From assembly GCA_902613915.1 (NCBI GenBank), contig CACMJB010000009.1, positions 1 to 42,450 of the forward strand: a stretch of 42,450 bases of DNA, written 5' to 3'. A program made the translations under genes and the position numbers. Numbering within the stretch: position 1 is the stretch's first letter; each line of letters starts with the position of its first letter. The stretch is from an uncultured Pelagibacteraceae bacterium (GTDB taxonomy: Bacteria; Pseudomonadota; Alphaproteobacteria; Pelagibacterales; Pelagibacteraceae). Of the stretch, positions 1-42,450 are shown one piece after another. The notes under the pieces were generated by a model. That model worked only from the letters and a program-made list of their open reading frames with translations, was not told the DNA's origin and ran no database searches.

Positions 1-134
1 GATTTTAAAAAAGATTTATCTGATAAAATAGTTTTGTTGGATTTATTATTAAAGTAAAATTTAAAAGTGATTAATACTGTTATGGAAACAATAAAAATCT
101 GAATAAAAATTAATCTTTTCTTTCTATCTGTCAT
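1..134 (-). CDS. lptC: LPS transport protein LptC (N-terminal part; runs off the window)
   Basis: Only the first 44 codons are visible. The ATG at 134 overlaps the kdsD stop in an ATGA arrangement, so the two are probably translationally coupled. The protein starts with a short basic segment (MTDRKKR), then one hydrophobic helix at about residues 8-26, then a polar stretch that would lie in the periplasm. This single-anchor layout directly after kdsD fits LptC, which links the LptBFG transporter in the inner membrane to LptA in the periplasmic bridge. The identification rests on topology and the usual alphaproteobacterial order rnd-kdsD-lptC-lptA. No diagnostic LptC motif is in view. Confidence 0.6.
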   Translation of the reverse strand, partial: MTDRKKRLIFIQIFIVSITVLITFKFYFNNKSNKTILSDKSFLK

Positions 135-1107
135 TTTATTCCATTTTGAAGAAGAGTGTGTATGTGGATAATTCCTTTTAATGTTTTATTTTGTTTATTT
201 ATTTCTTTATCTGAAACTACTAACAAACTAGTAATTTTTTTTTCACTCATTATACCTAGTGCTTTAGCCGCAGGAGTACTTTCATTTACACTCAGGGGAT
301 TTTTTTGCATGTAATTTTCAAGATTTTTATTATTTTCATTTTCATTTATTTTTCTTCTAAGGTCACCATCAGTAACGATGCCAGTAATGAATTTATTTTT
401 TAATACCACGACTACACCAAGCTTTTTTTGAGTCATTACTCTTAGAGCTTCCTTGAAGTTTTTTTTATAATTGATTATTGGAATTTTTTTTCCAGTCAGC
501 ATTATATCTTTTGCTAGCAATAATTCTTTTCCAATATTTCCCCCTGGATGAAACACTTTAAATTTTTCTTTTGAGAATTTTTTTTGATTCATTACAGTAG
601 TGGCTAGACAGTCACCTAACAGTAACGTCATCGAAGTACTAGAAGTAGGTACCATTCCTGTAATATCAGATTCTTTTACTTTTGGTAAAATTAATTTTAT
701 ATCACTAGCTTTTAACAAAACACTATCTGGTTTTGAAGCTATACCTATTATTTTAATTCTGAAACGGTTTGCGTATCTTAACATATTTGTTAACTCTGCT
801 GTATTACCAGAATAAGAAAATATTATTAAAATATCCTTTTTTTCAATTTGACCCATGTCACCATGAAGTGCCTGTGCTGGATCACAAAAAAAACTAGGAA
901 TACCAACACTAGAAAATGTTGCTGATATTTTTCTGGCAATTAAACCTGATTTGCCTATCCCTGCACAAATAACTTTGCCTCTACAATTGAGTATCAAATC
1001 GACGGCTTTTATAAAAGAATTGTTAAAAATTTTTTTTACTTTTTTAAGCTCGGCAATTTGAATATCTGCAGAATTTTTAGCTAATTTTAAATAATTTTTT
1101 TATTCAT
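131..1107 (-). CDS. kdsD: Arabinose-5-phosphate isomerase KdsD, one-base frameshift near the start
   Basis: Converts ribulose-5-phosphate to arabinose-5-phosphate, the first step of KDO synthesis for LPS. The readable frame holds a SIS domain (GKVICAGIGKSG, then DILIIFSYSGNTAEL) followed by two CBS domains, the second ending near the stop at 131. This frame has no ATG upstream; the first usable start is a TTG at 997, which would remove the N-terminal helix. The expected start is the ATG at 1107, which overlaps the rnd stop by one base (TAATG). From there seven A's (plus-strand T's at about 1095-1101) lead to a stop after six codons. One more A would give MNKKNYLKLAKNSADIQ joined to the rest, about 326 residues, matching the family length. 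It may be a sequence error, a real mutation, or slippage-rescued. Confidence 0.85.
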
Positions 1108-1730
1108 TAATGTTCAAAAATATCAAATTTAAAACCACTTTGGTCTAATGAAACCCTAGTATCTAAAAAGACAAGACATTGTTTGAAAATGTCCATTCTT
1201 TTTTCGCGTACTAACATTTTTTCTAATTCAGCTTTTATTTTATGTAAATAAATAACATCATTAGCAGCATACTCTAGTTGCTTTTCTGACAATTCATCAA
1301 TATCTTTGTTCCAATCACTGCTACCTTGTCTTTTATCTAAAGATTTATTACAAAACTCCTGAACAAGATTTTTAAGCCCATGACTGTCAGTGTAAGTTCT
1401 AACAATTTTTGAAGCAATTTTTGTATCGAAAATATTTTTCATTTTACACTTTAAAAAAAATTCTAGTGCATTTTTATCAAATCTTAAAAAGTGTCCTATT
1501 TTTAAAATTTTATCATTTTCTAAAACCGAGACTAAATTTGGAGCTTTAAAATTATCTTTATTCGGTTGAATAATAAATACATTTCCTTTTTCGTCACAAA
1601 TTTGTATCAAACTCAATTTATCTCTCTCAGGTATCTGAAGCCCCGTAGCCTCAGTATCTATTGCAATACTATTTTTAAATGAAGCCGCTATTTTTGAAGT
1701 TATGTCCTCTTTAAACTTAGTTATTTTCAT
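1107..1730 (-). CDS. rnd: Ribonuclease D-like 3'-5' exonuclease, short form
   Basis: A DEDDy-type 3'-5' exoribonuclease expected to trim the 3' ends of tRNA precursors and other stable RNAs. The metal-binding motif DTE lies at residues 25-27 (AIDTEATGL). The Exo III motif is Y154-x3-D158 (YAANDVIYL), placing it in the DEDDy subgroup. At 207 residues it is only the nuclease domain; the HRDC domains of E. coli RNase D are absent, as is common in alphaproteobacteria. It is the first gene of a minus-strand run with kdsD and lptC, and its TAA overlaps the presumed kdsD ATG. Its start codon is 15 bases from the start codon of the divergent SDR gene. Confidence 0.8.
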   Translation of the reverse strand: MKITKFKEDITSKIAASFKNSIAIDTEATGLQIPERDKLSLIQICDEKGNVFIIQPNKDNFKAPNLVSVLENDKILKIGHFLRFDKNALEFFLKCKMKNIFDTKIASKIVRTYTDSHGLKNLVQEFCNKSLDKRQGSSDWNKDIDELSEKQLEYAANDVIYLHKIKAELEKMLVREKRMDIFKQCLVFLDTRVSLDQSGFKFDIFEH

Positions 1731-1745
1731 ATATTATTAAATACC

Positions 1746-2690
1746 ATGAAAAATCAAATTTGCACAATTTTAGGTGGCGGGGGATTTATAGGAAGATATC
1801 TTGTCAGGAATTTGACCAAAAAAAACTATAGATGCATTATTTCAACTAGAAAAGCTTTTCAAAAAGGCTATTTAAAGACACAAGCTACACCAGGTTCAAT
1901 AGAACTTATAAATTGGAATTCAAATAATTTTTTAGAATTAAAAAAAGCTATTAAAAACTCCGATATCGTAATAAATTTGATTGGTATTCTTTATGAGACA
2001 AGAAAACAGAAATTTTATAATATTCATTCAAGCATTCCAGAAGCAGTTGCTAAAATTTGTAATGAGTCGGATGTAAGAAAATTCATACATGTATCTGCAA
2101 TTGGAGCTAGTGAAAACTCAAAATCACTTTATCAAAAATCAAAATATCAAGGAGAAGTAAAAGCACTTGAAAATTTTAAGAACACAGTTGTGATAAGACC
2201 GAGCGTTGTGTGCGGAACGGAAGATAATTTTACAAATTTATTTTCAAAATTGAGCATACTTCCTGTTATCCCAGTTGTTGGTATGAATTATAAATTTCAA
2301 CCAATATTAGTAACTGATGTTGCTGATGCAATCGTTCAAGCAATTGAAACAAAAGGAAACGAAGGAAAAATATATGAATTAGGCGGACCAAAAATTATTA
2401 GTTTTGGGGATATGGTTAAATCAATTTTGAAAACGATAAATAAAAAAAGATTTGTTGTGTCGATGCCAATGCCTCTTGCAAAAATACAAAGCACAATTAC
2501 AGACTTTCTTCCAATTCCACCAATTTTAACTAGAGATCAATGTGAAATTTTATCTGAAGCGGATAATGTTGTCTCAAATAATCATCTCACATTAAAAGAT
2601 TTAGATATAAATCCATCTGATGTTGAAGAAGTAATGAAGAAATGGTTATGGAGATATAAAGATGGAGGTCAGTTCGCTAAAGCACAATGA
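1746..2690 (+). CDS. NDUFA9-like NAD(P)-binding SDR protein (atypical extended SDR)
   Basis: An extended short-chain dehydrogenase/epimerase-fold protein of the complex I NDUFA9-like group. The dinucleotide-binding loop GGGGFIGR is at residues 10-17. Further family features are VINLIGIL, the segment HVSAIGAS, and YQKSKYQGE, which supplies the YxxxK pair. VVIRPSVVCG and the late FQPILVTDVADAI follow the pattern of NDUFA9-like proteins. In mitochondria the homologue is an accessory subunit of complex I; the bacterial role is not settled and may be quinone-related or redox. The ATG at 1746 directly precedes the Rossmann strand. The stop overlaps the next gene by four bases. Confidence 0.8.
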   Translation: MKNQICTILGGGGFIGRYLVRNLTKKNYRCIISTRKAFQKGYLKTQATPGSIELINWNSNNFLELKKAIKNSDIVINLIGILYETRKQKFYNIHSSIPEAVAKICNESDVRKFIHVSAIGASENSKSLYQKSKYQGEVKALENFKNTVVIRPSVVCGTEDNFTNLFSKLSILPVIPVVGMNYKFQPILVTDVADAIVQAIETKGNEGKIYELGGPKIISFGDMVKSILKTINKKRFVVSMPMPLAKIQSTITDFLPIPPILTRDQCEILSEADNVVSNNHLTLKDLDINPSDVEEVMKKWLWRYKDGGQFAKAQ

Positions 2691-3031
2691 AAAGCATAAG
2701 TTTATTTAGTGGATATATTTATCTTATTCTTGCAATTATAACAGGTATTGCCACTAACGGTTTTCTCAAAACTACTGAAAGTTTTACTAAGCTCACACCA
2801 ACAATTTTTTGTATCACAAGTATTGTTGTTTGTATTTTTTGTTTATCTAGAGCAATGACTATAATACCTGTTGGATTTACTTATGCCACTTACGGAGCAT
2901 TAACAATAACTGCAGTTACATTATTTGGAATATTTAAATACAATCAAACTCCTAATCTTTATGGTACTGTTGGATTAATTTTAATTGTTTCAGGAGTTAT
3001 ACTTTTAAACCTTTTTGGTAAATTAAAGTAA
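2687..3031 (+). CDS. SMR (EmrE-like) small membrane protein lacking the essential glutamate
   Basis: A 114-residue, four-helix protein of the small multidrug resistance fold. It aligns along its length with EmrE: GYIYLILAIITGIATNGFLK corresponds to EmrE helix 1, IIPVGFTYATYGA to helix 3, and GLILIVSGVILLNLF to helix 4. EmrE Glu14, the carboxylate that binds both proton and drug, falls on G20 here. Trp63 falls on a tyrosine, while Tyr60 is kept. A proton-coupled drug antiporter is therefore unlikely. A lipid or other small-molecule role, as in some SMR relatives, is possible but unproven. It overlaps the preceding SDR gene by four bases, so the two are probably co-translated. Confidence 0.7.
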   Translation: MKSISLFSGYIYLILAIITGIATNGFLKTTESFTKLTPTIFCITSIVVCIFCLSRAMTIIPVGFTYATYGALTITAVTLFGIFKYNQTPNLYGTVGLILIVSGVILLNLFGKLK

Positions 3032-3032
3032 A

Positions 3033-3056
3033 CCCCTGATGTTTTTAAATCAGGGG
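3033..3056. terminator. Hairpin between convergent genes
   Basis: A seven-base perfect stem, CCCCTGA (3033-3039) with TCAGGGG (3050-3056), around a ten-base AT-rich loop. It starts two bases after the SMR gene stop and lies just beyond the end of the minus-strand lysine-rich gene, so it could serve both. There is no long T run on either side, so termination may be imperfect. Confidence 0.6.
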
Positions 3057-3075
3057 CATTTAATTACTTTATAAA

Positions 3076-3273
3076 CTAATTATTTAAAGATGCTGTGATA
3101 GGTTCTTTATTTTTGTTAGCTCTTTTTTCAGCGATTTTTTTCTCGATACTAGCTATCTTTAGATCAATCTTTGATAGTTTTTTTTGTTTAGTGCTTATCT
3201 TATTTTTAAGCTTATCGATTGATTTTAGTATTTTTTTCTTTTTCTTTTCGTTTTTTTTTAATTTTTTTTTCAT
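3076..3273 (-). CDS. Small lysine-rich coiled-coil protein (unknown function)
   Basis: 65 residues, about 24 of them lysine, with heptad-like spacing of I and L between residues 15 and 50 that suggests one long coiled-coil helix. No family is recognised. It looks real because a strong ribosome binding site, GGAGGA, sits five bases before the ATG; such sites are uncommon elsewhere in this window. A promoter-like pair also precedes it (TTGAAA at 3322-3317, 17-base spacer, TAGATT at 3299-3294, minus strand). The extreme basic charge would suit binding to nucleic acid or the ribosome, but that is inference. The alternative is low-complexity noise from A-rich DNA, which the ribosome site argues against. 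Confidence 0.65.
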   Translation of the reverse strand: MKKKLKKNEKKKKKILKSIDKLKNKISTKQKKLSKIDLKIASIEKKIAEKRANKNKEPITASLNN

Positions 3274-3374
3274 ATTATTCCTCCAAAAAGAAAAATCTAA
3301 AATAATCTAAAAAATTTTTCAAATGAAATTAAGAAAAATCTTTTAAACTAAAAGTTGAAAAGATTTAGAAAATC

Positions 3375-4271
3375 CTACGGAACTAATAAATTTATAAATC
3401 TGTCTGTTTTTTGGATTTCAAGACTGTTTACGTAACCACAATTTTCACCATCAACTTGTGATAGAACTTTATTGTTTACACCATTTATTTTTAATCTGTT
3501 CAATTCTTTTTTAATTACACTTTTTGCAGGAGTTAAGTCGCCTTTGGTTAAAATTAACCAAACATAATAAAGTAATTTTATTCTGGTCAGGTCTTTAAAT
3601 ATGTAAGCCACTATCCTGTTTTCAAATATATTGGTATCATTAGTTATAGAATGGGGACCAGCATAGTATTTTGAATTAGTACATAAAATCCAATCAGCCA
3701 TAATTTTTTCATTATCTACCTTAACCTCCATTTTATTATTTTTTAAAAATAAAAAATGCTGAAAACCTTTTAAAGCGAAAATTACTTTTCCAAGATACTT
3801 TTTAATATTAGTATTTATGGACTCAACAATTCGAGAGTCAAAACCTACACCAGCCATCAAGAAAAAGTACTTATCATTTATTTTTGCTAATGAAATTTTC
3901 TTTTGATTATCTGATACTAGGACGTTGTAAATCTCCTCCGCCTTTTTCTTAATTTGAGTTTCTATTTGTAAAATATTTGCAGTGCCAGCAGGTATGTATC
4001 CAACTAATTTGTCTTTTAGATTATCACTTTTAAACATTTCATTAATACCAAAACATACGCTCCCGTCACCGCCAGCAAATACTAACCGATCAAATTTTTT
4101 ATTAGACAATTCTTTAAATACATTCCTTGCATGATCTTCGCTTTCGGTTTTAAAAAGATCTACAATATGATTTTTTTCTAAAAGATTAATGACCTTGTTA
4201 ATTAATTTAAGTTTTCTACCACCTGCTGCATTTGCGTTAAATATCACTGCAAAATTCAATTTTTTATTCAT
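3375..4271 (-). CDS. Diacylglycerol/sphingosine kinase-family lipid kinase
   Basis: A DAGK-catalytic-domain protein of the YegS/DgkB type, expected to phosphorylate diacylglycerol to phosphatidic acid at the inner membrane using ATP. The nucleotide loop GGDGS is at residues 67-71, followed by LVGYIPAGTANILQIE, the family's PxGTxN motif, and MAGVGFDSRIVE. Length (298) is normal. The start at 4271 lies beside the Pho box of the divergent plcP gene, two bases from its first unit, so any promoter of its own must overlap that region. Next to a diacylglycerol-releasing PlcP and a diacylglycerol-using glycosyltransferase, a role in recycling diacylglycerol into phospholipid is likely. The exact lipid substrate cannot be read from sequence. 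Confidence 0.75.
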   Translation of the reverse strand: MNKKLNFAVIFNANAAGGRKLKLINKVINLLEKNHIVDLFKTESEDHARNVFKELSNKKFDRLVFAGGDGSVCFGINEMFKSDNLKDKLVGYIPAGTANILQIETQIKKKAEEIYNVLVSDNQKKISLAKINDKYFFLMAGVGFDSRIVESINTNIKKYLGKVIFALKGFQHFLFLKNNKMEVKVDNEKIMADWILCTNSKYYAGPHSITNDTNIFENRIVAYIFKDLTRIKLLYYVWLILTKGDLTPAKSVIKKELNRLKINGVNNKVLSQVDGENCGYVNSLEIQKTDRFINLLVP

Positions 4272-4272
4272 A

Positions 4273-4301
4273 TTTTAACAATTCTGTAACATATTTATGA
4301 T
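4273..4301 (+). promoter_or_regulatory. Three-unit Pho box upstream of plcP
   Basis: Seven-base units spaced by four AT bases: TTTTAAC (4273-4279), CTGTAAC (4284-4290), TTATGAT (4295-4301). The 7-4-7-4-7 spacing is that of PhoB direct repeats. The core TGTAACATAT is identical to the one before pstS. An AT-rich -10 region follows within about 15 bases. The site overlaps an upstream in-frame ATG at 4297, which argues that plcP translation starts at 4336. Confidence 0.65.
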
Positions 4302-4335
4302 TCTACTTTTACTAGAGATTCGTTTTATAAAAAAT

Positions 4336-5151
4336 ATGGAAACAATTCAAACTAAATCTAAGGGAAAGATTTTAAATTACAAAAGCATCTTTATTTCCGA
4401 CTTGCACCTTGGGCATAGAAAAAGTGCAGCAAACAAATTATTAGAATTTTACAAACATTCAAGGTCAGAGAATTTATATCTTGTTGGTGATATCATTGAT
4501 GTTTGGGCTTTAAAAACAAAATTTTACTGGCCTCAAGAACATAATGATGTGATTCAAAAAACATTAAGAAAAGCTAGACATGGAACAAAAGTAAAATATA
4601 TTGTTGGAAATCATGATGATGTGTTTAGAAAGTTTTTACCATTACACTTTGGAGATATCGAAGTAATTAACAGAGCTATACATGTCTCGGCAGATAATAA
4701 AAAGTATATTGTTGTTCATGGTGATGCCTGGGATGGAGTGATGAAATATGCTCCATGGTTATCAAAAGTAGGAGCTATTGCTTATAGTTTTTTACTTGAG
4801 TTTAATGTTGTTATCAATTTTTTTAGAAGATTATTTAAAAAGGGTAATTGGTCTTTAGCAAAATATTTAAAACACAAAGTAAAGAACGCTGTAAAATATA
4901 TAGGCGATTATGAAAAAACTTTAGCAACTTATGCTAAAAGAAAAAATGTTGATGGTATAATTTGTGGTCATATTCATCATTCTGCCGATCAAGTCTTAGA
5001 TGGTGTGAGATATTTAAATTGTGGTGATTGGGTAGAAGGTGCAACTTTCTTGGTAGAACATTTCGATGGTCGCATGGAAGTTATTGACTGGGACAAAATC
5101 AGAGGTGATGTTGTCGATTACGAGCCATATCTAAAAGTAGTAAATAAATGA
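4336..5151 (+). CDS. plcP: PlcP-type metallophosphoesterase (phospholipase C; LpxH-like fold)
   Basis: A calcineurin-like metallophosphoesterase with all metal ligands visible: SDLHLGH (21-27), GDIIDVW (51-57), GNHDD (91-95), VVHGD (126-130) and GHIHH (211-215). Proteins of this kind are often labelled UDP-2,3-diacylglucosamine diphosphatase. Two facts favour the PlcP branch, which cleaves phospholipid head groups to diacylglycerol during phosphate starvation: it directly precedes a GT4 glycosyltransferase in a PhoB/Pst cluster, and it has a Pho box. PlcP with Agt is the known lipid-remodelling pair of marine alphaproteobacteria, including SAR11. I use the ATG at 4336 (271 residues) because the alternative at 4297 lies in the Pho box. 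An LpxH-like role in lipid A synthesis is the main alternative. Confidence 0.75.
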   Translation: METIQTKSKGKILNYKSIFISDLHLGHRKSAANKLLEFYKHSRSENLYLVGDIIDVWALKTKFYWPQEHNDVIQKTLRKARHGTKVKYIVGNHDDVFRKFLPLHFGDIEVINRAIHVSADNKKYIVVHGDAWDGVMKYAPWLSKVGAIAYSFLLEFNVVINFFRRLFKKGNWSLAKYLKHKVKNAVKYIGDYEKTLATYAKRKNVDGIICGHIHHSADQVLDGVRYLNCGDWVEGATFLVEHFDGRMEVIDWDKIRGDVVDYEPYLKVVNK

Positions 5152-6155
5152 AAATTTTAATCGTTACTGATGCCTGGTATCCGCAAGTGAATGGTGTTTG
5201 TAGAACTTTAAAAAATCTTGGCGATGAATTAAAAAAAATTGGACATCAGGTTGAATATATTGAACCTAATCAATTTTTTACTGTGCCAATGCCAAAATAT
5301 AATGAAATAAAACTTTCTCTTAATGTTTGGCCTAGAGTAGGTAGATTAATTTCTAAAGCCGATGCTGACATAATTCACATAGCTACAGAAGGCCCGATAG
5401 GAATATTTGCAAAAAGATATTGTGTAAAAAATAAGCTTAAGTTTACCACGTCTTACCATACTCAATTTGATAAATATTTGAAGCTATACTATCCTTATTT
5501 GCCAATTAAGCTTGCTCAAAAGTTCCTTAAAGGATTTCATTCAAAGGCGGAAAAAATTTTAGTAACAACTCAATCAATGAAAGATGAACTTCAAGAAATT
5601 GGTTTTGATAAGGATAAGATGGTTGTTTGGACCAGAGGGGCAAACCACGGGGCATTTCAAAAGCCTAAAAAGATTAATTTAGAGTATAAAAGACCAATTT
5701 ATCTTTATGTGGGTAGGGTATCTATTGAGAAGAACATCAGAGCATTTCTGGATTTAGAGTTAGAAGGCACGAAACTAGTTGTTGGTAAAGGACCTGATTT
5801 AGATAAACTTAAAAAAGAATACCCTGAAGCAATATTTAAAGGAGAGAGAACAAATGGTGAGCTTGCAAGTTACTTTGCTTCTTCTGATGTTTTTGTTTTC
5901 CCGAGCAAAACAGATACTTTTGGAATTGTAATTATAGAAGCTTTAAAATGTGGATTGCCAGTAGCTGCTTACCCAGTAGCAGGACCAAAAGATATTTTTA
6001 ACGGTACAAACATTGGCTCGTTAAACAACGATCTTAAAAAAGCAGCACTTGAAGCTCTTAAGTCAGATAGAAGCGCTTGCATTGAGCATGCAAAAAAATA
6101 TACCTGGGAAAATTGCGCAAAAATCTTTTTAGATAGTGCGGTATCAAACCGCTAA
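5148..6155 (+). CDS. agt: GT4 glycosyltransferase, probable Agt-type glycolipid synthase
   Basis: A 335-residue GT-B glycosyltransferase of family 4. The N-terminal acceptor domain begins TDAWYPQVNGVCRTLKNL, a glycine-containing loop typical of lipid glycosyltransferases. The C-terminal donor domain has YVGRVSIEKNI and the nucleotide-sugar motif SKTDTFGIVIIEALKCGLP, with the conserved Glu of the family. It overlaps plcP by four bases (ATGA), so both are made together. The inferred job is to add a sugar to the diacylglycerol released by PlcP, giving phosphorus-free glycolipid at the inner membrane. Which sugar is used (glucose, galactose or glucuronate) cannot be read from the sequence. Confidence 0.75.
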   Translation: MKILIVTDAWYPQVNGVCRTLKNLGDELKKIGHQVEYIEPNQFFTVPMPKYNEIKLSLNVWPRVGRLISKADADIIHIATEGPIGIFAKRYCVKNKLKFTTSYHTQFDKYLKLYYPYLPIKLAQKFLKGFHSKAEKILVTTQSMKDELQEIGFDKDKMVVWTRGANHGAFQKPKKINLEYKRPIYLYVGRVSIEKNIRAFLDLELEGTKLVVGKGPDLDKLKKEYPEAIFKGERTNGELASYFASSDVFVFPSKTDTFGIVIIEALKCGLPVAAYPVAGPKDIFNGTNIGSLNNDLKKAALEALKSDRSACIEHAKKYTWENCAKIFLDSAVSNR

Positions 6156-6197
6156 AAAATATTTCTTTAGTCTATATCTTTAAAGTATAATCAAATC

Positions 6198-7394
6198 ATG
6201 GAATTCTTACTTTACTCTCTTGCTGGAATAATTGTGATCGTAGTAATTGCAGTATCCAGAAAATCAATTGTAGCAGGTATGGAGGCAAGATCCGATATTA
6301 AGAGAGAGAACAAACCAAGTAATAATGAAGAGGGAATAGAAGACATCACCAATGAAAATATTGAAAAAACTAATGAGCAAGTAAAGATTATAAATCAAAT
6401 CGATGATCTAATTTTAATTGTAGATAAATTTAAAAATATCAAATTTTTTAATAGTAGTGCAAAAAAAAAATTTGGAGAAAATAATTTAAATAAGCACGTG
6501 GCTACTTTATTGAGAGTTCCTGATTTACTCCAAAATATTGATTTAGTGCTTTTAAAAAAAGAGACAATTACTATGGATTTAGAATTATCCTCTCCCTCAT
6601 TTCAGTTCTTTAAAGTTCATCTATTCTCTGGACCGACCTCATATGTCGATGATCCTGACTCAGTTGTTTTATTTCTAAAAGATTTAACTGATATTATAAA
6701 AGCGCAAAGGTTCAAATCTGATTTTGTAGCCAATGTAAGCCATGAACTTAAAACGCCTTTAGTTTCTATTAAAGGATTTCTAGAAACTATAAGCGGACAT
6801 GCGAAAGATGATTTAGAAGCACAAAAAAAATTCATACCGATAATGCTTGAGCAAGCTGATAGGATGGAAAGCTTAATTAAAGATTTACTTTCATTAAGTA
6901 GAATTGAGTTAGAGGAACATATACAGCCTCAAGATAAAGTAAATTTAAAAGAAATTTTAAGTAACGTTGAAGACATCCATCAAAAAAATTTAAAATCTTT
7001 TGAATTTAAAAATAATATAAAAGATGATTTCTTTATTAAAGGCGATCATGAAAAATTAATTGAAGTTTTTTCAAATATTATTGATAACAGTATAAAATAT
7101 TCAGAAAAAAATAAAAAGATCGAAGTTAATTGTGGGCAAGGTAACGGAAAAGTAATAGAAGACTCTTATACCGTGTCCATTAAAGATAATGGTATTGGAA
7201 TTCCAACTGAACAACTTCCGAGAATTACAGAAAGATTTTTTAGAGTTGATGCAGCTAAAAGTAAAAAAGTTGGTGGCACTGGACTTGGAATGGCGATCGT
7301 GAAGCACATTGTTAATCAGCATAGAGGTGAGTTAGAAATAAAAAGTGAGGCTCAAAGGGGCACCGAAATAAAGGTTCACTTTTCTAAATTTTAG
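6198..7394 (+). CDS. phoR: Phosphate regulon sensor histidine kinase PhoR
   Basis: The sensor kinase that partners PhoB further downstream. It has one N-terminal membrane helix (about residues 2-19), a charged linker, a PAS-like domain (roughly 65-165), the HisKA motif FVANVSHELKTPLVSIKGF with phosphorylated H182, and the ATPase domain with N box NIIDNSIKYSE, G1 box DNGIGIP and G2 box GGTGLGMAIVKH. Length (398) fits PhoR. Having only one clear membrane helix and no periplasmic loop agrees with sensing through the Pst/PhoU complex rather than external ligand. It lies 42 bases after the glycosyltransferase, with no Pho box in that gap, so read-through from the plcP promoter is plausible. Confidence 0.9.
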   Translation: MEFLLYSLAGIIVIVVIAVSRKSIVAGMEARSDIKRENKPSNNEEGIEDITNENIEKTNEQVKIINQIDDLILIVDKFKNIKFFNSSAKKKFGENNLNKHVATLLRVPDLLQNIDLVLLKKETITMDLELSSPSFQFFKVHLFSGPTSYVDDPDSVVLFLKDLTDIIKAQRFKSDFVANVSHELKTPLVSIKGFLETISGHAKDDLEAQKKFIPIMLEQADRMESLIKDLLSLSRIELEEHIQPQDKVNLKEILSNVEDIHQKNLKSFEFKNNIKDDFFIKGDHEKLIEVFSNIIDNSIKYSEKNKKIEVNCGQGNGKVIEDSYTVSIKDNGIGIPTEQLPRITERFFRVDAAKSKKVGGTGLGMAIVKHIVNQHRGELEIKSEAQRGTEIKVHFSKF

Positions 7395-7457
7395 CAAATA
7401 TCACAAATTTATTAAATTATGTCTTGAGATAGACAGTAAAATAGTTAAAATTCTAGT

Positions 7458-8069
7458 ATGACTAGAATAACAAATTATATAATTCTGGTTTTATTAACTT
7501 TAACTTTTACAACTGTTAAGGCAGATGTAAACTTAATTGAGAAAACTTTACGTTCTCAACCTCTCACAGTTTTTGATCTTGGACTTTTAAGACTTAAAAA
7601 CGATCTTAGGCAAGCTAAAAACGATTTAGTTCTTGAAGTAGATAATAAAAATGTATCTACAATTTATACTGAAGCTTTATTTTCTAGAAGAGACGATGGA
7701 ATTCAATTAATTGTGTCAGCACCGATGAGCACTCATTTAAATGCTAACTCGTACATGGTGGACTCAATTAAATGTAGAAAAATTTTTGAAAAAGTTAAAA
7801 ATAATCTTTTAAAAGGACAAAACGAGAGCAATATGATTCACTCAAAAGCTGCATCTTATTTAAGTGAAGTATTCACCGCTCCAACACAATGGAATGCTTG
7901 GAGATATGATAAAGGTTTTACTCAAAAATTAGTTAACTTTGTACAACTAGAAGTTACATTAAAGCCAACTCAATCCTACGCAGTTAAAAATAAAGTAAGA
8001 CCTTTTAGTTGCGGAGGGTCTTTAGCCTCTGATTATCAACAAATCGAGATAACTAGAAAGTTCAACTAA
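7458..8069 (+). CDS. Exported protein of unknown function between phoR and pstS
   Basis: 203 residues, no family recognised. A signal peptide is clear: TRITNYIILVLLTLTFT followed by likely cleavage after A22 (VKA-D). The mature protein has two cysteines, C106 (SIKCRKIF) and C185 (PFSCGG), which could form a disulfide in the periplasm. Its position between the sensor kinase and the phosphate-binding protein suggests a periplasmic role in phosphate acquisition or envelope remodelling, which is inference from context. A possible promoter is TTGAGA (7424) with TAAAAT (7446); there is no obvious Pho box. Base composition matches its neighbours. Confidence 0.75.
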   Translation: MTRITNYIILVLLTLTFTTVKADVNLIEKTLRSQPLTVFDLGLLRLKNDLRQAKNDLVLEVDNKNVSTIYTEALFSRRDDGIQLIVSAPMSTHLNANSYMVDSIKCRKIFEKVKNNLLKGQNESNMIHSKAASYLSEVFTAPTQWNAWRYDKGFTQKLVNFVQLEVTLKPTQSYAVKNKVRPFSCGGSLASDYQQIEITRKFN

Positions 8070-8079
8070 AAAGTTATCA

Positions 8080-8108
8080 TTTTAATAAATTTGTAACATA
8101 TCTGTAAT
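8080..8108 (+). promoter_or_regulatory. Three-unit Pho box upstream of pstS
   Basis: Units TTTTAAT (8080-8086), TTGTAAC (8091-8097) and CTGTAAT (8102-8108) with four-base AT spacers, the PhoB repeat spacing. Same organisation and core TGTAACATAT as the site before plcP. It lies about 70 bases before the pstS start and is followed at once by a perfect inverted repeat. Confidence 0.75.
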
Positions 8109-8128
8109 AATTAAGAGTCCTCTTAATT
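8109..8128. repeat. Perfect inverted repeat after the pstS Pho box
   Basis: Arms AATTAAGAG (8109-8117) and CTCTTAATT (8120-8128) around a two-base centre. It starts on the base after the Pho box and covers where the -10 element and transcription start are expected, so it may be an operator or a short hairpin at the mRNA 5' end. The plcP promoter lacks it. Confidence 0.6.
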
Positions 8129-8176
8129 CTATGAATCCAATGTTTGTTAATTAATTAATAAATGAAAGGATAAACA

Positions 8177-9181
8177 ATGAGAAAACTATCAATCGCTTTA
8201 GCTTCATTAGTTGCAATGTTAGTTGTAACTTCTGCTCAAGCTAGAGATCAGATTAAAATCGTAGGTTCTTCAACTGTATTCCCTTATGCAACAATCGTTG
8301 CTGAAAGATTTGGTTCGTCTGGTAAATTTAAAACACCAGTAATCGAGTCAACAGGAACAGGTGGTGGAGCTAAATTATTCTGTGCTGGAGTTGGTACAGA
8401 GCACCCAGACATAACAAATGCATCTAGAGCTATGAAGGCTAAAGAGTATGCGCTATGTCAAAAAAATGGTGTTGAAGAAATCGTAGAGATTACAGTTGGT
8501 AACGACGGAATAACGTTAGCTTATTCTAAAGATGCTAAACCAGTAAACTTTACAAAAAAACAATTATGGGCAGCATTAGCAAAAGAAGTTGCTAAAGATG
8601 GTGCGTTAGTACCAAATCCATATAAAAATTGGAGTGATATCGACCCATCATTACCAAACTACCCTATTAAAATTATGGTGCCTCCAGGAACATCAGGAAC
8701 AAGAGATGCTTGGAATTCATTAGTAATGAAAAAAGGTATCGATGATGCTTCTAAAAAAGCTGGCGCTAAATATAAAGCGTTAAGAGAAGATGGTGCGGTA
8801 ATTGAAGTTGGTGAGAACGACTCACTTATTATTCAAAAATTAGCTGCGGACAAAGAAATGTTCGGTTTCTTTGGTTTCAGTTATTTCTTAGCTGCAAAAG
8901 ATAAATTGCAAGCTGCAAGCATTGAAGGCGGTCAACCAAGTCTATCTTCGATTCAAGATTACAGTTACGCAGTTGCAAGACCTTTATTCTTCTACGTGAA
9001 AAAAGCTCACGTGGGCGTTGTACCTGGCTTACATGAATTCGTAAAAGAGTTCACAAGTAAAAAAGCTATGGGTAAAAAAGGTTATTTAACTGATATCGGG
9101 CTAGTACCTCTAGATGGCAAGTTATACAAAACATCTAGAACTAACGCTACGAAGTTAGTTAACATGCCTGCTAAGAAGTAG
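8177..9181 (+). CDS. pstS: Phosphate-binding periplasmic protein PstS
   Basis: The periplasmic phosphate receptor of the Pst ABC importer. A signal peptide ends at about A22 (SAQA-RDQ). Phosphate-contacting segments are IVGSSTVFPYA near residue 30, ESTGTGGGAKLF, NASRAMK and PPGTSGTRDAWNS. Length (334) is typical. AAAGGATAA before the ATG gives a fair ribosome site. The codons look more polished (more GCT, GGT, AAA, few rare choices) than in neighbouring genes, as expected for a very abundant protein. It has its own Pho box and a terminator-like hairpin just after its stop, so its mRNA should greatly exceed that of pstC. Confidence 0.95.
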   Translation: MRKLSIALASLVAMLVVTSAQARDQIKIVGSSTVFPYATIVAERFGSSGKFKTPVIESTGTGGGAKLFCAGVGTEHPDITNASRAMKAKEYALCQKNGVEEIVEITVGNDGITLAYSKDAKPVNFTKKQLWAALAKEVAKDGALVPNPYKNWSDIDPSLPNYPIKIMVPPGTSGTRDAWNSLVMKKGIDDASKKAGAKYKALREDGAVIEVGENDSLIIQKLAADKEMFGFFGFSYFLAAKDKLQAASIEGGQPSLSSIQDYSYAVARPLFFYVKKAHVGVVPGLHEFVKEFTSKKAMGKKGYLTDIGLVPLDGKLYKTSRTNATKLVNMPAKK

Positions 9182-9196
9182 TAGTATCAATTAAAC

Positions 9197-9223
9197 AAAA
9201 AGGGGGTATTTTACCCCCTTTTT
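9197..9223 (+). terminator. Strong hairpin with T tract between pstS and pstC (partial terminator)
   Basis: A 12-base perfect stem, arms 9197-9208 and 9212-9223, with core GGGGGTA/TACCCCC and a three-base loop, ending in five T's. It begins 16 bases after the pstS stop. No other promoter is evident before pstC at 9241, so partial read-through would set a high PstS to PstCAB ratio. Confidence 0.8.
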
Positions 9224-9240
9224 ATCTCTGGAAGCTCAAT

Positions 9241-10617
9241 ATGAATTTAATACTTGTAACTTTTATTATTCTCTTAGCTTTCACAAGTTATTATTTCGGT
9301 AGAAAAAAAGCTCTAGTTATTCAATCATCACAAAGACTTACGGCATTACCAAAATTTTATGGATATTATTTAGCTGCTTGGTGTGCTGCACCAGCATTAA
9401 TAATTTTTGCTCTTTGGTCAGTTTTTGAACCATCAATAGTTAAAACATTTATTTTACAAGATTACACTGATCAGAACTTAACTAAAAATGAGCTTCAGCT
9501 TATTTACACAAAGGTTAAAGCATTAGCCGCAGGAACTTACACGGGAAATATCACTAATTTTCTAGATGAGTCTGCTAATAAGTACATTCAATTAAAAGGA
9601 ATAGCTAACAGCGCTAAAGTAGCAATTATTTTAGCAATTTTAATTTTCTCTCTGAGTTTTGCGTATAGATCTGTTCAGAAAAATGATCGAATGAGAGAAC
9701 CAGTAGAAATTTTTCTTAAATGGGTTTTATTTGTTGCATCATTAGGCGCAGTTTTAGTTACAATCGGAATAGTTTTTTCACTTTTATTCGAAGCGATTAG
9801 GTTTTTTCAAGCAGTAAAAATCTTTGACTTTATATTCGGAACTCATTGGTATCCTGCTAAAACTTTTGTAAGAGATGGCCAACCAGATCCTGAATTAATG
9901 AAGGATGCTTTCGGAGCTGTGCCTTTATTTGCTGGGACTTTTTTTATTGCTTTTATTGCAATGTGTGTTGCCATCCCCATAGGTTTGCTGAGTGGGATAT
10001 ATCTATCTGAGTATGCTGGAAGAGGCGTAAGAAAATATGCGAAACCTATTATTGAGATTTTAGCTGGTATTCCAACAGTGGTATATGGTTTTTTTGCAGC
10101 TTTAACCGTCGGTCCTTTTGTTAAAGAAATTGGTAACGCTATGGGTTTAGAAGTTTCAGCGGAGAGCGCTTTAGCTGCAGGAGCAGTTATGGGAGTAATG
10201 ATAATTCCTTTTATTTCAAGTCTAAGCGATGACGTTATGACGGCAGTACCTCAAAATTTAAGAGATGGGAGTTACGCAATGGGCGCAACAAAATCTGAAA
10301 CTGTAAAAAAAGTAATTTTTCCAGCAGCCCTACCTGGTATCGTAGGTTCGATACTTTTAGCAGTATCGAGAGCGGTAGGAGAAACAATGATTGTTGTAAT
10401 GGCCTCAGGACTAGCGGCTAATCTTACAATGAATCCACTTGAGTCAACTTCTACCATTACAGCGCAAATTGTAGTAATTTTAATTGGAGACCAACAATTT
10501 GGAGATCCAAAAACTCAATCAGCTTTTGCATTAGGAATATCTTTATTTATAGTAACTTTATTCTTAAATGTAATCGCTCTTTCAGTTGTTAAAAAATATA
10601 GGGAAAAATATGAATAG
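9241..10617 (+). CDS. pstC: Phosphate ABC transporter permease PstC
   Basis: One of the two inner-membrane channel subunits of the phosphate importer. At 458 residues it is longer than E. coli PstC because of an N-terminal part with two or more extra helices (first at about 2-17) and a polar region before the core, as in other alphaproteobacterial PstC proteins. The permease core begins around residue 210 and has the coupling-helix segment LRDGSYAMGATKSETVKKVI followed by LPGIVGSILLAVSRAVGET, which contacts PstB. It starts 17 bases after the hairpin that follows pstS and overlaps pstA by eight bases. Confidence 0.93.
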   Translation: MNLILVTFIILLAFTSYYFGRKKALVIQSSQRLTALPKFYGYYLAAWCAAPALIIFALWSVFEPSIVKTFILQDYTDQNLTKNELQLIYTKVKALAAGTYTGNITNFLDESANKYIQLKGIANSAKVAIILAILIFSLSFAYRSVQKNDRMREPVEIFLKWVLFVASLGAVLVTIGIVFSLLFEAIRFFQAVKIFDFIFGTHWYPAKTFVRDGQPDPELMKDAFGAVPLFAGTFFIAFIAMCVAIPIGLLSGIYLSEYAGRGVRKYAKPIIEILAGIPTVVYGFFAALTVGPFVKEIGNAMGLEVSAESALAAGAVMGVMIIPFISSLSDDVMTAVPQNLRDGSYAMGATKSETVKKVIFPAALPGIVGSILLAVSRAVGETMIVVMASGLAANLTMNPLESTSTITAQIVVILIGDQQFGDPKTQSAFALGISLFIVTLFLNVIALSVVKKYREKYE

Positions 10618-11881
10618 TTTTAAGAAAAATTTATTAAAAAAAAGATATAACGCTGAAAGAAGATTTCAATGGTATGGCAAAATAGCTATAGGATTAGCTT
10701 TAAGCTTTTTAGCAGTTTTTATGTTTCAGATATTTTCAAAAGGTTACTCAGCTTTCCAAAAAACTTGGATAGTAACAGAAGTTCATTATGATAAAGAATT
10801 ACTTTTAATCGATGCAGAAAGCCCATCAAAAGATGATTTAGAAAATGCAGACTATTATGATGTTGCTTACAAAGCTATGACCTCATTAGATCCTGGACTT
10901 CCTGAAGAAGAGGATCGTCAATTGATACAAATGGTTTCGTATAAATATGAGGCAGAGGTTAAAGATCTACTTTTAAAAAATCCAGACTATCTAGGTAAAA
11001 TAGTGTCCATAAAATTAACAGCTTCTGATGATGTTGATCAAGTTCATAAGGGAAATTATCCAAGAGATATTCCTGAGGAGAATAGAAGAGTAAATGATTA
11101 CCAGTTGCAGATTTACGATATGCTTAATGAAAGAGGAGATATTTTATCAGAGTTTAACATTAGTTTTTTTACAAGTCCTGATTCAAGAGAGGCAGAACTA
11201 GCAGGTATAGCTAGCTCGTTTATGGGAACAGTTTTTAGTATACTAGTATGTTTAGCGTTTTCATTTCCTGTTGCAGTGCTAGCTGCAATTTATCTCGAGG
11301 AGTTTGCACCAAAAAATAAATTTACAGATTTTATAGAAGTAAACATTAACAATTTGGCAGCTGTTCCATCGATAGTATTTGGTTTGCTAGGTCTTGGTGT
11401 TTTATTAGCAGTTTTTAATTTACCAAGATCGACACCACTTGTTGGAGGAATTACTTTGTCTCTTATGACATTACCAACAATAATTATTGCTGCAAGAGCT
11501 TCTTTAAAAGCTGTTCCCCCAAGTATAAGAGAAGCTGCTTTAGCGATGGGTGCAAGTAATATGCAAACAACCATGCATCATACTGTGCCACTATCAATGC
11601 CTGGAACTTTATCTGGAACGATAATTGGCTTGGCTCAAGCTTTAGGGGAAACAGCCCCTTTAATTTTAATAGGAATGGTTGCTTTTGTGAATACAATACC
11701 TGGTACGCCAGTTGATCCTGCTGCAAGTTTACCAGTTCAGATATATATATGGTCAGAAAGTGCTGAGAGGGGTTTTGTTGAAAAAGTATCTGCATGTATT
11801 ATGGTGCTTCTAGCTTTTTTAATTTTAATGAACTTGGCAGCTCAAATCGTTAGACACAAATTTGAAAAGAAATGGAGTTAA
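10610..11881 (+). CDS. pstA: Phosphate ABC transporter permease PstA (with long periplasmic insert)
   Basis: The second channel subunit. I place the start at the ATG at 10610 (MNSFKKN), eight bases inside pstC, rather than at an in-frame codon at 10586 further inside that gene; this gives 423 residues. The first helix (about residues 22-40) is followed by a charged domain of some 140 residues, corresponding to the DUF3333 region of alphaproteobacterial PstA, and then the normal permease core. Its coupling segment is IREAALAMGASNMQTTMHHT, with PGTLSGTIIGLAQALGETA after it. It abuts pstB with no gap. The periplasmic insert may dock PstS; that is inference. Confidence 0.93.
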   Translation: MNSFKKNLLKKRYNAERRFQWYGKIAIGLALSFLAVFMFQIFSKGYSAFQKTWIVTEVHYDKELLLIDAESPSKDDLENADYYDVAYKAMTSLDPGLPEEEDRQLIQMVSYKYEAEVKDLLLKNPDYLGKIVSIKLTASDDVDQVHKGNYPRDIPEENRRVNDYQLQIYDMLNERGDILSEFNISFFTSPDSREAELAGIASSFMGTVFSILVCLAFSFPVAVLAAIYLEEFAPKNKFTDFIEVNINNLAAVPSIVFGLLGLGVLLAVFNLPRSTPLVGGITLSLMTLPTIIIAARASLKAVPPSIREAALAMGASNMQTTMHHTVPLSMPGTLSGTIIGLAQALGETAPLILIGMVAFVNTIPGTPVDPAASLPVQIYIWSESAERGFVEKVSACIMVLLAFLILMNLAAQIVRHKFEKKWS

Positions 11882-12637
11882 ATGAGTAAAATAAAAGCGG
11901 AAAATGTAAATGTTTATTACGGATCCAAACAGGCATTATTTGACGTCTCTATAGATATAGCAGAAAAAGAAGTTACAGCTTTAATTGGACCATCTGGGTG
12001 TGGAAAGTCTACTTTCTTAAGATGCTTGAACAGGATGAACGACGTCATAGAAATTTGTAGAGTTGAAGGCAGTATTAAAATGGACAACCTAGAACTGAAT
12101 TCAAGAAAGTTAGATGTTGTGAGACTTAGGGAGAACGTTGGTATGGTTTTTCAAAAACCCAATCCATTCCCTAAAACAATTTATGAAAATGTAGCTTATG
12201 GTCCTACTATTCACGGTATTGCACAGAGCAAAGAAGAAATGGATCAAATAGTTGAAACAAGTTTGAAAAAAGCTGCCTTGTGGAACGAAGTTAAAGATAG
12301 ACTTGATGAAATCGGAACTGGTTTATCAGGAGGTCAACAGCAACGACTATGTATTGCTAGAGCTATATCTGTAAGTCCAGAAGTGATTCTTATGGACGAA
12401 CCGTGTTCAGCGCTTGACCCAATAGCAACAGCTCAAATTGAAGAACTTATAGATGATCTTAAAAAAGAGGTCACAATTGTGATAGTTACCCACTCAATGT
12501 CACAAGCAGCTAGGGTATCTCAAAAAACAGGTTTCTTTCATTTGGGAAAACTTATAGAATTTGGATCAACAGATAAAATATTTAAAAATCCTGATAATCA
12601 GCAAACTCAGGATTATATTACAGGAAGGTTTGGTTAA
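11882..12637 (+). CDS. pstB: Phosphate ABC transporter ATP-binding protein PstB
   Basis: The cytoplasmic ATPase that powers phosphate import and, with PhoU and PhoR, takes part in phosphate sensing. Walker A is GPSGCGKST (36-44), the Q loop is in [13 protein letters not shown], the signature is LSGGQQQR, and Walker B is [13 protein letters not shown] with the switch His in VTHSMSQA. The FQKPNPFPK segment and the 251-residue length are typical of PstB. The start directly follows the pstA stop; its last base is shared with the phoU start. Confidence 0.95.
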
Positions 12638-13317
12638 TGAGTGAAAAACCGCACATTGTAAAATCTTACGAAGAGCAACTTCAGTTATTAAAAGATACAA
12701 TAGTGAAAATGGGAACTGGAGTTGAGAAACAGCTTGAAAACACTATTCAATCTTTAGTTAAAAAAGACATTGGTTTAGCAGAAAAATCTATCAAAGATGA
12801 CGAATTGACTGATAAGTATGAAATAAATATAGAAGAGCAAGTTGTAAATTTGATTGCCTTAAGGCAACCTATGGCAATAGATTTAAGAGAAACAGTTGTT
12901 GCCTTAAAAGTTTCTTCAGACTTAGAGAGAATTGGTGATTTAGCAAAAAACATCTCAAAACGATTAACTAAAATTGGAACTGATTTACCTAATGAAATTA
13001 CTAAAAATTTCGAAATAGCTGGTTTAAAAGCATCAAAACAAGTCAATGCAGTTTTAAATTCGTATTTACATAGAGCTAAAGATACAGCAGAAAATGTTTG
13101 GAATTCTGATGAAGAAATAGATCAAATGACTAATTCTAATATGGAAGCTGCAGTAAAGCATTTAGAAAAAAATAAAAACGATATACAAAAAGTAACCCAA
13201 CTACTTTTCATGCTTAAAAATATTGAGAGGATTGGAGATCATGCAACCAATATTGCAGAGCAAGTTTATTTTCTGATTACAGGAGATTATTTAGAGGGAG
13301 ACCGACCAAAAGGATAA
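12637..13317 (+). CDS. phoU: Phosphate signalling regulator PhoU
   Basis: An all-helical protein with two PhoU repeats that links PstB and PhoR and keeps the regulon off when phosphate is sufficient. Each repeat carries a metal-binding E/DxxxD signature: LERIGDLAKNISKR in the first and IERIGDHATNIAEQ in the second. Length (226) is normal. The gene is joined to pstB and phoB by one-base overlaps, so stoichiometry is probably set by translational coupling. Confidence 0.95.
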   Translation: MSEKPHIVKSYEEQLQLLKDTIVKMGTGVEKQLENTIQSLVKKDIGLAEKSIKDDELTDKYEINIEEQVVNLIALRQPMAIDLRETVVALKVSSDLERIGDLAKNISKRLTKIGTDLPNEITKNFEIAGLKASKQVNAVLNSYLHRAKDTAENVWNSDEEIDQMTNSNMEAAVKHLEKNKNDIQKVTQLLFMLKNIERIGDHATNIAEQVYFLITGDYLEGDRPKG

Positions 13318-14000
13318 TGAGGGCAAATTTATTCATTGTTGAAGATGAAATGCCCATCGTAACTTTACTTAAATACAATTTAGAAAAAGAGGGTCACAAA
13401 GTTGATTATGCAGTCAATGGAGAAGACGCTATTAGAAATATAAAGGAAAAAAATCCTGATTTAATTTTATTAGATTGGATGTTGCCAGATATTTCAGGTG
13501 TTGAAGTCTGTAAAAATTTGAAAAGAAGCAATCTTCACAAAAATATCCCAATCATTATGTTAACAGCCAAAGGTGAGGAAGAAGACAAACTTAAAGGATT
13601 TGAAACAGGAGCTGATGACTATGTAACTAAGCCATTCAGCCAAAAAGAACTTATTGCAAGAATTAACGCTTTATTAAAGAGATCTAAACCAAGTGTTGCC
13701 GCTGATGTTGTAGTATTTGAGGATCTTAAAGTAGATAGAGTTCAACGAAGAGTTTATAGAGCAGATAAACAAGTTATAGTCGGCCCAACCGAATTTAAAC
13801 TAATTGATTTTTTAATAAAGAATCCAAAAAGAGTATATTCGCGTGAGCAACTTCTAAATTCTGTATGGGGAGATGATATTTATGTTGAGTCCAGAACTAT
13901 AGATGTTCATATAAGAAGACTAAGAAAAGCAATAAATATTGATGGCAAGAAAGATCTTATCAGAACAGTAAGATCTGCTGGCTATTCCTTAGATGTTTGA
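13317..14000 (+). CDS. phoB: Phosphate regulon response regulator PhoB
   Basis: A two-domain OmpR-family regulator phosphorylated by PhoR. The receiver has acidic residues at D10 and nearby E11, the phosphorylated D53 (LLDWMLPD), T83 and K105 (TKPF). The C-terminal winged helix (GPTEFKLIDFL, REQLLNSVWG, then VDVHIRRLRKAI-like IDVHIRRLRKAI) binds Pho boxes such as those at 4273 and 8080. It is the last gene of the cluster. Its 3' end overlaps the convergent SixA-like gene by 19 bases, leaving no room for a terminator between them. Confidence 0.93.
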   Translation: MRANLFIVEDEMPIVTLLKYNLEKEGHKVDYAVNGEDAIRNIKEKNPDLILLDWMLPDISGVEVCKNLKRSNLHKNIPIIMLTAKGEEEDKLKGFETGADDYVTKPFSQKELIARINALLKRSKPSVAADVVVFEDLKVDRVQRRVYRADKQVIVGPTEFKLIDFLIKNPKRVYSREQLLNSVWGDDIYVESRTIDVHIRRLRKAINIDGKKDLIRTVRSAGYSLDV

Positions 14001-14506
14001 AGATCTTTTGGCTTTATAAATGATATTAATTTTCCTTTAACTTTTGATAACTTTTCCCAATCATTGAAATTAAAACTTATTTCAGCAACGGCTGCAGTAG
14101 GAAATTTTCTTTTTAAATTTTCAAATTGTTCAGAGTTTTCTTTAAGACAGATTCGATTTATGAGTTCACTAATTGAAGGTTCATGATTGATTAAAAGTAA
14201 AGTTTTATAATTATCAACTGTTTGTTTTAAGATATGAATAATTTCATCCTCACTAGCATGATAAAGCGCTTTTTTTTTAATAATTTTCTTAAAACTGATT
14301 TTTTCTGACAATATATTTAATGTTTGTATTGTCCTTTTAGAGGATGAGCAATAAACTAAATCAAATTTTAATTTCTTTTTAATAAAAAATTCACAAATTA
14401 ATTTTGCTGAATTTACCCCTCTTTTATTCAATGGCCTGTCATGATCATCTAAATTTGGAAAATCCCAACTAGATTTAGCATGTCTCATCGCATATAATTT
14501 AAACAT
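13982..14506 (-). CDS. SixA-like phosphohistidine phosphatase (histidine phosphatase superfamily)
   Basis: 174 residues, with the RHG-type catalytic motif MRHAKSSW carrying nucleophile H9 and the second catalytic His, H108, in LLINHEPSISEL. These features match the small SixA/phosphoglycerate-mutase-like branch. E. coli SixA removes phosphate from phosphohistidine proteins; the substrate here is unknown. Its tail overlaps phoB by 19 bases in convergent orientation, and its start is 22 bases from the divergent ppk, so it is wedged within phosphate genes. A link to PhoR or to polyphosphate metabolism is tempting but not shown by sequence. Confidence 0.8.
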   Translation of the reverse strand: MFKLYAMRHAKSSWDFPNLDDHDRPLNKRGVNSAKLICEFFIKKKLKFDLVYCSSSKRTIQTLNILSEKISFKKIIKKKALYHASEDEIIHILKQTVDNYKTLLLINHEPSISELINRICLKENSEQFENLKRKFPTAAVAEISFNFNDWEKLSKVKGKLISFIKPKDLQTSKE

Positions 14507-14528
14507 ATTTTTAATTTAACATTTAAAT

Positions 14529-16655
14529 ATGTCGAAAGCATCATTTTCAGAAAACGCTAATATTAGCAATCAACTCATAAACAGAGAATTATCTTGGCTT
14601 CAGTTTAATGATCGTGTTTTAGAAGAATCAAAAGATAAAACAAATCCTCTATTTGAAAGAGTAAAATTTTTATCAATCGCAGGTACAAATTTAGATGAAT
14701 TTTTTATGGTAAGAGTCGCTGGACTTTTTAATCAAATTAAAGATGGTTTTGACGAATTAAGCGCAGATGGATTAACCGCAGAGGATCAATTGAATAGGGT
14801 CGTATTAAAAACTAAAGATCTATTAAAGAAGCAAAACGAAGCATTCCTAGAGTTGAAAAAAGAGCTATCGAAAGAAAAAATTTTCATTCGAAAAATGTCA
14901 GAACTAAATAAGAAGGATCTTATGTATCTAAGAGAATATTTTCAGGAAACAATTTATCCTATAATAACACCTACTGCCATTGACCCATCACATCCCTTTC
15001 CTTTTATACCAAATAAAGGCCAAGCAATTTTACTAAGAATGACTAGAATAAAAAAAAAAAGAGAACTAAATGCAATTATAGTTATACCAAGAGCACTTCC
15101 AAAATTTGTATCTCTAAACAATTCTGAAACAATAAATGAATTTGTCACAATTGATGACGTAATTTGTAAATTTGCTAATGAAATATTTCCAGACCATAAT
15201 ATCGAGGCAAGTTTGCAGTTTAAAATAATTAGAGACAGCGAAATTGAAATAGATGATGAAGCTGCTGATCTTGTGAGATATTTTGAAAAAGCAATTAAGA
15301 AAAGAAGAAGGGGAAACGTAGTTAAACTCGAAGTAATCACTAATTCAAACAAAAAACTTTTAAATTTTATTTCAAAAAAATTTAAAATGGATGAAGATCA
15401 TATTTATGAGGTTGAAGGATTGGTTGGAATACAAGATATAGATGAAATTTGTAAAAAGAAAGATCCAAAGCTGAGATTTAAAAAGTTTAATCCTAGAGAA
15501 GTTGAAAGATTGAAGGAATTTGATGATAAATTTTTTTCAGCTATAAGAAGTAAAGATTTTGTTGTACACCACCCTTTTGAAACTTTTGATGTAGTAATTC
15601 AATTTTTAGAAGCTGCAGCAAAAGATCCCAAAGTTATCGGTATCAAACAAACTTTGTATCGAACCACACCTGACTCTCCTATCGTAAAAGCACTAAGTAG
15701 AGCAGCAGAAAACGGAAAAGTTGTTACAGCCGTAATAGAAATAAAAGCTCGATTTGATGAGGAAGCTAATATTGAATTATCTAGGAAACTAGAGAAAGCT
15801 GGCGTTCAAATTGTTTACGGATTCGCAAAATATAAAACGCATGCAAAGGCAAGTTTAGTTTTAAGAAAAGAAGGAGCTAAAACGCGAAGCTATGTTCACT
15901 TAGGTACAGGAAACTATCATCCAATTAACGCAAAAATTTATACTGACTTATCACTGTTTAGCTCTAATCAAGACTTGGCCAAAGATGTCGAAAAATTTTT
16001 CAATTATGTAACTGGTTATGCAAAACCAAAAAAATTGAATAAAATTTTTATGTCTCCATTAAATAGCAGGAATTTTTTTGAAGAAAAAATTGAAAATGAA
16101 ATTATAAATGCAAGTAAAGGAAAACCTGCAGAAATATGGGCAAAAATGAATTCTCTTGTAGACCCTGGAATTATTAAGAAATTTTATGAAGCTTCAAACG
16201 CAGGAGTAAAAATAAATTTATCAGTAAGAGGAGTGTGTTGCTTAAGACCTGGAATTAAAGGTCAATCTGAAAATATAAAAGTAAAAAGCCTTATTGGCAG
16301 ATTTTTAGAACACTCAAGAATTTATTGTTTTGCAAATGGTAGCTTTATGCCCTCTCGAGAGAATCAGGTATATATTTCATCTGCAGATTTAATGCCTAGA
16401 AATTTAGATAGAAGAATTGAAATTATAATTCCGATAGAAAACAATACTGTGCATGAGCAAATTTTAGATCAAATTATGTTAGCTAACTTTAAAGATAAAT
16501 CAGAAACATGGTATTTAGATAGTTTGGGAAACTACCATAAAGAACAAGAAAAAGGCTTTTCCGCACATTCCTATTTCATGAAGAACCCAAGTTTATCAGG
16601 TCGTGGTAAGTCAATTTTAAGAGCTAAACCTCAAAATTTAAGATTAGTAAAATGA
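14529..16655 (+). CDS. ppk: Polyphosphate kinase 1
   Basis: Makes polyphosphate reversibly from ATP. The 708-residue length and all four PPK1 domains are present. The N domain starts LINRELSWLQFNDRVLEES, the head domain follows, and the two catalytic domains contain IGIKQTLYRT, the active-site H438 in KYKTHAKASLVLR and H464 in LGTGNYHPINA, and later MPRNLDRRIE. An A10 run near 15050 is in frame. It is followed by ppx with a four-base overlap, giving a make-and-degrade polyphosphate pair next to the Pst genes. The intergenic gap to sixA is too short to show a convincing Pho box. Confidence 0.95.
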   Translation: MSKASFSENANISNQLINRELSWLQFNDRVLEESKDKTNPLFERVKFLSIAGTNLDEFFMVRVAGLFNQIKDGFDELSADGLTAEDQLNRVVLKTKDLLKKQNEAFLELKKELSKEKIFIRKMSELNKKDLMYLREYFQETIYPIITPTAIDPSHPFPFIPNKGQAILLRMTRIKKKRELNAIIVIPRALPKFVSLNNSETINEFVTIDDVICKFANEIFPDHNIEASLQFKIIRDSEIEIDDEAADLVRYFEKAIKKRRRGNVVKLEVITNSNKKLLNFISKKFKMDEDHIYEVEGLVGIQDIDEICKKKDPKLRFKKFNPREVERLKEFDDKFFSAIRSKDFVVHHPFETFDVVIQFLEAAAKDPKVIGIKQTLYRTTPDSPIVKALSRAAENGKVVTAVIEIKARFDEEANIELSRKLEKAGVQIVYGFAKYKTHAKASLVLRKEGAKTRSYVHLGTGNYHPINAKIYTDLSLFSSNQDLAKDVEKFFNYVTGYAKPKKLNKIFMSPLNSRNFFEEKIENEIINASKGKPAEIWAKMNSLVDPGIIKKFYEASNAGVKINLSVRGVCCLRPGIKGQSENIKVKSLIGRFLEHSRIYCFANGSFMPSRENQVYISSADLMPRNLDRRIEIIIPIENNTVHEQILDQIMLANFKDKSETWYLDSLGNYHKEQEKGFSAHSYFMKNPSLSGRGKSILRAKPQNLRLVK

Positions 16656-18157
16656 AACCAGAATTAAAAAATCTTTTTAAATTTCAGTCTAATAAAAAGT
16701 CTAAGCAAGCCATAATAGATCTTGGATCAAATTCAGTAAGAATGCTCATATACGATAATTTTAAAATTTCTCCAATCCCAGTCTTTAATGAAAAAGCAGT
16801 TTGCAAACTTGGAAAAAATTTAGATAAATCTAAAAAACTAAATCCCGATGGAATTAAAGGTTCTTTAAAAGTTCTAAATAGATTTAAAGAAATTTTAGAT
16901 ATTTCAGACGTTCAAGATTTAGAAATTATTGCAACAGCAGCTTTTAGAGAGGCCACTGATGCAAGTGAATTTTTAAGAGAAATTGAAAAAACATTTAATA
17001 AAAAACCACTAGTATTATCTGGCGAGGAAGAAGCAAGAACATCAGCAAATGGTGTAATGGTAGGATTTGATGAAGTAGATGGATTAGTTGCAGATTTAGG
17101 AGGTGGAAGTTTAGAACTTGCCAGAGTTTCTAAAAATCAAATTTTTGAAACAACCTCTTTACCTCTTGGAGTATTAAGACTTGAAAATAATCCTATTATA
17201 AAAAAAAGAAATTTGGGAAAATATGTTAGAAAACTTTTAAGAGATGAAAAATGGCTTTCTAAAAAGAAATTTAAAAATATTTATTTGGTAGGAGGGACTT
17301 GGAGATCATTATTTAAATATCATCTCTTTAAAGAAAAACACCCATTACATATTTTGCATCAATATAAACTCTCAAAAGATGTAGCAGTAAAATACTTAAA
17401 TAGAATTTCAAAATTTAATAAATCATCTTTGAAATCAATGGAATATATTACTAAATCTAGAACTCCGTATTTACCTTTTAGCTCTATAATATTAAACGAA
17501 ATAATTGAAGCAGCAAGCCCCTCAAAAGTTATTTGCTCAATCAGTGGACTGAGAGAGGGACATATGAATACAATTATAAACCAAGGAATGAGCGAGGATG
17601 AAATTTTCAAATTAAAAACTGACGGTATATCTTTTAAAAAAGGGGACTATGGAAAGAGTTTTGAGAAATATTTTAATTTTATTTCACCATTATTTGAAGA
17701 CAACGAATATTTTAATCGAAGATTACTAACCTTGGCTTGCATCTTAAGTAAAATGGATTGGGGCCTAGGAGCTTTTCAAAAAGCAGAATTAGTTTTTATG
17801 GAAGTGTTAAATACTCCATTACTAAAACTAGAACATAGAGATAGAGTAAAAGTTGCATCAGCAAGTTTTTGGAGACATTGTGGCTTAAAATATAATCCGA
17901 ATTATCAGTTTTTATCCTTATTAAATAACAACGAAATTTTATGCTCAAAGCAAGTGGGATCTGCTTTAAGATTAGCAGAGTCACTCACTAGCATGTCTTC
18001 TTTGTTGTTAGATGAATTTAAAATTTATAAAAGAAATAAGACTATTTTTTTGAAAATACCTAACAATCATAGCGATATTGTCTCAAAACAAGTAACTAAA
18101 AGACTTAAAAACCTGGCAAGAGAGATGAATGTCGACTCCAATATCATTTATTCTTGA
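16652..18157 (+). CDS. ppx: Exopolyphosphatase / guanosine pentaphosphate phosphatase (Ppx/GppA)
   Basis: Degrades polyphosphate from its ends; some members also act on pppGpp. The N-terminal actin-like fold has the phosphate loops DLGSNSVRMLIYD and VADLGGGSLELARV, and the catalytic Glu is expected in IATAAFREATD. The remaining ~200 residues form a helical HD-like C-terminal domain. Length (501) fits the longer Ppx form. The ATG overlaps the ppk stop by four bases. Which substrate dominates cannot be said from sequence, but pairing with ppk favours polyphosphate. Confidence 0.9.
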   Translation: MKPELKNLFKFQSNKKSKQAIIDLGSNSVRMLIYDNFKISPIPVFNEKAVCKLGKNLDKSKKLNPDGIKGSLKVLNRFKEILDISDVQDLEIIATAAFREATDASEFLREIEKTFNKKPLVLSGEEEARTSANGVMVGFDEVDGLVADLGGGSLELARVSKNQIFETTSLPLGVLRLENNPIIKKRNLGKYVRKLLRDEKWLSKKKFKNIYLVGGTWRSLFKYHLFKEKHPLHILHQYKLSKDVAVKYLNRISKFNKSSLKSMEYITKSRTPYLPFSSIILNEIIEAASPSKVICSISGLREGHMNTIINQGMSEDEIFKLKTDGISFKKGDYGKSFEKYFNFISPLFEDNEYFNRRLLTLACILSKMDWGLGAFQKAELVFMEVLNTPLLKLEHRDRVKVASASFWRHCGLKYNPNYQFLSLLNNNEILCSKQVGSALRLAESLTSMSSLLLDEFKIYKRNKTIFLKIPNNHSDIVSKQVTKRLKNLAREMNVDSNIIYS

Positions 18158-18258
18158 AAATTAATAAATCTTTAACTTAATTTAAATATTTTTTTAGCAT
18201 TTATATATTATTAACTGATTAACAGTCTCCCAACTGTGTTGTTAATTAATTAGCCCAT

Positions 18259-18289
18259 CAGCCCAAGGTATAAATATTTCCTTGGGCTG
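18259..18289. terminator. Hairpin between convergent ppx and the aquaporin gene
   Basis: A ten-base perfect stem, CAGCCCAAGG (18259-18268) and CCTTGGGCTG (18280-18289), with an 11-base AT loop, located between two converging genes. No T run follows on either strand. A weaker inverted repeat, ATTAACA/TGTTAAT, lies just to its left. Probably a bidirectional transcription barrier. Confidence 0.5.
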
Positions 18290-18297
18290 GCCTCCAA

Positions 18298-18945
18298 TTA
18301 CAAAATAATTTTTCTGATTAAATAGACAGCCAATATTCCACCAAGCATCTCAGCAATGATATAGCTAGGAGTATTTAAGTAATTAATTCCAGTAAATGTG
18401 TCTGTAAAAGTTCTTGCGATTGCTACCGCTGGATTTGCAAAAGAAGTCGAAGAGGTAAACCAATACCCCGCTGTTATAAAAGTAGCTACTGATGAAGCGA
18501 CTGCAAGTTTGCCACTCTTTAAAGATCCAAATATCACAAAAATTAATCCAAAAGTTGCAATGATCTCAGCTGTAAAAATATTCATTCCAGGTCTAATTTT
18601 CTTTGAAAGCTGCAACAAAGGAAGATCAAACATAAAATTTGCTAACATTACTCCTAACATGCAGCCTAAGATTTGAGCCGAGATATAAGTGATAATTAAA
18701 TTTTTTTTAATTTTGTTGGTAAAATACATTGCTAAAGTAACAACAGGATTGAAATGTGCGCCGGAGATATCACCGATTGAAGTAATCAGAACAAATAATC
18801 CTGCACCTGTAGCTAAAGTATTCGCTATTAACATTACAGCGATATCATCAGTTAGATTTTGAGCCATAATACCTGAACCAACTATTATCATGACTAAAAA
18901 ACAACTTCCTATAAATTCACCAATAAATATCTTTTTACTTTTCAT
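18298..18945 (-). CDS. MIP-family channel, AqpS-like (probable arsenite/neutral solute channel)
   Basis: A six-helix aquaporin-family channel of 215 residues. The first pore motif is NPV (66-68, in SGAHFNPVVTL) instead of NPA; the second is NPA (171-173). The residue after the second NPA, normally the Arg of the aromatic/arginine filter, is V174, which widens or changes selectivity. The gene overlaps arsC by 11 bases. This pairing is the known arrangement in rhizobial ars operons, where AqpS lets arsenite formed by ArsC leave the cell down its gradient. A water or glycerol channel is the alternative, but the odd filter and the arsC neighbour favour metalloid passage. Confidence 0.75.
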   Translation of the reverse strand: MKSKKIFIGEFIGSCFLVMIIVGSGIMAQNLTDDIAVMLIANTLATGAGLFVLITSIGDISGAHFNPVVTLAMYFTNKIKKNLIITYISAQILGCMLGVMLANFMFDLPLLQLSKKIRPGMNIFTAEIIATFGLIFVIFGSLKSGKLAVASSVATFITAGYWFTSSTSFANPAVAIARTFTDTFTGINYLNTPSYIIAEMLGGILAVYLIRKIIL

Positions 18946-19378
18946 TTTTTATCCAATGTTTAATTTTTTCATTAATTATATTATAAGTTTCTTCAGCTAT
19001 TAAATTTATTTTATCTTTATTTTTAGTTTTTTTAAATTTTTCAACAGGGTCCTCAATATCCCAATGTGTAATCGCCTTTTTTTTGGGCCACACAGGACAA
19101 ACTTCTTTATTGGCGTTATTACAAACTGTGATCACGTAATCAATATCAATTTCATTTTTTAAAAATTCATCAAAATTTTTTGAATAATAAGTGTCTACAT
19201 TAAATTTTTTTCCTTCAAGATACTCTTTTATGTAAGGATTGATTTTTCCTGAGGGATTACTTCCGGCGCTAAATGCGATGAATTGATTTCGGAAATTATT
19301 ATTTATAATACTTTCTGCTATTATGCTTCTCGCAGAGTTTCCAGTACAAACAAACAATATTGTTTTTATTTTACTCAT
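18935..19378 (-). CDS. arsC: Arsenate reductase, thioredoxin-coupled (LMW-phosphatase fold)
   Basis: Reduces arsenate to arsenite in the cytoplasm. The phosphatase-like loop VCTGNSARS supplies C11 and R17 (C-x5-R), and two further cysteines, C86 and C94 (VCNNANKEVCPVW), complete the three-cysteine relay used by the thioredoxin-linked ArsC type. Length (147) is slightly longer than the usual ~130. It overlaps the downstream aquaporin by 11 bases. Arsenate is taken up by phosphate transporters, so its proximity to the Pst cluster is functionally sensible. A plain protein tyrosine phosphatase is unlikely given the second and third Cys. Confidence 0.88.
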   Translation of the reverse strand: MSKIKTILFVCTGNSARSIIAESIINNNFRNQFIAFSAGSNPSGKINPYIKEYLEGKKFNVDTYYSKNFDEFLKNEIDIDYVITVCNNANKEVCPVWPKKKAITHWDIEDPVEKFKKTKNKDKINLIAEETYNIINEKIKHWIKNEK

Positions 19379-19404
19379 AAAAAATGTCTTGAAGTGTCCC
19401 GAAC

Positions 19405-19632
19405 TTACGGAACCAAAATTTGATAAAAACCAATAATAAATAATGGAATCTGTAAACCAAAATTAGTCAATATTGCTTTATCCTTAGAAATAAAACCTGC
19501 AATAGTCCAACCAACTACTCCCGCTCCATGAAACATTATATTTATTGGATACATATTCAAATTTGTTAATAAAATACCTGTAAGAACTAAAAAAGTACTT
19601 AACCATTTAAGGTATTTTTTAATAAACTTCAT
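19405..19632 (-). CDS. Small membrane protein, unknown function
   Basis: 75 residues from the ATG at 19632; an in-frame TTG two codons upstream is less likely. Two or three hydrophobic segments are visible: WLSTFLVLTGILLTNL, IMFHGAGVVGWTIAGF and FGLQIPLFIIGFYQIL, with a short basic N terminus (MKFIKKYLKW). It resembles small uncharacterised bacterial membrane proteins with a lysine between the second and third helices (SKDKAIL). It lies between gcrA and arsC on the same strand with 26-33 base gaps, so it is probably co-transcribed. No function can be assigned. Confidence 0.65.
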   Translation of the reverse strand: MKFIKKYLKWLSTFLVLTGILLTNLNMYPINIMFHGAGVVGWTIAGFISKDKAILTNFGLQIPLFIIGFYQILVP

Positions 19633-19665
19633 AATCAACTATATGATTGTAATGTTAAAGTTTTG

Positions 19666-20163
19666 TTAACCAGCAGATTTAATTTTTTTCTCGATAAATT
19701 CTGGTACACCATCTTCTTTATCGATAATTTCTTCTTTAGATCCTTTAGGCTGAAATGCATATAAAACATGTAATTTACAATAAGGAAATTCACCCTCTGG
19801 CTTACGACCACAGAAATAGAATTTTTCCTCATTAGGGTGACCTATAGGCCATTTACATGTTTCATCAGTTAATTCCTCTAGTGATTTAGGGTTCTCTGCC
19901 TCAAAGTTTTTGTCTAATAAAATCGATTGAAATTTAGCTTTTCTAGAAGTTGGTGCTGGCCCACGTCTAACTTGTTTATTTTCACCTACTCTTGGCGAAT
20001 TAGACTGCTTCGATGGAGCTCTAGCTTCAAGGTTTAGTCTATGAGCTTTTCCAATTACAGCGTTACGTGTTGTGTCACCCAAAGCCTCTGCGATCTGACT
20101 TGCTGTATGGCCTTTGGACCATAATTCCTTTAATTTTTGTACTTTTTCGTCTGTCCAACTCAT
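19666..20163 (-). CDS. gcrA: Cell-cycle regulator GcrA
   Basis: An alphaproteobacterial transcription coactivator that, in Caulobacter, works with RNA polymerase sigma70 at promoters carrying CcrM-methylated GANTC sites. The N-terminal DNA-binding domain MSWTDEKVQKLKELWSKG continues with TASQIAEALGDTTRNAVIGK, a helix-turn-helix typical of GcrA. The C terminus has the family cysteine/histidine segment (CKWPIGHP, FCGRKPE, YCKLH), joined by a basic linker. Length (165) is normal. It appears to be the first gene of the minus-strand run ending in the aquaporin, a combination of cell-cycle and arsenic genes that may be only genome compaction. Confidence 0.92.
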   Translation of the reverse strand: MSWTDEKVQKLKELWSKGHTASQIAEALGDTTRNAVIGKAHRLNLEARAPSKQSNSPRVGENKQVRRGPAPTSRKAKFQSILLDKNFEAENPKSLEELTDETCKWPIGHPNEEKFYFCGRKPEGEFPYCKLHVLYAFQPKGSKEEIIDKEDGVPEFIEKKIKSAG

Positions 20164-20300
20164 AGTATATTTTTACTGTATTTAGTATTTAATTAAGATT
20201 TAGTGCATTATATTGGGGTTTAAAACATTAAAACGCTTCAAAGCTGTTAGTAGAATTAGTTTTACACAGTTTTTTTAAAATAAGGTTTATAAGACTATCA

Positions 20301-21113
20301 ATGGTTGAAATTACAAAAAAATATAAAATTGGAACTAGAAGATTTGGTCTAGTTAATTGGTACGGAACATGGACTTTGTATGTGAAAGAAGTCTTAAGAT
20401 TTTTAAATGTTTGGGCTCAAACACTTTTTTCTCCATTAATTTCATCTTTATTGTTTTTATTAGTTTTATCTTTAGCCATTGGCACTGAAAGAGGAGAAGT
20501 TTTGGGCGTTTCTTTCATTATATTTCTAGCGCCAGGGTTGATTGCTATGCAAATAATACAACAAGCTTTTTCTCACTCATCTTCTTCTCTAATGATTAAA
20601 AAAATAGATGGGACCATAGTAGATTTATTATTTGCTCCTTTATCAGCATCAGAGGCAACAATAGCGATATCACTCGCTGCTGTCACTAGATCTATACTTC
20701 TAGCAATTATATCGATTATTACTTTTACATTAATTATCGATATACAAATTCAAAATTATTTAACATTAATTTCTTTTACTTTTTTATCTTCTTTTATTTT
20801 GGGAAATATAGGAATTATCGCAGGTTTGTGGGCAGAAAAATTTGATAATATGGCAACCGTTACGAATTTTGTAATAGTCCCATTATCTTTTTTATCAGGT
20901 ACTTTTTATTCAATCGATAGATTGCCAGGGTTTTTACAAACGGTAAGTGAGTTTAATCCATTTTTTTATATGATTGATGGATTTAGATATAGCTTCATTG
21001 GAACAGCGGATGGTTCGATTATGTTTGGAATAATTTATTTAATTATTTTAAGTTTTGTAAGCTGGTTAGTTGCATACATTCTTTATAAAAAAGGTTATAA
21101 AATTAAGTCATAA
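20301..21113 (+). CDS. ABC-2 type transporter permease (no ATPase nearby)
   Basis: A 270-residue integral membrane protein with six helices and the ABC-2 domain layout: cytoplasmic N terminus, YVKEVLRFLNVWAQTLFSPL leading into helix 1, a conserved FLSGTFYSIDRLPGFLQ segment before the last helices, then NPFFYMIDGFRY. This subfamily exports polysaccharides, lipids or drugs, or helps envelope assembly. No ATP-binding partner occurs in the window, so it must pair with a distant subunit. It sits two bases before argD, presumably in one transcript. The substrate is unknown. Confidence 0.8.
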   Translation: MVEITKKYKIGTRRFGLVNWYGTWTLYVKEVLRFLNVWAQTLFSPLISSLLFLLVLSLAIGTERGEVLGVSFIIFLAPGLIAMQIIQQAFSHSSSSLMIKKIDGTIVDLLFAPLSASEATIAISLAAVTRSILLAIISIITFTLIIDIQIQNYLTLISFTFLSSFILGNIGIIAGLWAEKFDNMATVTNFVIVPLSFLSGTFYSIDRLPGFLQTVSEFNPFFYMIDGFRYSFIGTADGSIMFGIIYLIILSFVSWLVAYILYKKGYKIKS

Positions 21114-21115
21114 CA

Positions 21116-22282
21116 ATGAGTGCAATTTTAAATACATATAATAGAAAGAAAATTTCTTTTACTAGAGGGAAAGGGGCTTTCCTTTATGGAACAAATGGAA
21201 AAAAATATTTAGACTTTGTTCAAGGAATAGCTGTAAATTGCTTAGGCCATGCAAATAACTATTTGATAAATTCTGTCACGAAACAAGCTAAAAAACTTTG
21301 GCATGTTTCAAATGCTTTCATAATTCCAGAACAAGAAAAATTAGCTAAAAGATTAAAACAAAAGACTTTTGCAGATTATGTTTTCTTTCAAAATTCAGGT
21401 GCAGAAGCAACAGAGGCAGCAATAAAATTTGCTAGAAGATATTTTTACTCTAAAGGTCAAAAAAGAAAGAATAGAATTTTATGTATTAATAATAGTTTTC
21501 ATGGAAGAACACTTGCAACAATATTTGCTAGTAATAGCAAAAAAGCTACAGAGGGATTTGGACCAAAAGTAGATGGATTTGATCATTTTAATTTTGGCGA
21601 TCACAAGGGATTAGAGAAAGCTATAACAAGTAGAACTGCAGCAATAATGGTTGAAACTATTATGGGAGAAGGTGGAATAAAAGTTATTCCAGATTATTGC
21701 TTAAAAGGTTTAAGAAAACTTTGTAATAAAAAAAACATTCTTCTTATTCTTGATGAAGTTCAATGTGGTATTGGAAGAAGTGGTAAGTTTTTTGCTTTTG
21801 AACACGCAAAAATAAAGCCCGATATTGTCCCTATAGCAAAAGGAATTGGCGGAGGTTTTCCAATAGGTGCTGTTTTAGTAAATAAAAAGGTAGCATCTGG
21901 CATGAAACCAGGAACGCATGGATCAACATTTGGAGGAAATCCTTTAGCAATGAGCGCTGGTAATGCCGTTATGGATATCATGTTCAAAAAAGGATTTCTA
22001 AGCAATGTAACTAAAATCGGAAAATACTTTTTAAAAGAATTAAATAAACTTAAAGAAAAATATCCAAAAATAATTAAAGAAGTTAGAGGTAAAGGACTTC
22101 TAGTTGGTTTATGTCTTCATAAAGACCAAACGAACTTTATTAAAAAATTATTAGAAAACAATCTATTATCTGTTAGAGCTGCTGAAAATGTAGTCAGACT
22201 TTTGCCTCCTTTAAATGTCACAAAGGCAGAAATAAATTTAAGTTTAAAAATAATAGATAAGGTTTGTAAAAATTACAGATGA
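21116..22282 (+). CDS. argD: Acetylornithine aminotransferase ArgD
   Basis: A PLP enzyme of class III aminotransferases; converts N-acetylglutamate semialdehyde to N-acetylornithine in arginine synthesis. Visible motifs are FVQGIAVNCLGHAN near residue 35, the PLP-phosphate segment NSGAEATEAAIK, ILDEVQCGIGRSGK with the Asp that contacts the ring nitrogen, and the lysine that forms the Schiff base in PIAKGIGGGFPIGA. Length (388) matches. ArgD and ornithine transaminase are hard to tell apart, but the four-base overlap with argF supports ArgD. It may also serve lysine synthesis as succinyldiaminopimelate aminotransferase. Confidence 0.9.
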   Translation: MSAILNTYNRKKISFTRGKGAFLYGTNGKKYLDFVQGIAVNCLGHANNYLINSVTKQAKKLWHVSNAFIIPEQEKLAKRLKQKTFADYVFFQNSGAEATEAAIKFARRYFYSKGQKRKNRILCINNSFHGRTLATIFASNSKKATEGFGPKVDGFDHFNFGDHKGLEKAITSRTAAIMVETIMGEGGIKVIPDYCLKGLRKLCNKKNILLILDEVQCGIGRSGKFFAFEHAKIKPDIVPIAKGIGGGFPIGAVLVNKKVASGMKPGTHGSTFGGNPLAMSAGNAVMDIMFKKGFLSNVTKIGKYFLKELNKLKEKYPKIIKEVRGKGLLVGLCLHKDQTNFIKKLLENNLLSVRAAENVVRLLPPLNVTKAEINLSLKIIDKVCKNYR

Positions 22283-23205
22283 AAAATTTTATAAATATTT
22301 CTGATCATTCATCAAATGATCTAAGAGCGATTATTGATGAGGCAAAGAATAGAAAATTAAAAAGAAAAGGATTTAATAAATCTGCACCAGATGAAGATAA
22401 ACCTTTTGACGGAAAATCTTTGGCTATGATTTTTGAAAAGCCATCAACAAGAACAAGAATGTCATTTGACATTGCAGTGAAACAACTAGGTGGGTCATCG
22501 ATTATTTTAAACCCGGATGGAATTCATTACGGCAAAGGAGATGAAAGTTTAAAAGATACTGCTAAAGTTTTAACGGAGTATGTTGATATAGTAATGCTAA
22601 GAACTTCTTCTCACAAAAACCTAGAGATGTTTGGTAAATATTTAGAAATTCCTATAATAAACGGTTTATCTGATTTTGGTCATCCGTGCCAAATCATGTC
22701 AGATATTTTAACTTATGAAGAAAGTAATGGCTCTATAACAGGCAAAACTATTTCTTGGATAGGTGATGGCAATAATAATATGTCTAATTCTTTAATAGAA
22801 GCCGCAGCTAAATTTGATTTTAACCTTAAAATAGGCTGCCCAAAAAAATATGCACCTGGAAAGAAAATATTAAGTTGGGCCAAAAAGAATAAAATTAATT
22901 TAATTATAACAAAAAAACCAGAAGATGCAGTTAAAGACTCTGACTGTGTAATGACTGATAAATGGGTTTCTATGAATGATAAGGTAAATAAAAAAGCAAA
23001 GAAAAAAATTTTAAAACCTTACCAAGTTAATAAAAAATTAATGAAGATAGCAAAATCTGACGCGATATTTATGCATTGCTTACCAGTTGGAAGAGGTGAA
23101 GAAGTTACTGATGAAGTAATTGATGGAAAGCAGTCAGTTGTTTGGAGACAGGCTTTAAATAGAGTACATGCTCAGAAGAGCATTATTAAGTGGTGTTTAG
23201 ACTAA
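22279..23205 (+). CDS. argF: Ornithine carbamoyltransferase ArgF
   Basis: Joins ornithine and carbamoyl phosphate to citrulline in arginine synthesis. The carbamoyl-phosphate loop STRTRMSF, the H-P-C-Q motif in FGHPCQIMSD, and the ornithine-binding HCLPVGRGEEV are all present. Length (308) is normal. It follows argD with a four-base overlap. Its 3' end overlaps the convergent cytochrome c gene by four bases, leaving no room for a separate terminator. Confidence 0.95.
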   Translation: MKNFINISDHSSNDLRAIIDEAKNRKLKRKGFNKSAPDEDKPFDGKSLAMIFEKPSTRTRMSFDIAVKQLGGSSIILNPDGIHYGKGDESLKDTAKVLTEYVDIVMLRTSSHKNLEMFGKYLEIPIINGLSDFGHPCQIMSDILTYEESNGSITGKTISWIGDGNNNMSNSLIEAAAKFDFNLKIGCPKKYAPGKKILSWAKKNKINLIITKKPEDAVKDSDCVMTDKWVSMNDKVNKKAKKKILKPYQVNKKLMKIAKSDAIFMHCLPVGRGEEVTDEVIDGKQSVVWRQALNRVHAQKSIIKWCLD

Positions 23206-23750
23206 GGAAGCGGTTTAGGATTATCGCTTTTAGAGTTCATATATAAAATTACTGAAGCTCTATCTTTTTCTTTTCTCAAACCAGCAAATGCCATTTTTGT
23301 TCCTTTAACATAAGCTTGTGGTTTAATTAAATAACTATTCATTTCTTCATAAGTCCACTCTTTACCGTAAGCTATCATTGCTTTTGAATATTTATAATCT
23401 GCAACTACACCAGCTTTTCTACCAATAACATTCCAAAGATTTGGACCGATCATATTTTTTCCACCAGCTGCAATCTGATGACATGCTGTGCATTTTTTAA
23501 AAACTTTTTCACCGTGACCAATATCACCCATCGCTAATAAAGCTTTAATATCTACTACTTCAACTTCTTTAGCAGCTTCTGCAGAAGCTACGCCAGACGC
23601 GGAAGCAACTTCTAAACCTTCAATTTTATAGGCTGACTCTTTGGGTTTTTCTACGTGAAATAAAACGTCAGTAAATTTACCAATACCAATGATGATTAAT
23701 GCAGTAAGAAGAACCGCTGCAATTATTTTATTTATTTCAAAACTATCCAT
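23202..23750 (-). CDS. Membrane-anchored c-type cytochrome (CycM/c552-like)
   Basis: A class I cytochrome c held to the periplasmic side of the membrane by an uncleaved N-terminal helix (about residues 8-26). An Ala/Glu-rich linker (47-66) joins it to the haem domain, which has the C87-T-A-C90-H91 haem site and the axial ligand M153 in GTKMAFAG. The order and 182-residue length fit alphaproteobacterial c552/CycM proteins, which carry electrons from the bc1 complex to cytochrome c oxidase. It would form the mobile link in the respiratory chain. No other cytochrome genes are in the window. Confidence 0.88.
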   Translation of the reverse strand: MDSFEINKIIAAVLLTALIIIGIGKFTDVLFHVEKPKESAYKIEGLEVASASGVASAEAAKEVEVVDIKALLAMGDIGHGEKVFKKCTACHQIAAGGKNMIGPNLWNVIGRKAGVVADYKYSKAMIAYGKEWTYEEMNSYLIKPQAYVKGTKMAFAGLRKEKDRASVILYMNSKSDNPKPLP

Positions 23751-23844
23751 AATTTTGGTAAATACTTTATTTGACGTATAACACGACTTTAATAAAAAAA
23801 CTTAAAATTACTTAATTTTTTTTGCGTCTTTGGGACGCATAATT

Positions 23845-24579
23845 ATGAGCAAAATTGCAATAATAATACCATCAAGACTAGACGCGTTAAGGTTACCCAA
23901 TAAACCATTGGAACTTATAAACAACAAAGAAATGATCTTACATGTTTATGAAGCTGCAAAAAAAACAGACTCAGAAGTTTATGTGGCAACGCCTGATCAA
24001 AAGATTATTGATGTTATCAATCAAAATAAAGGAAAAGCAGTTTTCACGTCAGTTGATCATCAAACTGGAACGGATAGAGTTTATGAAGTTTTTAAAGATC
24101 ACTTAAAAAGTGAACCTGATTTAATTATTAATTTACAAGGAGACATGCCAAACATAGAGCCACAAGCTATTTCTAATTTAATAAATTATATGAAGGAAGG
24201 AACTTGTGATATCGGGACTTTAGCAAGTTCCTTTAGTTCTGATGATGAACTAGCAGATGAGAATAATGTCAAAGTTGCTGTGAAAGAAAAATTAACCAAT
24301 GGAAAATTTAGTGAAGCATTAGATTTCTTCAGAAAAGACTCAAATGAATACGAAAATTATTATCATCACGTCGGTATTTATGCCTTTACTAATAAAGCCT
24401 TAGTAAGGTATGTAAGCTTAAAAAGATCTAAGCTTGAATTGGAAAGAAAACTAGAACAGTTAAGAGCTCTTGAAAACTCAATGTCAATTCATGTTGGATA
24501 TATTAACTCATCACCATTAAGTGTTGATACTAAAAATGATTTAATAGAGGTTAGAAAAATTATGGAGAAAACTAGTTAA
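23845..24579 (+). CDS. kdsB: CMP-KDO synthetase (3-deoxy-manno-octulosonate cytidylyltransferase)
   Basis: Activates KDO with CTP for addition to lipid A. The nucleotide-binding start IIPSRLDALRLPNKPL is followed by FTSVDHQTGTDRVYEV, the conserved NLQGDMPNIEP, and YHHVGIYAFTNKAL. I use the ATG at 23845 (MSKIAIIIPSR, 244 residues); an in-frame TTG 15 bases upstream lies in a short inverted repeat and is unlikely. It forms a pair with pheA one base downstream, an arrangement also found in other alphaproteobacteria. It acts two steps after the kdsD product at the left end of the window. Confidence 0.92.
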   Translation: MSKIAIIIPSRLDALRLPNKPLELINNKEMILHVYEAAKKTDSEVYVATPDQKIIDVINQNKGKAVFTSVDHQTGTDRVYEVFKDHLKSEPDLIINLQGDMPNIEPQAISNLINYMKEGTCDIGTLASSFSSDDELADENNVKVAVKEKLTNGKFSEALDFFRKDSNEYENYYHHVGIYAFTNKALVRYVSLKRSKLELERKLEQLRALENSMSIHVGYINSSPLSVDTKNDLIEVRKIMEKTS

Positions 24580-24580
24580 A

Positions 24581-25414
24581 ATGAAAATAGGAATTCAAGG
24601 AGAGCTCGGCGCTTATTCACATATAGCTGTAGAAAATCTATATAAAGATGCAGATATAAAAACCTGCTCAACATTTGAGGATACTTTCAAACTGGCTTTT
24701 AATGATCCAAGTATCAAAATAGTTATTCCAATAGAAAATTCATTAGCTGGAAGAGTAGCAGATATTCATTATTTGTTACCAAAATATAAATTACAAATTC
24801 ACGGTGAATATTTTCTTCCAGTCGAACATAATTTACTCGGTAAACAAGATGCTTCAATTGAAGATATTAAATTTGTTAGAAGTCACGCACAAGCTATAAG
24901 TCAATGCCAAAAAATTATTAATGAAAGAAATTTTAAATCAATTATTTCAGTAGATACTGCTGGCTCCGCTAAAGATTTAGCTGAAGGAAAAGATAAATCC
25001 ATAGCAGCAATTGCATCAGAACTTTCAGCTAAAATGTATAACTTAAAAATACTCAAAAAAAATATTGAGGACGATAAAGGAAATGTAACGAGATTTTTGA
25101 TTATGGGAAAAAATATTGAACAACCAGATTATGATGATAAGAAAAAATTTTTAACTAGCTGCATTTTTAGAGTTAAAAGTGAACCCTCAGCTCTTTATAA
25201 ATGTTTAGGTGGGTTTGCTACTAATCAAGTAAACTTAACAAAGCTTGAAAGTTTTTCAGTTAAAAATACTTTTGAGCAAGCTAATTTTTATTTAGATATC
25301 GAAGGTCATTTGGAACAACCTAAAGTAAAAAAGGCCTTAGAGGAATTAGGCTTCCATACTGAGACTTTAGACATCCTTGGAGTGTACGAATCTTCAGCAT
25401 TTAGGCAAAAATAG
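24581..25414 (+). CDS. pheA: Prephenate dehydratase PheA (monofunctional)
   Basis: Converts prephenate to phenylpyruvate for phenylalanine synthesis. The N-terminal catalytic region begins GIQGELGAYSHIAV and has IPIENSLAGRVADIHYLL and VEHNLLG; the conserved dehydratase motif NVTRFLIMGK closes the domain. A C-terminal ACT domain follows (FRVKSEPSALYKCLGGFATN, then KLESF), which normally binds Phe for feedback inhibition. There is no chorismate mutase domain, so that activity must lie elsewhere. Length (277) is normal. Confidence 0.92.
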   Translation: MKIGIQGELGAYSHIAVENLYKDADIKTCSTFEDTFKLAFNDPSIKIVIPIENSLAGRVADIHYLLPKYKLQIHGEYFLPVEHNLLGKQDASIEDIKFVRSHAQAISQCQKIINERNFKSIISVDTAGSAKDLAEGKDKSIAAIASELSAKMYNLKILKKNIEDDKGNVTRFLIMGKNIEQPDYDDKKKFLTSCIFRVKSEPSALYKCLGGFATNQVNLTKLESFSVKNTFEQANFYLDIEGHLEQPKVKKALEELGFHTETLDILGVYESSAFRQK

Positions 25415-25436
25415 TCCACAAAATTTAAATCTACTC

Positions 25437-25466
25437 TTGTAGTATTTAAATTGATCTTGATATACT
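25437..25466 (+). promoter_or_regulatory. Promoter of the 4.5S RNA gene
   Basis: TTGTAG (25437-25442), 18-base spacer, TATACT (25461-25466). The expected start lies about seven bases after the -10, at 25473, which coincides with the 5' end of the RNA as judged by pairing of its ends. Confidence 0.7.
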
Positions 25467-25471
25467 CATGA

Positions 25472-25563
25472 TGAGGTTGGCATCAGGTGGATGTTTCATA
25501 AACCCGGTCAGGTCTGAAAAGAAGCAGCCGTAGTGAAAATTTTTCAGGTTGTTGCCTGCCTCT
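25472..25563 (+). ncRNA. ffs: Signal recognition particle 4.5S RNA
   Basis: The universally conserved SRP core GGTCAGGTCTGAAAAGAAGC begins at 25506 and continues AGCC; the Ffh-binding internal loop and the tetraloop region match bacterial 4.5S RNA (a GAAA-type loop rather than GGAA). The outer ends pair: GAGG at 25473 with CCTC ending at 25562, and TGGCA with TGCC nearby. About 91 bases, the usual short bacterial form. Four T's follow at once. With Ffh it delivers membrane proteins to the translocon. The dnaX start codon comes only seven bases later. Confidence 0.93.
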
Positions 25564-25569
25564 TTTAAA

Positions 25570-27240
25570 ATGACAAACAAAATTCTAGCACTTAAATATA
25601 GACCACAAGAGTTTAAAGATTTAATTGGCCAAGAAGTCATGGCTCAAACCATTACCAATGCAATTAAACTTGGAAAAACTCCTAATGCATATTTGTTAAC
25701 TGGAATTCGAGGCGTAGGTAAAACTACAACAGCTCGTTTAATTGCAAAAGCATTAAACTGTGAAAAAAATAATGACCCTAAAATAAATTGTTCGGGTGAA
25801 AAATTTTGTCCTACTTGCCAAGAAATTATAAATTCCAATCATATTGACATTTTGGAAATGGACGCTGCATCTAAAACTGGAATAGATGACGTAAGAGAGT
25901 TAATTGAAAATTCAAAGTACAGTCCAACTAGTGCGAAGTTTAAAATATTTATAATTGATGAAGTACACATGCTTTCAAAACAAGCATTTAATGGCTTACT
26001 TAAAACCTTAGAAGAGCCGCCACCAAGTTTAAAATTTATATTAGCAACCACAGAGGTAAGAAAAATACCTGTAACTATTTTATCAAGATGTCAAAGATTT
26101 GATCTTAAAAGAGTTAGTGTAGAACAACTCTGTCAGCATCTTAAGAAAATAGCAGATAAAGAAAAAGGCAAAATATCTGAAGATGCGATTAAACTTATTG
26201 CAAGAACTTCAGAGGGATCTGTTCGAGACTCTATATCATTACTAGATAGAGCTTTAATTTCTCAAAGTATTAATGAAAATAAACAAATAGAAGAACCTGA
26301 TGTTAGGAAAATGTTGGGATTAGCAGACAAAAGCAAAGTTATCACATTGTTTAAGGAAGTTTTGAGTGGCAATGAAAAGAATGCATCTAATATATTAAAC
26401 GAATTAATTAATGACGGTTTAGACGCAAAAAACTTTTTAAATGATATTCTTGAAGTTCTTTACTTATTCAGCAGAAGAATAAGTCTAGGGCCGATTGAAA
26501 AAGATATGTCAGTTTCAGAAGCAGAGGTTCAAATGATTGATCAGTATTCAAAAAATATTGACATGCAAGATATAGGTTTATTTTGGCAGCTTACTATAAA
26601 GACCATCGATGATTTGAGAATAGTCGGAAATGAAAATCTAACTTTAGAAATGTATATTATGCAGTTAGTACATTTAAAAAATATAGATACAAAAAAACAA
26701 GTTTCAAATTTAGAAAATGAGAGTAGTCAAATCTCGAATGATACTTTAATAGGAAAAAAAATTGATGATCAACCAGTTGATAATATTCCTAATCAAATTA
26801 AAAATCAGTTAAAGAACATTAATCAAATAAAGACAAATCCAATTAAAAATTTATCTAAAGAAAGCCAAAGTACAAAAATTGAAATAACAAGTTTTCAAGA
26901 TTTAATTAATTTAGCAAATAAAGAAAAAGAAATTGAGCTTAAGTACGATCTTGAGCGAAATGTAAAACTAGTAAGTTTTAACAGAGGAAAAATTGATATT
27001 AGCTTTAATGAAAAACTTAATAAAAATTTTATAAAAAATCTTACAGAGAAATTATTAACCTGGACAGGCGAGAGATGGATTATTTCCTTAAGTAAAAACA
27101 GTAATGCGAAAAGTATCTATGAAAAAAATCAAGAAGATAAAAATAATATGATCGAAGAATTTAAGAAAAGTAAAGTTGCTCAAGATATACAAAAAACTTT
27201 TCCAGATGCAAAGTTGACTGATCTAACAGAAGAGGAATAA
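25570..27240 (+). CDS. dnaX: DNA polymerase III subunit tau/gamma
   Basis: The clamp-loader subunit. I start it at the ATG at 25570 (MTNKILALKYRPQEF); an in-frame start at 25549 would lie inside the 4.5S RNA. The AAA+ domain has Walker A GIRGVGKTT (45-53), zinc-binding cysteines C64, C74, C80 and C83, IIDEVHML, and sensor 1 LATTEVRKIP. Domain III ends near residue 370, then a low-complexity linker leads to the tau-specific part that contacts polymerase and helicase. An A8 run at codons 395-397 lies just after domain III; one extra A there gives an immediate TGA. Followed directly by ybaB and recR, a common bacterial trio. Confidence 0.95.
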   Translation: MTNKILALKYRPQEFKDLIGQEVMAQTITNAIKLGKTPNAYLLTGIRGVGKTTTARLIAKALNCEKNNDPKINCSGEKFCPTCQEIINSNHIDILEMDAASKTGIDDVRELIENSKYSPTSAKFKIFIIDEVHMLSKQAFNGLLKTLEEPPPSLKFILATTEVRKIPVTILSRCQRFDLKRVSVEQLCQHLKKIADKEKGKISEDAIKLIARTSEGSVRDSISLLDRALISQSINENKQIEEPDVRKMLGLADKSKVITLFKEVLSGNEKNASNILNELINDGLDAKNFLNDILEVLYLFSRRISLGPIEKDMSVSEAEVQMIDQYSKNIDMQDIGLFWQLTIKTIDDLRIVGNENLTLEMYIMQLVHLKNIDTKKQVSNLENESSQISNDTLIGKKIDDQPVDNIPNQIKNQLKNINQIKTNPIKNLSKESQSTKIEITSFQDLINLANKEKEIELKYDLERNVKLVSFNRGKIDISFNEKLNKNFIKNLTEKLLTWTGERWIISLSKNSNAKSIYEKNQEDKNNMIEEFKKSKVAQDIQKTFPDAKLTDLTEEE

Positions 27241-27561
27241 ATGACAAATTTTTCAGACATGCTTTCAAAAGCAAAAGCCATGCAAGAGAAAATGAAGGAA
27301 GCCCAAGATCAAATTAAAAAGATTGAAGTTGAAGGTGAAGCTGGTGGAAATTTAGTTAAAGTTGTTTTATCAGGTGATTATGAATTAAAATCTATTTCAA
27401 TTAGTGATGCAGCTAAAAAAGAGAGCCAAGAAATAATTAATGATTTAATTATAGCTGCTTACAACAATGCAAAAGAGAACTTAAAGAAGAAATCTGCAGA
27501 AGAATTATCTAAAGTGACAGGCGGACTTAATTTGCCACTAGATTTCAAACTCCCTTTCTAA
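27241..27561 (+). CDS. Nucleoid-associated protein YbaB/EbfC
   Basis: A 106-residue dimeric DNA-binding protein of the YbaB/EbfC family, here in its usual place between dnaX and recR. The family's start SDMLSKAKAMQEKMKEAQDQ forms the long dimer helix, followed by VEGEAGGNLVKVVLSGDYEL, the conserved central strand, and a C-terminal helix with AYNNAKENLKKKSAEEL and VTGGLNLP. It starts immediately after the dnaX stop and shares one base with recR, so the three are translated from one message. It may aid recombination or nucleoid organisation; its precise role is unsettled. Confidence 0.9.
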   Translation: MTNFSDMLSKAKAMQEKMKEAQDQIKKIEVEGEAGGNLVKVVLSGDYELKSISISDAAKKESQEIINDLIIAAYNNAKENLKKKSAEELSKVTGGLNLPLDFKLPF

Positions 27562-28166
27562 TGGATAATGAAATTCCAGAAATAAATGAGCTGATCCAGC
27601 AATTTTCTAAATTGCCAGGTTTAGGACCAAAGTCAGCAAAAAGAATAATACTTAAATTGATCAATAATAAAGACAACATGGTTAAACCTTTGGCTAAATC
27701 CTTAGCTGAAGTTTATAAAAAAGTTGTTAGGTGTGTTGATTGTGGAAACTTGAAGATAATCGATAAAGTATGTATTTGCTCATCTGATAATTCTTATGAC
27801 AAAATTTGTGTTGTAGAAAATTTAGCTGATATGTGGGTCATTGACTCTGCTAATATTTATAAAGGTCATTATCATATTTTAGGAGGCACATTAAATTCTA
27901 ACGAAAATTATGAGCAAAAAAATCTTCTAATTGAGTCTCTTGTTAAAAGAATTAAAAAAAATAACTTAAAAGAGGTGATTATTGCTACAAGTGCTACTGT
28001 TGAAGGCCAAACTACTGCTCACTACATCGAAGATACAATAAAAAATGACAATTTAAAGATCACTAAATTAGCACAAGGTCTACCTGTGGGTGGAGAAATT
28101 GAACAGTTAGATGACGGTACTTTATTTTCAGCGTTTAAAAATAGAGTTCCAGTTACCGGAAGTTAA
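27561..28166 (+). CDS. recR: Recombination protein RecR
   Basis: Loads RecA at gaps together with RecF/RecO. The N-terminal helix-hairpin-helix is [15 protein letters not shown], then a Cys cluster, a Toprim domain ([14 protein letters not shown]) and the C-terminal Walker-like part with YEHILGG-like YHILGGTLN. Cysteines are C58, C61, C71 and C73, so the usual C-x2-C second half is C-x-C here; zinc binding may be altered. The rest of the 201 residues is standard. Convergent with glcB, overlapping it by four bases. Confidence 0.9.
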
Positions 28167-30307
28167 TTACCAGCTTTCTTTTCTAATCTTTTTTGATGAA
28201 GCAAAGGTTCTGTATAACCAGACGGTTGAACTCGGCCTTTAAACACAAGATCACAAGCAGCTGAAAAAGCTACAGATTTATCAAAGTTATCAGACATTTT
28301 TTGATAAGCAGGATCATTCTTATTTTGCTCATCAACTATTTTGGCCATCTTCTTCATCACTTCCATGACTTGATCTTCTTTACAGATCCCGTGGTGCAAC
28401 CAATTTGCAATATGTTGAGATGATATTCTAAGAGTTGCTCTATCTTCCATAAGACCAACGTTATTAATATCCGGAACTTTTGAACAACCGACACCTTGAT
28501 TAACCCATCTAACAACGTATCCTAAAATTCCTTGAGCGTTGTTTTCTAATTCATGGTTGATATCATCTATAGCCCAATTAGGTCTATCTGCTGTAGGTAT
28601 TTCTAAAATATCATTAAGCTTAGCTTTAGATCTTGATTTAATTTTATTTTGTTCATCAAATACATTCACTTTGTGATAATGCATTGAATGTAATGTAGCC
28701 GCAGTGGGAGAGGGAACCCACGCGCAATTAGCACCAGATTTTGGATGACCTATTTTTTGGTCCATCATGTTTGCCATCTGATCTGGCATAGCCCACATAC
28801 CTTTTCCAATTTGAGCTTTACCTGAAAAACCACAACTAAGTCCAACGTCAACATTCCAGTTTTCATAAGTTCCAAGCCAAGTTGATTTTTTCATTTCCCC
28901 TTTAAAAATCATTGGTCCAGCTTCAAAAGAAGTATGCATTTCATCACCAGTTCGATCTAAGAAACCTGTATTAATAAAAACAATTCTATTCTTAACTTGT
29001 CTAATGCACTCCTTTAAATTTACAGTAGTTCTTCTTTCTTCATCCATTATTCCGACTTTAATTGAGTATTTTTTAATTCCTAATGCTTCTTCAACTTTTC
29101 CAAACAATGTATTAGTGAAGGCAACCTCTTCTGGCCCATGCATTTTTGGTTTTACAATGTAAACTGATCCAGTCCTTGAGTTATTTTTATTTTTAAAATC
29201 ATGTAATGCACATAACGTAGCCATGAATGCATCCATTATGCCTTCTGGAATTTCTGAACCATCTTTAAGTAAAATTGCAGGGTTTGTCATTAAGTGCCCT
29301 ACATTTCTATTCAATAACAACGCTCTTCCATGCAGAGTAATTTTTTTTCCATCTTTCGATATAAAAGTTTTGTCTGAATTTAACTTTCTAACAAATTTTT
29401 TTCCATTTTTTTCCATATTGGTTGTTAAATCACCTTTCATTAAGCCAAGCCAATTACGATAACATTTAATTTTATCCTCAGCATCCACTGCAGCAACCGA
29501 GTCCTCATTATCAATTATGGTTGAAAGAGCAGACTCAACAATGAAATCAGAGATCGAAGCCTTATCTAGTTTTCCAATATAATGATTTGGATCAATTATA
29601 ATATTGATATGTAGATTATTATTTTTTAATAAAACTGAAGTCAGTTTTTCTTTCTCGCCATTATATCCAATAAACTGAACTTTATTTTTTAAATAAATTT
29701 CTTTTTTGCCCTCAAGAAAAACTATGTCGTTATCTTTTACTTTTATTTCAGAGATTTTAATCCAACTCCCATTATCTAATGGGAAACTTTCGTCTAGGAA
29801 TTTTCTTACATAGACTATAACTTTTTGAGCTCTTTCTTCGTTAAAACCTTTACCCTTATCTCCTGGAATTACATCCGTCCCGTATAATGCATCGTATAAA
29901 CTTCCCCATCGGGCATTAGCAGCATTTAAAGCATATCTTGCATTATCAACTGGCACCACAAGTTGAGGCCCAGCTATTATAGCAATTTCATCGTCTACAT
30001 TTGTTGTTTCAATATTAAAGTCGTCTTTTTCTTCAACGATATAAGAAATAGATTTTAAAAATTGTAAATACTCATTTTTATTAAATTCCTTACCTTTATT
30101 TTTTTTGTGCCACTCATCTATTTTTTTTTGGATGTCTTCTCTCTTTTGAATTAACTCTTTATTTTTTGGCGCAAGTTCATGAACAGTATTTCCAAAATTG
30201 TTCCAAAACTTTTCTGTTTTAATGTTTGTACCTGGGATTATTTCATTATTAACAAAATCAAATAATTTTGTATTAATTTTTAGCCCATTTTTCTCAGTTA
30301 TGCTCAT
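28163..30307 (-). CDS. glcB: Malate synthase G
   Basis: Condenses glyoxylate and acetyl-CoA to malate. The full 714-residue G-type enzyme is present, with [18 protein letters not shown] early, [15 protein letters not shown] and [15 protein letters not shown]-like [16 protein letters not shown] in the TIM barrel, and [20 protein letters not shown] plus NWLHHGI in the catalytic region. No isocitrate lyase gene is in this window. In cultured SAR11 this gene is reported to be preceded by a glycine-activated riboswitch; the 56-base gap to accA here has no recognisable aptamer, only the short string AAAGGACTGAGG beside the start codon. The start is fixed by the family N terminus ([12 protein letters not shown]). 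Confidence 0.95.
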
Positions 30308-30363
30308 AGCCTCAGTCCTTTACATTATAATATAATATATTAATAGTAGTATTAACAACTCAT

Positions 30364-31470
30364 ATGAAAAATTATTTAGAATTTGAAAAAGAAATTAAAG
30401 CACTTGAACAAGAAGTTGATGATTTAAAAAGCCCTTTTGGTTCAGAAGGCATTTCAGAAGTTGATACCCAAAAGATTAAAAATACTCAAAATGAAATAAA
30501 TGAAAAGCTAAAAGAGACTTATGCAAATCTTAATAGTTGGCAAAGAACTCAAGTAGCAAGACACGAAGATAGACCTAAAGCAAATTATTATATCAAAAAA
30601 ATATTTTCTCAATTTACATTATTATCTGGTGATCGGTATTTTGGTGATGATAAATCTGTCATCGCTGGATTTGGATTAATTGATAACAAATCTGTTTTAG
30701 TCATCGGTCAAGAAAAGGGTGAAGATTTAAATAGCAGAATCGAAAGAAATTTTGGAATGATGAGACCAGAGGGTTATAGAAAATGTATTAGACTAATGAA
30801 ATTAGCAGACCGTTTTCAAATACCTGTAGTAAGTTTTATAGATACACCTGGAGCATATCCAGGACTAGGAGCTGAACAAAGAGGACAAGCTTCAGCTATC
30901 GCTAATTCAATAGAGTGCTGCATGTCATTAACTGTTCCAAATATCTCAATTATTATCGGAGAAGGTGGATCTGGTGGAGCAATAGCCTTAGCTTCATCAA
31001 ATAAAGTAATCATGTTAGAAAATTCCATTTATTCTGTAATTTCTCCAGAAGGATGTGCATCAATTCTTTGGAGAGATCCTAGTAAATCATTACAAGCAGC
31101 CGAAGCAATGAAATTAACTGCAAAAGATTTATTAAAACTTGGTGTCATAGATGAAATAATTTCAGAACCATTAGGCGGAGCTCACAGAGATCCAGAAAAT
31201 ATTGCCGCAGATATTAAACACTCAATTATGAAAAACTTAAAAAGTTTTGAAAACTTTAGCAAAGATGAGATTTATGATCATAGAAAAGCAAAATTTCTTC
31301 AAATAGGTAGAGATCAAGGATTTAGTAAGTCTACTAATTTAGATGTTGGTGGATTAAGTTATAAAGGATCATCATTACAAAAATTCACCTCACATATAGA
31401 AAAAAACAAACTAGTATATGGCGGTTTGACGCTTTTAGCCGCTGTAAGCTTAATTGCTCTTCTTTTTTAG
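30364..31470 (+). CDS. accA: Acetyl-CoA carboxylase carboxyltransferase subunit alpha with C-terminal membrane segment
   Basis: Carries the carboxyl transfer from biotin to acetyl-CoA, making malonyl-CoA with AccD. The family part matches along residues 1-320: RNFGMMRPEGYRKCIRLMKL, FIDTPGAYPGLGAEQRGQA, IGEGGSGGAIALASS, VISPEGCASILWRD and EPLGGAHRDPE. E. coli AccA ends near residue 319. Here about 48 residues follow: a polar linker and a final hydrophobic helix LVYGGLTLLAAVSLIALLF at 350-368 ending at the stop. This looks like a tail anchor that would bring the enzyme to the membrane. A terminator-like hairpin follows the stop. Confidence 0.92.
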   Translation: MKNYLEFEKEIKALEQEVDDLKSPFGSEGISEVDTQKIKNTQNEINEKLKETYANLNSWQRTQVARHEDRPKANYYIKKIFSQFTLLSGDRYFGDDKSVIAGFGLIDNKSVLVIGQEKGEDLNSRIERNFGMMRPEGYRKCIRLMKLADRFQIPVVSFIDTPGAYPGLGAEQRGQASAIANSIECCMSLTVPNISIIIGEGGSGGAIALASSNKVIMLENSIYSVISPEGCASILWRDPSKSLQAAEAMKLTAKDLLKLGVIDEIISEPLGGAHRDPENIAADIKHSIMKNLKSFENFSKDEIYDHRKAKFLQIGRDQGFSKSTNLDVGGLSYKGSSLQKFTSHIEKNKLVYGGLTLLAAVSLIALLF

Positions 31471-31471
31471 C

Positions 31472-31496
31472 GATTGTTGCATAAAAACAATCTTTT
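31472..31496 (+). terminator. Terminator after accA
   Basis: GATTGTT (31472-31478) and AACAATC (31486-31492) form a seven-base stem with a seven-base loop and are followed by TTTT. It begins one base after the accA stop. Confidence 0.65.
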
Positions 31497-31515
31497 AAAA
31501 ATAAATTTTCTTCTA

Positions 31516-31571
31516 TTGACTTTTATCAATCAAATCTATTTAAGGTGCAAAGAACTAATCTTTGATTAGTT
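31516..31571 (+). promoter_or_regulatory. Promoter and 5' leader hairpin of the cold-shock gene
   Basis: A TTGACT box (31516-31521) with an AT-rich -10 (TATTTA at 31537, spacing 15) is followed by an eight-base inverted repeat, AACTAATC (31553-31560) and GATTAGTT (31564-31571) around TTT. The hairpin would lie in the mRNA leader, about 30 bases before the start codon. Confidence 0.5.
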
Positions 31572-31603
31572 TAAGTTAATAATAATAAGGAAAAACTAAA
31601 AAT

Positions 31604-31816
31604 ATGAGTACACTAAAAGGTAAAGTTAAGTGGTTCAATGGTACTAAAGGATATGGTTTCATTGAAAGAGAAGACAAAGAAAAAGACGTGTTCGTTCATT
31701 CTTCAGCTGTTAGAGAAGCTGGTTTAAAATATTTAAACGAGGGTGATGAGTTAACGTTTGAAGTGGAGAGCACGGAAAAAGGTCCTTCAGCAGTAAAACT
31801 GCAGAAAACATCTTAA
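31604..31816 (+). CDS. Cold-shock domain protein (CspA family)
   Basis: A 70-residue OB-fold protein that binds single-stranded RNA or DNA and melts mRNA structure. RNP1 is GYGFIERE (within KGYGFI), RNP2 is VFVHSSAV, and the start [17 protein letters not shown] is diagnostic. It is free-standing with its own promoter and a large structured region after its stop. A leader hairpin upstream may regulate it, as leaders do in other cold-shock genes. Confidence 0.93.
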
Positions 31817-31843
31817 TCTAAATTTCCAAAAATCACTGGTTAA

Positions 31844-31881
31844 CGGGGCATTAAGATAAGCTTTGCTTTTTTATTGTCCCG
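31844..31881 (+). terminator. Long imperfect hairpin after the cold-shock gene
   Basis: CGGG (31844-31847) pairs with CCCG (31878-31881), and the AT-rich flanks continue to an inner AAGC-TTT-GCTT hairpin (31858-31868) followed by T's. The inner hairpin plus T run looks like a terminator and the outer pairing could make a longer folded 3' end. Confidence 0.55.
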
Positions 31882-31892
31882 CTAATTCCTTC

Positions 31893-31921
31893 TTGAAAAA
31901 GACACATTTTTTTTCTAAATA
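31893..31921 (+). promoter_or_regulatory. Promoter upstream of the His-rich ORF and tRNA-His
   Basis: TTGAAA (31893-31898), 17-base spacer, TAAATA (31916-31921). The expected start falls near 31928, right at the ATG of a short ORF. A second candidate -10, TATAAT at 32001-32006, lacks a good -35. Confidence 0.5.
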
Positions 31922-31927
31922 TCAATC

Positions 31928-32005
31928 ATGATTATAAAAAAGACATTATCTAATCTAAGATCACATTCTCACAGAATGCATGCTAGGCTATTGCTTAGCT
32001 TATAA
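31928..32005 (+). CDS. Possible His-rich leader peptide upstream of tRNA-His/hisS
   Basis: A 25-codon ORF whose middle reads RSHSHRMH: three His codons (31964, 31970, 31979) within six residues. It lies under the promoter above, so a leaderless message is possible. It precedes tRNA-His, hisS, hisZ and hisG. The last codons form a GC-rich hairpin, GCTAGGC (31982-31988) with GCTTAGC (31993-31999). A leader ORF sensing charged tRNA-His is a hypothesis; a chance ORF is quite possible. There is no clear terminator hairpin with a T run before the tRNA. Confidence 0.3.
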   Translation: MIIKKTLSNLRSHSHRMHARLLLSL

Positions 32006-32053
32006 TCAAAAATATATAAATTTAATTAAAATTAAGATAAAGATAACAAGGAC

Positions 32054-32130
32054 GCAGCAGTAGCTCAGTTGGTTAGAGCACTAGTTTGTGGAACTAGGGG
32101 TCGGTGGTTCGAATCCACCCTGCTGTACCA
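32054..32130 (+). tRNA. tRNA-His (GTG anticodon)
   Basis: 77 bases with CCA encoded at 32128-32130. Acceptor arms GCAGCAG and CTGCTGT pair, with a G-T at the first position. The D arm GCTC/GAGC, the anticodon stem CTAGT/ACTAG with loop TTGTGGA (anticodon GTG) and the T arm GGTGG/CCACC with TTCGAAT are all intact. The discriminator is A73 and base -1 is C, so the extra G-1:C73 pair of most bacterial tRNA-His is absent, as known for many alphaproteobacteria. It lies four bases before hisS. Confidence 0.95.
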
Positions 32131-32134
32131 GAAA

Positions 32135-33470
32135 ATGACAAAAGAAAAAAATAATAAACCTTCTAAAGAGCTTCCATTAGGTTTTGTAGACAGACAAGAA
32201 AAAGAATTACTCGTACGAGATTTCATAATTTCAAATATTAAAGAGGTTATGATTAAATACGGCTTTCAATATCTCGAAACTCCTAGTTTTGAGTATTCAG
32301 ATAGTATTGGAAAATTTTTACCAGATAAAGAAAGACCAGACGAAGGTGTTTTTTCATTTAAAGATGAAAATAAATGGTTATCTTTGAGATACGATCTTAC
32401 AGCACCACTAGCAAGGTACGTTGCAAAAAATTTTTTAGAAATTCCTAAACCATTTAAAAGATATCAACTAGGTACTGTTTGGAGAAATGAAAAGCCTGGA
32501 CCGGGCAGGTTTAGAGAGTTTTTACAATTTGATGCAGATTATGTTGGAACTAAAAGTTTACAGGCAGATGCGGAATTATGTGTCATGATTTCAGAAATTC
32601 TAGAAAAATGCGGTCTTTCAAAATCAGAATATATTATTAAAATTTCATCAAGAAAAATCACTGAAGAATTATTTAAAAAGATAAATATTAAAGATAATCA
32701 ACAAAGACTAACCACACTTAGAGCTCTAGATAAAATAGATAGACTTGGCTGGAGTGGAGTAAAAGAATTATTAGGTGAGGGTAGAAAAGATAAATCTGGT
32801 GATTTTACAAAAGGTGCAAATTTAAATCCTAATGACGTAAAAACAATAGAAGAAACACTTAAGAAGAGTTCACCAAAAACAGAAGATTTAATTCAGATAT
32901 TAAAAATTTTTTAAGGATTACAATTTTAATAATTTTGAATTCGATCCATCAGTTATACGAGGATTAGAATATTACACTGGTGCAATTTTTGAAGTGAATT
33001 TAAAATTTGATGTAACAAATAATAAAGGGCAGGTCATTCAATTTGGATCCATAGGAGGCGGTGGAAGATACGATAATCTTGTAAATAATTTTGGCAATTA
33101 TGATGCTCCTGCAACAGGTATATCAATTGGTTTAGATCGTTTAGTTTATGCTTTGATGCAGAAAAAAGAATTTAAAGTAAAACAATCTAAACCAGTCGTA
33201 ATTTGTGTTTTCGATAAAAATTCTATGAAAGATTACATAAATATTCAAACAATATTAAGAGAAGCTGGTGTCAGCACTGAAATTTATCCTGGAGAAAGTA
33301 AGCTAAAAAAACAAATGGAGTATGCTAATAAAATAAAATCTCCTATGGTTATTTTATATGGTGAGAATGAAATTAAATCAGGAAAGCCAACTTTAAGAAA
33401 CTTAAGTTCAGGCGAAGAAAAATCAATTGAAATAAAAGAATTAGTTAATGAAATCAAAAAAATTATCTGA
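32135..33470 (+). CDS. hisS: Histidyl-tRNA synthetase, one-base frameshift in a T6 run
   Basis: Charges tRNA-His with histidine. I start it at the ATG at 32135, four bases after the tRNA, because an in-frame start at 32069 lies inside the tRNA. The first part has motif 2 (FKRYQLGTVWRNEKPGPGRF). The frame then stops at 32914 within TTTTTT (32907-32912). Removing one T joins it to the second frame, which continues without a stop as KDYNFNNFEFDPSVIRGLEY and includes the HisA motif RGLEYYTG, motif 3 (GGGGRYDN and SIGLDRL) and the anticodon domain to 33470, about 444 residues. The enzyme is essential, so the break is probably a sequence error or slippage-corrected. hisZ overlaps its end by 23 bases. 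Confidence 0.88.
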
Positions 33471-34494
33471 AGTAATAATTAAAACCTTTAAGAGCAATGG
33501 TTTTGTTTTATCAGAACCAGATGTTCTTTTAGACTCAGATTATATCATTGAAAGGTCAGGTGAAAAATTTAGAAATTCAATGCTTACTTTTGATAGAGAA
33601 GATGGAAAAACGATGTGCCTTAGACCAGACTTAACAGTTGCATCATGCATAAGCTTCTTACAAAAAAAAACTTCCTCAAAAATTTATTACTCTGGTCAAG
33701 CTTATAGAAGATCAGGAGGCAAAGGTACAAATTTTATTAATGATCAATTAGGTATCGAAATTCTAGGTTCAAAAAATCTTATTAAAGACGATTTTAAAGT
33801 GATCAGCACAATCTTAAATTCAGCAAAAAAAATTAAAATGAAAAAAATTAAAATTAAAGTAAGCGATATTGGTTTATTCAAGAGCTTGATCAACGCTCTT
33901 GAGATGCCTGAAAGGTGGAAGCTAAGATTGATCAGACACTTTTGGAGACCAGATTACTTTGAAGATCTTTTAAAGAGGTTAGAAAAAAATACAGATATTG
34001 ATGCTGTAACTTATGATGCGGATAAGAAAAGATTTTATGAAATGAAAAAATTTGATCAAAATAAAGTAATTGCTGGCAGGTCAATCTCAGAAATTTTAAA
34101 AAGATTTGATAAAAAAATTAAAGATCCAAGATCATTTGCTGACGGAAAAAAAATTGTAAAAATAATAAAAGCTTTTTTAAAGATTAACTGTAAACTTTCG
34201 AAGCTTGATGATGAGTTGTTAAATTTTGCAAAAAAAAATAAGCTTAAAATAAATATATTTAAAAACTTTAAATCTATTCAAAATTTAAAAAAACTTAATC
34301 TCGATGTAAATTTTGTTACAAATTTTGGCAGAGACGTCGAGTATTATACTGGAATTGTGTTTGAAGTATTTTCGGGCACAAAAGAAATAGCTTCAGGTGG
34401 TCGTTATGATGATTTGTTAAAAAGTTTAGGAGCCAAAAAGAGTACCCCTGCTGTTGGTGCAGCAATAAACTTAAAAAATATATGGAAGATTTGA
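33448..34494 (+). CDS. hisZ: ATP phosphoribosyltransferase regulatory subunit HisZ
   Basis: A HisRS-like protein without aminoacylation activity that pairs with the short HisG to form the first enzyme of histidine synthesis. Class II synthetase-like features are present: MCLRPDLTVASCISFL, KIYYSGQAYRRSGGKG, and the motif 3-like GGRYDDLLKSLG near the end; there is no anticodon-binding domain. Length (348) is in range. It overlaps hisS by 23 bases upstream and hisG by 13 downstream. The hisS-hisZ-hisG order is typical of alphaproteobacteria. Confidence 0.9.
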   Translation: MKSKKLSEVIIKTFKSNGFVLSEPDVLLDSDYIIERSGEKFRNSMLTFDREDGKTMCLRPDLTVASCISFLQKKTSSKIYYSGQAYRRSGGKGTNFINDQLGIEILGSKNLIKDDFKVISTILNSAKKIKMKKIKIKVSDIGLFKSLINALEMPERWKLRLIRHFWRPDYFEDLLKRLEKNTDIDAVTYDADKKRFYEMKKFDQNKVIAGRSISEILKRFDKKIKDPRSFADGKKIVKIIKAFLKINCKLSKLDDELLNFAKKNKLKINIFKNFKSIQNLKKLNLDVNFVTNFGRDVEYYTGIVFEVFSGTKEIASGGRYDDLLKSLGAKKSTPAVGAAINLKNIWKI

Positions 34495-35162
34495 TTACTA
34501 TAGGTTTGCCAAGTAAAGGTCGATTAAAAGAAAAGTCAATATCGTTTTTTAATGATAGAGGATTAAAAATTATACAAAGTGAAAAAGAAAGAAACTATTT
34601 TGGTGCTATTGAAAATAAACCGAATGTTAAAATTATATTTCTTCATGCCAAAGAAATTATTCAAAGATTAGGAGATGGAACAATTGATATTGGTGTATCT
34701 GGTCTTGATCTTTTGAAAGAGTCAGAAATAAACTTACAAAGTAAAATAAATATTCAAAAAAAACTTGATTATGGAAATGCAAACTTAGTGATTGCTGTGC
34801 CAGATGATTGGATAGATGTGCAAACAATTGCGGATCTTGAAGAAATATCATTTGACATAAGATCAAAAAGAAATACCAGGTTGAGGGTAGCAACTAAGTA
34901 TCCGAATTTAACCAATAATTTTTTAATTTCAAAAGGAGTTACTCAATACAAATTAATTCCTAGTCTTGGTGCTACAGAAACATACCCTTTTATTGGTTCT
35001 TCAGAAATAATTACTGATATCACCTCTACAGGAAAAACTTTGGCTGATAATAACTTACGAGTTCTTAAAGATGGGTTGATACTTAATTCAACTGCTTGTT
35101 TGTTTGTTGCAAAAAAAAAGGCTGCGAAATTGCAGCCTTTTTTAAAATCTTTGGGTAGATGA
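34482..35162 (+). CDS. hisG: ATP phosphoribosyltransferase catalytic subunit, short form
   Basis: Catalyses the first committed step of histidine synthesis (ATP plus PRPP). This is the short form (226 residues) lacking the regulatory domain and therefore needing HisZ. Family motifs are IGLPSKGRLKEKS, GDGTIDIGVSGLDLL, SKRNTRLRVATKYPN and the PRPP loop near EIITDITSTGKTLADNNL. Its 3' end (codons for KKKAAKLQPFL) contains a perfect hairpin with A and T runs, at 35111-35143, about 17 bases before the stop codon; this doubles as the terminator of the convergent groL. Confidence 0.92.
   Translation: MEDLITIGLPSKGRLKEKSISFFNDRGLKIIQSEKERNYFGAIENKPNVKIIFLHAKEIIQRLGDGTIDIGVSGLDLLKESEINLQSKINIQKKLDYGNANLVIAVPDDWIDVQTIADLEEISFDIRSKRNTRLRVATKYPNLTNNFLISKGVTQYKLIPSLGATETYPFIGSSEIITDITSTGKTLADNNLRVLKDGLILNSTACLFVAKKKAAKLQPFLKSLGR
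35111..35143. terminator. Bidirectional-looking terminator inside the hisG 3' end
   Basis: GGCTGC (35120-35125) and GCAGCC (35132-35137) extend through A and T runs to a 12-base stem with a six-base loop, GAAATT. T6 follows on the plus strand; nine T's follow on the minus strand. It lies 22 bases beyond the groL stop, where a groL terminator is expected, and inside the hisG coding sequence. Confidence 0.8.
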
Positions 35163-35164
35163 AA

Positions 35165-36841
<1,677 letters not shown>

Positions 36842-37138
36842 TTATTTTTTACTCTTTGAAATTCCCATTATGTCAGACTCTTTCATAATGCTATATTCTT
36901 TACCGTCGATTTTGACTTCGGTTCCTGACCATTTTCCAAATAAAACTATATCACCAATTTTTACGTCCATTGGAGCAACTTTACCGTCTTCATTTTTAGC
37001 GCCGGGCCCTACAGCTACAACTTCACCCTCTTGAGGTTTTTCTTTTGCAGTGTCCGGAATGATAATTCCGCCAGCAGTTTTTTCTTCACTGTCTAGTACT
37101 TTAATAAGCACACGATCGTGCAGGGGTCTAAATTTCAT
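36842..37138 (-). CDS. groS: Co-chaperonin GroES
   Basis: The lid of the GroEL cage. 98 residues; [20 protein letters not shown] at the start, the mobile loop ETGGIIIP-like [20 protein letters not shown], and [20 protein letters not shown] are all present. It is the first gene of the groE operon, with a good ribosome site (GGAG) and a sigma-32-type promoter upstream. Confidence 0.97.
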
Positions 37139-37173
37139 ATGTATTTTCTCCTATAAATTTTAATATAGTGTTG

Positions 37174-37201
37174 ATATGGTAAGTTTAAATAAGATTTCAA
37201 G
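37174..37201 (-). promoter_or_regulatory. Heat-shock (sigma-32-type) promoter of groES-groEL
   Basis: On the minus strand CTTGAAA (37201-37195), a 15-base spacer and CCATAT (37179-37174), followed after about 35 bases by the groS start. The -35 is a perfect sigma-32 match and the -10 is a good one. No CIRCE inverted repeat is present in the leader, so control is likely through RpoH, not HrcA. Confidence 0.75.
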
Positions 37202-37270
37202 AGGCAAATATCATTAAAAAGACCAATAAATACTATATTTTATGAGCACAATTAAGAAAGAATAAGTAAA

Positions 37271-38077
37271 TTGAAAGAACTAAATCACTTATCAGATATA
37301 TACAAAAACTACGATACCTTTGTCATAGATTTGTGGGGCGTGATACATAATGGCGTTATTCTTAATTCGAAAGCAATCGAGGCTATCGAGCAGTTAGCAA
37401 AAAATTCAAAAAAAATTGTATTTTTATCAAATGCACCAAGACCTAGTTCAAAGGTCGTCGATTTCTTATTAAAAATGAAAATGGACAGAAAATATCTTTC
37501 AAATGTAATGACCTCAGGTGAAGCAGCTATGCACGCAATAAACAAAAATCGGTTTGGAAAGACTTTCTACCACCTAGGACCACCAAGAGACACTTCTATT
37601 TTTGAGAGAGTAAAGGAAAATAAAACTGATCTTGAAAAAAGTGATTTTATTTTATGTACAGGACTGTTTGATAGTCATGCAAATGATTTAGATTATTATG
37701 AAAATTTTTTAAAAAAACATGTTTCTAAAAAATTAATCTGTACCAATCCTGATTTAATCGTACATAGAGGTGATGTAGAAGAATTATGTGCTGGATCTGT
37801 AGCAAAAGTTTTTGAAGAATTAGGTGGAGAAGTAGTTTATTTTGGAAAACCACACAAAGAGGTTTATAAAATGTGCTTTGATGAAAATGAAAAAGTTTTA
37901 GCAATTGGCGATAACTTAAGAACAGATATTAAAGGAGCTAATAATCTAAACATAGATTGTATTTTTATATCAAATGGAGTTCACCGAGATGAATTTAAAC
38001 GTACTTCAGAACTAGAGTCTCTTTTAGAAAAATATAAAGTGAATGCAAATTTTTTTCAGAAAGAATTTAGGTGGTAA
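37271..38077 (+). CDS. HAD-superfamily class IIA hydrolase (TIGR01459-type), TTG start
   Basis: A HAD-fold phosphatase of the class IIA group. The N-terminal motif is DLWGVIHNG with nucleophile D20; the second Asp of the usual DxD is Trp, a feature of this subgroup. FLSNAPRPSS (motif II) follows, then the cap domain (CTNPDLIVHRG), HKEVYKMCFDENEKVLAIGD (motif III) and GDNLRTDIKGANNLNID (motif IV). Substrate unknown. The only start that keeps the motif I strand is a TTG at 37271, with a stop just upstream. It overlaps ribF by one base. Confidence 0.75.
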   Translation: MKELNHLSDIYKNYDTFVIDLWGVIHNGVILNSKAIEAIEQLAKNSKKIVFLSNAPRPSSKVVDFLLKMKMDRKYLSNVMTSGEAAMHAINKNRFGKTFYHLGPPRDTSIFERVKENKTDLEKSDFILCTGLFDSHANDLDYYENFLKKHVSKKLICTNPDLIVHRGDVEELCAGSVAKVFEELGGEVVYFGKPHKEVYKMCFDENEKVLAIGDNLRTDIKGANNLNIDCIFISNGVHRDEFKRTSELESLLEKYKVNANFFQKEFRW

Positions 38078-38985
38078 TGAAAATTTATAATAATTTAAAT
38101 TTAAAGCAGAAACATTTAAGGGGAGTTATAGCAATAGGAAATTTTGATGGATTACACCTTGGGCACCAAAAAGTTATAAGCGAGGCAAGACAAAGAGCCA
38201 AAAAGTTCAAATTACCTTTAGGCGTAATGACTTTCGAACCTGTACCGGTAATGTTTTTTAGTAAAAAAAATAAAGATCATAGAATAAATTCACTGCAACA
38301 AAAAAAGGTTCAACTTGAAAAATTAAAATTGGATTTTTTAATAATAATTAAATTCAATAAAAAATTCTCATCTTTATCGCCTGAGAAGTTTATCAGTAAA
38401 GTTATTTATAAAAAAACAAAATGTAGATATTTATATGTAAGTAAGAATTTTAAATTTGGTTTTAAACGTGGTGGCAACATACAAACTTTAAAAAAATTTG
38501 AGAAAAAATTTAAATATAAAAATATTATAACTAATCCCTTAAAAAAAAATAAAAAAATAATCTCATCAACATTTATTAGAAAAAAAATTAGAGCAGGTAA
38601 AATTGAAAAAGTAAATAAATTATTAAATCGTTATTGGTGCGTTGAAGGAAAAATTATCAGAGGAAAAAAAAGAGGACGTAAAATTGGATTTCCCACATGC
38701 AACATGACCCTCAATGATTATGTGATCCCTAAGTTGGGTGTATACGCAGTTAAAGTTAATTTTGATAATCATAATAGACAAGGTATTGCTAATATAGGTT
38801 ATAGGCCAACTTTTAATGGAGAAAGTTTATTATTAGAAACAAATATATTTGGAATTAACAAAAATTTATATAATAAAGTATTAAGAGTGAGTTTTAAAAA
38901 ATTTATAAGATCAGAAAAAAAATTTAAAAATTTTGAGTATTTAAAAAAACAAATAAAACTTGATATAAAACAAGCAAAAAAATAA
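38077..38985 (+). CDS. ribF: Riboflavin kinase / FAD synthetase
   Basis: Makes FMN and FAD from riboflavin. The N-terminal nucleotidyltransferase domain has IGNFDGLHLGHQKVI, the HxGH-type motif, and ISSTFIRKKIRAGKI, the conserved STxxR motif. The C-terminal kinase domain has KKRGRKIGFPTCNM and GIANIGYRPTF plus LLLETNIFG. I start it at the ATG at 38077, sharing one base with the upstream stop (302 residues); an in-frame start two codons earlier lies inside the HAD gene. Position before ileS and lspA is widespread in bacteria. Confidence 0.92.
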   Translation: MKIYNNLNLKQKHLRGVIAIGNFDGLHLGHQKVISEARQRAKKFKLPLGVMTFEPVPVMFFSKKNKDHRINSLQQKKVQLEKLKLDFLIIIKFNKKFSSLSPEKFISKVIYKKTKCRYLYVSKNFKFGFKRGGNIQTLKKFEKKFKYKNIITNPLKKNKKIISSTFIRKKIRAGKIEKVNKLLNRYWCVEGKIIRGKKRGRKIGFPTCNMTLNDYVIPKLGVYAVKVNFDNHNRQGIANIGYRPTFNGESLLLETNIFGINKNLYNKVLRVSFKKFIRSEKKFKNFEYLKKQIKLDIKQAKK

Positions 38986-38987
38986 AA

Positions 38988-41708
38988 ATGTCCAAAGATA
39001 CCTTACAATTACCTAAAACAGCTTTTTCTATGAAAGCGAGTTTGCCCACCAAAGAACCTGAGATTTTAAAACAATGGGAAAAAGATAAAATTTTTAACAA
39101 ATTAAGAGAAAGCTCTAAAGGAAAAGAAAAATTTATCTTACACGACGGGCCTCCATATGCAAATGGTCATATACATATGGGAACTGCGCTTAACAAAATT
39201 TTAAAAGATATCATAACCCGCTTTCATCAAATGAATGGAAAAGACTCTGTATATGTTCCAGGGTGGGATTGTCATGGTTTACCTATCGAATGGAAGATTG
39301 AAGAACAATATAAGAAAAAGAAAAAAAATAAGGATGAAATTCCGATCCAAAATTTTAGACAGGAATGTAGAGAATTTGCAAAAAGTTGGATTAATGTACA
39401 CATAAAAGAATTCAAGCGTTTAGGCGTTGTTGGAGATTTTGATAACTATTATTCTACTATGAGCTACGAAGCAGAAGCTCAAATAGTAAGAGAGTTGGGT
39501 AAATTTCTTTTAGATGGAAGTTTATATCAAGGGTTTAAACCAGTTTTATGGTCAACAGTCGAAAAAACAGCTTTAGCTGATGCAGAAGTTGAATATAAGG
39601 ATCATACCTCAAACACAATTTATGTGGCATTCAAAATTAAAGAGACAAATAAAGAATTTCTTAAAAATGCGAATATTATAATTTGGACGACAACTCCATG
39701 GACTATACCAGCTAATAAAGCATTAGCATTCAACAATAATATTGAATATTCAGTTCTGGAAATTGGCGACCTAGAAAACTTTAAAGATAGAAAAATTGTA
39801 GTAGCAAAAAACTTAATTAATTCAATAACTAAAGAATGTGATATTAAAAATTATAAAGTATTGAAGACTTTTAAAGGGTTTGAATTTAAAGGAACAGTTT
39901 GTAATCATCCGTTTATCAAAATGAATTTTGACTATAGTGTTCCCATGTTGGAAGCTCAATTTGTTAATTTAGATCAAGGTACTGGAATTGTTCATTGTGC
40001 ACCAAGTCACGGTCCAGATGATTTTAATTTATGTCTAAAAAATAATATACCATCACTTTACACTGTAGATAATGCTGGTCTTTACACCAAAGAAATTCCT
40101 TATTTCTCTAACACACACATATTTAAAGCAGATTCAGTTGTTATAGAAAAATTAAAAGAACAAAACAAATTACTTAAAAGTGATAAATTAAATCACAGTT
40201 ATCCTCATTCATGGAGATCTAAAGCTCCCTTGATTTACAGAGCTACACCCCAATGGTTCATTTCTATGAAAAAAAATGGCCTTAGAGAAAAAGCCATAAG
40301 GGCAATAAATAATACAGTTTTTTATCCAAATAAAGGAAAAGACAGATTATTATCGATGGTTGAAGGAAGGCCAGACTGGTGTGTTTCGAGGCAGAGAGTA
40401 TGGGGTGTCCCTTTACCAATATTTATAAATAAAAAAACAAAAGAGCCATTAAGAGACGAAAAGGTAATAGAAAGAATAGCTTCTATATATGAAAAACAAG
40501 GTTCAGATTGTTGGTTCACAGATGATCCAAAGGTGTTTTTAGGTAAAGATTATAATCCTAGTGATTATGAAAAACTTAATGATATTGTTGAGGTTTGGTT
40601 TGATAGTGGATCAACGCACAGTTTCGTTTTAGAAAAAAGGAAAGATTTAAAATGGCCTGCTGATATGTATTTGGAGGGGTCAGATCAACATAGAGGATGG
40701 TTTCATTCATCACTTTTAGAGTCATGTGGCACTAGAGGTAAGGCACCATTTAAAAGCATTCTTTCTCATGGATTTGTTGTAGATGGAAAAGGAATGAAGA
40801 TGTCAAAATCTATGGGCAATGTAATTTCTCCAGATGACATTTTGAAAAATTATGGTGCAGACATTTTAAGAGTTTGGGTTGCTTCTTCAGATTATGCAGA
40901 AGATCTAAGAATCGATAAAAGTATATTATCACAGCATGCAGAGTCATATAGAAAGATTAGAAATACATTTAGGTTTATGCTTGGAAATTTGAAAGATAAT
41001 TTTGAAAAGCAAGATTTTGAAAAAATTAAAGTTAAGAAATTAGACGAATTAGAACAATTTATTTTACACAAACTTTATATTCTTAGTAAGTCAGTCGAGG
41101 AAAATTTGAACAAATATAGTTTCCATAAACTATACAAAGAGTTACTCAATTTCTGTACACTTGATCTTTCTTCTTTTTATTTTGATATTCGAAAAGATGT
41201 TCTTTATTGTGACAGTTTAGAATCTGATAAGAGAAAAAATTGCGTAGTCGTTTTGAACATTATTCTAGAGTGTTTGCTAAAATGGTTTGCTCCAATACTT
41301 GTATTTACAACCGAAGAAATAAATAATTTAATTAGTAAAAAAGGAAGCAGTATACATGAGACTTCTTTTTTAAAGATACCGAATAGCTGGAATAATATTT
41401 CACTAAATGAAAAGTGGTTAAAACTTTATAAGATAAAACAAATAGCAAATATTGCTATAGAGGAGAAAAGAGCAAGTAAAGAGATAGGATCTAGCCTTGA
41501 AGCGGATATAATATTAAATTTAAATAAAGAAAATTTCAATATTTTGGAAAACTTAAATTTAGCTGAGTACTTTATAACTTCTAAAGCAGAAAAAATATTG
41601 TCCGAGAAAGAAAATGTAGAAGTTAAAAAAGCTAGAGGTAACAAATGTGAAAGATGTTGGAAAATTTTAAACAAAAAATGTGAAAGAATAAATTGTCCAA
41701 TTAGTTGA
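38988..41708 (+). CDS. ileS: Isoleucyl-tRNA synthetase
   Basis: Charges tRNA-Ile and edits valine. The 906-residue protein has the HIGH motif as HIHMG (61-65), WDCHGLPIEWK, the editing-domain segment WTTTPWTIPANKALAF, GSDQHRGWFHSSLLES and KMSKS (604-608), and a C-terminal zinc-binding group C887, C890, C898, C903. Bacterial type. Its stop overlaps the lspA TTG start by two bases. Confidence 0.96.
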   Translation: MSKDTLQLPKTAFSMKASLPTKEPEILKQWEKDKIFNKLRESSKGKEKFILHDGPPYANGHIHMGTALNKILKDIITRFHQMNGKDSVYVPGWDCHGLPIEWKIEEQYKKKKKNKDEIPIQNFRQECREFAKSWINVHIKEFKRLGVVGDFDNYYSTMSYEAEAQIVRELGKFLLDGSLYQGFKPVLWSTVEKTALADAEVEYKDHTSNTIYVAFKIKETNKEFLKNANIIIWTTTPWTIPANKALAFNNNIEYSVLEIGDLENFKDRKIVVAKNLINSITKECDIKNYKVLKTFKGFEFKGTVCNHPFIKMNFDYSVPMLEAQFVNLDQGTGIVHCAPSHGPDDFNLCLKNNIPSLYTVDNAGLYTKEIPYFSNTHIFKADSVVIEKLKEQNKLLKSDKLNHSYPHSWRSKAPLIYRATPQWFISMKKNGLREKAIRAINNTVFYPNKGKDRLLSMVEGRPDWCVSRQRVWGVPLPIFINKKTKEPLRDEKVIERIASIYEKQGSDCWFTDDPKVFLGKDYNPSDYEKLNDIVEVWFDSGSTHSFVLEKRKDLKWPADMYLEGSDQHRGWFHSSLLESCGTRGKAPFKSILSHGFVVDGKGMKMSKSMGNVISPDDILKNYGADILRVWVASSDYAEDLRIDKSILSQHAESYRKIRNTFRFMLGNLKDNFEKQDFEKIKVKKLDELEQFILHKLYILSKSVEENLNKYSFHKLYKELLNFCTLDLSSFYFDIRKDVLYCDSLESDKRKNCVVVLNIILECLLKWFAPILVFTTEEINNLISKKGSSIHETSFLKIPNSWNNISLNEKWLKLYKIKQIANIAIEEKRASKEIGSSLEADIILNLNKENFNILENLNLAEYFITSKAEKILSEKENVEVKKARGNKCERCWKILNKKCERINCPIS

Positions 41709-42214
41709 ATATTAATATTTTGACCTACACAAGTAATATTAAAAATAATTTATTTAGAAAAGAAAATTTGTTTCTGTTAATATTTGTATTAGGAATTTTT
41801 TTTTTAGACAGAATTTCAAAAAAAGTAATATTAGAAAAGTTTAATAGCCAAAAATATTATATAAACGAATATATTAATTTAGACCTGGTTTGGAATACTG
41901 GAATTGGGTTCGGATTATTTAGCTACACTTCCGCACATGCATACAATTTTTTAACTATAATAATATTTTTAGTTATTACATTTTTAATTTTTTATGCATT
42001 AATGTCTAATCTTAAAGATAAGATTGCAATTTCGATTATTATTGGAGGAGCAAGTGGAAACTTTTATGATAGAATAATCTTTAATGCTGTGCCAGATTTT
42101 ATTGATTTACACATAGGTAATTTTCATTGGTTTACATTTAATGTTGCAGATATATTTATTACTTTAGGCATAATACTTTACATTGTGCTAGAATTCGAAA
42201 AAAAAAAAGTATGA
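41705..42214 (+). CDS. lspA: Lipoprotein signal peptidase (prolipoprotein signal peptidase II)
   Basis: Cleaves signal peptides from prolipoproteins in the inner membrane. Four helices are visible, with family motifs LVWNTGIGFGLF (the NxGxxF motif), GGASGNFYDRI and the two catalytic aspartates D134 (DFIDLH) and D149 (FNVADIF). The TTG at 41705 overlaps the ileS stop; no ATG precedes helix 1, so this start is preferred (169 residues). An A11 run near the 3' end remains in frame and leads to the stop. The next gene overlaps it by four bases and encodes a lipoprotein that would be a substrate. Confidence 0.9.
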   Translation: MNINILTYTSNIKNNLFRKENLFLLIFVLGIFFLDRISKKVILEKFNSQKYYINEYINLDLVWNTGIGFGLFSYTSAHAYNFLTIIIFLVITFLIFYALMSNLKDKIAISIIIGGASGNFYDRIIFNAVPDFIDLHIGNFHWFTFNVADIFITLGIILYIVLEFEKKKV

Positions 42215-42450
42215 AGAAATTCCTTTTGTCTATAATAATTTTATTATTTAGCTACGGCTGCCAGACAGCATCTGATACAGGAAAAGTTCTGAGAAATGAA
42301 AAAATTAATAATAGAGATGAATTTTTAATTAAAAAAAAAGATCCATTAAATTTACCGCCAAACTACTCAGAATTACCAGAGCCAAATACAATTAAACAAA
42401 ACAAAAACAATAAGTCTGAATTAGAAAAAATATTTCAAATAGAAAAAAAT
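42211..42450 (+). CDS. bamF: BamF-like (DUF3035) outer-membrane lipoprotein, N-terminal part
   Basis: 80 codons are visible before the window ends. A lipoprotein signal with lipobox FSYGC and lipidated C17 is clear, so the protein would be processed by the LspA upstream. After the Cys comes a Ser/Asn/Lys-rich linker, then the stretch FLIKKKDPLNLPPNYSELPE, which has the pattern of the DUF3035 family; the alphaproteobacterial BAM-complex lipoprotein BamF belongs there. Its ATG overlaps the lspA stop (ATGA). Confidence 0.7.
   Translation, partial: MKKFLLSIIILLFSYGCQTASDTGKVLRNEKINNRDEFLIKKKDPLNLPPNYSELPEPNTIKQNKNNKSELEKIFQIEKN

Follow-up and report, generated by a model that had tools for sequence, protein, structure and literature searches.

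A lipid kinase gene back to back with plcP-agt in SAR11 and other Alphaproteobacteria, and its varied Pho box layouts

In the genome of a SAR11 bacterium, the gene for a lipid kinase stands back to back with plcP and agt, and the same divergent arrangement of kinase and plcP is found in many other Alphaproteobacteria. With moderate confidence, we read the three genes as an alphaproteobacterial module at the diacylglycerol (DAG) branch point, in which the kinase would recycle DAG to phosphatidate and its wiring to PhoB would be specific to the lineage. The pathway from phospholipid to glycolipid is known; what is new is that a kinase recurs as the third member and that its PhoB wiring seems to vary. 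The host genome (G000) comprises 1.008 Mb in 21 contigs, and the window, by which we mean the whole stretch of 42,450 nucleotides that was analysed, lies on contig C9. Its features relevant here are the following (+, forward strand; -, reverse strand; basis in brackets).

3375-4271, -, DAGK_cat lipid kinase of 298 amino acids (open reading frame list and Pfam profile match)
4273-4291, +, Pho box TTTTAACAATTCTGTAACA, facing plcP (pstS-box matrix score 23.0)
4292-4335, +, remainder of the shared intergenic region, candidate plcP promoter (presumed, sequence only)
4299 and 4317, +, two GATTC (GANTC) sites in the kinase-plcP gap (sequence)
4336-5151, +, plcP, calcineurin-like phosphoesterase of 271 amino acids (open reading frame and Pfam profile)
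5148-6155, +, agt, GT4 glycosyltransferase (open reading frame and Pfam profile)
6198-7394, +, phoR-like sensor kinase, first in the adjoining phosphate cluster (open reading frame and profile)
from 7458, +, hypothetical gene between phoR and pstS (open reading frame)
8080-8109, +, pstS Pho box array made up of three 11-bp repeats, against which the plcP box is judged (matrix and pattern search)
8177-14000, +, pstS (from 8177), pstC, pstA, pstB, phoU and phoB (open reading frames, named by eye from their translations)

An earlier note on this DNA had described overlapping phosphoesterase and glycosyltransferase genes within a PhoB/Pst cluster. The overlap is confirmed and amounts to 4 bp (5148-5151), and the placement is borne out by the adjoining phoR-like gene at 6198 and the run from pstS to phoB at 8177-14000; the top NCBIfam matches of the phoR-like product are PhoR and PnpS, with scores under their cut-offs. 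We place the plcP start at the ATG at 4336 rather than at the upstream ATG at 4297, where the ORF finder begins the gene (4297-5151, +), because in 12 of 13 SAR11 intergenic clusters (the two closest excluded) the only in-frame ATG close to the aligned start is the one equivalent to 4336, leaving 4297 as the less likely choice. The thirteenth, L146, has a second ATG elsewhere.

PlcP-Agt remodelling is a known route by which abundant marine heterotrophs lower their need for phosphorus. In the window, the plcP product matches Metallophos (41.8 bits, cut-off 21.5) and the product of agt, the gene directly after it, matches Glyco_transf_4 (78.1 bits; both Pfam); its plcP also has a Pho box upstream and agt downstream, the surroundings expected of lipid-remodelling PlcP (a Pho box, and agt or another non-P lipid gene). 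These features support the earlier assignment of the pair to the phospholipid-to-glycolipid pathway of phosphate starvation. Placement of the phosphoesterase with LpxH, which the earlier note had named, for a phylogeny, as a result that would speak against this assignment, was set aside at the level of profile models and gene content, on its scores of 47.2 of 134 and 36.4 of 190 bits against two NCBIfam LpxH models, far under the cut-offs, and on the presence of an LpxI gene elsewhere in the genome (LpxI occurs in 121 of 147 genomes of the order). According to the available parts of two papers on HTCC7211, a Phaeobacter plcP mutant regains DGTS synthesis with the HTCC7211 plcP, and agt of HTCC7211, expressed in E. 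coli, yields the glycolipids MGDG and GADG from DAG (PMC4796936), and it has been shown or concluded for these genes that PlcP makes DAG and Agt uses it (PMC4796936, PMC8231724). That system resembles the present one in its order of plcP then agt, its Pho box and its nearby phosphate genes; it differs in that the word 'kinase' is absent from the main texts of both papers.

To score the Pho box we derived a matrix from the pstS boxes of relatives, using 17 of 23 distinct ones from an incomplete BLAST table; five weak pstS boxes were left out, as was one whose first 19 bases are identical to the plcP box. By this matrix TTTTAACAATTCTGTAACA scores 23.0, a value exceeded in the window by the pstS box at 8080 alone (25.1), and a score of 23.0 was unmatched among about 2 million positions of first-order random sequence (p ≤ 5e-7). 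A pattern derived from the plcP box itself has one exact match in the 1.0-Mb genome, which is its own site, and with up to two mismatches it has 7 matches (2 of them in the pstS array) versus 4 for a backward control pattern. Among relatives, we compared 15 SAR11 clusters of kinase-plcP intergenic sequences (88% identity), which hold 53 distinct sequences from 169 loci, include some genomes repeatedly and are not independent. Representatives of 14 clusters carry a plcP-facing box at p ≤ 4e-6, and the fifteenth, L121, carries a weaker one (p 5e-5). On these sequence comparisons, the box at 4273-4291 is conserved beyond chance, and the claim that plcP has a Pho box of its own holds. So does its reported position: the kinase start codon on the other strand (A at 4271) lies two bases from the first base of the box. 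The GANTC sites are not enriched in the class-wide set of kinase-plcP intergenic regions (63 seen versus 76 expected).

To relate the kinase to plcP within SAR11, both proteins were searched in the same 147 genomes of the window's order, 94 of which belong to the window's family. Within the family, plcP and the kinase occur together in 50 genomes, plcP alone in 3, the kinase alone in 1 and neither gene in 40; that is, the kinase is present in 50 of 53 plcP-bearing genomes and in 1 of 41 plcP-less ones, counts on which the relatedness of the genomes would inflate any test. The two genes share a contig in 49 of the 50 pairs, and all 49 of these are divergent, with 64-113 bases between the aligned parts. 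In two of the three genomes with plcP alone (G108 and G120) the contig ends beside plcP, just where the kinase would be expected, and the third (G054) is a true exception, with plcP and no kinase. One SAR11 genus departs from the pattern: G097 carries the two genes on separate contigs, with a different gene upstream of its plcP, and in G109, in which plcP was not found, the kinase is divergent from pstS, with the far end cut by a contig edge. The coupling of kinase and plcP, offered in the earlier note as its author's inference, is thus upheld for the family with these exceptions. As 40 of the 41 plcP-less family genomes lack the kinase, we reject a housekeeping role in SAR11 lipid synthesis for this kinase and place the gene in the remodelling module. 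It is also dispensable, because plcP occurs without it in G054 and in all 21 plcP-bearing genomes of the sister SAR11 family, where the kinase was found in none. Relative L144, which we take to be HTCC7211, has plcP and agt 69% and 66% identical to those of the window and a divergent kinase. The L144 genome is a single contig of 1.457 Mb.

A similar arrangement extends well beyond SAR11. Among 385 alphaproteobacterial genomes, plcP occurs in at least 143 (143 of 146 plcP genomes being among the matches listed), the kinase in 121 and both in at least 86. Among the matches listed, 63 of the 86 genomes with both genes, the window included, have the pair within 2 kb, and all 63 pairs are divergent; the possibility that the genes are unlinked in relatives, which the earlier note had set against its proposal, therefore fails for most of them. 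Conservation of the divergent arrangement in so many relatives makes it probable that the kinase belongs with plcP and agt in one system of membrane remodelling. A motif search for Agt covered the best 29 class plcP loci after that of the window, and an Agt-like gene lies downstream of plcP in 17 of 17 loci with an adjacent kinase versus 6 of 12 without (Fisher p 0.002). The pair is nevertheless far from universal: among the matches listed, 80 of 143 plcP genomes have no adjacent kinase. A further sample covered 214 genomes of the phylum, compared by eye: of 20 alphaproteobacteria that carry both genes, 4 have them adjacent and most of the remaining 16 have weak kinase matches only, and adjacency is seen in none of 11 both-gene genomes outside the class. 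In S. meliloti, SMc00170, which by its number adjoins plcP (SMc00171), is sinR.

The same intergenic clusters fall into two layouts of Pho boxes. Nine of the 15, including that of the window, have the plcP-facing box only, which in seven of the nine begins one or two bases from the kinase start; these seven comprise the window, its close relatives and some members of a sister genus, including G013/L144. The other six add an inverted box that points at the kinase and always lies 48 nt beyond the plcP-facing one (p 5e-7 to 9e-6). The best kinase-facing scores are 13.0-23.0 in two-box clusters, at most 7.2 in the window's cluster and -0.4 in the window's own gap, where the matrix scan thus finds no kinase-facing box. 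With one mismatch allowed, the inverted box occurs in 17 of 197 family genomes and lies within the kinase-plcP gap in 14 of them (by eye).

Kinase-facing boxes are found in the wider class as well. Across 62 gaps from other Alphaproteobacteria, 9 box-like pairs that match at least 12 of 14 positions face plcP and 16 face the kinase, versus 0.3 expected on each strand from shuffled sequence. As controls we used plcP promoters from 52 of the 80 genomes in which no kinase adjoins plcP (of 60 typed, 48 were listed, of which 40 were used, together with 12 further loci); this set may conceal kinases too divergent for detection. Kinase-facing boxes are present in 14 of 62 gaps versus 4 of 52 controls (nominal p 0.039), and at a looser cut in 28 of 62 versus 15 of 52 (p 0.08), a modest excess with p values uncorrected. 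Boxes facing plcP are not commoner in the gaps (8 of 62 versus 14 of 52, p 0.09; at the looser cut, 26 of 62 versus 26 of 52).

Given the kinase-facing boxes in six of 15 SAR11 clusters and elsewhere in the class, parallel induction of the two arms is predicted, and the general pattern across SAR11 and the class leans to co-induction of kinase and plcP. In the window's lineage, where the plcP-facing box stands alone, the kinase is therefore probably not activated by PhoB and may be held down while PhoB is bound, making PhoB repression of the kinase, or indifference to PhoB, a possibility there. The switching of the kinase thus seems to differ between lineages. A bolder reading, which we consider less likely than not, is that the wiring changed within one family, such that with a single box beside the kinase start PhoB would pick glycolipid over phospholipid, and with two facing boxes it would drive both arms in a DAG-phosphatidate cycle.

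The earlier note had instead proposed an antagonistic switch, in which PhoB bound at one box would activate plcP-agt and block the kinase, giving glycolipid in starved cells and phospholipid in replete ones. The window's lineage and some sister types, with a box one or two bases from the kinase start and no kinase-facing partner, are consistent with this; in such single-box types PhoB would sit on or just after any kinase transcription start. As a general rule the switch is not supported, since the two-box clusters and the excess of kinase-facing boxes in other Alphaproteobacteria predict the opposite. A kinase serving phosphate-replete cells would also be expected in plcP-less SAR11, yet it is missing from nearly all of these in the family, and we consider the switch unlikely.

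A simple co-induction in all lineages, with a degenerate box missed by our matrix serving the kinase promoter in the window's lineage, would account for the facing boxes in SAR11 and in the class. It would also agree with Pseudomonas putida BIRD-1, in which PlcP and DagK, both lipid-remodelling proteins, are enriched under phosphate depletion and called PHO-dependent in the available part of PMC5082522. However, the list of losses in the phoBR mutant in the same part of that paper names PlcP and not DagK (DagK compared by name), and the kinase-facing scores in the window's gap and cluster stay below the range of the two-box clusters. Such uniform wiring strikes us as quite unlikely. BIRD-1 also belongs to another class, and, as noted above, adjacent pairs were not seen by eye in both-gene genomes outside the Alphaproteobacteria.

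The kinase itself matches DAGK_cat (PF00781) with 75.8 bits (cut-off 23.6) and conserves N12, GGDG at 67-70, GTAN at 96-99 and DG at 274-275. GGDG is present in all 77 aligned kinase rows, and the late DG(E/D) motif is also kept. By sequence, the nearest solved structure is the DAG kinase DgkB (PDB 2qv7, E 2e-13), which aligns over residues 9-282 with its GGDG and DGE motifs. The relationship is distant, and the SAR11 copies differ just after GGDG, where the T, N and E of aligned relatives are replaced (T71S, N73C/S and E74F): S71 and F74 are each found in 10 of 11 SAR11 kinases, and E74 in 40 of 40 plcP-adjacent relatives. The T-x-N-E string, which is usual in aligned relatives and is not an established defining feature of the DgkB type, is not found in the window's kinase. 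Against TIGR00147 (YegS/Rv2252/BmrU lipid kinases) the kinase scores 104.1 of the 118.65 bits needed, missing the cut-off. An AlphaFold model from 10 close sequences was poor (mean pLDDT 52.8). The genome of the window has no other DAGK_cat match and, as do 146 of 147 genomes of the order, lacks the membrane DAG kinase DgkA, which was rejected as the SAR11 DAG kinase on its presence in a single one. Given the odd residues and the missed cut-off, the protein is a putative lipid kinase that may even be inactive, and DAG is our best guess for its substrate from family and genomic context.

It is well established that the DAGK_cat family spans several substrates. The kinase might accordingly act on another lipid, such as phosphatidylglycerol (like YegS) or a ceramide-like lipid (as CpgB), or be a weak or inactive relative. 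The unusual residues beside GGDG and the TIGR00147 score are in line with this, as is Caulobacter CpgB, described in the available part of PMC10331486 as a ceramide kinase of the wider lipid-kinase family. The close association with plcP and agt, with DAG as the common metabolite, and the standing of DgkB as the best relative of solved structure argue the other way, and we regard a different substrate or inactivity as improbable.

In a kinase tree of 77 rows (usable proteins from 76 of 79 loci plus that of the window; bootstrap not settled), the 11 SAR11 kinases form one clade, nested in a well supported group of 19 together with seven plcP-adjacent kinases and one with plcP about 5 kb away. 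Hitch-hiking of the kinase on a shared phosphate genomic island might be suggested by island-like gene gain in the region (some relatives have probable ols genes lying between agt and phoR) and by the G109 kinase beside pstS without plcP; it is highly improbable, given this nesting among plcP-adjacent kinases, the recurrence of divergent adjacency across the class and the divergent trio of L146, which is kept with no pst gene within its 12 kb.

For the DAG-branch-point module that we favour, the genes, the box, the linkage, the orientation and the box types are observed, and we infer the enzyme reactions, regulation and physiology as follows. PhoB bound at 4273-4291 would activate plcP-agt; PlcP would strip phospholipids to DAG, and Agt would glycosylate the DAG so derived. 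The divergent kinase, as third member, would convert DAG to phosphatidate, stopping a pile-up of DAG and sending acyl chains back into phospholipid synthesis. In the company of PlcP and Agt, DAG removal with phosphatidate feedback is the simplest role that fits. The wiring of the kinase to PhoB would follow lineage, a second box giving co-induction and the single box of the window's lineage probably giving none, or perhaps repression.

Gene sets of this kind appear in the literature under other names. HIMB59 phosphate islands carry pst, phoR-phoB, 'DGK', 'LpxH' and 'RfaG' (PMC10734472), the last three, in our reading, probably being the kinase-plcP-agt set; in the part of that paper available, its authors differ in reading the glycosyltransferase and DGK as without direct phosphorus function and LpxH as lipid A. 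For Red Sea SAR11, a table in the available part of PMC3686209 lists a diacylglycerol kinase, a metallophosphoesterase and a group 1 glycosyltransferase, each 'HTCC7211 only', as a list without arrangement, regulation or mechanism. In the literature searched, we found neither the divergent pairing of kinase and plcP nor the facing boxes described; key SAR11 starvation papers may report the kinase. The Carini 2015 abstract in PNAS reportedly mentions a 'four-gene cluster' up-regulated in starved HTCC7211.

In the literature examined, we likewise found no description of the fate of surplus DAG or of the return when phosphate is back. A kinase encoded back to back with plcP in many Alphaproteobacteria is a likely enzyme for surplus DAG, and the two natural box layouts offer a ready comparison of a kinase opposed to glycolipid synthesis with one co-induced with it. 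If the proposed change of wiring is true, a lineage's commitment to phosphate-free membranes, or its hedging, would depend on the box layout.

One SAR11 genome without a plcP match (G109; locus L157, positions 1-1684) has the lipid kinase divergent from pstS, and therefore the kinase there still points away from a Pho-box promoter. After GGDG (residues 71-74 of the window kinase, 3375-4271, minus strand), the SAR11 kinases carry S, C/S and F instead of T, N and E, residues that are otherwise almost invariant among the aligned plcP-adjacent kinases.

GANTC sites, the targets of CcrM-type methylation, are rare in the window (57 versus about 121 expected), and four of them fall in two phosphate-related intergenic regions:

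4299-4303 and 4317-4321, GANTC sites, both inside the kinase-plcP gap
8115 and 8133, GANTC sites, both inside the pstS promoter

At least one such site was present in every one of the 50 distinct SAR11 kinase-plcP gaps examined; in the class-wide set of gaps, GANTC enrichment was looked for and none was found. The window's genome has a match to N6_N4_Mtase, in an open frame of 357 amino acids. Separately, in some sister lineages whose gap has only the plcP-facing Pho box (intergenic regions of L128 and L151), an inverted repeat, GATTCTA-N7-TAGAATC, sits between the box and plcP.

Other genes lie downstream of agt:

7458-8069, gene for a 203-amino-acid protein, between phoR and pstS in the window
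L018 2542-4123 and L144 2417-3981, GNAT-like and PlsC-like genes, between agt and phoR in some relatives; also in L062, L063, L150, L151 and L153

Relatives also carry the 203-amino-acid protein next to phoR (30-100% identity), and searches of Pfam and NCBIfam gave no family match for it at E 0.001. The GNAT-like and PlsC-like pair, named by eye and lacking in the window, is probably olsB-olsA, for ornithine lipids. Identity is uneven along the locus in both L063 (kinase 96%, plcP 75%, agt 89%) and L046 (plcP 96%, agt 69%), a mosaic that suggests recombination gene by gene.

Among the 147 genomes searched, DgkA was matched in only one, G026 (L142, 1471-1803), from which a plcP match is absent. 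This dgkA is flanked by a mannose-1-phosphate guanylyltransferase-like gene and by phoR-pstS, the position at which sister genomes have kinase-plcP-agt. Judged by these matches, a different predicted DAG kinase occupies the same place in G026 as kinase-plcP-agt does in its sister genomes.
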